Below, piece after piece: positions 1 through 64,000 of a stretch of 64,000 bases of DNA. The stretch comes from Strigops habroptila (lineage: Eukaryota > Chordata > Aves > Psittaciformes > Psittacidae), in assembly GCF_004027225.2 (NCBI RefSeq), contig NC_044282.2:75154287-75218286 (forward strand), written 5' to 3'. The first letter of the stretch is position 1. Every line of letters begins with the position of its first letter. The position numbers and the translations under genes are program-made. Under the pieces are notes generated by a model. The model did no database searches. It was given only the letters and a program-made list of their open reading frames with translations, and was not told where the DNA came from.

Positions 1-65
1 TGCCCTTTAAACCCTGCGAGAGTGACTTCTGTTGTTGTTGTTGTTGGGTTTTATACATTGCCCCA

Positions 66-226
66 GTCATAGAATCGTAGAATCATAGAATGGTTTGGGT
101 TGGAAAGGACCTTAAAGCTCCTCCAGCTCCAACCCCCTGCCACGGGCAGGGACACCTTCCACTAGAGCAGGTTGCTCCAAGCCCCTGTGTCCAACCTGGC
201 CTTGAACTCTGCCAGGGATGGGGCAT
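66..226 (-). mobile_element. CR1 LINE fragment (family A), MERTK intron
   Basis: 3' end of a minus-strand CR1: octamer tail CATAGAATCATAGAATGG, then the shared family A block GGTTTGGGTTGGAAAGGACC. Truncated after about 160 bases. Confidence 0.85.
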
Positions 227-1096
227 TCACCAGGCAGATGCTTATGGGCTGGAGTTTCTGCCTGGGTTCCTGGTCAAGGAATGTTCTCATTAACTCTGGC
301 TTTCAGGAGGCTCCAAAAATCCCTCTGCTGGGGGCTGACTTCAGGTGGGAGGGACCTTGGCTCTTTGCAGGCAGAAGGAAGCAGTTGTGGTTGTTGCTGA
401 CTTGGTTTGTCAGCTCCAGGTTTTATGGGAGGCAGAAATGTGTGTCAGAGCCACCCAAGGGCAGGTCTTTTTGTAAGGGCTGCGCAGAATTAAGAGCTTG
501 AGGCTGTGTCATAACCTTTCTGCAGGGAGCCGGGGGCTGGTGCAGGGCCTGTTCTCCCCCAAGGCTCTCCTGAGCTGAGGGACAGCCTGAAGCACAAGAG
601 CAACAGGTTTGCTGTTGAGGGGAGCTCTGAGTTCTCAGAAATGAAGACTCTGAGGTTTGTCCTGGACAGGCTAAATCTGAAATGCCTCAAAATAACCAGT
701 TTAACAACCCAGCACGATAAAGACGGGGTTTCTGTATTTCTGTGTCAGCAGGGCCACCTGCAGGCCTCTTCTTCTCCACAACAGCTTAAAAACTGGTTTA
801 AAAGCTTCCAAAAAGTTGGTTTATTTTCCTCTGAAACCAGCAGTTCTTGTTTGAGCCAAAGCTGGAGAGTTGGGACATGAAGGAATTCCTCAACTACCAC
901 AAAACTCATAACAAACATGAAGTTTGGCAGTTGTGTCCTGCAGGAAGGGCTGTTTGCTCTGCTAGCAGAGCATGGTCTGCTCATGCTCCTCACAGTCTGT
1001 GTGATAGCAGCTGGGCTCTGTCCTCAGATGACACAGCAGAGCTGCTGCGGTATGAATGCATCCCGGTGGATTTTTAGGCTGGTGGTAGGGAAAGGA

Positions 1097-1595
1097 TCTC
1101 ATAGATTGGAAAAGACCTTCAAGACCACCCAGTCCAACCGTTCCCAGCACTGCCAAGGCCACCACTAACCCATGGCACTGAGGCCTCGGCTACACGGGGT
1201 GTGAACACTTGCAGGGACGGTGACTCCAGCCCTGCCCTGGGCAGCCTGTTCCAATGCCTGAGCACCCTCTGGGGAAGGAATTGTTCCTCAGCTCCATCTA
1301 AACCTGCCCTGGTGCAGCTTGAGGCCGTTTCCTCTTGTCCCATCCCTTGTTCCTTGGGAGCAGAGACCAGCCCCCTCCTGGCTCCATCCTCCTGTCAGGC
1401 AGTTGCAGAGAGCGAGAAGGTCCCCCCTGAGCCTTCTCTTCTGCAGACTAACCCCCCCAGGTCCCTCAGGGGTTCCTCATCACACTTGTGCTCCAGGCCC
1501 TGCACCAGCTCCGGTGCCCTTCTCTGGCCCCGCTCCAGCACCTCAATGTCTCTCTTGCAGTGAGGGACCCAGAACTGACACAGGATTCCAGGTTT
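1097..1595 (-). mobile_element. CR1 LINE fragment (family B), MERTK intron
   Basis: Minus-oriented. Starts ATTGGAAAAGACCTTCAAGA and carries the family B block CCAAGGCCACCACTAACCCA; about 95 percent like the copies at 7377 and 14345 by eye. Confidence 0.85.
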
Positions 1596-2224
1596 CCACT
1601 GAAGGATGCTGTGAACATGAGGTGGGAGAAGAGCAGGAGTGAGGGGGAGGCAGCAGCAGGTACCATTCACGCTGCTGCCCAGTGGTGCAGACACACTCCT
1701 GGGGCTGGAGCGTTTCACATCCATCTCCGTGGCTTTTGTATGACCATGAGCAGAAGCTGTTTCCGTCTGAGCAGCTCTGATTCCCTCCTCCTTGCCCACT
1801 GATCCCTCTTGGCTGCTCCTTTTGCTTGTGATGTTCAGCCTGTGATGTTCAGCCTGGGCAAGGAGCTGGGCTCTGCTGGCCACAGCAGCCTGCCAGAAGT
1901 TTTGGACACCACTGTGCAGCTGTTTTGCAGCTGGAGGCCTGTGGAGAGCAGCAGCAGCAGCACTTTGTCAGCTGAAGAAGACCAGGAAACTACAGGGAAT
2001 TTGCAGGGAAAGGCTCACTTGTGTTTTTATCAAGGAAAAAGGTCTGTGCCACGGGGCATGCTGCCTCCTGCCATGGTACCAGCAAGAAAACACACCCTTA
2101 ACACTGGGAATACCCTTAGCTTGACACAAAACATACAGTCAGGAAATATCTGCCTGATTTAAGATTTACTTGCTGTGGCAGGGCACTTGAACAGTCAAAC
2201 CAGGAGTGCTGAAGCTGAAAACAT

Positions 2225-2605
2225 AGAATCACAGAACCCCAGCCTGGTTTGGGTTGGAAGGGAGCTGAAAGCTCATCCAGCTCCAACCCCTGCCACTGGC
2301 AGGGACACCTTCCACTAGAGCAGGTTGCTTCAAGCCCCTGTGTCCAACCTGGCCTTGAACACTGCCAGGGATGGGGCAGCCACAGCTTCTCTGGGAAAAG
2401 TCTGTGCCAGCGCCTCAGCACCCTCACAATAAAGAACTTCTTCCTCATATCTAACCTAAATCTCCCCTGTTTAAGTTTAAACCCATCACCCCTTGTCCTA
2501 TCACTTCAGTCCCTATGAAGAGTCCCTCCCCAGCATCCTTGTAGCCCCCTTCAGACACCAGAAGCTGCTCTGAGGTCTCCCCACGCAGCTTCTCCTCCAG
2601 GCTCC
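2225..2605 (-). mobile_element. CR1 LINE fragment (family A2), MERTK intron
   Basis: Minus-oriented, with the CAGAACCCCAGCCTGG tail, the shared 3' block and the A2-type upstream part (AGTTTAAACCCATCACCCCT). Confidence 0.85.
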
Positions 2606-2944
2606 ATGTTACCAACAGCGCATGAAGTGTTTTTCCCCTTCCTTGTGAGATCACTTTCCTGCCTCTTTTCTGGCCCAGGCTGCTGGTCCCGCTGCTGCTG
2701 ACAAGCAAAGAGCAGCAGTGGCACAAGGTTTGGACGGGAAATGCTGCTCAGCCCCTTTCCGATCCCATCCGGCTCGGGCAGGCTGGGCTATTCTTCTCCA
2801 GAAATAGCTTGGTGCTGCGTTTCCTCTGGGCTCGTGGCAGCAAAGCAAGGCAGAGGCTGGACACGGGGACAATCCTCATACGTGTCCAGGTCTCCCTCCC
2901 GCTGCCTCTCTCAGCTCAGGCTCTTCCTCCCTTGCTCTCTCCAG

Positions 2945-5900
2945 CAGAACGCCTCCGTTGAAGCCCAGCACAACACCAGCAGGGTTGTCCTGCCCGTGGT
3001 GGCCACCAACGCCACGTGCTCCGTCCGGGTGGCTGCTGTCACCAAAGGGGGAGTGGGACCCTTCAGCAGGCCCGTGGAGGTCTTCATCCCTGGCAGTGGT
3101 AAGGAGACCCCCATCCCTGTCCGTGCAGCCTGGGTGCAGGGAATGGTGATGGGGAATGATGCAGGATGTGCTTACCTTGCCCAGCCAATGCCATTTGGCA
3201 TCCCTTCATCCCGTCCTCCTTCAGATGCTTTCCATGTCACCCAGGCTATCAGCCAAGAACCCAGGACCTTCAGGGTGCTTTGGTAGCCAGGAGAGACTTG
3301 CTCTCCACGTTCAACCTTGGTCCTTGTGCCCTCTTCTCCCATGTAACCCTTTGGGCTTTACTGGGTTTCACCCCTGGGAAATCCTCCCCCAGCCCCTGGG
3401 TGCTGCAGGCTGACCCAGCCCCATTAATGGGATATTTCCTTAGGACTAATAACCACAGCCCCCTCTTCGACTTCAGCCTCCGGGAATGCCGACTCCTTTA
3501 TCATAGCCCTGGGCTTCATCTGCGGCACAGTCGCTGTCGGGCTCATCCTCTGCTTGTCCGTGGTCATCCAGAAGAGATGTGTGGAAACGAAATATGGGTA
3601 AGCCAAAGGGAGCACAGCTTCTGAGGTGCCCTGAGCTGGGTGGGTTGAAGGCATGGAGCACAAGAGGCAGGGTGGGTGGCTCAGGGACAAGGTTCCTGTC
3701 TCCGGCGCTGATGTTGTTGCCACAAATGGCATTTGTGATGCCTGTGGTGCAGGACTAAGTGTATTTTGGTACTTCCCTCCCTTCCTTAGCCCAGCAGTTC
3801 ACCTTTCACTCACTATTCCTGTATCTAAAGGGAAGTGAACTTGTGCAACTTGGCATGGGAAGGGTGGCCTCAGCGTTTTGACACAGAGGTGGGAGAGCAG
3901 AGATGTGCCATATCCTGTGCCCTGTGGCCCAGAGGAACCCCTCCTGCCTCCTCACGCCATGGTCTGATGGCCAAGTGTGGCACCAGCCCTGCCAGGCTCA
4001 GGGACTGACACTGGGTCACATAAGGGGTGTTTGAACAATGGGGACAAAGGGCTGTTTTCTGCTACAACCAGCCAGGGCTGCTTACTCACCTGGTGACTTT
4101 CTAAGTGGCATTTAACTGCCCCCTGCTATGGGTTTGTTAAACAGTTATGGTGCTGTCTTGTACGTGCCATCACTTGGGTGTCTGCTGCCAAAGTGGAACT
4201 GTGATAGAGTTAACTCGTCTGGAAGAGCATCACTCCAGTAAGGGGAGGTTATTGAGTTGGACTCCCACCTATGCTGCTCTCCCACGGCATCAGCCCCGTC
4301 CCAGTTTGGAACTGGTAGTATCTAAGGATCCCTTTCCTACCTGGTATAGCGTTGTTGCTCTTCCCTTGCAATGCTGCTCCCCTGGGAGCTCTTCAGCTTC
4401 CACTGTGGTTTTGTCCCTGGAGCTGGATGTCTGCTTAGCCCCATACCACAGCACCTCCCAGCACATGCCCATCACCACCGTTCTGGGGCCACGGTGTGAA
4501 GCTCCCTTTAGTTTTGGCTATCAGATGGGGTTGTACATGCTGACAGAGAGCATTGACAGGCTGGAGTTGTGCACTGGGCAAGAGAAGAGGTCATTTAGGA
4601 GCCAGTAGATCTGGGCACCTGTTCCTGCTGGTACAGGCTGCTCTCTGTAGGAAATGAGCGTCCCATTTCCTCCCCAAGCCCCCTCTGTGACTCACTCCTC
4701 GACAGATCAGCCTTGTTTATCAAGTGGCTGTTTTCCTCGGGCGCTGTAAGCAATGGCACTGGTCCAGGCAGAGGGAAATGAAAGAGATGAGAGCAGCCCT
4801 GAGGAGAGGGACTCGGGGGTGATGGTTAATGAGAGGTTGCTGCAGCCTTCCAGTGCCTAAAGGGGCTCCAGGAAACCTGGAGAGGGGCTTTGGGCAAGGG
4901 CCTGTAGGGACAGGCCAAGGGGAATGGCTTTAACCTGCCAGAGGGGAGACTGAGATGAGCTCTGAGGCAGAAGCTCTTCCCTGTGAGGGTGCTGAGGCGC
5001 TGGCACAGACTTTTCCCAGAGAAGCTGTGGCTGCCCCATCCCTGGCAGTGTTCAAGGCCAGGTTGGACACAGGGGCTTGGAGCAACCTGCTCTAGTGGAA
5101 GGTGTCCCTGCCCGTGGCAGGGAGCTGGAGCTGGAGGAGCTTTAAGGTCCCTCCAACCCAAACCAGGCTGGGATTCTATGAATATGCATTTCCTCCATTG
5201 ATACCAGTACCCCTGGTAGTGCTGTGGTTGCCCAACCCTGCAGCAGAGGTTCCTTCACTGGAGCTGAAGGAGCCACACGTGGCCCATCAGGATCTGTTTC
5301 TGTCCCACCAGGAATGCTTTCAGCAGGAATGACTCAATGCTGGTCGTGAACTACACAGCCAAGAAATCCTACTGCCGGAGAGCCATCGAACTTACACGTG
5401 AGTGTGTCTTGTCTGTCCCTCTGCAAGGAGGCTGGTGGGGATGTCCCAGCGGCTGGAGCTGAGCTGCTGTTCCCCTCTCCCGCAGTGGGCAGCCTGGGTG
5501 TCAGCAGCGAGCTCCAGCAGAAGCTGCAGGACGTTGTGGTGGACAGAAACGCCCTCAGCCTGGGGAAGGTGCTGGGAGAGGGTGAGTGCTGGGGCTGCAG
5601 AGCTGGGCACCGACATATGGGGCAGGGGCTGCCACTGGGACCTACATCAGCTCCAGGCTATGGGATGTGGGGAGATGGTGGTCAAGATGACCAAGTTCCA
5701 GGACCCCTGGGTTCATGGCCTTCTGCCACTGATGAGACACAAGCCTCCCACATACCCTTTGGGGACGAGGTCTCCACCTTGGAGCATTTCAGATCTTCAG
5801 GACACAATGATGTCCTGAAAGGTGGTGCTTTGGGCTCTGGATCCAGTGCTCGCTTCTTTCCCACGTGCAGGAGAGTTCGGGTCAGTGATGGAGGGACGTC

Positions 5901-8900
5901 TCAGCCAGCCTGAAGGCACCCCACTGAAGGTGGCTGTGAAGACCATGAAGTGTAAGTCATCACCCTGGCCTCACACAACTTGATGTTGTTTGTCGCAGTG
6001 GGTGTTGGTGTTCTGATACCCATCTCAGGAGCTCTCTCTGCATCCTGGCACCACTTTATGGGCATGTTGGCCTCTTCGCCATAGCTGGTGCCATTCAGGA
6101 AGGGGCACTCAGACAGCCAAGGATGAGACATCCCGGTGGTCCCTTCCCCTGGCCCATGCAGGAGCTGGGCAGTGAAGGGAGATAGCAGTGGTGATTTGGG
6201 AATTAAACCTCTTGAGGCTTTAAACCTCCTCCTTCTTCTCTGCTTCCCAGTGGATAACTTCTCCCAAAGGGAGATAGAAGAGTTCCTCAGTGAAGCAGCG
6301 TGCATGAAGGACTTTGACCATCCCAATGTCATCAAGCTCCTAGGTATGGGCTGTCACTCCCTGCCCTCCAGCTGGGATTTGGGATGGAGGAATGGAATGG
6401 GGTATGTGGTGCCTGTCCCCCTGGGCCTGTGCAACCTGTCCGTGTTTCCCAGGCGTGTGCATCGAGCTGAGCTCCCAGCAGGTCCCCAGGCCCATGGTGA
6501 TTCTGCCCTTCATGAAGTACGGGGACCTGCACAGCTTCCTGCTGCGCTCCAGGCTGGAGATGGCCCCCCAGGTGAGGAGCACAGGGAGCAGAGGGCCCCG
6601 TGTGTGTGAGGAGCAAGGTGGGACAAGTCTGCCTTTGCTTTTGAGAACATAAGAGGACTTGGCTGTAGGCAAGACATGTTGCTGCCCCAACATGTCTTTC
6701 TCTTGCTGAGGAGCCCCACATGGGACACAGCATCCAGATGCGGCCTCACCAATGCCGAATGAGGGGGAAGAACCGTTTCTCTTGAGCTGCTGGCTGTGCT
6801 CCTGCTAATGCAGCACCTTCCCTTCCCAGTTTGTGCCCCTGCAGACGCTGGTGAAGTTCATGGTGGATATTGCCCTGGGGATGGAGTATCTGAGCAGTCG
6901 GCACTTTCTCCACAGGGATTTGGCAGCTCGGAACTGCATGTGAGTTTGTTTCCCTCTGCTTTGTCCTGGATAGATGACCACCGTTAGAAGCCCTGTGGGT
7001 GCACAGCACAGCTTGGCTTCTTGCAGTAGAGCTTCCCTCAGTCTTGAGAGACATGGGAAAAGAGCTCAGCCTCTGGGTTCTGCTTTGGAACTTGGCACAT
7101 CAAACTCCTCTATCCTGTCACCCCTGTTTCCACGTGGCAGGTTGCGGGATGACATGACAGTGTGTGTGGCAGACTTTGGGTTGTCCAAGAAGATCTACAG
7201 TGGGGACTACTACCGCCAGGGCCGGATAGCCAAGATGCCGGTGAAGTGGATCGCCATCGAGTCCCTGGCTGACCGTGTCTACACCACCAAGAGCGACGTG
7301 GTAGGTCCATGGGGATGGGCAGCCAGAGGCCAGAGCTGGGGCTGAGCCCTGGCTTGAGTCCACCCTCACTGCACCTTATAGAGTCATAGAATCAGCCAGG
7401 CTGGAAAAGACCTTTAAGCTCATCCAGTCCAACCGTTGCCCAGCACTGCCAAGGCCACCACTAACCCATGGCACTGAGGCCTCGGCTACACGGGGTGTGA
7501 ACGCTTGCAGGGACGGTGACTCCAGCCCTGCCCTGGGCAGCCTGTTCCAATGCCTGAGCACCCTCTGGGGAAGGAATTGTTCCTCAGCTCCATCTAAACC
7601 TGCCCTGGGGCAGCTTGAGGCCGTTTCCTCTTGTCCCATCCCTTGTTCCTTGGGAGCAGAGACCAGCCCCCTCCTGGCTCCATCCTCCTGTCAGGCAGTT
7701 GCAGAGAGCGAGAAGGTCCCCCCTGAGCCTTCTCTTCTCCAGACTAAACCCCCCCAGGTCCCTCAGCCGTTCCTCATCACACTTGTGCTCCAGGCCCTGC
7801 ACCAGCTCCGGTGCCCTTCTCTGGCCCCGCTCCAGCACCTCAATGTCTCTCATGTAGTGAGGGGCCCAGAACTGACACAGGATTCGAGGTGCAGCCTCAC
7901 CAGTGCCCAGCACAGGGGGACAGTCACTGCCCTGGCCCTGCGGCCACACTGGTGCTGAGCCAGGCCAGGATGCTGGTGGCTTCTTGGCTGCCTGGGCACA
8001 AGCTGCTCATGTTCAGCTCCATCAATCAGCACCTCCAGGTCCTGTTCCATGAGCAGTTTCCAGCCGCTCTGCCCCAAGCCTGGAGCGTTGCAGGGGGTTG
8101 TTGTGACCCAAGTGTAGGGCACTTACTGTTGTTGTATCTTGGAAGCACAAAGCCAGAGGAGTGGGAAGCTGGTGGTAACAGGGCACAGTGACCTTTCCCT
8201 GCCTCCTGGAACAGGTTTCCTGAGTGGGCCACTCGCCTCTTCCCTGCCATTGCTTCTCAGTGCCCATGCTGGGGAGGGCAGGGCTGGAGTGACAACCCTC
8301 AGCATTGTGCTCCGGCCCCGTGGACACTGGGCGCTGACCTTTCCCCATGAAAAGCTTCATTCATTCCTCCTGGAAACGTCCTCTCAGTGTGTTTTCCCTT
8401 TGTCCTGGCAGTGGGCATTCGGCGTCACCATGTGGGAGATCGCGACGCGGGGCAAGACGCCCTACCCAGGGGTGCAGAACCACGAGATCTACGAGTACCT
8501 CCTGCATGGGCAGCGCCTCAAGAAGCCCGAGGACTGCTTGGATGAGCTGTGAGTCTTGTCACCCTCTCTCTGGCTGTAGCACCCCCCTGCAGGTGACCTG
8601 TGCATCGCCGGTCCTTAGCTGAGGTGGTCACTGTGGGTGCTTTTGGTGGCTCTTGGTTGCTGATGTCTTTTCCTTAAGGACACAATAACTGTGGATTTGT
8701 GGCTTAGCACTGAATGAGGCCAAAATCCCACAAACTCTGTACCCCAGAGCAATTAAAGGCCATTCCAGCACCCCCATGCTGCAAATCAGGCTCTCCAAGT
8801 GGAGTAAGATGGGTTTGCTCCAGGGAGGGAGTCACCTTCTGCTTCACTCCCTCCATTTCTCCTTCAGCCCTTAGAAATAACTGTTCCTAAAGACTGGATT

Positions 8901-10816
8901 TAAAAACAAAAGGCAAGGATTTAACCCTTTCTTCCCTATGGGGTGCACAGGCAGGGAGCTTACAGGGACACACCGAGGTGAGCTCCTGGAGGAAAGGTGA
9001 CCAGGATGATTGGGTCACGTTTAAAATCAAAGTATCACAGAAACAAAACCTTCAAACCCCTAAATATTTGCATGAAACTCCCAAGGTTTGATGTCCCTAA
9101 AGAAAGGCAGATCCCGGAGCAGAGCAGGGAGGACAAACCATCTTCTTCTTAACTCCAGGCAAACGGGTGCACAGAAATCCCAGCAAATATCCCGGGAGAC
9201 GGGGCTGTGTTTGCAGGGCTGGCACAGGGATGGGGAGCTGGGCTGTCAGCAGGATGGGAGCAGTGCCCTCTGCAGTTGGTGCTGAGGAAGCGGACTCTTG
9301 AGATCATTTTGCCAGACGATCTTGGCTGGTGACGCTCTTCCCTGCCCCACAAACCTCCCTCTAGTGACTCAGGGCCCGTCACTGCCTAAAACCTATGAAC
9401 CTGGAAAGGGAAAATGAGGAAACCTCAAAGTGGGCATTTCTGAGCAGCTCACACGAGGTTTTCTCCCAGGTTTTCTTCCTGAGTTTTCCAGCTGGAAATG
9501 TTTGATCCCCCCCGTGGCTGTGAGCTGCAAGTACAAAATGGTTCAACCAGCTGCACAACGTTCCTAAAATGCCCCTCTCCAATGCCTGTCCCTAAACTAA
9601 GCTGTGGAGAAACCTTTTCCCAGCTCCAGGCACCAGAGGTGTGTGCCCAGCACTGGGAGCTCCCAGTGTGCCCCGACATCCAGCCAGGGATGGGGCAGCC
9701 ACAGCTTCTCTGGGAAAAGTCTGTGCCAGCGCCTCAGCAACCTCACAGGGAAGAGCTTCTGCCTCAGAGCTCATCTCAATCTCCCCTCTGGCAGGTTAAA
9801 GCCATTCCCCTTGTCCTGTCCCTACAGGCCCTTGTCCAAAGCCCCTCTCCAGGTTTCCTGGAGCCCCTTTAGGCCCTGGAGCTGCTCTAAGGTCTCCCCT
9901 TCAGGAGCCTTCTCTTCTCCAGGCTGCCCCAGCCCAGCTCTCTCAGCCTGGCTCCAGAGCAGAGCTGCTCCAGCCCTCGCAGCAGCTCCGGGGCCTCCTC
10001 TGGCCTCGCTCCAGCAGCTCCGCGTCCCTCTTGTGCTGTTGCCCCAGAGCTGGATCAGGACTGCAGGGGGGGGTCCCCCAGAGCGCAGCAGAGGGGCAGG
10101 ATCCCCTCCCTGAGCTGCTGCTCACGCTCTGGGGGTGCAGCCCAGCACACGGGGGGGTTCTGGGCTCAAGCACACACTGAAGCTGGGTCATGGGGAGCTT
10201 CTCCTCACCCAACACCCCAAGTCCTTCTCCTCTGTTTAATGTAGAGCAGCTCAGGGCTCGCCCAGTTTGGAGGGAAGCCGGGAATTAGCCCCATACATCC
10301 CCTATCCCAGCACCTGGCAGCATCCCCCCAGACAACCACTCTCCTCTCCCCATTCCCAGCTATGACATCATGTCTGCGTGCTGGAGAGCCGACCCTGCCG
10401 CCCGCCCCACGTTCCCACAGCTGAAGGCCCACCTGGAGAAGCTGCTGGAAAACCTGCCGGCCCTCCGGAGATCCGGGGACGTCATCTACATCAACACCAG
10501 CCTGCCCGAGGAGAGCCCGGATTCCACCCAGGACTCGGGCTTCCCCCAAGCGGACTCTGACCTGGAGCCGGGGGACGTGTCGGAGCCCGGCTCCCCCGGC
10601 GCGGAGGCGGCGCTGGTGGCCGTGGATGTCCATCACCATGAGCCCTGGGGGACGAGGTACGTCCTGGAGGAGCCGCTCGGTGGCCCCAGGGAGGAGGCCT
10701 ATGTCCCGCTGCTGCCCCTGGGGCCGGCCGGGCCGGGCTTGGCGTGGGCACAGGCCAGCACCCTGCCCGCCGGCAGCACCCAGGGCTGCGGGGAGGACTC
10801 TGAGGTGCTGCTCTGA
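2945..10816 (+). CDS. MERTK: MERTK receptor tyrosine kinase, 3' part (11 exons; 5' exons outside window)
   Basis: Single-pass receptor kinase of the TAM family (TYRO3/AXL/MER), which senses GAS6/PROS1 bound to phosphatidylserine and drives clearance of apoptotic cells. Exons read: 2945-3098, 3444-3597, 5312-5397, 5486-5581, 5871-5951, 6251-6343, 6453-6571, 6830-6939, 7141-7300, 8412-8548, 10360-10816; from exon 2 on all phases agree, giving 548 residues. In order: end of FN3 domain 2 ([15 protein letters not shown]), a hydrophobic membrane segment followed by basic QKR (3444-3597), glycine loop GEGEFGSV, lysine in [15 protein letters not shown], activation loop YSGDYY, and the TAM signature KWIAIES. 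The tail has VIYIN, a YxN Grb2-type site, and ends EDSEVLL. Identity as MERTK rather than AXL or TYRO3 rests on the residues around [21 protein letters not shown] and [14 protein letters not shown] and on the FBLN7/ZC3H6 neighbours. The first listed acceptor (2944 or 2947) is the least certain. No disabling change seen. Confidence 0.93.
4846..5182 (+). mobile_element. CR1 LINE fragment (family A1), MERTK intron
   Basis: Plus-oriented, beginning CAGCCTTCCAGTGCCTAAAG and ending CAGGCTGGGATTCTATGAAT. It has the A1-type upstream part (CAGAGGGGAGACTGAGATGA). Confidence 0.88.
7377..8128 (-). mobile_element. CR1 LINE, longest family B copy, MERTK intron
   Basis: Minus-oriented, about 750 bases between the activation-loop exon and the next kinase exon. 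It reaches into the 3' end of the CR1 reverse-transcriptase frame (region CCTGGGCACAAGCTGCTCAT to GTTGTTGTGACCCAAGTGTA). Confidence 0.88.
9681..10225 (-). mobile_element. CR1 LINE fragment (A1) lacking its 3' tail, MERTK last intron
   Basis: Minus-oriented. It starts inside the element at CAGGGATGGGGCAGCCACAG, without the usual 130-base 3' end, and runs further 5' than most copies, to CACCCCAAGTCCTTCTCCTC. Confidence 0.82.
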
Positions 10817-10866
10817 GAGCAGCGGGGTGAGGACGGGCTCCAGGAACAGGACACAGGGTGTATGTT

Positions 10867-10872
10867 AATAAA
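10867..10872 (+). terminator. MERTK polyadenylation signal
   Basis: AATAAA lies 51 bases after the MERTK stop codon, giving a very short 3' UTR. It is the first canonical hexamer downstream of the stop. Confidence 0.75.
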
Positions 10873-10984
10873 CAGGCGTCTGTTTTATAGATCATCTCCT
10901 GCATGGTTTTCATGGAGGAGGCTGGCCAGGCCCAGGAGCTCCTGCCTGGGCCGAAGTCCCCAGGGATTGCAGTTATAGTCAAAG

Positions 10985-11275
10985 AGTCATTGAATGGTTC
11001 AGGTTGGAAGGACCTTAAAGCTGATCTAGTTCTAACCCCCTGCCACGGGCAGGGACACCTTCCACTAGAGCAGGTTGCTCCAAGCCCCTGTGTCCAACCT
11101 GGCCTTGAACACTGCCAGGGATGGGGCAGCCACAGCTTCTCTGGGAAAAGTCTGTGCCAGCGCCTCAGCACCCTCACAGGGAAGAGCTTCTTCCTTATAT
11201 CCAGCCTGAACTTCCCCTGTTTCAGTTTGAACCCATCACCCCTTGTCCTGTCACTTCAGTCCCTGATGAGGAGAC
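10985..11275 (-). mobile_element. CR1 LINE fragment (family A2) between MERTK and FBLN7
   Basis: Minus-oriented. The shared 3' block is followed by A2-type TTATATCCAGCCTGAACTTC. It begins about 110 bases after the MERTK polyadenylation signal. Confidence 0.87.
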
Positions 11276-11683
11276 GAGGGAATCAAATGCTGTAGCTGTT
11301 TTTCTGTAGTGGGAGGCTCTGGTACCTGAGCTCCCCCCTTACCCCCCAGGGCAACCCAGCACAGCGGGGCTGGAGGGTGCTGAGGGGCAGGGACACACGC
11401 TGGGCACAGATGTGACCCCTGTGCCACCCCACATGGGGTGGAAGCCATCGGGCCTCTTGCAACGACGGGAAAGAGGAATCTATAAGGGGCGGTCCCGAGG
11501 GACATGGAGCCACCCTGCATGGCCCGGCCCCGTCCCGTTGCTGGGGGGACATTTCTGCTGGTCCCACAGCAGGGGCTGCCCTGCACCGGCACCGCGCCGT
11601 GCCCAGCAGATGGAGCCGGGACCTCGCGCTCCGCCCGGCTGCGGCCGCGGCTGCCTCTGCCGCGGGTGCCGGGACGGGAGCGG

Positions 11684-12090
11684 GAGCGGGGGATGGAAAT
11701 GGGGGTGCAGGGGCTGGCGAAGAGTGGGAAGTGCTGCGGAACGGGGTGTCGGGCTGGGAAAGGGGTGCAGGGGCTGGGGAGGGGGCGCCGAATTGGAGGT
11801 GGGGGGTGCGGGGGCTGAGGATGGGGATGCCTGGCTGGGGAAGGGCTGCAGGGACTGAGGAGGGGGTGCAGAGGTGGAGAAAGGGGTGCAGAGACTGGAA
11901 ACTGGGGTGTCGGGTTGGAAATGGGGCTGCAGGGGCTCGGGAGAGGATGCCGGGCTGGGAACGGGTGCAGGGGCTAAGGAGAGGAGTGCTGGGCTAGGAA
12001 AGGGGGTACCTGAGTGGGGAGGGATGCCGGGCTGGAGATGGGGTGCAGGGACTGGGAAAGGGGAGCAGGGGCTGGGGAAGGGGGTCCCGG
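11684..12090 (+). repeat. G-rich imperfect minisatellite upstream of FBLN7
   Basis: About 400 bases of degenerate tandem repeats built from alternating blocks like GGGGTGCAGGGGCTGGG and GGGGATGCCGGGCTGGAAA, unit roughly 28-32 bases. The + strand carries many runs of three or more G, so G-quadruplex formation is plausible. It ends about 340 bases before the FBLN7 start codon. The long open frames across it on both strands are a by-product of the repeat composition. Confidence 0.75.
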
Positions 12091-12179
12091 CCCAGCCGGA
12101 GCCGGGGCTGCCGTTGGTCTCCCGCCCGGCGCCCGCTCCTCCGGGCAGCGGCAGAAGCACCTTTTCTGGGGTCCCCCCC

Positions 12180-12429
12180 GCAATAAACCGGCACCGGGGG
12201 GCGCGGGGCTGCCGCACGCGTGGCCGGGGGTGCGCGGGGCTGTCCCGGGGGGATCCGCAGCATCCCTCGGGAAGGGCCGGCGCCGGGGCGGGAGAGGCGC
12301 CTCCTCCTGCGGCCGCGTCCCGCTCCGCGCGTGGGGCGGGGGAAGGCGGAGGGAGAGCGCGGAGCGGGGCGGGAGCGGCGCCCGGGACAGCCCTTCCTCG
12401 GCGCACGGAGCCGCGCCGGCCGCCGGACC
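12180..12429 (+). promoter_or_regulatory. FBLN7 GC-rich promoter and 5' UTR
   Basis: CpG-dense sequence directly before the FBLN7 start codon, with GC-box-like GGGGCGGGG stretches near 12333-12375 and no TATA box. A transcription start cannot be placed from sequence alone. Confidence 0.55.
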
Positions 12430-15400
12430 ATGCCGGGGCCGCGGGGCCGCCCCCCGCTGCTGCCGCCGCCGCTGCTGCCGCCGCTGCTGCTGCTGCTGCT
12501 GCTCCCGGCCGCGCCGGCCGCGCAGGTGAGCGCGACCCGCGGGATGCGGGTTCCCATCCTCTCACCCCCCTTCCCCAGGGCCTGCCCCCTGCTCCCCAGG
12601 GAAGGTCCCAGCCCGGTCCTGTGGACCCCAGCAAACAGGTGGGTAAAGCCATAGAGGGGCTTAAACGGTTTGAACCAGACCCGGGGTCTTCAGGGCTCCT
12701 CCGTTCCTCCTGACCCCACACCTGGGTCACCACCGAGCGCACCGGGAGCAAAGACCCCCCCGGTTCTAGGGGAGAGCGGGTTTGTGGTGCTCAGCATCCC
12801 GCCGGGAGCTCCCGCCGGCCCCGGGAGCTGAACCAGCCCTAACAAAGAGCCGTTTATTGAAGCGAGCCACTCGCCCGGCACCTATTTGCTTCTGCCTCCC
12901 TTCCTCCGGCACGGGGACCCCGGAGCTGCTGGCTCAGACGGGCTCATCCCCAGCAACAACCTGTGGCCCCCCAAACGGCACCGAGGGAAGCAGAGCCCGG
13001 CGCTGGGGCTGGATGCTATTGCCGCTCGGTAAACCCAGTAGCTGTTGGAAATGAGTAACTGTGGCTGCAGGGGGAATGAAATCCCTTGGGCCAGGAGAGC
13101 TCCTCTGCTCCAGCCTCGTCCCACCCGGAGCAGACCCCATGTGCTGTCTCCTCCATGCACCCTGCGAGTGTCTGAGCTCAGACTGCCCTGGCTTTGCTCA
13201 GCCCTTGCTCTTTTCCTCCACTTTGAAGCCAGTTCCACAGGAAACCCCATAATAACGGTGCCCATCGGCGTGAGTCAGCCCGTGGCAGCGATCGCTTTGC
13301 AGGCAGGAGTCCACCAGTGTTCCTGGCCCCGGCAGAGCTCACAAGACAGCTGTTTTCCTCTTGGTTTGTCATGTGGAAGTGGGACAGGGCTGGAGCTCCA
13401 GCAGGATGGAACACGAGTTCCAGCATCAGTCCCACAGAGTGATCGTAGCCCTGTCGCAGCGCTGCGATACCCTGTAGGTGCAGGAGAGCTACGGGCTCCA
13501 TGCACAGGCTAAAACCCCTCCTGCACACGGGTGAATGGGGGGGAAGGATGAAATAAGGTGTGTAGGGGGATGTTTGATACCCCCTGTCCCCGCAGAGCTG
13601 CCTGAGCAGGCAGCAGCTCCTGGCCGCCATCCGGCAGATGCAGCAGCTGCTGAAGGGGCAAGAGACGCGCTTCGCCGAGGGGCTGCGCGTGATGAAGAGC
13701 CGGCTCAGCACCCTGCACGCCTCCCTGGCCAAGGGCCCCCCCACGCCGCCGCCTGGTGAGTCCCATGTCCCACATAGGAGCTTGTGGGACACTGGGGTGG
13801 GCAGCTCGGGGTGCTCGGGGGGGTGACGGGTGCAGGTTTGGGCATCTCTGTGGATGGAGATAACTCCATTCGGATCAGAGCGCTTCTCCACCCTGGTAAG
13901 GTGCAGGGAGGTGGAAGGCCCAGAGCTGCAAAGTGGAGACCTGCTGCAAACAGAGTTTAAACTTGAACAGGGGAAGTTCAGGTTGGATATAAGGAAGAAG
14001 CTCTTCCCTGTGAGGGTGCTGAGGCGCTGGCACAGACTTTTCCCAGAGAAGCTGTGGCTGCCCCATCCCTGGCAGTGTTCAAGGCCAGGTTGGACACAGG
14101 GGCTTGGAGCAACCTGCTCTAGTGGAAGGTGTCCCTGCCCGTGGCAGGGGGTTGGGACTGGACCAGCTTTAAGGTCTCTTCAACCCGAACCAGGCTGGGG
14201 TTCTGTGTTTCTATGAAAACACTGGAGCAGAGTGGGCTGAAAATCCATGTCCCCAGCAAAAGAGGTGGCAAAAATGCCACCAAGCCCCTTGCCAGGGATG
14301 CTCAGCCCCAGCCTCCCTGCTGGGCTTTAGCTGTGGGGCTGGATAGAACCACAGAATCAACCAGGTTGAAAAAGACCTTTAAGCTCATCCAGTCCAACCG
14401 TTCCCAGCACTGCCAAGGCCACCACTAACCCATGGCACTGAGGCCTCGGCTACATGGGGTGTGAACACTTGCAGGGACGGTGACTCCAGCCCTGCCCTGG
14501 GCAGCCTGTTCCAATGCCTGAGCACCCTCTGGGGAAGGAATTGTTCCTCAGCTCCATCTAAACCTGCCCTGGTGCAGCTTGAGGCCGTTTCCTCTTGTCC
14601 CATCCCTTGTTCCTTGGGAGCAGAGACCAGCCCCCTCCTGGCTCCATCCTCCTGTCAGGCAGTTGCAGAGAGCGAGAAGGTCCCCCCTGAGCCTTCTCTT
14701 CTCCAGACTAACCCCCCCAGGTCCCTCAGGGGTTCCTCATCACACTTGTGCTCCAGGCCCTGCACCAGCTCCGGTGCCCTTCTCTGGCCCCGCTCCAGCA
14801 CCTCAATATCTCTCTTGCAGTGAAGGGCCCAGAACCATCGATGAACCTCAGCAGGCCAGTATTTGGGGGAGGTAACAGTTAAAGAGGAGTTCTTGGAGGA
14901 ACTGGGTTAACTGTGGGTCAGGCAGAGTTGGGGATGGGAAGATAAGGTGTTGCTCCCCAAAGCACCCACCTGACATGATCCCTCTCCCCACGGTGCTCCT
15001 GCAGCCTCCTGCCCTGCCCTGGAAGCCCCCACGGATGGGAAGAAGTTTGGCACCAAGTACCTGGTGGAGCACGAGGTTCACTTCACCTGCGACCCCGGCT
15101 TCCAGCTCCTGGGCTCCAGCACCAGAACGTGCCAGGCCAACGGCAGCTGGACCGGGCAGGAGCCCCGCTGCACAGGTACTGCCCCACAGCTCAGCTGCAA
15201 GGGAGGGGTGAACCTGGGACATGGGGAGGGTAACGGGGTGCACCAATGGGGCGTTCCCGATCAGCCAATGTCCAGGGATGCTGCAGCTCCTGTGGCCGGT
15301 GCTTGGGGGCTTCTTATCCTCAAGGAAAGGTGGCAAAACACAGCTGGAGCCTCACCTGCAGCGCAGCAGTGGAGATGGCGGAGGGGAGAAGGCATCAGTG

Positions 15401-18400
15401 CTATTGTGGCTCCTTTGCGGTGGGGCAGCATCTGAAACAGCCAGTGCCTGGGTTGGGGAAAATCACAGAATCCCAGCCTGGTTTGGGTTGGGAGGGAGCT
15501 TACAGCTTCTCCAGCTCCAGCCCCCTGCCACGGGCAGGGACACCTTCCACTAGAGCAGGTTGCTCCAAGCCCCTGTGTCCAACCTGGCCTTGAACACTGC
15601 CAGGGATGGGGCAGCCACAGCTTCTCTGGGAAAAGTCTGTGCCAGCGCCTCAGCACCCTCACAGGGAAGAGCTTCTGCCTCAGAGCTCATCTCAATCTCC
15701 CTCTTTCCCCTTAAAGCCAGATGGTTCTAAGGTGCTGGGGGGTACCAGTGTGTGTGGTGTTCCTGTGATGTGCTTCCCAAAATACAGTGAAATGAAATGT
15801 GGATGTTTTCTTCTCTGCAGAGATCAGCGAGTGCTCGAGCAGCCCCTGCCAGAATGGGGGGACGTGTCTGGAGGGGCTCAACCAGTTCAAGTGCCTGTGC
15901 CCCCAGCAGTGGACCGGTGCTACCTGCCAGTACCAGGCGCAGATGGGTGGGTGACCCCGCGGGATGCGTGACACCCTCCGGGTGTATTTTGTCACCCACC
16001 TCATTGGAACCCCCATCCCTCCGTGTGTCCCCCCCCAGCTCCTCCTGCCTGGAGCGTCACGGACGACCCGGCCTTCAGCCGCCAGCCCCGCTGCGCCCAG
16101 ATCGACCAGACCCAGCACTGCAGCTGCGAGCCCGGCTTCCACATGAGCGGCACCGCGGCCAGCGGCCTCTGCCAGGGTGAGCTCGGCGCCGCGCTGGGGA
16201 TGGGGATGGAGGTGATGGGGTCTCACCCCTGCACCCCTCGTCTCTCCGCAGACCTCAATGAGTGCGAGGTGTACAAGCGGGACGGAGGGCCCCGGCTCTG
16301 CGCTCACGCCTGTGTCAACCTGCCCGGCTCCTACCGCTGCGCCTGCCCCGGCGGGTACGTGCTGCTGGGCGATGGCAAGAGCTGCGAAGGTGAGGATGGC
16401 AGGATGGAAACCTGCCCTGTCCCAGCCCGCACAATTCCTGCTTGCTATTTTTTCCCTATTCTTCTACTTCTTTACAAGCATTTCTGCATGTGGGAATCTC
16501 GGTGGGTTTGCTCAGGGAGGTGGTGCCCAGGCTGGGAGGAAAATCATCACAGAACCCCAGACTGGTTTGGGTTGAAGGGAGCTCAAAGCTCCTCCAGTTC
16601 CAACCCCTGCCACGGGCAGGGACACCTTCCACTAGAGCAGGTTGCTCCAAGCCCCTGTGTCCAACCTGGCCTTGAACACTGCCAGGGATGGGGCAGCCAC
16701 AGCTTCTCTGGGAAAAGTCTGTGCCAGTGCCTCAGCACCCTCACAGGGAAGAGCTTCTGCCTTATATCTAACCTGAACTTCCCCTGTTTCAGTTTGAACC
16801 CATCACCCCTTGTCTTATCACTACAGTTTCCCTGATGAAGGTCCCTCTCCAGCACTGGAAGCTGCTCCGAGGTCTCCACACAGCTTCTCCAGCCCCAGCT
16901 TTCTCAGGCTGCCCCCTTGGGCATCCCCAAGGAGAAACATTTTTAACCAGAGTTAAAATCCAAGAATGACATTACAAGGGGTCAGCCTGGAGACCAGCAG
17001 CTTCTCCTCCAGAACCAGGGGAGCTGGGGAGAGGTTTGGGAGCAAAGCAAAGGGGCAGTGGGTGGGATGGTGGGGCCAGAACTGCTCGTGTGAGAGTCTC
17101 CTCCTGAAAAACAGGGATTTTGGGGGCTATAAAGTGTTGATTGTTGCAGTTTGTGGTGAGAAAACTCACACTTTCTCCTTTTCTCCTTGATTTTCTCCTT
17201 TCCCTCCCTATTTCTGCCTGTCCCATAGCATCTTGCTAATGCTCCCAGCAAGTATCTGCATTCCAAGCTCCTGATTTTATTGCCAGGTACCTCAGTGGTT
17301 ACATAGATGTTTAGTAAATAGAAAGAGATGGTGTTTGCAAACAAGTAGGTGGAAAGTTGGAGAAATAAGTGCCCCTCCTGCTGTGAGAGCAGCGCTGTTA
17401 ACCCTGCCTGAACCAGGGCAGAGCTCAGGGAGAGCAGAGCAGGCACAGAATGGGATATCAGGCAATTTAGGCATTTTCAGCCACTTTTCTTTGATCATAT
17501 TTGATGTCTGACCCACGTCAAGGTGTCTTTGCCTATTTCCTGCCCTCCATGAGGTCTGTTTGAGGACTCTGGTGAGCCTGACCCACTGCCCACCCCTGTT
17601 TTACAGACATCGATGAGTGTGCCTTGTCCCAGGACAACTGCACGAGGGGAACCACCTGCATCAACACCGGGGGGGGCTTCCAGTGTGTCAGCCCCCAGTG
17701 CCCCCCACCCACCGGCAACATCACCTATGTCAAGACATCACCCTTGTGAGTGCAGCGGGGTGCGAAGCCTGGCCCTGCTTTTACAGAGTCACAGAGTGGT
17801 TTGGGTTGAAGGGACCTTAAAGCTCCTCCAGTCCCAAACCCTGCCACGGGCAGGGACACCTTCCACTAGAGCAGGTTGCTCCAAGCCCCTGTGTCCAACC
17901 TGGCCTTGAACACTGCCAGGGATGGGGCAGCCACAGCTTCTCTGGGAAAAGTCTGTGCCAGCGCCTCAGCACCCTCACAGGGAAGAGCTTCTGCCTCAGA
18001 GCTCATCTCAATCTCCCCTCTGGCAGGTTAAAGCCATTCCCCTTGGCCTGTCCCTCCATCCCTTGTCCAAAGCCCCTCTCCAGCTTTCCTGGAGCCCCTT
18101 TAGGCACTGGAGCTGCTCTAAGGTGTCCCCTTCAGGAGCCTTCTCTTCTCCAGGCTGCCCCAGCCCAGCTCTCTCAGCCTGGCTCCAGAGCAGAGCTGCT
18201 CCAGCCCTCGCAGCAGCTCCGGGGCCTCCTCTGGCCTCGCTCCAGCAGCTCCACGTCCCTCTTGTGCTGTTGCCCCAGAGCTGGGGTGCTGGGTCCTAAA
18301 AACACATGTAGCACCCACATAGATCCAATGCCATTGAGGTGGGGACACAGAACTGGCATCCTTGGTACTCCCAGAAAACCTTCCCCTTCTTTTCCCTTTG

Positions 18401-18776
18401 CAGCCAGTGTGAGCGCAACCCCTGCCCCATGGAGAGCCGCTCATGCCACCAAGCCCCCAAAACCATCTCCTTCCACTACCTCCCGCTGCCGTCCAACCTG
18501 CTGACTCCCACCCCGCTGTTCCGCATGGCCACAGCGGCAGCTCCCGGCCGGCCGGGCCCCGACAGCCTCCGCTTTGGCATCGCGGGCGGCAACAACCGCG
18601 GGCACTTCGTGATGCAGCGCTCGGACCGGCACACCGGGGAGCTCATCCTGGTGCAGAGCCTCCAGGGCCCCCAGACCATCCAGGTGGATGTGGACATGTC
18701 CGAGTACCTGGACCGTGTCTTCCAGGCCAAGCACGTGTCCAGAATCACCGTCTTCGTGTCTGCCTATGAGTTTTAG
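12430..18776 (+). CDS. FBLN7: FBLN7, fibulin-7, complete (8 coding exons)
   Basis: Secreted extracellular-matrix/cell-adhesion glycoprotein. Exons 12430-12525, 13596-13755, 15005-15175, 15821-15946, 16039-16176, 16252-16389, 17607-17745, 18404-18776; the phases join without a break to 446 residues (human fibulin-7 is about 439). Residues 1-32 are a poly-Leu signal peptide. Residues 33-85 are a coiled-coil segment ([20 protein letters not shown]). Residues 86-142 are one sushi/CCP domain with CxANGSW and a final Cys. Residues 143-184 are an EGF domain (CQNGGTC). Exon 5 is the atypical Cys-poor EGF-like piece. Exons 6 and 7 are calcium-binding EGF domains starting DLNEC and DIDEC. Residues 323-446 are the fibulin C-terminal module, ending [11 protein letters not shown] and NIT in exon 7 are possible N-glycosylation sites. 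The start is supported by the signal peptide and the splice donor GCAG|GTGAGC. Confidence 0.96.
13950..14216 (+). mobile_element. CR1 LINE fragment (family A2), FBLN7 intron 2
   Basis: Plus-oriented, starting at TGAACAGGGGAAGTTCAGGT and ending CTGGGGTTCTGTGTTTCTATG. Confidence 0.87.
14345..14842 (-). mobile_element. CR1 LINE fragment (family B), FBLN7 intron 2
   Basis: Minus-oriented, starting ACCACAGAATCAACCAGGTT. It is nearly identical to the copy at 1097-1595 for about 480 bases. Confidence 0.87.
15463..15720 (-). mobile_element. CR1 LINE fragment (family A1), FBLN7 intron 3
   Basis: Minus-oriented; CACAGAATCCCAGCCTGG tail and shared block, ending shortly after the A1-type TCAGAGCTCATCTCAATCTC. 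Confidence 0.87.
16549..16925 (-). mobile_element. CR1 LINE fragment (family A2), FBLN7 intron 6
   Basis: Minus-oriented; tail CACAGAACCCCAGACTGG, shared block, A2-type TTATATCTAACCTGAACTTC, then a diverged end near GCTTTCTCAGGCTGCCCCC. Confidence 0.86.
17785..18290 (-). mobile_element. CR1 LINE (family A1), FBLN7 intron 7
   Basis: Minus-oriented, about 500 bases. It runs from CAGAGTCACAGAGTGGTTTG through the A1 part to CTCTTGTGCTGTTGCCCCAG and closely matches the copy at 62609-63110. Confidence 0.88.
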
Positions 18777-19245
18777 GGGAGGTGGCAGCCGGGGTGGTCC
18801 CTGCTCAGCATCCTGCACGCGGAAGCGCCAGCCCTGGAGGCAGGTGTCTAACAGGAGCTCCAGGGGACATCCCACACCGAAGCCTCTCTGCAGCCGACCA
18901 TCCTCCCCTCTGCGTTGAGGTTATTCTTTGACACCACCTATACTGGGGGAAAAGAGGAAAATGAGGTGCAAAAGGAATCAGTTCCAGGGTTACCTGCTCG
19001 CTGGGGTGTAGGAGCAGAGCATTTGCCTCACCTAAAGCTCCACAAGGATGATGTCCCACGGCCTCAGTGCCTGCACGGCACAGGAAGCAGTGGATAGAAA
19101 CCATGGCCCTTACTGCCTTTTAATTCCTTTATTTTTTAGGAAATAAGTTAAACTGGTGCATGCAGGAGGAGGGAGGCTCACAGCAGCTCCTGCTCTCCTC
19201 CCCGCTGGCTCGGGCTTGCGTGCACTGACCCCAGCCCTGTTTAAA

Positions 19246-19352
19246 CATAGAGTCATGGTTTGGGTTGGAAGGGACCTTAAAGCTCCTCCAGTTCCAAGCC
19301 CCTGCCACAGGCAGGGACACCTTCCACTAGAGCAGCTTGCTCCAAGTCCCGG
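19246..19352 (-). mobile_element. CR1 LINE remnant in the FBLN7 3' UTR
   Basis: About 100 bases of the family A 3' end (GGTTTGGGTTGGAAGGGACC), truncated after AGAGCAGCTTGCTCCAAGTC. Confidence 0.82.
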
Positions 19353-19737
19353 CTTCTGCTCCCCTTTGGATGAGAAAAGCCACGGCAGCCTGCAGGGAGG
19401 GGGCTGGTCTGGTGTTTCAATCCCCTGGGATTGACCGGGACTGGAAAAATCCATGAATCCATGAATGCATCCATGCTCGAGGGAGCTGGAGATGTGACCA
19501 TTCCATTTTTCCATGAGGCACAGCCTCACCCCGCTCTGTGTAAGCAGCCATGGGGATAGCTGGGGTTTGGCTGGAAAACATGCCAGGGGGAGGGACACGC
19601 ACACGGACCCCCCTCCCTGGCCTTGCCCCCTTCCCCTCGGGACCTTGGTGCTTGCCCATGTTAACCACAACCCCTGCCCAACGTTATGCATGTTCTCTGT
19701 TACGCTGGTTTAGTACCATGATATAACCTCTGAGCAG

Positions 19738-19743
19738 AATAAA
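19738..19743 (+). terminator. FBLN7 polyadenylation signal
   Basis: AATAAA about 960 bases after the FBLN7 stop, the first canonical hexamer downstream. The intervening 3' UTR contains a short CR1 remnant (19246-19352). Confidence 0.6.
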
Positions 19744-22077
19744 GTACCCAAAGCACATGTGGATGGGGGTGATGCTCACCCGGAGCCGTCCGGGGGGGCT
19801 CAGGGTCTGTGGGGCATTAACCTGTCTCTGTCAGGTTCATCTTTCTGCCTTATGTTGCCCCAAAAAGGCAGCGGGGCAGAATTCCCTCGGGATGCTGAGC
19901 TGCTCCCACTAAATCCTTCCCACTCCTTGCCCCAGAGACTTCAGTCTGTGCTGCAGCCTTTGGGGGATGGAGCTCCTGGGGTTTTTGGGGGGTGGAATAC
20001 AGCTTTTCCATGGAGCTCGGGAGGGAGGCAGGACCTTTCCCCACAGAACAAGGAGGGACATTCAGTGCCTGTTCCTCAGCACAGGGCTGCTGGATCCCGA
20101 TCCCAGCGGATGGAGGATGTTTGGGTTGGCAGCCGCTCCAGAGGGATGGTGAACAGGGCAGGGAAAAGGCATCCCATGCTTGTGCTGGGGGAGGGAAATG
20201 AAACCCATCAGGCAGCTCCGCCACCCCAGAGCTTAGAGAACAACCCAAACATGAGCACACAGGCTCTTCTGAAAGCGGAGCTGCTTCCGAAGGAAGCAGG
20301 GGTGGTGGAGCAGCAGGACCTGGGGGCTGCCACCTTCATCTGGGGGTGGTGGAGACCCACGGGAGGACAAAACCCAGGAAGAGCATCAGGAGAGGAGAAG
20401 GGAATGGCTTGGTGCTGCCTCCCTCAAAGTGGGCTGAGATGTCAACTCCTCCCCTAAGGCAGCAGGATCCCCCTGTCCTGCTGAAGACACCCCTTTAACC
20501 CTGGGGTGATCGAGGGGGTGTCACCACGCGGGAGGTGATGGGGAAGGAGGTGACTTTTTGGCTGTGGCCTGGGAAGTCCCCATGGAGGCTGTGCTGCAAG
20601 AGAAACAGGGCTGCAATACGGACGCAGGGGACATGCCTGGCTTTGTTTCCCTGGCTGTGAGCAGAGGATGGTGCTGGGCATTGCCGCAGGAGGGACAGGG
20701 GATGGGCAGGACATGGCGCTGCACCGTTCTGCTGCGTACCTGCATCCCGGGACGCCCCGAGAACAGGCGATGAGGTTTTCCTTGGAGCTATCTCCTTGGA
20801 GCTGCCCAGATCCCAGCCAAGTGGTGTTCCATCCAGGAAAGGGAGCAGTTATCCTCATGAACCCGGCCCGGCACGTGGTCTGGATTAGCCTTTGATAGGA
20901 ACAGCGCTGCAGAGGCAGCGGGACATGTCCCTGTATGCCACCGACACCACTGCTGGGACACAGGAGGCAGAGCAGGAAAGGAGCTGAAAGGAGGAGGAAT
21001 GTTTTAGTGGATGAATTTTTTAGGAGGAGATGGGGGTGGACGGACAGCTTTGGGAGAGGAGACAGAGTTATGAGAAAGGAGACTGCAGAGCAGGCAGCCC
21101 AGAGCCTGTGTTTTACTGGGGAGGCTGCAGCTGCCCAGCCTGGTTGGACGTGCTGCTGTTACTGTGATATAGGGATGATAAAGGAAAACCCGCACTTGGG
21201 AACGTGCTCCTCCAAGAGGAGGCCTGGGACACGCCAGAGCAGCTCCTGGCGCCTCCAGAGCAGCTCTGCTGCCTCCATCGCCCGCTCCTGGCTGCGGTAC
21301 CTCCGCCAGGGTGAAGCCGTTTCATCGTCCCTGCGCTTGCCAGGCGCTGGGAGCCAAACCCGGGAGCCTGCCGCAGGAGAAGCTCCTGACGGGCAGAATA
21401 GTTTCCATCTGATGCTTTCCCCAGCTAATGAGGCTGGAGACGGGCGCCTGGAGCTCCGCACCGGCGGCTCCTCCCCGCAGCACAACGCTCCCGCAGTTCC
21501 CGAGGCCAGGGTGAACTGGTTTCCCCTCTCCGGCGCGGCTGAACGCCTGCGCTCCCAGCCGCCTCCCGCTGGCTGCCGGGCTGGCCCCGCGCAGCCCGGC
21601 TGTCCCTCCTGGCCGCGCAGCTCCCTCTCAGCCCCAGAAACGTTTAAGGTCAGCTCTGCAGCGCCTGGCCGCGGCTGCAAACCTCTGGCCAGCGTTTGAG
21701 CTGACTCAAGAGGTTTTCTTCCCCTCCCCGAGCAGCCCCTCTGGCATCCCGCACGCTTCCTGAGCCTGGAATGTGCAGAGAGAGGCTCTTCTGGCCCTGG
21801 GAAATACAACTTCTCTTCGGGATAAGCTTTGAATTTCCAAGGTCTGGGGGGGGGAACATGCTCCCTCTCCACTGCACCCCATGAGGTGAAGTCCCAACCT
21901 CAGTGCAGAAGCGAGAGGAGGTGACCATGGCTTCATGTCCTGTTTTCTCCTGCTACTCATCCTCCTCCTTGCAAATATACTCCTGATGGGCTTTTCCCTG
22001 CTGGGCATCCGAAGTCCTGAGCATCCCTGAGCTCCTCCTCCCCTTCAGCCCCATGAGATTAAGAGGAGCGTGAGCAG

Positions 22078-22645
22078 CAGGTCAGGGAGGTGATCCTGCC
22101 CCGCTGCTCTGGTGAGACCCCACTCGCAGCACTGTGTGCAGTGCTGGTGTCCTCAACACAAGAAGGACATGGAGCTGTTGGAGCAAGTCCAGAGGAGGCC
22201 ACGAGGATGATCAGGGGCTGGAGCAGCTCCCGTATGGAGCCAGGCTGAGAACATTGGGGCTGTTCAGCCTGGAGAAGAGAAGCTGCGTGGAGACCTCAGA
22301 GCAGCTTCCAGTGTCTGAAGGGGGCTACAAGGATGCTGGAGAGGGGCCTTCATCAGGGACTGGAGCAATAGGACAAGGGGTGATGGGTTCAAACTGAAAC
22401 AGGGGAAGTTCAGGTTAGATCTAAGGCAGAAGCTCTTCCCTGTGAGGGTGCTGAGGTGCTGGCACAGACTTTTCCCAGAGAAGCTGTGGCTGCCCCATCC
22501 CTGGCAGTGTTCAAGGCCAGGTTGGACACAGGGGCTTGGAGCAACCTGCTCTAGTGGAAGGTGTCCCTGCCCGTGGCAGGGGGTTGGAGCTGGATGAGCT
22601 TTAAGGTCCTTTCCAATCCGAACCATTCTCTGATTCCATGATTCG
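22078..22645 (+). mobile_element. CR1 LINE (family A2), longest plus-strand copy
   Basis: Plus-oriented, about 570 bases, from TGCCCCGCTGCTCTGGTGAG through CAAACTGAAACAGGGGAAGT to the tail TCTGATTCCATGATTC. Confidence 0.88.
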
Positions 22646-23009
22646 ATGAGATACGTCCCTGCAAGCATAAGGCTGCAGGTTAAAATCTGAGTTTTATTAC
22701 CCCGAGAAGCCAAAACACTCATTAATCCCATTATGGGCTTTGATGCAGAGCTGAATCACATCTCTATTTGTTATGGTTGCTAGGTATGTTGCTACATCCC
22801 CCTGATCCCAGCATATCTGTGATGTCCTGGTGTGCATACTGGGGAATTGGGATAGCTGCTGTTGCCAAATTCAGTTGTATTTTGGGGAAAAGAAGAAAAG
22901 AGCCATTGAGGAGCTTCTCAGGAGTGTAACTTTCTCCCTGACAACACAAGCACAAGGAGGGATATTGAAGCAAACAGCTACTCACTGCCCCTGCAGAGAC
23001 AGTTTAGGT

Positions 23010-23095
23010 TAAAATCAGTGAATCCCAGACTGCTTTGGGCTGGAAGGGACAGAACATTCACCTAATTCCACTCCCCAAGCCATGAGCAGGGAACA
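23010..23095 (-). mobile_element. Old CR1 LINE remnant
   Basis: Diverged, about 85 bases: GTGAATCCCAGACTGCTTTG and GGCTGGAAGGGACAG, then decays. Confidence 0.55.
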
Positions 23096-24057
23096 ACATG
23101 GATCTTTGCACCTGCACACGCTGCAAGAAACCAGGAGCCAGGTTTTAGTCCAGATTTAAACCACCTTTTTTCCACCCCTCCCATTGCCCAGGGAGATGAG
23201 ACTCCACACAGCACCCTGAGCTGGGGCTAATTAGCTGTAATTAGCCCTAATGACCCTCGCTGGCCCACCTGAGGCACTACCCACATCTCTCCCATGCTCC
23301 CCAGGGTCCTGTTTCAGTCCCTGAGCTGCAGCAGAGCTGCTGGTTTCCTGGCTTGACTTTGAGATCTCATCTCCATGAACTCTGTGTGATGATCTGGACC
23401 CTTGGTGGAAGCTGTTCGTGTCCTCCTGCCCTGCTCACCTTGCGCAGGTACTAACCTGGGGTGTGAGGCAATGGAGATGGCTCTTTCTTCATGGATGCGA
23501 GGCTGCAATTTGCCTCTGTGAGAGGAAAAACATCCTTCCCAAAAGGGAACCGCTGTGGGTGTTCTGTCTTATTTTCTGCTAGGATTGCTGGCACTGGAAA
23601 AAGAGAGTCATATGTCCCAAAAAGCCCTATTAGCCAAGGAGACCGGCCTGTAAAGGAAAATAAGTTGATGTAACTTGGGATTTTTCCAGACGGTTTTGAC
23701 AAAGTCCCTCAAAAGACAATATTAAGGGAAAAACTGGTTGGAGAACAACAAACAAGCTTCTCCTGGGGGCTGTGAAGTGCTGAGAGTCAGCAGGGCTGGA
23801 GCGGGGATGCGTGTCTGCCTCTTGGCACGTGGAGGTCTGGCAGGTGGGATATCTCCAGCCTGTGGTGGTGTAAACAGACACATAAAGTTTACTGCAGAAA
23901 AGATGAGCAAGGAGGTGACAACATCTGCAGCTGATGCTGAGCAGGGCAGGACCATCCTGAGGTGTGGAACTGCAGAGGAGCATGGAGAATTCACCACCGG
24001 TGTGGAACAACACGTGGAGAGCTGCTGCCTCCATTGCTGGATCATGGAGCAGTGGGA

Positions 24058-24187
24058 ACATAAAATCCCAGCCTTGTTTGGGTTGGAAGGGATCTTAAAG
24101 CTCATCCAGCTCCAACCCCTGCCACAGGCAGGGACACCTTCCACTAGAGCAGGTTGCTCCAAGCCCCTGTGTCCAACCTGGCCTTGT
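24058..24187 (-). mobile_element. CR1 LINE fragment (family A), truncated
   Basis: Minus-oriented; ATAAAATCCCAGCCTTGTTT to GTCCAACCTGGCCTTG. Its 5' end faces another CR1 about 85 bases away. Confidence 0.83.
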
Positions 24188-24271
24188 GGTCATCATTATT
24201 GGGTTCAATAATGCTCTTCAGCATTCCATGTCTGAATAGAGGCAGTTCCATTAAGAGATGTCTATTAAGGG

Positions 24272-24605
24272 ACCTTATCGCTCTCTGCAACTGCCTGACA
24301 GGAGGATGGAGCCAGGAGGGGGCTGGTCTCTGCTCCCAAGGAACAAGGGATGGGACAAGAGGAAACGGCCTCAAGCTGCCCCAGGGCAGGTTTAGATGGA
24401 GCTGAGGAACAATTCCTTCCCCAGAGGGTGCTCAGGCATTGGAACAGGCTGCCCAGGGCAGGGCTGGAGTCACCGTCCCTGCAAGTGTTCACACCCCGTG
24501 TAGCCGAGGCCTCAGTGCCAGGGGTTAGTGGTGGCCTTGGCAGTGCTGGGAACGGTTGGACCTGATGAGCTTAAAGGGCTTTTCCAACCCGGTTGATTCT
24601 GTGAT
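24272..24605 (+). mobile_element. CR1 LINE fragment (family B), next to ZC3H6 promoter
   Basis: Plus-oriented family B, from TTATCGCTCTCTGCAACTGC to CCGGTTGATTCTGTGATTTC. It lies immediately left of the CpG island. Confidence 0.87.
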
Positions 24606-24689
24606 TTCATTAATTATTTCTTAATGAGCTTTGAATGAGTTGAATGCTCCCTGTTACTCAAACCACACTGAGGTGCCGCTAACAAAAGC

Positions 24690-25450
24690 GCTTCACCCCT
24701 CACCTTCGCCATTGGCTCCCCTCTCAACCTAACGCCGGTTTTACCACAGCGCAGCCACCGAGCCCCGCCACAGCGGCCGCTCCGCCACCGCCGCCGCGAA
24801 CGGGAGGGCTCAGCCCCGGTGAGCGCCGCTCCCCGCCCCGAGCCCCGGATGGAGGCGGGGGGGGGGGCGGTACCACAGCGGCGGCGGCCCCGGGCTCTCG
24901 CGAGGCGCCGCGGGGCGGAAGCGGCCCCGGGGGGAGCGGGGCCGGGGAGGGCCGTGCCCGGAAGCGGGACCCGCCATAACGGGCGCGCGCGCGCGTGACG
25001 CCAGCCCGCACGCGGCGGCGGGAGCGCGCACGGCGGGAGCGGTGTGTGTTGGGGGGGGTGGGGGGGAGTAGGGGCGTGTCCCCGCCGCGCTCTGCCCATG
25101 ACGTCACGGCGGCGGTGACGGGCGTGTGTGCTCAGCCAATAGGCGCGCCGGGCGGCGGGGTGACGCGGCGCCGCGGGGGGGCGGGGCCGAGCGGCGGCGG
25201 GGGGAGGAGCGCGGCGGCGGGCAGCGTGAGGCGACGCCATCGCGGCCGCGGCGGGCGCGGAAGACGCTGTGGTGGTGGTGGCGGTGGTGGCGGCCGCGCG
25301 GCCGCGGAGCCAGCCGGGGGCCGAGCGGCGGGGCTCGCTGCCGCCGCTGCCGCCGTCCTCGTCCGCCGCCGCCCCGCCGCCGCCGCTGCCGCCATTTTGT
25401 GAGAGCGGCTCGAGCGGGCGCCATGTTTGTAAGGAAGAATTAGGGCAGCC
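24690..25450 (+). promoter_or_regulatory. CpG-island promoter of the ZC3H6 gene
   Basis: Strongly CpG-rich block. It holds a perfect CRE/ATF site TGACGTCA (25099-25106), a CCAAT box (25136-25140), an ETS-like CCGGAAG (near 24957) and a YY1-type TGCCGCCATTTTG (25387-25399), which in housekeeping promoters usually lies just downstream of the start of transcription. A very short upstream frame, ATG at 25422 to TAG, is followed by a possible splice donor GTAAGG. An inverted CCAAT (ATTGG, near 24711) at the left edge would suit divergent transcription. Confidence 0.75.
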
Positions 25451-25822
25451 ATCGGCGGGCAGCAGCACCTCCCTTCCCCCGTGTGTGTGTCCTCTCGTTC
25501 TCCTGTGCCCCGGGCCTGCTCCTCCGAGCCGCCGCCGCCGCTGCCGCCGCCTCCTGCTGCCCGCGCGGGGCGGCCGGGCTCAGCCTGTGCAGCCTCGCCC
25601 TGCACTGGGTGCCCGTTAGTGTCTCACTAAGTAACCGTGAGTGAAACCTTCATCATCTCTCCTCACTGAGGGACCCGACCCTCCTCCTCACCGAGCCGCC
25701 CCCAGAGCGGCTGTGCGCGCCGCCGCCGCCGCCACCTCCTCCTCCTCCCTCCGCACCACGGGCAGCGGCAGTGTCCTGCCTTCCTCCACCTCCCTCCTCC
25801 TCACCACACCACAGCCAGCACA

Positions 25823-28800
25823 ATGGCCTTTGAAAGCCTGTTCTCCAAACCCCCAAACCCAGTTCTTGACCCAAACATGCCCGACTCTGACAGGCAACAT
25901 GCAGGGGACGAAAGGTCGAGTAACATTCTTCTCTCTCTCCGCTTCTCATAATGGTGATACTAGTGGGGTGATGCTGATGCTGATAATGATGATGATGATG
26001 ATGCTGTGTGTTAATGTGCCGAGGGGGTTAACGATGTTTTTGTGGGGGCAGGTCACCTTCAGGCTGGAGGACCGGGGTGGTGGTGGTGGTGGGGGTGCGA
26101 GGAGGGGAGGAGGGGGGTGACACCGGGTTTAGAAGTGCATATTATTAGCAGGGGGTTATTTTTTGGAATGCATGCCTTTTTACATCTTCATTTATTTATT
26201 CTGGCTGGGAACGGGGACTGTTTTCCATTTCTTTCCATAAATTGCACTTTCCAGGGGGTGTCTGTTGAATGTCACCATTGTTCTTTTCCTCCCTTCCCCT
26301 GGCGCTGCTAGTCAGGTAGGAAAGGGTGCTCCGAGCTGGGGTTTCCTCTTTTTGGTTGTTTTTGTTTATACCCGAATCTCTCACTAGAGCCATATTTAAC
26401 CTCATTTTCTTGCCAGATTACACCTTACCCATTTAACTGGATCTTTTTTTATGCAGATTAAGCTCTGACTGACGTTATCTTTGCCACCTCTCAGTCCCCA
26501 TGCGCAGAAACCCAGAGTCCTGTTCCTGGTGAAAGGACCTCTGTTCCTCCCTCCTTCCCTCCCTTTCTCTCCTGCAGCTGCTGGAAATTCAGATCCTTCC
26601 TCCACGCGGCCCTGGCCTGCCTAACTAGTTCCAAAAATACTGTGCCAGGGCGGCAGCGACCAGCCCTGCAGTCTACATCTACCCAGAGACACAACTGCAG
26701 GAGTTAAAGCTGCTGGGTTGCCACAGCTGCCCTCCCCACAGAGCTCCACAGCCCTGCTTGTACTCGTGTCAGAGGGCTGGAGCAAGAAAACCCAGCAGGA
26801 AAGGGCTGGTGAGGGAACGTAACTGTTCCCTCGCTGCAGGAAGCGTCACTAAGCCTGCGGTACAAACTGGGAAGTGGAAGGGCCACACAGAGCCGAGGGA
26901 CTGCTCCAGACATGGTGCTGTGTTTTAGCGACAGGTTCAGGGCAGACCTCGGAGCTGCTGATCCTTGGTTTCACCTTCCTGCCTTTACTTGCGTAAGTTG
27001 AGTCATGCTGCATGTTCCGAAGGAGTGCCGTGTCAAAGCAGACCAGTAATCCGCTGGGATTGCTGGAGGTGCCTGTTAGAACCGTGCGGCAGCAGCAGGC
27101 AGAGTGGTCTGAGAGCTCCTTTGTGCTGTTTCAGGGATTGAACATACTTTGTGCTCCCAAGTCCTCGGTGAGGCCGAGCCCCCGGTGCCCACTGTGCTGC
27201 TGGAAGCACGGTTGTGCTAACTGGGGGTTACTCATGCGGTGGTGACAAGTAGAGTTCCTCTCACCAGCTCTCCTCACCGCTGCGGCTGTTGTTACACTGG
27301 TAAATGGTGGAATAGAATAAATAAGTGCTACCTGAGAGTCTAATGGATGTGTTAAATACAGGTTAATTTCCAATAAACATGGCTTTATAATGTTTTAATT
27401 TCAGAAGAGCAGGAGATTCAACAATAAACACGTTTAACCTGTTAAGTAATGCTCTTTGTAAACAAGGCTTGTGCAACTTCTGCTCCCCTGTGATCTGAAA
27501 CGTGTAAAGTGTGTTCTCCATGCACCCAGAGTGTTGTTAAAAAAGAAAGAAGCCCCAAAGAAGTCTTTGTATTACGTTAGTGAGCAAAGTGTGGACTTCC
27601 TGCAGTGTATGAAGATTTCCCCACCAGCTGGGGAGGCCCAAAGAGAAACAGGATCAGTCCCCTCCACAGAAACCATGCCAAGGGCAGTCAGGTCTTTAGG
27701 CACTGGTAGCTCGGTAGGACGAGTTTACCGTAGGTACAGCCCATAACAGGAAGCTGCTGAAATCATTTAACAGATCCATTCATGCAGCATGAATGAATAG
27801 CATTTCTGTTAATATTTGGTTTGATTTTGAACCGATCAGTGCAATTCTAAAGAAGTTGGTTAGTGCTTTGGAGCAGTAGAAAACAGTAAAAGCCCCTTTT
27901 CTGTTCACACTTGGGATAATAGAAGATTGTTTTAATCCAGAGTCTTTGTTTTCCTTGTTCATAGGCAGGCACCTGCTTAAGGAAGGAAGTTTTTCATTTT
28001 ACAGATATTTTTAGTTAGCTCATTGTGGAAACATTGTCTTTGCTGGCGTGTTTGAGACTTTCTGTGCACAGGTGAAAGGTGTCAGTGTAAAGTTCTTCCT
28101 GTGAGGTCGGGTTTTATGGGGGATTGCTGCTTCTGTAGGTAATAGGGTAAGAAAGAACTATGTGGCAGGGTGCTGCCAACCTCAGTTACAGCAAATACAC
28201 ACAGAACTGTGGGTAAATGTGCAAGTTCCTGCTCTCTCCCAGAGGGCTGATTCATTGTGAGAGGTTGTGGCTGCTGTTACCATCATCTGCAGGGCTGGGA
28301 GCTTCATGCTTCTCTTAAAACTCTTTATTTTGGGGCCATTGTCCCACCTGTGCCTCATGCGGTAGATAAAGCACGTGCCTAAGAGAGGAACTAAGCACTT
28401 GCCACAAATAGAATCCAGTCCTCATGCATGGACTGAATTCTTGGGTGGACTTTGATTTCTGACTAACAGGGAGCTCTCACGGGCAGGAGAAGGAGTCGTG
28501 CTAAGTTGGTTCTGCCTTTGAACCCGGTGCCAGGTTTACAGCTGCCAGAGGCTTCAGAAAGTAACTCGGAGTTCATTTCTTTTTGCAGTCTAAAACACTG
28601 GATTGGTGCTGACACTTTCTGGTGGCTATTCCTGCTTTGCTGTCATTTAATCTCCATCTCGGAGATGCCTTATCCCATTATCTGCTGTAAAAATAGCAGT
28701 GACCCGATGGAGGTCTGAGCATGGAACGTTAACTGAGCTCACAGGGGTGCAGGCAGTGCTCCTGCAGCCAGCAGGGTCTCAGGAGCTGCGCTGCAGTGTG

Positions 28801-31800
28801 AGTATCAGGCCCCTTTTTCCATGCTCATGGTACAGCAAAGGAAATCGGGGGCAGCTCTGAACAGGCACCTCAGCGGCCTGTGGGCTTTCGTCAGGAGGTT
28901 GTCCTGGTGTTTGCAGGGGCTGTTTGGAAATGGCACTTCAGAGCCAGGCTTGTCTGTTGCATGGCAGGTTCCGCTCCCCCAGAACCCTGCTAATCCTCAT
29001 TGTCCGCTTTCCCGTTATGTGTTTGATACAGTTTCTACATTTCAAACTGCAGCTGGTGCAGTCACTTTATTATTACTCAAGTTAAACTGATTTTGAGCTC
29101 TATGAAGTGTAGCTGAAGTGTTTGATGCTGTGACTCTGTGTGCTCCTGGCTGTGGTGCTGCTCTTCCAAAGCCTCTCCTTTGCCAGCCGCACATGCCCTG
29201 TGTCCATCCAGACAAGCCACGTGAACAGAGGCTTCACCCAGGCACCCATTGCCTTTATTTTCCCAGTTTCCCTTCCAGCTGTCTTGGGAATTGCCTGTTC
29301 CCTTCCCAGTGCAGCCCTCCTGGCCTGGGCGAGCATGACTTGCACTGCTGCTCTGACCGGTCTGGCTGGTTCACCCTGATGGAGACTGCTCTGCTGAGTT
29401 CCAGCCATGGCAAGGGAAGGGAACACCCCACGTGGGGCTTGTAGCAGCTCAGTAACAGCAACTTGAAATCTCTGTTACACCCCTTGGTTGTACATTCTCT
29501 CTGTTATGGCTTAGTCAGTGTCCTGTTGCTCTCCCTTCCCACAAGCCTCCCATCCATCTTCAACTGACAACTTAAATACTTCTCTTTTATTGTACCTGCT
29601 GCTTTCTGTCCGCGTGTGCATAGTCTGCTTTGAAAATGTTTGCTCAGAGCTGGTTTGAAAGATGCTTGTTCTTTAGGTCAGAAATAGTTAATCACCAAAG
29701 AATGTGTTCATGTGCAGTTGGAGTTGTTTGTGAGCGCTGGATGCAGCCTTGCAGTGATTTATTGTTCTCCAGCATGATTTCAAAACTTGCTTTGACATCA
29801 GGAAGCAGAGAGAGAATCGCTCCCCAGTCTGCCCTGGGGGCAAACAGGGCTGGTTGCCATCCAGCCAACACTGCAGGGGTGGCAGCAGGCGGCTGGCTGG
29901 GTCACTCCTGTTCTGGGGAGGAGGAGGTGAGTTCTGTGATTTCTTCTGCAGTATTAAACCCCAGAGACTGGAGGTGGGTGGGCAGCAGGGTGACAATGTG
30001 GCCTGCCCAAAAGTTGCTCATTGGCCTGCAGTACCACCACAGGAAGCTTATGTTTTGGCACTGCTGCTTTTTCACTTACTTCGTCCGCTTTATGGGAGCA
30101 CAGTACCAGTGACCCAGCACTGTGCGTGAAAGCAGAGCAGAGGTTAAAACCCTCCCAGCTCTCTGCTGTGTAACTTCTCATGGTGTGCTTCACTGCCTGG
30201 CTGGAGGTTAAAGTAACGTCATGTTTGCAGGGTGGCCAAAGAAAAGTGCCTTAAGTGACCTGCATAACGTTGTCAAAGAAGCCAGTGCTGATACCTGGTG
30301 GACTTGTGCTGTTAACAGCAAAACCACCTTCTAGTTCTGTAGGTGTTTTCCTTATTCATTCTCATTTCAGAATCAGAATCGATCAGGTTGGAAAAGACCT
30401 TTAAGATCATTGAGGCCAACCTTTACCCCAGCACTGCCAAGGCCACCCCTAACCCATGGCACTGAGGGCCTCCATTCATAAATTCTTTAGTGTCACAGCA
30501 TCTGGGACGCTTTAGCACTGTTAAAATCTTATTTTAGACTTACTATTTTCATGCCATCAAATTGGGTCTGAGTTATTGTGCTCTTTGTAGGTTCACAGAA
30601 CCCAAATCTCACCTGTTGGGAGTGTTGCAGGTTCACCGTGTGACAGTGAGCAGACAGGAAGCATGAACTGGTGAGGTGGCTGTGCCCGTGTGTGCAGCCA
30701 CGAGTGCTGCACAGCACCACGTTCTTCTGGATGGAGAGTGTGAGCAGGAGGGTATGTGGTGCAGCAGGAGTGTGTGAGGAGCTGGAATAGAGGGGTTAGA
30801 ATAGAAATCCAGTGTGGGGCACTGTGAAAAACATGCCCAAAGGAAGCTAGAGAGGACAAATACCCAGGGTGTAAGGCTTCTGTACTAGATACGTCTTGAC
30901 CAGTGTCAAACCACTCAGGTAGTTCCCAATAGGTTTAAACTCTTTGTCCTGCGTTATGTGTCCTGATCACGGGTACTCAGAGCTCAGCAGAAGAGGCTGT
31001 GAATGAACGTGCTGTTTCTGTATGAACAGTTGAGGTTTTGGACATCCTGTGTTTTCTGATGACTTGTCTCTTCTAGAACTAATCACAGAAGGAAGAGGTT
31101 AAGGTTTAACAATGCACTCGCTTCAGGAAGAAAGAGATTTGGTTTCCTTTTTGGGCAGTAATATTCAGTTAGCACCAGAAATTAGCAGCTGCTTAAAAAA
31201 TAATTCGTTATTTGGCGTGGTAGAGAGCTGCTCATGTAGGAAGTTTGCATTCTTGCTGCTGTGTCCTTTGTGTGCACAAGAAGTAAAGGGAGATGTTTGC
31301 AGCCTTTCATTTTTCCTACTATATACTTTTTCTCACCTTGGTAGTGCTTTGGGGAAGTCTGTTCTATTCATATGCTCTTTAAGGCTTATTCTAATAAAGA
31401 AAGTCAAAGCATCATGTTATAAACCAAAATGTGATTCTTTTGAAATGAGACCTTTCCTCAGCTGTGAATCAAACCTACCAAAATAGGAGTTAACAGAAAG
31501 TAGTGTTTGATATAATAATGTTAGCTATTAATAATATATATTATATATAATATATATTATCATATATATATGATATAATAATGTTAGATATAATAATATA
31601 GATATCTAGAAAATAATGTTAGATCTAAGGCAGAAGTTCTTCCCTGTGAGGGTGCTGAGGCGCTGGCACAGACTTTTCCCAGAGAAGCTGTGGCTGCCCC
31701 ATCCCTGGCAGTGTTCAAGGCCAGGTTGGACACAGGGGCTTGGAGCAACCTGCTCTAGTGGAAGGTGTCCCTGCCCGTGGCAGGGGTTGGAGCTGGATGA

Positions 31801-34800
31801 GCTTTGAGGTCCCTTCAGCCCAAACCAGGCTGGGATTCTGTGGTTGTGTGGTAGACTCACATTTTGGTTGTATGGTTTTGTTCATGTAAGTTCTTAAAAC
31901 TCAGGTTCTCCTGTAGCTCCTGCACTGTCTGCACGTGTGCTCAGTCCTTCTGAGAGGAACATTTCCCACCAGGAAAGCCAGTTTAGTTTTCTTAAAGTAT
32001 TTTAAACCTGCAGTTGTCAGTGTGCTGAGAAAATGCATCTCGTTTCTGTGTCCTAGAGCTTGAGTTGTAAATCTGCTTTGCACATGAAGAATGCTATTTA
32101 AAAATGACTCTGGCTAAGGGCAGGAAAGGTGAGTTAAAGCTGAGTTGCAATGTTAGCAACTGAGCAGTGAACACCAGAGCAACAGTGAGTTACTTTAGGT
32201 GTGGATTTCTGTTTCCCTACCCAAATATTTGCATAACTGCTCTTTCAGTGATTTCACCAGATTGATTCTTCCCTGAAAGTTAATTTGGCTTCTGGCCCTT
32301 TGTAATCCATTCCTGAGATGCTCTAGAAATACCCTGGGGACAGTGGAAATGCTTTCTAGTTTCATTTTCACATATCCTTCAAGCTCCAAGTATGTGGAGA
32401 TGGCGGAAGAGGGAGTGATCCGTCAGTGATTTTAGTTCTTTCTCTTGCATCTGGAGAGGAACCGAGTGTTCTTTGTGTGTACCTCCTCCTTGTGCAGGGG
32501 CTCGTAGGAAACATCACTGCCTTTGACTTAGTTAGCATTTGTTTAGCTCATGGAGTCTAGGTGATGTTACTTAATTTTGCATCTCCTGTGTTCTGCATTG
32601 CAGGATTTGCCGTCAATGGGTCATGAGGAAATGGTAGGACCATATGGCAATAAGTCATCATCAGGGGCTCTTTATGAGCACTTCCAGCAGGTCAGGCAGC
32701 GGTAGCCAAACACCTCTAAGCAATTTAAACTGGTATTTGATGAAGATGCTTCTGTTTCTCTTCCAAAAGGTCTTTAAACACACTCGGGTGGGAAGGGCTT
32801 GGTAGTGCTAGCTGAGATCTTGGGTTGGAGGTGAGGTGCCCTCTCCTGCTCTGTCCTGTGCCAGAGTTCCGTACTGCCCTGTAACAGGTCAGGATCAACT
32901 TCCATTGATGAGAAGGTGCATTGGATCGATTCAGCCTTTGCAAATCCAAGCACGTGGCAGCAGTTACACCTTGCCAGTGGTGCTGGGTCAGCGCAGGGGC
33001 TGTCCCTGACCCCCGAGGTGTGTGTTGTGGAGGCACCATGGAGTGAGTGTGCCCACAGCTTGGTGGCATTGTGTCAGCAGCGGTTGGTTTGGTGGTGGCT
33101 GTTCTGTGGGGCAGGGGAGGTGAAAGAGAAGTGAATCTTGGCAAAGAACCAAATTACACTTCCTTGCTTGTCCACGTCAAGAAAACTGCGTGTTTTGTGT
33201 GTGAGAACACACCAGAAGCACTGCTGCAGGCACTGTGCAAGGCCAGAGTGTCCTGGGAGCACAAAGCTGTACCTTGCACAGAACAAGTTCCTCTGTCTCC
33301 TCTTAGGTCAGTGTTGGGGTCGGTTTGCAGTAGGTGCCTGCCAGGGGGCAACGCTCAGGCCTGTTTCCTGGAGCACCAGCCACTGCTTAGCTGTGGGTTC
33401 TCCAGCCCACGTCTGTTGACTTCCCAAAGCTGCTTCCTATGGCCAGCTCTGGAATATGCGTAGGAAGCGAACTTGGAAAAGGGGTATGTTCTGCACTCAC
33501 TTTGTAGTGCACAGCTCAGTTTGGGTTTTAAATGGGGAAAAATCCTATAAAATGGATTTTTTTTCTGCCCTATCACTCTGTTAAACTTTCTTTGAAGGAT
33601 AATTCAGTTGTTCCCAAGGAATTGTATATTTTTGGCAATTTTATTTTCAAATCACATTTATGCAGAGTTTTCTTTTGGGTTTTGTTCTGTTTTGGTTTTT
33701 TTTTAACGTTCTTGAAGTTCAGTGCCTGGAAAATTCTAGGATGTTGTGGAAAGAATGTAGGCATTGGGGGAGTAATGGAAAACCTTCCGTAACCTTCCCG
33801 TTGGAATGCAGTCCAAAGGATAGCATTACTGACATCCTGCACAGTTGGTTTACCTAGAAAGTTAATGGAGCCCTGGATGCATCCCAGCAGTATAAATCCA
33901 TGAGGGCAGTTCCCAAAGGAACTGGGAACAACCTGTTTTCCTAAAGAGCATTTCCAGTGGGCATTTTCTTAAGAGCATGTTTAAATTGAGCAGAAATCCT
34001 TCAGGGAGGGAGTTGAGCTCATGTTGCCAGAGTAGGAAAGCTTGTTTTTCCCAATGGCTGCAGGTGTTCCGTAGGTATTTGTGTTCCAGTTTCTCTAAGC
34101 ACACTTCATTGCCTGGAAAGTTGGGACAAATGCTTTCTTGGGATGCACTCCAGAGGTTCTCAGGGAGTGCTGCAGATAATGGCCACTGTGGTGCTTGAAC
34201 AGGGTTTATTCTATGCTTGGGGTACCTAACAGAAGATCCTTTCTCTGCTCTCTCGTACAGGAGTGTCTTGGTGTTAGGTTCTTCACAAGGCACCGTAAGG
34301 ACTGTGTGTGAGCACATTTCCATGAGCACCTTATAAAGATCACACAGAAATGGGTTCTGAAGCTGCCTCTGCTTCACGTTCGGCGCCCACTTGGTCGTGG
34401 GCAAACCTTTATTCTTAGCACTGTAATTCTTACTGCTCAGTTCCACTGTTTGTTCAAAACCTCCCAGCTTCCTGCTAGTCTGTATTTGCACTAAAAGTCA
34501 GGTCCTTTTCAGGGTGTTTCCCAGTGACTGTTGAAGGCCAGGAGCAAACCCAGTGGTGGTTGTGTTTGCAGTGCAGCTGAGCTTAAGAAACAACAGTTGA
34601 GCAATTCTTGCCTTCTTTCTAAGCTCCCTTTTGTTTCCTATTCCCCACAGTGTATTCAGTGTGTCGGAGGGAAGAGCCAGGCCTTCCATGGGCTCATCTT
34701 CCATGAGTTTGCCCTGTCTGCTTCAGAGAGTCCTGCAGGATCACTCGCTGCCTGCCCTGTGGTTCCTCTTACTGCCCCTCAGTGTGAATGATGGTCTTTA

Positions 34801-37800
34801 AAGGACACCTTCCAGAGAATATTTTATTCAGATTAAATCTGTTTTATTTAATGCCCACTTCTTAATATTTTGACATTTGGAAGCTTCTTATAAACTTGCC
34901 TTCTTTCCAGTCCCACTACTTGATGCTGCTCAGCAAAACCATCTTCAGTACTCACCTAGAAGGTGATTTTTCTCCCATATTCCAGAGTTTCCCGTATTTC
35001 CAATCACTGGGTGAGCTGGCTGCCCTTATGTGTCACCTAGAAATGTTCTGGAGTCCCTTGTCCATCATGTAGCAGAGCAAAGCATCTTCCTGAGGCTCAG
35101 GTGCCCATAACCTGTCTTTGCCTGCCTGCAGTGGGCTGCCCGGAGGCGATGGGTACGCAGTTGCTGTGCTGTAGGATCCCACCAGTAGCTGAGAACTAAA
35201 AGTGAAGAGGTGGTACCTTGGAATGGATGGATTTCCTCTGGTTTTCTCCAAAGCCTTTATATGAGCTGATCATCTTGATGTGGGGTTTTCCCTTCCAGTT
35301 AGTCAGGGATCTATAATCATATCTTGATGGGTTTTTGATGTTTCTTTCTTCCATTGTGGCTGTTAAAGAGTATTTAGTTCTTAGAAGCCCCAGGACACAC
35401 AAGGTGCTGATACAGCAGTCCTGTCATCTTCCCTTTTCATCTCCCTGCCATATCCATAGAAGAAGTCCCAACTTTGGGTTGCTTCTCCCTTCTTACTGAC
35501 TGGTTTTACTGTGGAGCCTCAGGCCTTTTGCTTCCTGGTGAGTTCTTCCCCCTTCCTGCAACTCACAGTGCCTTGAAGCAGAGTTCATCACGGGTGAGGT
35601 GGACAAATTATAAGGCAATTTAATAAACCCAAATTACTGCTTCAGTCCTAATACCTCTTACTGCCCCCAGCACTTGTTTAGTCTTGTTTTATTCCTTGAT
35701 TTTTGTACATTTAATATCGTTTTCTACAGTCTTTCCCCTTCCTGCTCCACCATCTGCTGAATCCGGGCCCTTCAGAGGGAGGGTTTCAGGCACTGATGGC
35801 ATTTCCAAGCAATCCCATGTAAAAACTGAGCACTGAGTTGCCATAAGTTTCCATGATGCCTCCAGAGGCTGAATTCCCGAAGCAGCAATAATGTAGGAAT
35901 AACTATATAGAGCCAAGTACAGATGTCTCAAAGCAGCAAATTCTTCCACAACCAAACTCCAGCTAATACCAAAGAGTGGAAGAGGAGCTGGGATTGCTCC
36001 AGCAGCAAGTCTGCAACAGGGATGAGAAATGGGTGTTGGGGCAACGTGTTTCCTTGGGGCAAAGTATTTCAGTAGACAGAACTTGAACTGAAGTCTCATG
36101 TAATCATAGAAACCTTTTTTCCCCACTGACGGAGATGAGCACAAGCCTTTGGTAGTTGGTTTACAAGCACTTGAAGTGTGACGTTTTGTGTCTGTATTCA
36201 TCTTTTTACTCATTCTTCAAGTATTAACTGCTCCTTGTCAACTACTGCTGATTTCTTTTGAAGAATTCACCTTACTACTAAGTTAATTCTCCTGTTTCAA
36301 ACTGCTCATGGCTTTGGCCATTCCACCTTAGATACTTGGATCCCACCTTCACTTCCAGGAGCTGTTGAAGGACGTGTGTTTGTATCACTGTGCATTGTTT
36401 TTCCTGCAGTGCCCAACTACTTCCTTTCATTATTTAACTCTGGTTTCAGAGAGGTTGAATTGCCTTTAGTTGTGATCACATCTGTTCTGCAAACACAGCA
36501 CCATGCAGGGAACAGCCCTGTAGTGGGAGCACTGCTACAAGTGGTTAAACTACCTCTTAGTTGTGTTTAGGGGCAACAGAGCGTTGCGATTTTAATCTAG
36601 GTTGGAGAAACCTGTGTAGGAAGAAAAGACCTTGAAAAGAGCCAAACCATAGCTCTAAAACTTCTTGATTTTGCCATTTAATGGTTTGCATTCCATTTTG
36701 CTTTAAAATCCTTAAATCCTGGTAGTTCTTGGGGTGTTCCATGTATGAAAAAGCATAAGCAGATGTATAAAGATGTGCCTGGTGCAAAGAACTGGGGGTG
36801 TTTTCACTGTGCTGTTGGGCAGATGAGAGGGATCATAACGTGCCATTTAATGTATTGATGTGTTTCCTCCTACAGAGAGGATGGAGAGCTGGAAGATGGG
36901 GAAATAGATGATGCAGCCTATGAGGATGTGAAAGAACATGGTTCAAAAGGTGACGACAAACAGAAGAATGAGAAAGGACACAGGAAATCACGGAAGAAAC
37001 GCAAAAAAGAGAAAGAAAAGAAGAAATCCAAAAGGAGAAGGCGGGATAAGCACAAGGTGGGGAAACACAAAGCAAACAGGTGGAGGTGCTGATTTTAATG
37101 CCAGGTTTAGGCAAGGAGCCAGGGAATTAGAGAAGAAAAATGCTTTTATTACCATTTAGGCAACCTTTGGGGGTCTGAGGGCAGGTTTGGGGATTCCCAT
37201 CTCACCAATGCACTTCAGTGTTAAAGAGTTTGTGTATTAAATAGACTTCTGACACATGGAAGTGCGTATTCACACATTCCAGTGACAGTTTCTGTGGTAT
37301 AAGAGACATAAATCATTAAATAACCCAAGCATAGCACTTTTGAAATGATCGTTTGGAAACTCACTTGTTTGCTTTGCCTCGGTGCATTTCATAAACTTGG
37401 GTTTCCTCTCTTAATAGGTGTAACTATTATTTGTAATACACATCTTCACGGGATGCTTATTTATTTATGTATTTCTTTTAATAACAGCTTGCAAAATACA
37501 TTTATGAGCCTTTTACTCCATGCTGCTGCCGGTGGTTGTGGTAGTTCTGACATGAGAGGGTGAAGTGTTAAACCCCTCCTTAAATTGCTTAAATCTGAAG
37601 CAGCAGTGTAAGTTAAGCACTGGCCACTGGCAACAACAATGGTGACTGGACCGTAGAGATTTGAGAGAGTTTTAGGGTGAAATTTAATGTAAATTGATCA
37701 ATTTCACTTTTTGTGCTAAGTATTAGCACATGGGAAGGAAAGATTGCAGGCTTGTTCAGTGCATCCTTCAGTGACGTTCATTAAGATAATGTGTCTAATA

Positions 37801-40800
37801 TGCATTTTAACCAACTTCAATGCAAGAAATTCACAGAATGTTATCCTAGAACAAACCTGATGGTCCTTTTCTGGAAATACAGTGTTTTCATGTGCTTCCC
37901 CTCTTCATTTTCTGCAGAACAAGACATCTTGCTAGAACACTTGTAATGCAGTAACACTGAGCTTTCTCCTGCAGGAAAGGGCAGGATGCTGGTCATTTCT
38001 ATGGCCATGTGCCAATTCCTAGCCATCTCCCAGCTGTGTTAGCCTTCCAGCAGCATCCCTGCTGGGTGGCAGAGATGCAGGGCTCAGAGGGACCCATAGG
38101 AAGCAGGTACAATCCAAAGCAACCACACAGCCCTCAGCTGTACATGGCAGCCTCATCAGGTCACATCTGTCTCTTGCCATATCATAGTGGGGCATCAGAG
38201 AGTGCTTGCTTTAGCTTCCCCCAGCAGCAGAGCTTTGTGGAGTTAAGAACATACTTTCATTTACAAGTTCCTGTACAGCAGACCAGTCACACAGAGAGTT
38301 AGACAGCATTTGAGAGCTATTTTGTTCTTCTTTTCAGCATAACTCCCCTTCCAGTGACGACAGCTCCGACTACAGCCATGACTCTGACATTGAGCGTACA
38401 GAAAGGCCACATAAAAAGAGTGGCAGCTCTTCATACAGAGATTATGATTCCTCATTCAGTCAGGTAGTGTTTTTTAAACCCATTTCTCATGTCTTTATTA
38501 GGTGTAATATAAAAAGTGCACTTGTAAACGCTGGGGTTTTGAAGGCTGGTTTGATGGCAGTGCCCATTCTCACGAGCTTCTGGAGGCACATCGAGTTCTC
38601 ATTTCCCTGGGGAGATTTCCAGACATAAAGCATGATCCGTGGTGTGAATATAGGTGGTGCAAACAAGCCTGATACCATGTTTTCCTTCATCAGGCAACAA
38701 TTAATGTAGCTTTATTATTGCCTGCATTGGATTTGTGTCCCTGCCCATGGCAGGGGGTTGGAAGTGGGTGATCTCTAAGGTCCCTTCCAACCCAAATCAG
38801 GCTGGGATTCTGTGATTTAAACTGTTCTAAGAGGAAGCAGCTTCTGAAAAGCCACCTTTAAATATCTGGAGTTGGTTCTGCTTTGTGATAGTTCTGTTTG
38901 TGCTGGCTTTTCCCAGTCTGTGCAGCTCAATAGCCCTCCTGAGGCCACTGCGGGACACAGAGCACCAAGCTCTAAACCTGTGATAGAGCAGCTTGCTGAA
39001 GCTCGGGTACTTCAGAGGAGAGGAGCTTTTCCTTTTAGCCTGAAACCATTCCAGAGCCCTCTAGACGAGCCAAATCTATGAACAAACTGCAGATCCCATC
39101 TGCAGACACAGCAGAAGGGCCAGTGCTGGCTCAGGAGTGGCCCTGAGCAGTATTTCATCCTGACAGAGACAGGGCAGAGTGCATCATCTCTATCCGGGAT
39201 CATCCGAATTGGAGCTCAGGCAGGGAAAAAGTGATTTTAAGCATAGTTCATCTAAGTGACACAACACTCAGAACTGTGTATATTAAACTGCTTTGTCAAC
39301 CTCACTGAAAAGTTCCTGGGGTATAGATGCTGATGCTGGTCTTTTTTACCTTTTTTACTAATTTCGATGCATTCAGAATCAAAAGTACTAATTTTTACTG
39401 CATGACTGATTCTCAGTGTGTATTATTGGTGGTTGCTTGTGCAAATCTGGTGGAAAGCATGACAATAAACCAGCATAAACCCAATGGGTTTGCAGGGGTG
39501 TTGTTTGAGCTCTTGAGTTGCCTCTGAGCAATGCAATGCCTTCCCCACAGCATGGACACGTGTCAGGAAATTACATGAGCTCGCAGAAAATGCAGCATAA
39601 AAAGAATGTCAAGAGTAAGGACTATGATGACTACAGTCACTACAGTGATGAAAACTTTGGGAATTACAACGAGGAGGAAAAGGATGAAGATTTTGCTGAT
39701 CAGCTTAAACAATACAGGCAAGCTAAAGAGACCTCCAGTACTGATTTGGGACCTCCGTTCCCAAAGGAACCAGTGAAAAAGCAGGGGATGAAAGGGGTCC
39801 AAAAAGGTAAGAGAATTGGAATCATTAATTGTAGCAATGGCTGGTGTGTGCCAGTTGTATTGGGCCCACAAGTAGTGCTATGTACTGTGTAGTAGTACAA
39901 GTACTGTGCTAGTATCCTTTTATTTTCCTTTTCACAACTCTTCTCGCATTCAAAGCTGGGCTGATATGAATCCCAGTGAAAAACTGCTCCTCTTAAGGAG
40001 GAATTCTCCCTTGAATCATGGCTAAAAGCCATTGACTCCCAGTCAATTTGAGCAGGGTTTTGTATGACAGCATGAATACCATAGTGGTTCTCAGGAAGAT
40101 ACTGTGTGTTGTACAAAGGTAGTAAGCTGTCTTTCGTTTAGTACAGTGAAGATTTATGGTATTCTGTTTATTCACAATAAAATAGATGGCCAAAAGATTG
40201 TCAGGATCTCTTTGGCTGAGGCAGAAATGGCTTTTCATGTGCTGCTTGGCAATACTGCTTCTAAATCTCTGCCTGCAAGTCATCTGAGGTGAAGTCAAGG
40301 TGTTTTCACTGGCGTTGGCCTTGCTGTCATAGAGTGGCTGCCACCTGAAATGAGAACTTTCTAACTGCTTGTCTTTGGGTTTAGATTGATGAGAAAGCAG
40401 ATGCTCTGTCTTGGTGGTTTTAGATGAGACCATGACTCCTGGTGTGCTGCTGCCTGCATCATTACAGCCCTGAGCCTTCCAGACACTTCCCATTAAACGT
40501 GTCTATATTCGAAGCTGTTCTGTCTCATTTCTTAGGTTTTGCTCTCAGGTTTCCTGCATGGTGTGACAACAAATCATGCACCTCCAAGCAGTGCCAATTG
40601 TACCCTTAGTTCTGAGTTCAGAAAGTGACCAAACAGCACAAAATACCTCAAGTCTTTGGGCTGGTTAGAAATAACACGTGTGCACTTCTGATTGTGAGTG
40701 CTGCTTGGGACAAGAGTGATTCCATATTCAGTTTGTTGCTGTGAAGAGCTTTTCAAGGAGCAGGCACAGGGTCACAGCTGGCTGTATTTGCCAGCTTATG

Positions 40801-43800
40801 CCTAAATACTCAAGAGAGTATTTAGGCTGCAGAGAGGGAGATACTTGGTTAGTTTGATGTGTCTGTATTCAGTGTCACTAGATACCCGTTGTTCTTGACC
40901 TTCTGAGGTGACTTGAAGAGGTCATTTCTGTTTTCCAGGTATTTCTCAAAGAGGAAATAACTACAATATTGGTCGAGGGCGTGGGATGCAAAAGAAACTG
41001 AAGCGTAAGGATCGTGGAAGGGGCAGAGGTGGCAACAAAGGGTCCGATGGCTTTCACGAGGTACGTGGGGTTAGAGCTGAATTAGGATGTGGTTGTTGCA
41101 GATTGCTGGGTGCTTTGCTCTAACAGAGGAGTATTTCAAAATACATATCTTTAAACTTTACCAAGAGCTGCACACTGGCCCAACTGGCTTGTAAAGAGGG
41201 GGAGAATTTTCCCACCTAAAAGTATCTGCAGTGAGTAATTTTCACAGATCAGGTGGAAGGTATAAAAGGACAAGAAGCAAGTTGAGAGAGCTGGGCTGGG
41301 GCAGCCTGGAGAAGAGAAGCTCCTGAAGGGGAGACCTTAGACCAGTTCCAGTGCCTAAAGGGGCTCCAGGAAACCTGGAGAGGGGCTTTGGACAAGGGAT
41401 GGAGGGACAGGCCAAGGGGAATGGCTTTAACCTGCCAGAGGGGAGACTGAGATGAGCTCTGAGGCAGAAGCTCTTCCCTGTGAGGGTGCTGAGGCGCTGG
41501 CACAGACTTTTCCCAGAGAAGCTGTGGCTGCCCCATCCCTGGCAGTGTTCAAGGCCAGGTTGGACACAGGGGCTTGGAGCAACCTGCTCTAGTGGAAGGT
41601 GTCCCTGCCCATGGCAGGGGGTTGGGACTGGAGGAGCGTTAAGCTCCTTTCAACACGAACCAATCTGGGGTTCTGTGATTTTTTTTCTCTTATCTAGAAA
41701 ATTCCTAGAATTTCCCAACACTTGATGTACAAAATATAATTGATAAACTAATAATAATTTGCTTGTTTTTCTTGCAAATATGAAAAAGTAGCAGAAAGTG
41801 GTTTATGGGCTTTGGCTTTGAATGGTGCATTCACCATTCACTTTGAACACTACAGTGTTCACTGTATTGGAAACAAGATGTTTTGCTACTACCAGCAAAG
41901 AAAATGGACAGTTTTTTCTAGGTTCCATCTGAATCATGAAGAATTCTCCTTCTCTTCCACAGTTCTGACTGTGGCCGTGGAAATACGCATGACCTTGGTT
42001 TTCATCTAGTAATTCTCTGCGCAGGAATTAAAAGACAACATAGTGTTCAGTATTTGCACAGTAGTTGTAAATGTCTCACACCAGCCTTCATTTAAATGCA
42101 AACCAATACAAAACCAGTGATTAATGGATCAAATCCATCCATGGCTGGAAAACATTTAAACCAAGTCATGTTTGAGTCTGAAATGCCTGTGGCTCTGCTC
42201 CCTCCTGCCCTCAGGAATGCGCAGGGCTGGCTTCTCACTAATGTGGTGGTGGAGAATTCAGCCATGTCCATTTTCCCTCATGTTCTCTGCTGGCCAAACT
42301 CCGTGGGGCTGCTGGGTGGTCCTGATCAGATCTTCCCTGGATCTGTTAGATCCTCTTTGATGTGTTAGGGTGATGCCTTGTTTGTAGGGCTCCTCCTTGT
42401 AGAGCATGCCCTGTCCTCCAGCACCATGTCCCCGGCTGTGGGGAAGGGTGAGGCAGCTCAGGCAGGTCCCAGCAGGCAGAAGGCAAAAAGCTGGGCTCCT
42501 GGCTACAGGAAAACAAGGAATTCTGCAGTGCAGATGCATTGAAGAATTCACTAGTGGTGTGCAGGGACAAGACTCTCAAGCCACACAGTGTCATCCCTGG
42601 GATTCCATGGGACATGGGTTCCATGGGTTTCAACTTTGGTCCATTGTTTGAAGAGCTTTGGGGTGTGGGGTGGTCACTGATTTGCACCCAGAGAGACTTG
42701 GAGGAGCCTATGTATGTGATACTTGCATTGACCTTGAAGAGGATCAGGTATTAGAGCAAAGCTGCTTTGTGTGAAGCAGCTGAGATTTCTCTGGATTCGG
42801 TGTGCTCAGAGAAGCAAATGGATCCTGAGGATCCAGGAGCAGCACTTCCAGCTCAAAGATTTCTGCTTCTCAGTGTCAACAAAATCTGCACCTCATCCTT
42901 AGTGTTAATGTTGTGTGACATTGCTGAATCTGCTGAGCAAAATGGAAGCAGACACTTGATGTGGTCACGATGCAGCGTGATGGCAGTGGAGAACCACAGC
43001 CATTCCAGAAGCTCCAAGTCAGCTCTCAGGTCCCTGCTCACTTTGGTGAACATGGGGAATGGGAAAAGCCCATTTCCCTGTATCCTCAGAGCAGCTGGAA
43101 ACCAGGCAGCACTGCAGAGACAAGGTTTGTTCTACCCTCTGGTGCAGTGCCGGCGGCAGCAGCTCGTTGAAGCAGCTCCATTGCCTTCACCAGCTGCACC
43201 AGGTCCCCTCAGCACCAGTCCCAGACTCCCTGGTTACATGAGTTTTCCACAGTGTTTTTCGTCTATCCCAAGAGCAGATGCCACATGGGAATCAAATCAT
43301 GAGAGAACAATTATTTGCCTCACCAAGTGCATAATAATTCTCACATGTTGGGTCATGATTGAATTGTGCTTCCTCTCTGCTTTCCCTCATGGTATAACAT
43401 GTATTAAAGCAGCTAAGAAAAGGCATTTCTTTACCTATAAATTGAGCTGTGGTTATAATAATTTAAGAACTTAAATCATGGTGAACTGAATCACATTTTG
43501 GGGTAACTGGTGCCCCAGGTATGCTCTTAATGTTTCCACAACTGTGCTTCATAAGAAAGCATCAGCAGGATGTTATTTCTCTTACAGGATGGCAAACCGG
43601 TGAAGAAGTGGGTGAACATGAGCCAGGAGTTCATAAATCAGCACACAGTGGAACACAAAGGCAAACAGATCTGTAAATACTTCCTGGAAGGGAGGTGTAT
43701 CAAGGTAATTGTGCACTTGGTGGTCTCTGCTTTGCTGGGAGGAGAGGGGGAAGATGCTCTTTTCTGGTTTACTTCAGCTGATGCAAAGAAAACGTGTGTT

Positions 43801-46800
43801 GAAATCAGTGTTTTGATGTCTAATGCTTTGAGAATTGATAGATAAATGCCAACTTGTAGAAAAATATGTTACACGTTTTGAATTACAACAAATTCTATCC
43901 AAAATATTGGGTTTGCTTGTTAGTATAGACAGTACAAACATCTGTGCTAGTACCATAAACTCACACTGCCAATGCATCATGTAAATACACATCAAGTCTT
44001 ATAAGTGTGGAGTGTGTCAATAGGCAATGATTCTGAATGGATTAGATTATTTCTCTTTATGTGCCACTGTTAATTTTGAGCCATTGAAGGAATTGCTTAA
44101 TGATGCTGCATTACTTCTCTTTCCCAAGTAAAAAGTGGGGTTGTAGCAATAGTTCCCCTACCAGAGAATCCTCTTCCTGCAGGCAGCAAGGGGAAGGCAG
44201 GAGAAGGAAGAGAATCCTCTTCAGAGCAGTGAGCTTCAAGCAAAGCCCTTCCAACACAGTCTCTAATTGCATCAATAAAGTGCTATTGCTTCATTTTGAA
44301 GCTTATTTATGCTGCTGGGGAGTTGAATCCTCTGATGTCAGAGTAGTTCAGCCAATTATAAACCACACTCGAGAGAAACTGCATGCTTCTCAAAGGAGTG
44401 TGTCGTTTATATGTGGCTTCTCTGCATATTTAGAGGTAGAACACTGTCTGTTTCTTTTTCGGATGGTGAAAATAAAGGTAAAAATGCTTTTTCCCCAAAC
44501 CAGAGGCAAGAAGAAACAATCATTTGTTGCTGCCTTTCTGTATTCTAGTGTGCCCTGCTCAGGGAGATGAGGATTTGCTGCCACCTTCAGTTTGAAAACA
44601 ATAAAAAATACACGTAGTATGTTTTTCATGAAAATAACCACAAAAACTGTGCATAAAACCTCTCCCCCTACACCCTAGTGGGTAATGTGGTGTGGTTGGT
44701 AGAAACTTGGTATGATTTGGGCTCTATTCTTCCTCCAGGGAAGAGTCTTTAATACTTTGCCTATTGGACTGTAAGTTCTCCCACCCTCCCTTAAAACAGA
44801 ATCAGGTTTTCTGATCCATAGTTGTTTATATCAGTAAAATACTTGTTTAAATGTCTTTTTAATGCAAATTTGTAGGCAGAGGCAGAGAAGAGAACTGGGA
44901 CTGTAAGAGCAGCTTGTTCCCTGTAAGCACTGCTTGTATTTTAAGTCCCAATTCAGGAATTGTTTCTCTTTGTCTGAGCCCCCCCGACCACAGTTTTGGT
45001 TTGCTTCTAATGCAGTTCTGTGCTAGTAAAGATAAGAAGCCTCAATTCAGCCAAGGAGGATGTTTTTCTTCAAATATTGAGTGGAATTACTCAGCATTTC
45101 AGCTGGATAATGGTTTTTCTTGGTTTTATTTTTAGGGAGAGCAGTGTAAATTCGATCATGATGCAGAGATTGAGAAGAAGAAGGAGATCTGCAAGTTCTA
45201 CATACAGGGTTACTGCACCAAAGGAGAGAATTGCATTTATTTGCACAATATCCTTTAAAAAATAATACTTGAATTGAACTGAAGTTTATATTTACTCTTC
45301 AGCGATGTGATTTTTAAGGCTGGCTGTTTCTTTTCTTAATACCCTATACAAAAGGCTGTGTAGATTTACTACACAAAGATTGGTTTTTGGGGAGGCATCA
45401 GGAAATAGCTGTGAACCTACAGGAAACCTGGAGAGGGGCTTTGGACAAGGGCCTGTAGGGACAGGCCAAGGGGAATGGCTTTAACCTGCCAGAGGGGAGA
45501 TTGAGATGAGCTCTGAGGCAGAAGCTCTTCCCTGTGAGGGTGCTGAGGCGCTGGCACAGACTTTTCCCAGAGAAGCTGTGGCTGCCCCATCCCTGGCAGT
45601 GTTCAAGGCCAGGTTGGACACAGGGGCTTGGAGCAACCTGCTCTAGTGGAAGGTGTCCCTGCCTGTGCCAGGGGGTTGGAACTGGATGAGCTCTAAGGTC
45701 CCTTCCAACACAAACCACGCTGGGATTCTGTGGTTCTACTCTGGCATTGAGACCTTCATCTTTTTAATCACAATTTTAGAATAGAGTCAGAAATAACATC
45801 AAGGCCACAGTATTGTCATTATTAGTGGAATATTAAATGGAAGTGGGAGGTAAGTTGGTTATTAGCTTTCAAAGTTCTTAACATACTGCTTTGGAAGGAT
45901 GAAGGGCTGGTGAAGAGCTGAAGGATAGTTGAGAGCTGCACTTCATAAACTTCCCAGTGTGATGTAGAGATGAACCTTTGTTAGGAATCCTTAACACATT
46001 GCTTACATGAGTTCCCTTGCAAGTTCTACCACACAGGAGCTAAGTGCTACCAAGGAGATAAGTGCAAATTTTCCCATGCTCCCCTGACTGCAGAAACAAA
46101 AGAGCTGCTCGATAAGGTGAGCAGTTTGTGCCTGGGAACAGGAGGCTTGCTGCTAAAGAGAATGAGGGAGGGTTGCTGGAAATTTCCACGTGATTCTCAG
46201 GGGATGTGATGCTAAACACTAATGATGTTAAACTTCCCTGTTGCTATTTTGCATGGTAAGTCTGTGGCCAGGTTCCATACCAGGAATTCCCTTTCCCAGC
46301 AGTCAGTTTTAGCCATATCAAACTCGCTGATTTTCCCAACTCATGTTTGTGCCCATCAGCTTTCTCTTGTGCCCCTGTCTGTGGAGGTCTTCATGGACTC
46401 TGTAACAAGAAGGGTGGCTTTTATGTGGCCTACCTTTAGCTGCTTAGAAGTTAGATATCACCTGACTGACTTCTGCGCTCAGGATGAAGGAAGGAGAGAG
46501 GTGCCTCCTCTGAATGATTCATGAAATCCTGACCTTTAAGTAGGGTGTTTGTGTCTCTCTCCACTTACTGCACAACACCCCTTAACACTTGCAGCATTGT
46601 GGATCTTAGAACAAGTCCTTCAACTTCTGTCACTTAAAATTACTGCTTGAAGGACATGGACTTGTGTGGAATTGTCCCTTCCTGATGCAGGAATAGTTTC
46701 ACCCTGGCTGTGAATGGGTGTCCTGCAAAGCAAGTAATAATGGATTTATAATCATTAATTTATAATTTGATGTTAATAGTAGTGTCATAGCAGGTAACCA

Positions 46801-49800
46801 AATGGAAAGTGCAGGACTAAGTTGAATTGCAGATACTGCAAGGTTTATGAAGTGTCTGCTGCATTCCTGTGTTCCAGGTTTTGAATAATGAGGAGGAACC
46901 ACAGAATGAAGATGAGAAGGAGCTGGAGGAGCTCCGGAAGCGTGGCATAGTTCCTCTGCCAAAGCCACCACCGGGAGTGGGGCTTCTGCCAACCCCACCA
47001 GAGCAGTACCCCTTTTCTGAGTCTGACATGGAAAACTACCAGGATCCATCAGGGGACTATAAGAAGATCCCATCTCTGTTTGAAATAGTTGTGAAGCCAA
47101 CTGTGGATTTAGCACACAAGATTGGGAAAAAGTAGGTTTCAGAACTTCGTGTAGAACCCTCCTTCAGACACGGCTGGATGAGTAGCTGAGCAGTTCTCTT
47201 TGCTTCTGTCACAAGTTGCACTCCTGAGTGTGTTGCTGAGTTAAGGTCCTGTCAGATATTGGCTGTCATAATTATCTAATGCTTTCCAGAGAAGAGAACT
47301 TCGTGGGCATTGCCCTTCCAGGAAGTCACTCCGTTGGCTCCTGGTTTGGCTCTGTGCCTGCGTGCCTATCTCCACGTGCAGGCTGAGCAGTTCATTCTCT
47401 TCTACCACCTCTTTCTAGTTGTAGCTAACGGACACTCCTGATAGAGACTGTTGGCCTTGGGGTGTTTAAAACTCTTTGCTGCAGCAGATATCCAGTTCCG
47501 CATGTGCTGATATGTTGTACATGTTCTACTTCAGACACCTCTGTTGGGTTATGATGAGTCGTTAAGTGTATGGAGTTACTCTCTTTGAAAATGACTTTGC
47601 TGCTTTCACTTTGCTGCTTTCAGATTTTAATCCACCTTAAGATCAACTAAGGACAGACGTGTAAGAGTGAGGAGGGCAGGAGATAGCTAAGAGGCTGCTG
47701 ACCTTTGTAGGTGCAGAACCTGATTCACTGATTTCCTTTTGCCTGCAGGCCACCGACCTTCTACAACAGCGCATCGCCCCCGAGACCGCCGTTCCAGGGA
47801 AATGACCCACATTCCCAGCACATGTATAACCCAGGTTCAAGTCCAGGACCAGGACCTGGCATGTCCCAAGGACATAACGGGCCACCAATGCACCCAGGTT
47901 CTCCTGGACATCATCCATGTGGAGGGCCCCAGGGCCCGGGCATGCCGCAGAGTCCTCCCATGCAGGGTGTTCCACCGGGCTTTCTCGGACCACAGAACCA
48001 GACTGGTATGCCTATGCAAGGACAGCAGGGTGGCCCACCTCACACCCCACCAGGTCTTGGTGGATCTTACAATGCCCCAGGAGTTCAAGGACATATGGTG
48101 AACATGCCACGAGAGAATCACTGTCCTCCAGGGCCGCAGTACCAGCAGATGCCTGGGGAGCGGCAGCCCAACATGAATTACGAGCCTATTCAGAACGCGG
48201 CTGACTTCTATGACAATTACTATTCTCACCAAGCTGTACACAACTTCCAGCCAGCCAATAACTCTGGGGGTAAGGACACTTTCCACATTGCTGTTCCTTG
48301 GTCTGGTGCTTTCAGTGATGTGCTATTGAAATATCATGGCTCCAAAGCTGAGCTGCTGAGAGGATCTTGGATAGAAAGCCAAACCTCCTGGAATGTCTTC
48401 AGTGTAAAGGTGTTTTCAGCTGATGCTTTCCAGTCGTGTAATATATGTCACATTGATTTTACTTGATGTGGTTTATGTTTTTGACTTTACAAGCTGTAAG
48501 ACCTTGTAGAGGATAGCTGCTGACTGGTGTTCTTTGTGCTGCAGATGGACCATGGCATGGAGAATTCACAGATCACCAGGCTCACCTCATGGCTCAAGAG
48601 TCACATCAAGGTGGAAGCGAGTCGGACTGCATGAGTGGCCACATGGGCCATAAGCCAGCCATTAATGTACCAGATTTCCTTCCAGCAATGCAGAAAGCCC
48701 TTTATGCAAGACTTAGTCAGAAGCATCAGAGAGATGGAGACTCAGTCAGCAGCCAGGGGCAGAGGGCAATGAGCAAAGATGAAGGTAAAGATGATTTTGT
48801 TGGAGTTTCAAACATACTGAGTGTGTATTAGCCTGGAACATGGATTTTATTTCCTTACCACTCACAATTACTGTGTTTTCAGCTGAATGTACTTGCTTTC
48901 CTCCCAGCTTCTTCTAGGATGTTAGTGTAGGCTTAGTTGCCTCATTCCTATTCCACGTAGAAAGATCCATGGATAATTTTTGGGTATAGTTTGTGCTTTC
49001 AAAAGGTACTGTTGGAGATAACTCAATTCCTTCTTAAAATGCCTGCCTGAAGCAGAGAGGTTTCTAACTGCCAGTACTGCGAGTGCCTCTTAGATTCTGT
49101 TCATACAGCTGTGTCTTGATCTTTCTTGCATATTCCATATCTCTAGAGCAGTAGTTTTTGCTCTGTGATAGCTGAACTCTGCAGTGTTAACCTGGATGAC
49201 AGAGAGCAGTAACCCTGCTGATCAGACCCAGCCACAGAGAGTGCACTTGTTCCTTGTCCTGCTCCCTGCTGCAGCTTCGTCTGAGGCTGCTGGGTTATGT
49301 GCCCAGAAATGCTTCTCTGTGACCAAAAGGCAGTTGCTGTATGCACTGTTTGTGAGGACATGCTGCATCCTGTGGTTTTGAGGACACTGCCAGTGTAGTT
49401 CTGATCACATGGTGAGAGATGTGGAGGTGCAGCCCTCCAGGCTACGGGGAAAACCAGAGCAACCGGGAGTAACCTGCTCTGAGCTGGAGGCTGCTCACCA
49501 GAGTGACGTGTCCTCCTGGCCAGAGGGCTTTTGGAAAGCAGCGTAATGGGAAAATGTTCCTGTCCGCTCCCTCCAGCAACATGCCACTGCCTGTTGTTGA
49601 GTACTGATGTGGTACAACTGCCAGCGAGGGGATGGGCAATGATGGAATCAGCTGGGTTGGAGAAGACCTTCAAGATCATCAAGTCCACCCGTTGCCCAGC
49701 ACTGCCAAGGCCACCACTAACCCATGGCACTGAGGCCTTGGCTACACGGGGTGTGAACACTTGCAGGGACAGTGACTCCAGCCCTGCCCTGGGCAGCCTG

Positions 49801-52093
49801 TTCCAATGCCTGAGCACCCTCTGGGGAAGGAATTGTTCCTCAGCTCCATCTAAACCTGCCCTGGGGCAGCTTGAGGCCGTTTCCTCTTGTCCCATCCCTT
49901 GTTCCTTGGGAGAACATGTGTTACTGTGCATTAAATACTGGGGGTGGGGGGGTGGGTTTGTCTTCATTTCTCACTCTACTGAGCCACAATAGACACTAAG
50001 ACTTCTTCACCAAGCAGGTGAGTTTAGGATGTGGAACTGAGCACAGAGCTGTGCTGATAAGGCTTTCCAAGGAAATTGCATCCCATAAATGAGAATTTAT
50101 CCTTTAAAATGAAGTGCTCTTCTGTTCCTGAATATTGAGCTCTAACTAGAATGTGGTGATTTGGATGTAATAAGGCAGCAAATTCCACATCTGTAATTGA
50201 TCTGGTTCTGAGACTACTCAAGGTGTCATTTTACTTTTCATTCTGCCATCCCACAGTGAAGATCAGTTTCATCAAGACTCACATTTTAAATGGGTTTTTT
50301 ACTAGTACTGGTAGAAATAATTGTTTGAAACAGGTTTTTTTCCCAAGTTAATATTGACAAAGGGAACGCAGCAGAGCTTGGGAGCATCTCAGCTGCCTCC
50401 AGGGTGTTTTTGTTATGTCAGTTCTTTGTTGCACTGGATTTCTGTCATCTTAGATTACAGTTATTATAATACAGGGAGAGATTATTTAATATCAGGTCTT
50501 TTCAGTCTGAGTTTGCTCAGAGCCTACCCTTTATATGAGTGAATGTGCTGTACTCCCATGCGATTATTTGCTTGACTAATCTTGGTTTGGTGTTTCTCAG
50601 ATGACAACGTCAACTGGTATTCCAGCAGCGAGGAGGAGGAGGGGAGCAGCGTTAAATCAATCCTAAAAACCCTAAAGAAACAAAGTGAAAACTTCCGGAA
50701 TCGGCAGCAACATTCCGCAGAGCAGCACATGCTTGGAATTCCCACTGACCCCCGGCTGGCGAAGGAGAAGGGAGCAGGGTCCCAGGCTGCTGACCCCCGG
50801 CTGAGGGCCTCTCCCAGGTCCAACCCGCGGAAGCCTTCGGAGTCCGGCTCCGTGGACCCGCGGCTCGTGCGGGACCCCCGGATGCACAAGGTCAGTGAGG
50901 GTGCTCACGGCAGCTCGGCCCTTGGGGGAGCAAAGCTCGACCTGCACCACGCTGGAGCCAAGGCCAAGCAGAAGGGGCTGGATGATGATGAAGAGGACTC
51001 GGAGAGAGAGCTGCGGGAGCGAGCTTTCCTCATCCCCCTGGAGCCTTTGCCCGGCGTGACGCTGAGGGATCCGCGATCCCAGCTCCGGCAGTTCAGCCAC
51101 ATTAAGATGGATGTTACCCTGATGAAGCCAAACTTTGCTAAGCATATTGTGTGGGCACCTGAGGACTTGCTCCCCATACCTCTGCCTAAGCCTGACCCCG
51201 TCTCTTCAATCAATTTACCTCTCCCTCCCCTCATTGCTGACCAGAGACTGAACAAGCTGCGGGGTTTGAAGAGCGATGCCCACACGAGCGCGCTGCCGGC
51301 CGACCCGCGCCTGGCTGCCAAGGCAAAGAACAGCCTGGCAGCCCGGGGCAGCTACTTGGATGCGGCTGCAGATTCCCATGCCAGCAGCTCCAGCAAGCTG
51401 GGAGATCCCCGCTTACAAAAGAACGTTGATCCCAGGCTCCACAGACTGTCGAGTGCAGACGCACATCACGGAGTCGCAAAGGACTCCTCGCACCCTGCCA
51501 AGTTTGACCCCCGCCTCGCCAGAGCTGCTGCTGGCTCCTCACAGCCCCCCGAGGCTGCCCCTGCAAAGCCTGAGCCGGATGCTCTGCCTCCCTACGCTCC
51601 CAAACTGGCATCCAGTGGGGTGAGGCTGGGAGCTCCGGGCTCGATCCTGAGCGGTATCAGTCTCTATGACCCACGAGATCACGGCTCGTCGCTGGACACG
51701 GCTCCGGCTGCGTCAGGAGAGAATGGAGAGAACCAGAAAAAGAGCATTTTGAAAAATGCCGGTAAAAACGAGCCCAGTGTCCCGGAAGATTCGTCTCTGC
51801 CGAAGGAGAAAGCCCCGGAAGGACCCGGCTCCACAGAAGCTGCTCCGGATAAAGCAAGCAGCAGCAGCAGTAAACCTCAGGCGAAACACTCCAGCGCTGC
51901 CCCCGCGGTGCACAACCTTCCCATCCAGGCGTTGTCGGGGCTGATCAGACCCCAGTACAGCGACCCCCGGCAGGTCAGGCAGCCCGGGCAGGGAACTCAG
52001 CCCCCGGAGCCCGATCCCAACGGGGAGTCAGATGATAAGTCCCTAAAAGATGTTTTCAAGACTTTCGACCCCACCGCTTCCCCCTTTTGTTAG
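25823..52093 (+). CDS. ZC3H6: ZC3H6-type CCCH zinc-finger protein, complete (12 coding exons)
   Basis: Nuclear CCCH zinc-finger protein of the ZC3H4/ZC3H6/ZC3H8 family; ZC3H4 acts with WDR82 to curb unproductive transcription, and ZC3H6 is its close paralogue. Coding exons: 25823-25914, 36876-37056, 38338-38463, 39551-39806, 40939-41060, 43588-43704, 45136-45247, 46007-46116, 46878-47131, 47749-48269, 48545-48784, 50601-52093. They total 3,624 bases, 1,207 residues, and all phases agree. Exon 2 encodes [12 protein letters not shown] and a Lys/Arg-rich stretch. Three CCCH fingers lie at about 288-306 and 317-335 (both C-X7-C-X5-C-X3-H) and 340-359 (C-X8-C-X5-C-X3-H). Then come [14 protein letters not shown], a Pro/Gly-rich region, and a C-terminal part with eleven DPR motifs, ending FDPTASPFC as human ZC3H6 does. 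The first ATG has a strong context (A at -3, G at +4); starting at the inner Met (codon 19) would give 1,189 residues. Exon 1 resembles ZC3H8 (see findings). The exon 1 donor AG|GTCGAG is weak. Confidence 0.95.
30367..30475 (-). mobile_element. CR1 LINE remnant (family B), ZC3H6 intron 1
   Basis: About 105 bases of the family B 3' end (GGTTGGAAAAGACCTTTAAG, then CCAAGGCCACCCCTAACCCA). Confidence 0.75.
31505..31612. repeat. AT-rich, partly palindromic repeat
   Basis: About 100 bases almost purely A/T, including AATATATATTATATATAATA and ATCATATATATATGAT, with TAATAATGTTAG repeated three times. It abuts the 5' end of a CR1 copy. Confidence 0.85.
31612..31845 (+). mobile_element. CR1 LINE fragment (family A), ZC3H6 intron 1
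   Basis: Plus-oriented, starting GTTAGATCTAAGGCAGAAGT and ending CAGGCTGGGATTCTGTGGTT. Confidence 0.87.
38735..38818 (+). mobile_element. CR1 LINE remnant, ZC3H6 intron 3
   Basis: About 80 bases of the CR1 3' end only: GTCCCTGCCCATGGCAGGGG to CAGGCTGGGATTCTGTG. Confidence 0.75.
41274..41683 (+). mobile_element. CR1 LINE fragment (family A1), ZC3H6 intron 5
   Basis: Plus-oriented, from AAGCAAGTTGAGAGAGCTGG through the A1 part to ATCTGGGGTTCTGTGATT. Confidence 0.88.
45248..46006 (+). other. U12-type AT-AC intron of ZC3H6
   Basis: The 759-base intron after the second zinc finger starts ATATCCTTT (45248-45256), the U12 5' splice consensus. It has TCCTTAAC at 45988-45995, the U12 branch-site consensus, and ends in AC at 46006, about 12 bases after the branch A. 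Joining CAC A to AT GAG TTC gives H-N-E-F, exactly as in the ZC3H6/ZC3H8 protein family. No GT-AG pair nearby keeps the frame. A CR1 copy sits inside (45418-45738). Confidence 0.9.
45418..45738 (+). mobile_element. CR1 LINE fragment (A1) inside the AT-AC intron
   Basis: Plus-oriented, ACAGGAAACCTGGAGAGGGG to ACGCTGGGATTCTGTGGTTC. It occupies over 40 percent of the U12-type intron without touching its splice signals. Confidence 0.88.
49640..49912 (-). mobile_element. CR1 LINE fragment (family B), ZC3H6 intron 11
   Basis: Minus-oriented; GATGGAATCAGCTGGGTTGG through the family B block to CCCTTGTTCCTTGGGAG. Confidence 0.86.
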
Positions 52094-53018
52094 CGATCGA
52101 GTCTTTTTACTGTTGTGAATATCGCAGGTTTCTGCTGTTTTGTAACTGGTTTACCTCTTTGCTTTATTTATTTGTAAATTATAATTCTCAACACTTTTCA
52201 GCTGCTAATCTCAGAACCACATGCAGTCCTCCAGTCCGCTCTAGTGTTTGCAAAGCTGTGGTATTTTCTATAGAAATACTTTTCCAAGTTCAGGGAAGAC
52301 TAATAATTGACATGTAGAACCCCCCCTTCCCCTCCCATGTATTGTGTTAGAGCTGATTCAAGCACTTTCATTGTAAATAAGCCATGAAGAAGAACCTCCC
52401 CCCTCCGGAGCTGTATATGTGTGAGCTGTCTCTTTCATAAAGGCCATGTAGATCTGATTGCCACATTTGTATGATTGTATAGACACGAGCAATATTATGT
52501 ACATTACTGTGAGAGACAAGGATTGCTTTGACCGGGATTGTCCGACACATCAAGCCAAACCCACCAAGTGATTCCAAACCCCACGGAAACGCTTTCAAGA
52601 GGAAAACTTTGCTCCTCCTTTTCAGATCAGTACCCGTGAGACATTGTTTTTATTCACCCACTCGATATCCTTAGTGTAAAAGAGACCTATATCACATATT
52701 GAGGATGAAAAATGTCATATCTTTTAAAAGTATTTTATTCTATGCTGTATATAGAAGAAATTGTGAAGTACATAACTAGAAGAAAGGTCCTGTTCCAAGT
52801 GGAGAATACTTCAGTTGTCTAATACAGAAGAGAAAAGGGTTTTATTTAATTTTTTTCCACTCATCCACCCCTCCGAGTAGTGCTCTGAGTTACATTGTGG
52901 TGTTCATGTATTTCAATGTATTTTTGTATTCAGCTGCTTAATTTGTATTGCTTTTTTTGTATGGATGTAACTGCAGTACTTGTATTCATGGTGTCTTTAT
53001 GACATTTTTAACAAAACC

Positions 53019-53024
53019 ATTAAA
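53019..53024 (+). terminator. ZC3H6 polyadenylation signal
   Basis: ATTAAA about 930 bases after the stop codon, at the end of an AT-rich 3' UTR and just before the sequence turns GC-rich. It is the best hexamer in the region. Confidence 0.6.
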
Positions 53025-56000
53025 AAGGGTACAGTTAAAGGCTGGTGGCTGTGCTGGTGGCAGGGGAAGGAGCTGTGGGGTGTCTCAGGGGTGCAGGTGA
53101 CCATCCCAGCCCTGCAGTCGCAGGCAGTGGGGTTTAAACTCACCTTGTACCAACCCACATGGTGTCACCTCGCTGCTCTGGGATCAGCCCGTGGCTTGGA
53201 GACAAGTCATCGCTGGTCTCCTCCTTCAGTACAACATCCTTGTGAGGAGTTGGTGCGTGTCCTTGCAGCTCTGAGGCTCCTGCATGCTGAGAGCACAACT
53301 GACCTCAGAACCCCTCTCGTTCTGCCCTTTTGGGGCTGCTTTTGCTGTGGAGGGAGCCTTGTCCCCCCTCGCTGGCTGCCGTGGCAATAAGGATGTGCCC
53401 TCAGTCGCCGCCTGCTTCCCGAGCACTCGGAATGTTTCTGTGCATCAAGTCTCTTCCTCAGTGGACCTTTTCCTCTGTGTTTGTTGGCCAAGGTCACGCT
53501 TGCAGCTGGGACAGCACAATCTTCATCACAGACTCCAAGGGTTTGGGTTCTTGGGCCTGCCAGAGAGGCAGGAATACAAATGTCTCGCTTGGATGTGCAA
53601 AACACGGCAGAGGAGACATTGCTGAGGGCAATAATGGTTTCAATTTGTCTCCCTCATGTCCCAATGATAAATTGTATTAATTTGATGATGTTTTGAATTG
53701 TGCTCCCTCAGAATAATTGCAACTGAGACGACAGACATGAACCCTGGGTGCTGGTTTGGAGCGATCGGTTAGTCCTGTGTAACTGCTGCTTACTGCTTCA
53801 TCTGGTGACAAGTTTGGCTGTTCAGGAGTTTCATCAGAAACACCAGCCAGCAGAATTGAACAGAAGGAAAAGTAGGAATAGTTTGGAAGTAGCACATGGA
53901 TTGATAGAGGAATAAAGGGAAAAAGTGATGGTGTTGAAGGCAGATGTGTGGTTTCACAAAGTACGTGTAGGATGCACAGCACTGATGTGAAGTTACAACT
54001 TCTTGTGTTGATGCCTTCTCTGAATTGGATTCTCTGTGGGGTTTTTTTTGGAAGTACTGGAAAAATACATAGTCAAAGGCAAAGGTTTGGTACCAAGAGC
54101 AAAATAGCATGTCTTGAGGTGACTGCAGGATCTTAAGTCTGGTTATGGACCCATTTTGGAGTTGCAGGGTGTGTTCTGGCAGGGGAACACAGGGTGCTGG
54201 CTGCTACCTCAGGGATCCTCTGCCGTCTCCATCTCTAATCCAATACCGTTCTTTATCTTGGAACAGAAAGGGTACAGATAAGTTGAAAGGGGGCAGCTGG
54301 TCCTTGCAGCCTGTTGTCTCCATGTGTAACCATGTTCCATCTTCCAGATCCGGCCTCCATCAGCCTCCCCAGCTGCAGCACCAGGGGCTGCAGGACGCTG
54401 CTGGGCTCCTCCATCCACCTCTGCTTGTTGGTTTATTCCTTGCAGATTCCTCCCCGAAGTCTGATGTGCCCATTGCTGCTGCTCTCCCAAAACACGGAGG
54501 AGATCCGTCCCTACACTGCAAGTGTGAAGCTGTCTGACCCAGGGAAGGTGCTGGGGCTGTCGGTGGGGACAGTCCTGTTGGGCTGCAGCCACCAAGCAAG
54601 TCACGTCTGATGTGCTGCGTGGATTCATTGTGTGTTGTCTCTTCCCCCAGTGCGGCGTGCACGGAGCAGCATTCCCCTTGGATGCTTGCAGCTCACAGCG
54701 CTGAGCTGTGGAAGCATGGATGTGGAGAGCAGGAGCAGCCGGTGTCGTTGGACCTGGGTACTCCAGAAACCCGCAGCTGCGAGGTGGGTGATACCACATG
54801 GAGTATCTTACTCAGGGCTGAGAGGGATGTGGGGAGGAAAGTCTCAGTTCTCTGCAGGAAAATGCTCCCCTCTCCTGCCAGCCCTGGAGGTGGGAAGGAG
54901 TCAAATGTTGGTGTCTGGTCGTGTCTGATCCTGCGCTGCAGGAAGACGGAGCATTGCTCAGTCACTGCCTGGTGGTTGCTGCCCCAGGATAAAAATCCTG
55001 GTTTATATTTCTCTACTGTGATGAAAAGACTCAACACAAATGCTTCATAGTGCAAATTAAATCCATTTATTCTTGCAAAGACAGAACAATTACACTCCTG
55101 TTTTGTGTTTCAGACCTCAGTGATCCCTCATTAACTCCCTTAGGCTTCCTTCTCGTTCAGTGCATCTTTCCTCTAGCTTCTATGGTGCAATTTACCCTCT
55201 TGACTTCATGTCTGGTGTATGAGCCCAGTGCACTGGCTCCTCTGCAGGGCGCTCTCTCTCTGCCCGCCCTTCCTGTGCAGTGTTTAGGATTGTTACCCTG
55301 AGATGGTTGCAAAAAGGTTTGATAAAGTGCTGAAGATCAGGGCCTGAGAAGGACCTTTCAGCTCAGTGGCTTTCTCGTGTGGGAGATGAGCAATTGGGTT
55401 GTTCACAGAACCCCCTGATCCCTTATAGAATCCCAGCCTGGTTTGGGTTGGAGGGACCTTAAAGCTGATCCAGCTCCAACCCCCTGCTACGGGCAGGGAC
55501 ACCTTCCACTAGAGCAGGTTGCTCCAAGCCCCTGTGTCCAACCTGGCCTTGAACACTGCCAGGGATGGGGCAGCCACAGCTTCTCTGGGAAAAGTCTGTG
55601 CCAGCGCCTCAGCACCCTCACAGGGAAGAGCTTCTGCCTCAGAGCTCATCTCAATCTCCCCTCTGGCAGGTTAAAGCCATTCCCCTTGGCCTGTCCCTAC
55701 ATATTCCCCCCAGGCAGATCTGCTGGTGGTGCCATGAGTGTGTTCCTACATCCTTCTGTTCACATCTTGGGTGCTGGAGAACACAGAACTGGCAGATAGT
55801 GAAGGTACCTCATCACATGCTGCCTGCCCTGTATCGTGGCATCATTCTTCTCTGTTCACTCACCCAAAGGAAGCACAAATCCCTTCCTCTTTCTACAGGT
55901 GGCCACCCATAACTGTACATCCTAAACCAGGCTTTGGGTGCTTGGGGGTGTCCTTGGTGTGTGGTGCTTGTTCTTGCACCATCGCCACCAGGGAGGGTTC

Positions 56001-56887
56001 AGCGCTGGCCCCAGTCCTGCGCAGCCCCAGTTCATCCCTGTCTGAGGTGAAGGACTCTTTGGCTCTGTGCAACAACAGGTTTCTTCTCCACTGCATGCAA
56101 AAAGCAGCTGCTGCTGCTTCCTCAGAGTCAGGCGTGGGCTGGCACAGACCCTGCGAGACAGAATATTTGTGTGCTTTAATATAGTGTGCATGAACTTGTT
56201 TAAAATGCCTTAAACGATATAAACGTCTGAGTGTATCAATGTGTGTGAGACCAGTGTGGCATCTCTACCTGTTAATGCTTTCAAAGTGCTTCAAAACCTG
56301 CTTACAGAATGAGGAAAGGAGGGCAGGAGGGGTAGTTTAGGGCAATTTCCAAAGGGAAGAAGCCAGGTTGTAAAGGAGTTTGTAATCTAGGCAAAGATAA
56401 AAGCATGGCTCGTTCCTTCAGGCTGGCATCAGTGAGAAATGGACGTATATCATGTTTTTAGCAGTAATAAACCACAGGAGGAGCTTTTTCACCCTTGTGG
56501 CTGAGTGTCCATCAAAGAGGGTCCTAACAAAAAGTGTCTCTTCCAGAAAGAGTCAGAAAGCTCAGCACAAGTTGTAGGATTACACAGGAGACTGGGCACA
56601 GGGTGGAAAAGCACCTCAGAGGAGGCTCTGGTTGTGCTTGTGCTTGTTCCTGAGTGCTTTCAGGTAAAGCTGCTCTCACAAGCTGTACAGTTGGATCAAT
56701 CAGCCACCCAAGGGAAGCTCTTGGGGGTGTCGATCAAAGCTCATCTTGAGACAACATAAAGGCTGAGACCAACATGGACCATTTCCAAATGCAGATCTCC
56801 AGTGAGATGCTGCTGCTCTCCTGTCCCAAAATGAGATGGGAGACAGAGCAGCTAAAAGGACTTCAGAGTTGGTAGCAGTGACAGAGC
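53025..56887. other. Intergenic region between ZC3H6 and the vinculin-like gene
   Basis: The two genes converge here. No coding sequence is supported apart from the unresolved end of the vinculin-like gene. One CR1 copy lies at 55427-55716. For a minus-strand transcript, candidate polyadenylation hexamers are TTTAAT (56175-56180) and TTTATT (55067-55072) as read on the + strand; neither is proven. Confidence 0.55.
55427..55716 (-). mobile_element. CR1 LINE fragment (family A1)
   Basis: Minus-oriented; AGAATCCCAGCCTGGTTTGG through the shared block to AAAGCCATTCCCCTTGGCCT. Confidence 0.87.
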
Positions 56888-57009
56888 CTATTGATGCTTG
56901 GGAGGATGCGTGGTGGGCTTTGGAAACAAGGCAGAGGCACGAAATAAGATCACGGGAGCCAACAGAGGTCCCACAGCAGGCAGCTCCCACCTCCCATTAC
57001 CAGGCCTGG
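56888..57009 (-). other. Candidate terminal region of the vinculin-like gene
   Basis: On the minus strand the donor AAA|GTAAGT at 57077 ends exon 6 in phase 0. Downstream an acceptor-like TCTTACAG precedes 57009; in phase 0 this gives about 19 codons to a stop, and in another phase about 40 codons to a TAG at 56888-56890. A second AG near 56920 gives a short Pro-rich end. None is clearly the vinculin C-terminal peptide, so the end of the protein is left open. Confidence 0.3.
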
Positions 57010-57077
57010 CTGTAAGAGCTCCCCACAGCACGGACTCACCTTGCAAAGCCCATCGGATGCCATCAGCATGGACTTAC

Positions 57078-60000
57078 TTTGATACACGCTGCCTCAGCTG
57101 CCTTCAGGATGTGCAAAACCGCTTGAACAAGGTTCTGTGTGTTGCTCACGAGCAGCTCGGAGGAGGATTTGCTCTCTGCAGTGACTGCTTTTACCCTTCA
57201 GAGACATTTTAAAGCACGGAGGAACATTGGTGTGTTCCCCCCATGTGGTCAGTTACTCCTACTCCAAACCCAGAAGGTCGTTCCCTGCACTATCAGAGCA
57301 GGTTTCCAGGGAAAACAGGGGAGGAAGGGGCTGTCTGCAGCAACAGGAAGAGGATCCCTAACGGCTACACCCAGATCCCTCAAGGACTTCTGGAGACCCC
57401 CAAGCACATCTCTTTGGGAAGGGTCCCACCAGCCCTGGAGAGGTGTCTCACCTGGCCACGATGCCGAGCTGGCTGCTGATGGTGTGGGCCTGCTCGGTGG
57501 CACAGAGCAGCTCCATGGAGCACCTCCTGTCCAGGCAGAGCTTGGCCACGGCACGGCCAAAGGTGACAAACTCCTGCCCATCCAAAGCCATCTGCCTCGC
57601 ACAGGCAACGAGCTGGTCCTTGCTCTGAAACAGGAGAGAAGTAAGTGTGTTTGGGGGGAAGGATCAAAAAAACCCCATTTCCTGACAGGGAGGGGTTACA
57701 GAACCCCAGCCTGGTTTGGGTTGAAGGGACCTTAAAGCTCATCCAGCTCCAAGCCCCTGCCACGGGCAGGGACACCTTCCACTAGAGCAGGTTGCTCCAA
57801 GCCCCTGTGTCCAACCTGGCCTTGAACACTGCCAGGGATGGGGCAGCCACAGCTTCTCTGGGAAAAGTCTGTGCCAGCGCCTCAGCACCCTCACAGGGAA
57901 GAGCTTCTGCCTCAGAGCTCATCTCAGTCTCCCCTCTGGCAGGTTAAAGCCATTCCCCTTGCCCTGTCCCTACAGGCCCTTGTCCAAAGCCCCTGTCCAG
58001 GTTTCCTGGAGCCCCTTCAGGCACTGGAGCTGCTCCAAGGTCTCCCCTTCAGGAGCCTTCTCTTCTCCAGGCTGCCCCAGCCCAGCTCTCTCAGCCTGGC
58101 TCCAGAGCAGAGCCGCTCCAGGGAGCCCAGGTGTGTTCTCAGACAGGGAAAGGGCTGGATGCCAAGCTCACATCTGATCAGAGGAAGTAATTTCTTGTGC
58201 TTTGCATAAATAGAGCTGGTGCCACCCTCACAGGAGTAGGGTAAGGTGGGGAAATGGGGGTTCAGCAGGCACTGGGCAGCCCCATCACTGGCTCTGATCA
58301 TGCTCCTGGGGGGGAAAATGTGCTGGGGTGAAGGGGGGAAATGCTCCTTACTGTGATGGGGCCCTTCTTCTTCAGGAACTGAGTCATGTGGCGCATCCTT
58401 GTTGCCATGTCCTTGGTGACCTGGGACATCTTGCTGGGGCCACCCTGCCCCGTGTCACTGCTTTCTCTCTCGTGCTTCACAGGGCTGCTGGCAGGGGAGG
58501 TGCTGGGAGGGCCTTTGCGGTGCTGTCGAGACAATACCTGAATGGATTCCAAGTCTGGGGTGTGCAGATGCTGAGAAATCTCTGCCTGTGTGCTTCTGAA
58601 GCAGGTTTTGGTGAGGGATGGAGATGGGAGAGCTGCCACCACCTCGCTGGTCTGCTCTGCCTTCCCAACCCGCCCTTAACCCACAGTGGGGCTATCAAAT
58701 CCATGTGCCCCATGCCATGGTCTCCTGGAGCTATCATCTCCCTGTGCCAGCATCTCCTCCTTGGAGGAGCTGTCTCCAAGCAGTGTTCTGAACCACTCTG
58801 CTGAGTGATGTGGGTTGGGCACTGAGGCCTGTGCCAGCTCCTGCCAGCCGGCACTGGCTGCTGTGGGACTGGCATTGCTGGTGCCCCACAGGGTGCTGGC
58901 AGGGAGGGGAGCAGGCAGGGACAGGCAGTGTAGTGCAGCCCCTGCTCCTCAGAACAGCCTTTTGGAGATGGGTTATTCATGCAGGAGTGCCCTCCGATCA
59001 GATCAGATCTCCAGGACTCGGGCAGCCAGGAACCTGATCTGACTTTGCAGGTGACCACAGGGTCAGACCATGGGTCCCTGCCAGCATCACGTACCTCAGC
59101 ACTCCCTGGTGTGAGTGTCAGGACCGGCTGCCAGCCCCGACATCACCCCGCAGTGAGAGCTGGTGGGGAAAAAGCTACTGTACCCTTGCAGGTGCCTCCC
59201 TGGCAGCTCCTCTTGCTCGTCCGCTCCTGCTGGCGCAGGTCTCTGCTGACCTGGCGTGGCTCAGAGCATCCAGCTCCAGGGCTGGGAAGAGCTTGGCTGT
59301 GCTGTGGTGGTGTCCTGGGAAGCTCTGGTCCCCTGTGTTCTGCAGGCAGTGTTTGATGAGCTCCACAACATCCCCACCGATGCCCTGGACAGCCTGAAGC
59401 TGTGTGACGAGGTAGTGTGCCTCTGCAGACCAGTACCAGACAGTGCTCTCTAGGTGGAGATGCTCTTCACCCTGGTGGCTCTGGAGGAGCTGCCTGGCGC
59501 TGCCCACTGCGTTGGACGTGAGGAGCAGGAGGTGGTCTGCGATGGAGAGCAGGTTTGCCTCCAGCTCCGGTTGAGTGTTGGCCTCCAGAACATGGTGGAG
59601 GGTGGTTTTGACCCACTGGACATTTGCCATCAGCCTCTTTGCCTTCTCTTCAAAGGCCTCTTTGCTCCTTTCCCTCTCCTCTTGGGAGAGGGGGGTCAGG
59701 GCAGGTCCAACCACGTCTCTGATGACCCGCAAGTGTTCGGCATTGACCCTCTCCAGGTGGAGCAGCAGCGCCTTGGCCCGGAGGGCCAGGTCCCTCTGCA
59801 GGAGCTCAAAGCGAACGCACAGGCTGGCAGCAGGCAGCGGGGAGAGCAGGAGGGTGCTGGAGGCCTCCAGCAGCGCTTCCATCAGCACCTGCATCTCCTC
59901 CCTGAGCACTAGGATCTCAGTGTGCCCATGGCCCTCAGGGCAGGACGAGGAGGAGAGCCGGGCAGCCTCCTGCAGCCTCAGGGAGCGCTCGGACAGCGCA

Positions 60001-63000
60001 GCCAGGAGGCTCTGAGGGCAGAGCTTGTTCCTCACAGCACTCCTCAGCTCCCTCAGGAGCAGCACATCCCTGCCTAGGAACCGATCCACAGCGCCCAGCA
60101 GGACGTGTGCGCTGACAGCCCACTGCACACAGAGCAGCTCCAGGCTGGCCCTGCCCACCACGCTGGAGCCCTCGAAGGATGCTGCCTTCCCAAGCAGTGC
60201 TCTGGTGATCATCCGAGCGCGTGAAAACTTGGCTTGGACCTGCAGAAAGCTCCCCCAGCCATCAGGGGAGAGGGGGCTTCCCTCCCTGCAGGTGATACTC
60301 ACAATGTCTGCTGCGAACTGAACTGCTCCTGCTAATCCCATCATGGTCTCCTCCAAAGCCTGTTTGCCCCTCAGGAAGTCAGCAGACAAGATAAAGACAA
60401 ACACTTGCTGAGACAGACTGTACCAGGAGCCTGCCACGGCTGCCAGGCACTCCTTGGTGTGGCAGATCCTTTCTGAGAGCGTGAGGGCCACGTGGAAAAG
60501 CTCACTTGGGCAAGGACGCTGCTCTGGGGCCGTGTCCCTGGCCAGGCTGATCACACGTGGTGTCAGAAGCTCAATCTCCTGGTACTGCCCCAGTGTCTCC
60601 CTGTGCGGACACTCAGCAAGGGACAGCGCTTCCTTTGCTGCATCCACGCAGCCTCTGGAGAGCTCGAGCAAGGCAGAGCAAGCAGCACTGAGCAATGGCG
60701 TGTCATGGGCTCCTCTTGCTGCCAGCAGAGCTGTGATCACAGGGTGTGCGCCTCCTTTCCTTGGGTGCGAGCTACCTGCTTGTGAAGATGGATGGCTTAA
60801 GGTGTCTTCTTGCAACACAGCCTCATCCATTATGGTTTTTAGCCCAGCACACGATGGGCTGAGCTCAACCCCCTTCGCAAAAGGAGCGCCTCGCACTTGT
60901 TCCCGCAGCGGGCTGAGGATGTCTGGGTGGTTGGAGCCATCCAGCCCGTCCTGGACACGCTGAGCAGCGTCCATCAGGCAGCTCGCTGCCTTGGAAAAGA
61001 CATCCCTGGTTTGGGGGCAGGAGGGTCTCTCTGCACAAAGGGCTGCAGCTGCTTTCAGCTCGAGGATGGAGCTGGCCAGTTGCTCGACCCAAACCAGCAA
61101 ACCATTCCTGAAGATGGGGTCTGTGGCTCTGTCCACGTACCTGGTGGTGGCTTCCACCACCCACCGAGCCCAGCTGCTGAGGTGGGTTGTGTGCCAAGAG
61201 AACCTCTCGGGGTCCTGGCTCCCCAGGGCCCTTTCACACCATTCCCGCTCCTTGGCCATCTCCCGGATGGACAGCTTAAGGAATTCACGAGTGCTGACTG
61301 TGTCCTCAAAGCACCACAGCAGGCTCTGTGCTGCGCCAGCCCACGCGTGGCACAGGGACTGCAGCTGCTCAGCAGCACTCGCCTGGGCTCCATCCCTGCT
61401 CACTGCAGCGAGCAGAGGAGGGACGCTGGCGAGGAGCCTCCTCAGGTGCTGCACCAGCTCCCTGATGTCTCCAGCAGTGTGGGGCTTGGGGCACCGAGCC
61501 AGGACAAAGTCTGCCGCTCGGAGCATCCCTTGGGCATGTGTGAAGAAGGCAGCAATGAGGGGCTGCAGCTGCTTTAAAAACCCTCCTTGTCCTGCAGGAA
61601 AACACCCCGGAGCAGCAAGGCTGAGGGCACCTTCAACCAACAGCCTCAGGGGCTCCTTACCCCCAGGGAAGGTGTCGAGGACCTGGCACAGTGTCGCTGC
61701 GAGCACCACCTGGTCGAGGTCCTGCACCTCCTGCCTCATGGAATGACATTCCCCCTCCAGCCCTGGGCCCCTCTCCTGCTGCCCTGCGAGGCTGCAGATG
61801 CTCTTCCGCAGCCGTAGCAGAACCCAGCAACGTCTGACCAGGTCCAGCCTTTGATGTGGCCTGGATGCCTCTGCCAGGAGCATGCAGTGGAAAACCACCG
61901 CTCCCACGTGAGCACTGAAGGTGCTGTCAGAGAGGAGCAGGGGGTCTGGGGGGGACAGGAGAGCCAGCAGCCTGCTCACGTGCTCGGAGAAGGTCCCGCT
62001 TCTGTCCCATGGCTCCTTGCTCCCTGTGTCATCAGTGAGCAGGGACATGAGCTCCTTGATGGTCCTCTCCACCAGCTGGAAAGCATCATCCTTGGAGCAG
62101 CTGACTTGCTGATCCCGGGAGTGTTTAAGATGCTTGTCCTTGGCTGCGTGCAGCAGAGGGACACGCTGCTGGAGGAGCTGCAAGGTTTGAGCCAAGCTCT
62201 TCTGTCGAGGACAGTCCCCCAGTTCCTCGAGGCGCTTTGCTGTCAGGCTGCTCAGCAGGAGCAGGGCCTCGGAGAAGGCCTGGAAAGCAGCCAGCACTGC
62301 TGGCGTGTCCGCTGCGGCCTGCAGCACACTCAGGCACTCCAGAAGCCAGCTGGCAGCCTGCAGGATCCTCCTCACCCCGGCAGCATCTTCCATCTGAAGG
62401 ATCTAACCAGGAAATGAACAGCAGAAAAACTGGTCAGAGAGGACAAGGCTCAAGAGTCCCTTGTGTGGCCAAGGAGGCACCACAGCCCCGGAAGGGAAGG
62501 GAAGGGACCTGTTTTGCTCAGTGGATCTCCCCCAGAGAGGAAACCACCATTGACCAGCTAGAGCTTCCCCAAGCCCCAGCGCTGTCCTGGTGGAGGGCAG
62601 CTCTTGTCGTAGAATCCCAGCCTGGTTTGGGTTGAAGGGAGCTTAAAGCTCATCCAGCTCCAACCCCCTGCCACGGGCAGGGACACCTTCCACTAGAGCA
62701 GGTTGCTCCAAGCCCCTGTGTCCAACCTGGCCTTGAACACTGCCAGGGATGGGGCAGCCACAGCTTCTCTGGGAAAAGTCTGTGCCAGCGCCTCAGCACC
62801 CTCCCAGGGAAGAGCTTCTGCCTCAGAGCTCATCTCAATCTCCCCTCTGGCAGGTTAAAGCCATTCCCCTTGGCCTGTCCCTACAGGCCCTTGTCCAAAG
62901 CCCCTCTCCAGGTTTCCTGGAGCCCCTTTAGGCACTGGAGCTGCTCTAAGGTGTCCCCTTCAGGAGCCTTCTCTTCTCCAGGCTGCCCCAGCCCAGCTCT

Positions 63001-63802
63001 CTCAGCCTGGCTCCAGAGCAGAGCTGCTCCAGCCCTCGCAGCAGCTCCGGGGCCTCCTCTGGCCTCGCTCCAGCAGCTCCACGTCCCTCCTGTGCTGTGT
63101 TCCCCTCCATGTCCTGTCCTGACCCCCCTGCTCGCTCCAGCCCCATCCCCTCTCTGTTACCTTCGCTGTCTCCATTAGGACCCGCTGCGCGGCCGCTGCC
63201 AGCTCCTCCCTGGGGCCGGGGCTGTCGGGCTGCCCCCGGAGCCTGCGGGCTGCCACCAGCACCTTGCTCCCCGCCAGCACCAGGGACTGGGCCGCAGGAC
63301 ACATCTCCTCCTCCAGCACCTCGTCGCTGGACTCCTCAGCCAACCTGGAGCAGAATCCACTGGGCTCAGCTCTTTGCCATCCCGTGCGCACCTCGCCACG
63401 TCCCTCCCAGGCACACATCCCTGCTCCGTCCCATCTCCCCTTTCCCATTCCTGATTATATTCCCCCCATCACATTCCCCATCCCTCCCTCCTCACACTCC
63501 CACCTCTCCAGTGGGATGCAGGCAGGCTCCCTGCCCGTTTCTTTGCCATCCCTTCCTCCTCCTTCCCAGCCCCAAATCTACCCGGGAGGCACCCCCCAAA
63601 CCCACCTTCTTGCAACAGCAGCGAGTTCTTCTGTGGCTTGGGCCAATGTTTCTGCGTTCTCCTCTATATCGGGACAAATCCCATCTTCCCATTCCAGGGC
63701 GAGGATGAGGTGGCAGAGCTGCGCAGCCATGGGGCAGAGGATCCTTTCCATAGCTTTGTTTTCTGTTAGGAGCCCGAGGTCAGAGAAGTAAAACGGCTCC
63801 AT
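57078..63802 (-). CDS. Vinculin/alpha-catenin superfamily protein, giant central exon; C-terminal exon unresolved
   Basis: Likely actin/adhesion-linked helical-bundle protein. Exons on the minus strand: 63802-63606 (start MEPFYFSDLG), 63344-63161, 62393-59251, 58595-58352, 57624-57452, 57195-57078. Phases join in frame to 1,353 residues plus a terminal exon. The N-terminus aligns with vinculin: ILCPMAAQLCHL (vinculin ILEPVAQQISHL) and EDAAGVRRILQAASWLLECL (vinculin DEAEVRKIIRVCKGILEYL). The C-terminal part has MRHMTQFLKKKGPI, like alpha-catenin MMEMTDFTRGKGPL, then HTISSQLGIVARVKA and NTQNLVQAVLHILKAAEAA, like vinculin PTISTQLKILSTVKA and NAQNLMQSVKETVREAEAA. The middle exon (about 1,048 residues) is Leu/Ala-rich and helical, with weaker similarity. 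The large open frame starts with ATG at 62393, but that Met is internal because the exon has a clear acceptor and in-phase upstream exons. Alternatives at the exon 3/4 join are donor 59184 with acceptor 58537. Longer than vinculin (about 1,066). Not a known paralogue I can name. Confidence 0.85.
57694..58122 (-). mobile_element. CR1 LINE fragment (family A1), intron of the vinculin-like gene
   Basis: In the same orientation as the host gene; CAGAACCCCAGCCTGGTTTG to GCTCCAGAGCAGAGCCGCTC. It fills most of the intron between exons 58352-58595 and 57452-57624. Confidence 0.88.
62609..63110 (-). mobile_element. CR1 LINE (family A1), intron 2 of the vinculin-like gene
   Basis: About 500 bases, GTAGAATCCCAGCCTGGTTT to CCAGCAGCTCCACGTCCCTC, taking up about two thirds of the 767-base intron before the giant exon. 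Confidence 0.88.
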
Positions 63803-64000
63803 TTTGTCCTGCCTGGAAAAGGGAAACAAACCCTGGGATTATTTGGGATGACTTTGCATTTGGATGGCAGCTCCTGGCACTGGAAATGCTACTGGGTTGT
63901 TTCCTCCAGCCCTTTGAGTGGGCTTTCCCCGCAGTGTGCACCCCCAGCTCTGCAGCCCTGTGTGCTCTGGCTTTGCTCATGGCACATCCACGGCTCCGGG

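What the first reader, a model, noticed from the sequence alone, without database searches (positions are those of the whole stretch)
56888..63802. Unfamiliar vinculin/alpha-catenin paralogue with one 3.1-kb central exon
Six in-phase exons give at least 1,353 residues with clear vinculin-like ends (start of head domain; KKKGPI and the tail helices). Vertebrate vinculin and alpha-catenins are cut into many small exons, whereas here about 1,048 residues sit in one exon flanked by small exons. That pattern suggests loss of many introns, for example by recombination with a cDNA, within an old paralogue. I know no human gene of this structure at this locus, so it may be a lineage-restricted or mammal-lost family member, longer than vinculin itself.
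Basis: partly seen in the sequence, partly recalled or inferred. Interest (0 to 1): 0.82.

Follow-up and report, generated by a model that had tools for sequence, protein, structure and literature searches.

The report
Extra long-rod vinculin-like bird gene
This bird-like genome carries an extra, very divergent relative of vinculin and alpha-catenin, the proteins that tie cell junctions to the actin skeleton, with a long added helical stretch; it looks like a real gene, but whether other species have it, or where it is expressed, could not be checked here.

Summary
On the minus strand, six in-phase exons (63802-57078) plus a doubtful seventh (56917-56888) encode about 1,379 residues. One exon of 3,219 nt (62402-59184) carries 1,073 of them. 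Pfam Vinculin matches the spliced protein at 3.6e-62. The same genome has VCL, CTNNA1, two further alpha-catenin-like places and CTNNAL1 elsewhere; the window gene is a sixth place. It is not CTNNAL1. Its tail is closest to sponge VIN1 and vertebrate vinculin. It has vinculin D1, D3-D4 and an actin-binding tail that keeps two key actin contacts but lacks the tryptophan-bearing C-terminal extension. VCL's D2 is absent. About 640 residues between D4 and tail, largely predicted helical, have no significant sequence match. Its five alignable introns all fall inside VCL exons and inside CTNNA1 exons, which speaks against simple central intron loss from either. Best reading: a deep vinculin-side paralogue acting as an actin-binding adaptor with a lengthened rod. 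Orthologues, transcripts and dN/dS could not be tested; no paper listed by my library searches describes it.

The parts
63606..63802 (-). Coding exon 1 (residues 1-65 plus 2 nt): start of the D1 head
   Evidence: Start codon and donor; protein aligns from residue 15-17 with VCL 6 and CTNNA1 24
63161..63344 (-). Coding exon 2 (to residue 127): rest of the first D1 bundle
   Evidence: Splice sites and phase; weak Vinculin match on its own, E 0.054
59184..62402 (-). Coding exon 3, 3,219 nt, residues 128-1200, one open frame
   Evidence: no second copy above chance level in the genome
60942..62402 (-). Part of exon 3 homologous to second D1 bundle, D3 and D4 (residues 128-614); no D2 counterpart
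   Evidence: VCL 6-271 then 506-835; CTNNA1 24-622 contiguous; PDB matches
59184..60941 (-). Part of exon 3 without significant sequence match (residues 615-1200), predicted helical
   Evidence: Residues 662-1200 searched: best PDB hit E 0.81, best Pfam hit below cut-off; helical model, mean pLDDT 45.5; amphipathic signal reached by 0 of 200 shuffles for residues 641-1200
59367..59789 (-). Candidate four-helix bundle (residues 999-1139), the only part modelled with some confidence
58352..58570 (-). Coding exon 4 (start uncertain): linker and first tail helix (MTQFLKKKGPIT)
   Evidence: Acceptor list; tail match from residue 1253
57452..57624 (-). Coding exon 5: tail helices; I1328 = VCL I997 = alpha-catenin I792
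57078..57195 (-). Coding exon 6: tail helices; V1332 = VCL V1001 = alpha-catenin V796
57063..57065 (-). Alternative stop codon if exon 6 is not spliced onward (C-terminus IKVSPC)
   Evidence: Sequence; VCL and CTNNA1 have no intron there
56888..56917 (-). Doubtful seventh exon, PTTHPPKHQ and stop
   Evidence: Acceptor and phase only; no homology

Best explanation
[quoted passage not shown] Shown: it encodes a vinculin-type D1 head, D3-D4 and an actin-binding-type tail, with a further stretch of about 640 residues between D4 and the tail. Inferred: that stretch is helical bundles; the protein works as a cytoplasmic scaffold whose head binds a partner helix at a junction or membrane site, whose tail binds F-actin through the conserved I1328 and V1332, and whose added region acts as a longer rod between them. 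Its tail lacks the C-terminal extension that makes alpha-catenin's actin binding force-activated, so I expect actin binding that does not need force to switch it on.
For: Pfam Vinculin 3.6e-62. PDB, whole protein: vinculin chains up to 124.7 bits, sponge VIN1 120.3, CTNNA1 up to 96.6; tail alone: VIN1 68.6, vinculin chains 44-58, CTNNA1 chains 40-44. Colinear D1, D3-D4 and tail without D2. I997/V1001 kept and the extension missing (contacts read in passages of PMC7588232 and PMC10721916). Quartet tree puts it with VCL against CTNNA1+CTNNAL1, ultrafast bootstrap 100 on the concatenate and 96, 94, 99 on the three blocks. The other family loci lie at separate places of the same genome. Frame intact and amphipathic, also in the unmatched part. 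A D3-D4 profile scores the unmatched part 12.4 bits against 0.7 reversed and at most 7.3 in 200 block shuffles.
Against: No orthologue, transcript or selection test was possible. Outside the tail, identity is only 19-22% and no higher to VCL than to CTNNA1. Structure models of the unmatched part are poor (mean pLDDT 45.5 and 43.5). In direct comparison it is not clearly a repeat of D3-D4: 6 of 300 block shuffles reached the score. Several actin-contact residues are not conserved: VCL N980, Q983, R987 and R1049, alpha-catenin L785, V838 and K845; VCL M1005 and R1008 fall in a gap. The C-terminus is uncertain, so the missing extension depends on one of two read models.
Confidence: 0.66

Rival explanations
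1. An old VCL or alpha-catenin duplicate that lost its central introns by recombination with a cDNA.
For: One 3,219-nt exon covers a stretch that is split into many exons in VCL of the same genome.
Against: The five alignable introns, including those that flank the region, fall inside VCL exons and inside CTNNA1 exons, although CTNNA1 730/2 and CTNNAL1 605/2 coincide exactly. Weakening this: the exon 3/4 intron cannot be aligned, the CTNNAL1 set is incomplete, and VCL itself shares no exact intron with CTNNA1 or CTNNAL1 among those determined (VCL 1018/0 and CTNNA1 811/0 are five residues apart in a loop and may be the same).
Confidence: 0.15
2. An ancient intronless retrocopy of a vinculin-like gene that later gained a few introns of its own.
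For: Giant exon, and private intron positions. Drosophila sry-alpha, another divergent superfamily member, is intronless (PMC3820746, section 21 read).
Against: No parent copy can be seen at this divergence; independent intron gain and loss in an old lineage would look the same.
Confidence: 0.3
3. The bird member of an already glimpsed vertebrate clade: the uncharacterised zebrafish (F1Q8P1) and Xenopus (F7CCD7) proteins that group with Sry-alpha/Spt.
For: Figure S2 legend of PMC3820746 names such proteins; Sry-alpha and Spt are divergent members that bind F-actin.
Against: [quoted passage not shown] No Serendipity-type Pfam family (name recalled) was listed at E<=10, a filtered search. Sequences could not be compared.
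Confidence: 0.25
4. A recently inactivated or mis-assembled gene.
For: Two weak splice sites (exon 3 donor, exon 6 acceptor, judged by eye) and an uncertain last exon.
Against: No stop or frameshift in about 4.1 kb of coding sequence; conserved tail residues; frame-specific signal through the unmatched part.
Confidence: 0.07

Closest known systems
Vinculin (VCL), including sponge VIN1
   Same: D1 head, D3-D4 order and tail; tail is most similar to VIN1 and vinculin; key actin contacts I997 and V1001 conserved
   Different: No D2; about 640 residues before the tail where VCL has about 90; no W1058-type extension; no shared intron; 19-22% identity to VCL outside the tail
Alpha-catenins (CTNNA1 and its paralogues)
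   Same: Contiguous D1-D3-D4 without D2 over CTNNA1 24-622; I792 and V796 conserved
   Different: Lower tail similarity, no W859 extension, its introns fall inside CTNNA1 exons; the locus is separate from CTNNA1 and from two more alpha-catenin-like places
Alpha-catulin (CTNNAL1)
   Same: Same superfamily; Pfam Vinculin match
   Different: Tree and similarity separate it, and CTNNAL1 is present elsewhere in the genome
Drosophila Sry-alpha and Spt
   Same: Divergent superfamily members that bind F-actin; sry-alpha is intronless (PMC3820746, sections 7 and 21 read)
   Different: They align with the middle of vinculin; this protein has head and tail. No direct sequence comparison made

Membership tests
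Vinculin/alpha-catenin superfamily (Pfam PF01044) | Significant match to the family profile above its curated cut-off | tested here: met
   211.3 bits against 38.1
Vinculin/alpha-catenin superfamily (Pfam PF01044) | Head, middle and actin-binding tail in the family order | tested here: met
   Colinear blocks
Vinculin (VCL orthologue) | D2 domain between D1 and D3 | tested here: not met
   VCL 271-506 has no aligned counterpart; the PDB comparison gives only a sub-threshold stretch there, -1.9 to -0.8 bits
Vinculin (VCL orthologue) | Is the VCL locus of this genome | tested here: not met
   VCL is on contig C5
Alpha-catenin | Closer to CTNNA1 than to vinculin, or shares alpha-catenin introns | tested here: not met
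   identity over head and middle is about equal
Alpha-catenin | Binds beta-catenin through its N-terminal region | not testable with these tools
   Needs a binding assay
Alpha-catulin (CTNNAL1) | Groups with CTNNAL1 | tested here: not met
   human CTNNAL1 recalled, supported by 14 matched stretches at C1
F-actin-binding tail of vinculin type | Hydrophobic contacts I997 and V1001 (I792 and V796 in alpha-catenin) | tested here: met
   I1328 and V1332
F-actin-binding tail of vinculin type | C-terminal extension with its tryptophan | tested here: not met
   Absent with either of the two C-termini read; an unseen further exon is not excluded
Sry-alpha/Spt clade | Grouping with those sequences | not tested

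The most novel reading that the evidence does not exclude
A further, undescribed lineage of the vinculin superfamily in vertebrates, older than the vertebrate alpha-catenin duplicates and lost or overlooked in mammals. It has extra vinculin-type bundles in its rod and an extension-less tail that binds actin without force activation: a natural long-rod, force-independent counterpart of vinculin.
Probability: 0.3. Interest if true: 0.7.

Novelty: new variant of a known kind. Interest (0 to 1): 0.52.

Why it matters
Vinculin and alpha-catenins are the textbook force-bearing links from adhesions to actin. [quoted passage not shown] A further intact vertebrate member with a much longer middle and no C-terminal extension would be a natural experiment on two points: what the extension does for force sensing, and how rod length sets load on the linkage. 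It would also mean that a cytoskeletal gene is missing from, or unrecognised in, the mammal-based picture.

Tried and rejected

Literature: searches were aimed at such a gene, and 36 at actin contacts. None of the rows listed describes it, but only the top rows were shown where many papers matched (30 of 3,619, 15 of 300, 12 of 5,307), and the library holds open-licence PMC papers only. Gene databases were not available, so an annotated but unpublished entry is quite possible.
Full report
The finding is real. The gene lies on the minus strand of the window, which the genome tool places at G000:C6:75154287-75218286 in a 1.15-Gb assembly of 89 contigs. The exons read 63802-63606, 63344-63161, 62402-59184, 58570-58352, 57624-57452, 57195-57078 and possibly 56917-56888. 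Joined, they make 1,379 codons and one stop at the end. Exon 3 is 3,219 nt. Its frame has no stop where the other five frames have 12 to 34, and 1,000 first-order resamplings of the same DNA never gave a frame above 467 codons.

The ends of the model are weaker than the middle. Exon 4 has many possible acceptors; I used the phase-0 one at 58570. The exon 3 donor and the exon 6 acceptor are poor by eye. The last exon is doubtful: the donor after residue 1370 is good, but VCL and CTNNA1 have no intron there, and reading on ends the protein four residues later (stop 57065-57063). With either reading the protein stops soon after the last tail helix.

Membership of the superfamily is certain. Pfam Vinculin scores 211.3 bits against a cut-off of 38.1. 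By BLAST the protein aligns with CTNNA1 24-622 in one piece (20.9% identity, 4e-21) and again at 717-842 (28.6%). With VCL it aligns at 6-271, then 506-835, then 924-1051 (23, 20 and 37% identity), so VCL's D2 has no counterpart. Against the PDB the order is vinculin (up to 124.7 bits), sponge VIN1 (120.3), CTNNA1 (up to 96.6). The tail alone matches sponge VIN1 best (68.6 bits), then vinculin chains (44-58), then CTNNA1 chains (40-44). Identities in aligned blocks are 22.1/21.7% (head, VCL/CTNNA1), 19.6/19.8% (middle) and 32.7/29.4% (tail), against 24.2, 26.9 and 35.0% between VCL and CTNNA1.

It is a separate member. The family search over the whole genome listed 54 matches (53 of 62 candidates scored, so a lower bound), which I group into six places. 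One is VCL on C5 near 24.8 Mb (human VCL matches exon by exon, mostly at 62-100%). One is CTNNA1 on C12 (in the exon fragments fetched, seven of eight matched stretches 96-100% identical; the eighth, 63%, runs past a splice site resolved). Two more alpha-catenin-like places lie on C7 near 4.0-4.4 Mb and on C5 near 36 Mb; I take these for CTNNA2 and CTNNA3, but did not test it. One lies on C1 near 62.87 Mb, where recalled human CTNNAL1 gives 14 stretches at 29-92%. The sixth is the window gene. A four-sequence tree of 603 gap-free columns separates it and VCL from CTNNA1 and CTNNAL1 with ultrafast bootstrap 100, and 96, 94 and 99 for head, middle and tail. With four long-branched sequences this shows only that it is not on the alpha-catenin/catulin branch; it does not date the split. 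Neither half of exon 3 has a second copy in the genome above chance level.

Introns. I located VCL introns in this genome after residues 56, 79, 130, 166, 207, 261, 291, 340, 392, 450, 514, 710, 811, 853, 915, 983 and 1018; two junctions were skipped and one called at 677 is unreliable. CTNNA1 introns were read at 100, 286, 766 and 811 and 730. CTNNAL1 introns were read at 167, 207, 237, 294, 361, 390, 474, 554 and 605, others being unresolved. In the alignment, CTNNA1 730 phase 2 and CTNNAL1 605 phase 2 fall on the same column and phase, which shows that introns can stay put in this family. The window gene's five alignable introns fall at VCL-equivalent 59 phase 2, 121 phase 0, 942 phase 0, 999 phase 2 and 1047 phase 0. 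All five lie inside VCL exons and, at CTNNA1-equivalent 77, 137, 737, 794 and 842, inside the CTNNA1 exons matched. For CTNNAL1 none coincides with a determined intron, but two positions lie in unresolved stretches. This speaks against a cDNA having replaced only the middle of a VCL or CTNNA1 duplicate. It fits either a very old lineage with its own intron history or an ancient retrocopy that gained introns. The comparison is weakened because VCL shares no exact intron with CTNNA1 or CTNNAL1 either among those determined (VCL 1018/0 and CTNNA1 811/0 come close), because the exon 3/4 intron has no alignable place, and because the last intron is doubtful.

Function. The tail keeps the paired hydrophobic actin contacts that passages of PMC7588232 give as alpha-catenin I792/V796 and metavinculin I1065/V1069, which are VCL I997 and V1001 by the 68-residue metavinculin offset; here they are I1328 and V1332. 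VCL R976, I1046, E1015 and E1021 are also identical; N980, Q983, R987 and R1049 are not, nor alpha-catenin L785, V838 and K845, and M1005 and R1008 fall in a gap. It lacks the C-terminal extension with its tryptophan. The same paper's introduction says that truncating alpha-catenin's extension gives constitutive strong actin binding regardless of force (passage). From this I infer an actin-binding adaptor with a lengthened rod and force-independent actin binding. Partner, tissue and localisation are unknown.

What is known. [quoted passage not shown] PMC3820746 (sections 7 and 21 and passages) adds Drosophila Sry-alpha/Spt and notes uncharacterised zebrafish and Xenopus proteins in that clade. 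PMC13245172 (passages) mentions a previously described uncharacterised alpha-catenin-like clade. So unexplained superfamily members have been glimpsed before, and this gene could belong with one of them. None of the rows listed in nine aimed library searches describes it. Gene databases could not be consulted.

Surroundings. In the 30 kb beyond the window's right end the longest open frame is a BTB-C2H2 protein, which I recognise from memory as GZF1-like. No TTL-family match is listed on contig C6. If human 2q13 and 20p11 are the counterparts (recalled), the gene sits at a junction of two segments that are apart in human, a plausible place for loss; this is inference.

Noticed in passing
window, 17 places, e.g. 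5076 (+), 14103 (+), 57801 (-), 62712 (-): A 32-base core of a CR1-like repeat (name recalled) occurs 17 times in 64 kb, 15 of them identical and two with one mismatch: a dense, young repeat family, with copies in introns of the vinculin-like gene.
   Followed up: partly
L029:139-1518 (G000:C6:75238139-75239518, -): The longest open frame in the 30 kb beyond the window is a BTB-C2H2 zinc-finger protein, recalled as GZF1-like; in human that gene and MERTK/FBLN7/ZC3H6 are on different chromosomes (recalled), so a rearrangement breakpoint may adjoin the vinculin-like gene.
   Followed up: partly
window 10.9-12.4 kb and 19-45 kb: TMEM87B and ZC3H8, which I recall as neighbours in human, were not noticed between the Mer-like kinase, the fibulin-7-like gene and the CCCH gene; no dedicated search was made.
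   Followed up: no
L018:703-972 (G000:C5:24863703-24863972, +): A metavinculin-type extra VCL exon: an open frame whose end repeats the end of the preceding VCL exon (QSLHREATKWSSK against QLHDEARKWSSK) in the intron after residue 915.
   Followed up: partly
window 58352-57078 (tail exons): The tail scores higher against sponge vinculin VIN1 than against any vertebrate chain listed from the PDB.
   Followed up: partly
L028, G000:C6:75228241-75229112: A long pyrimidine-rich microsatellite that produces artificial open frames.
   Followed up: no
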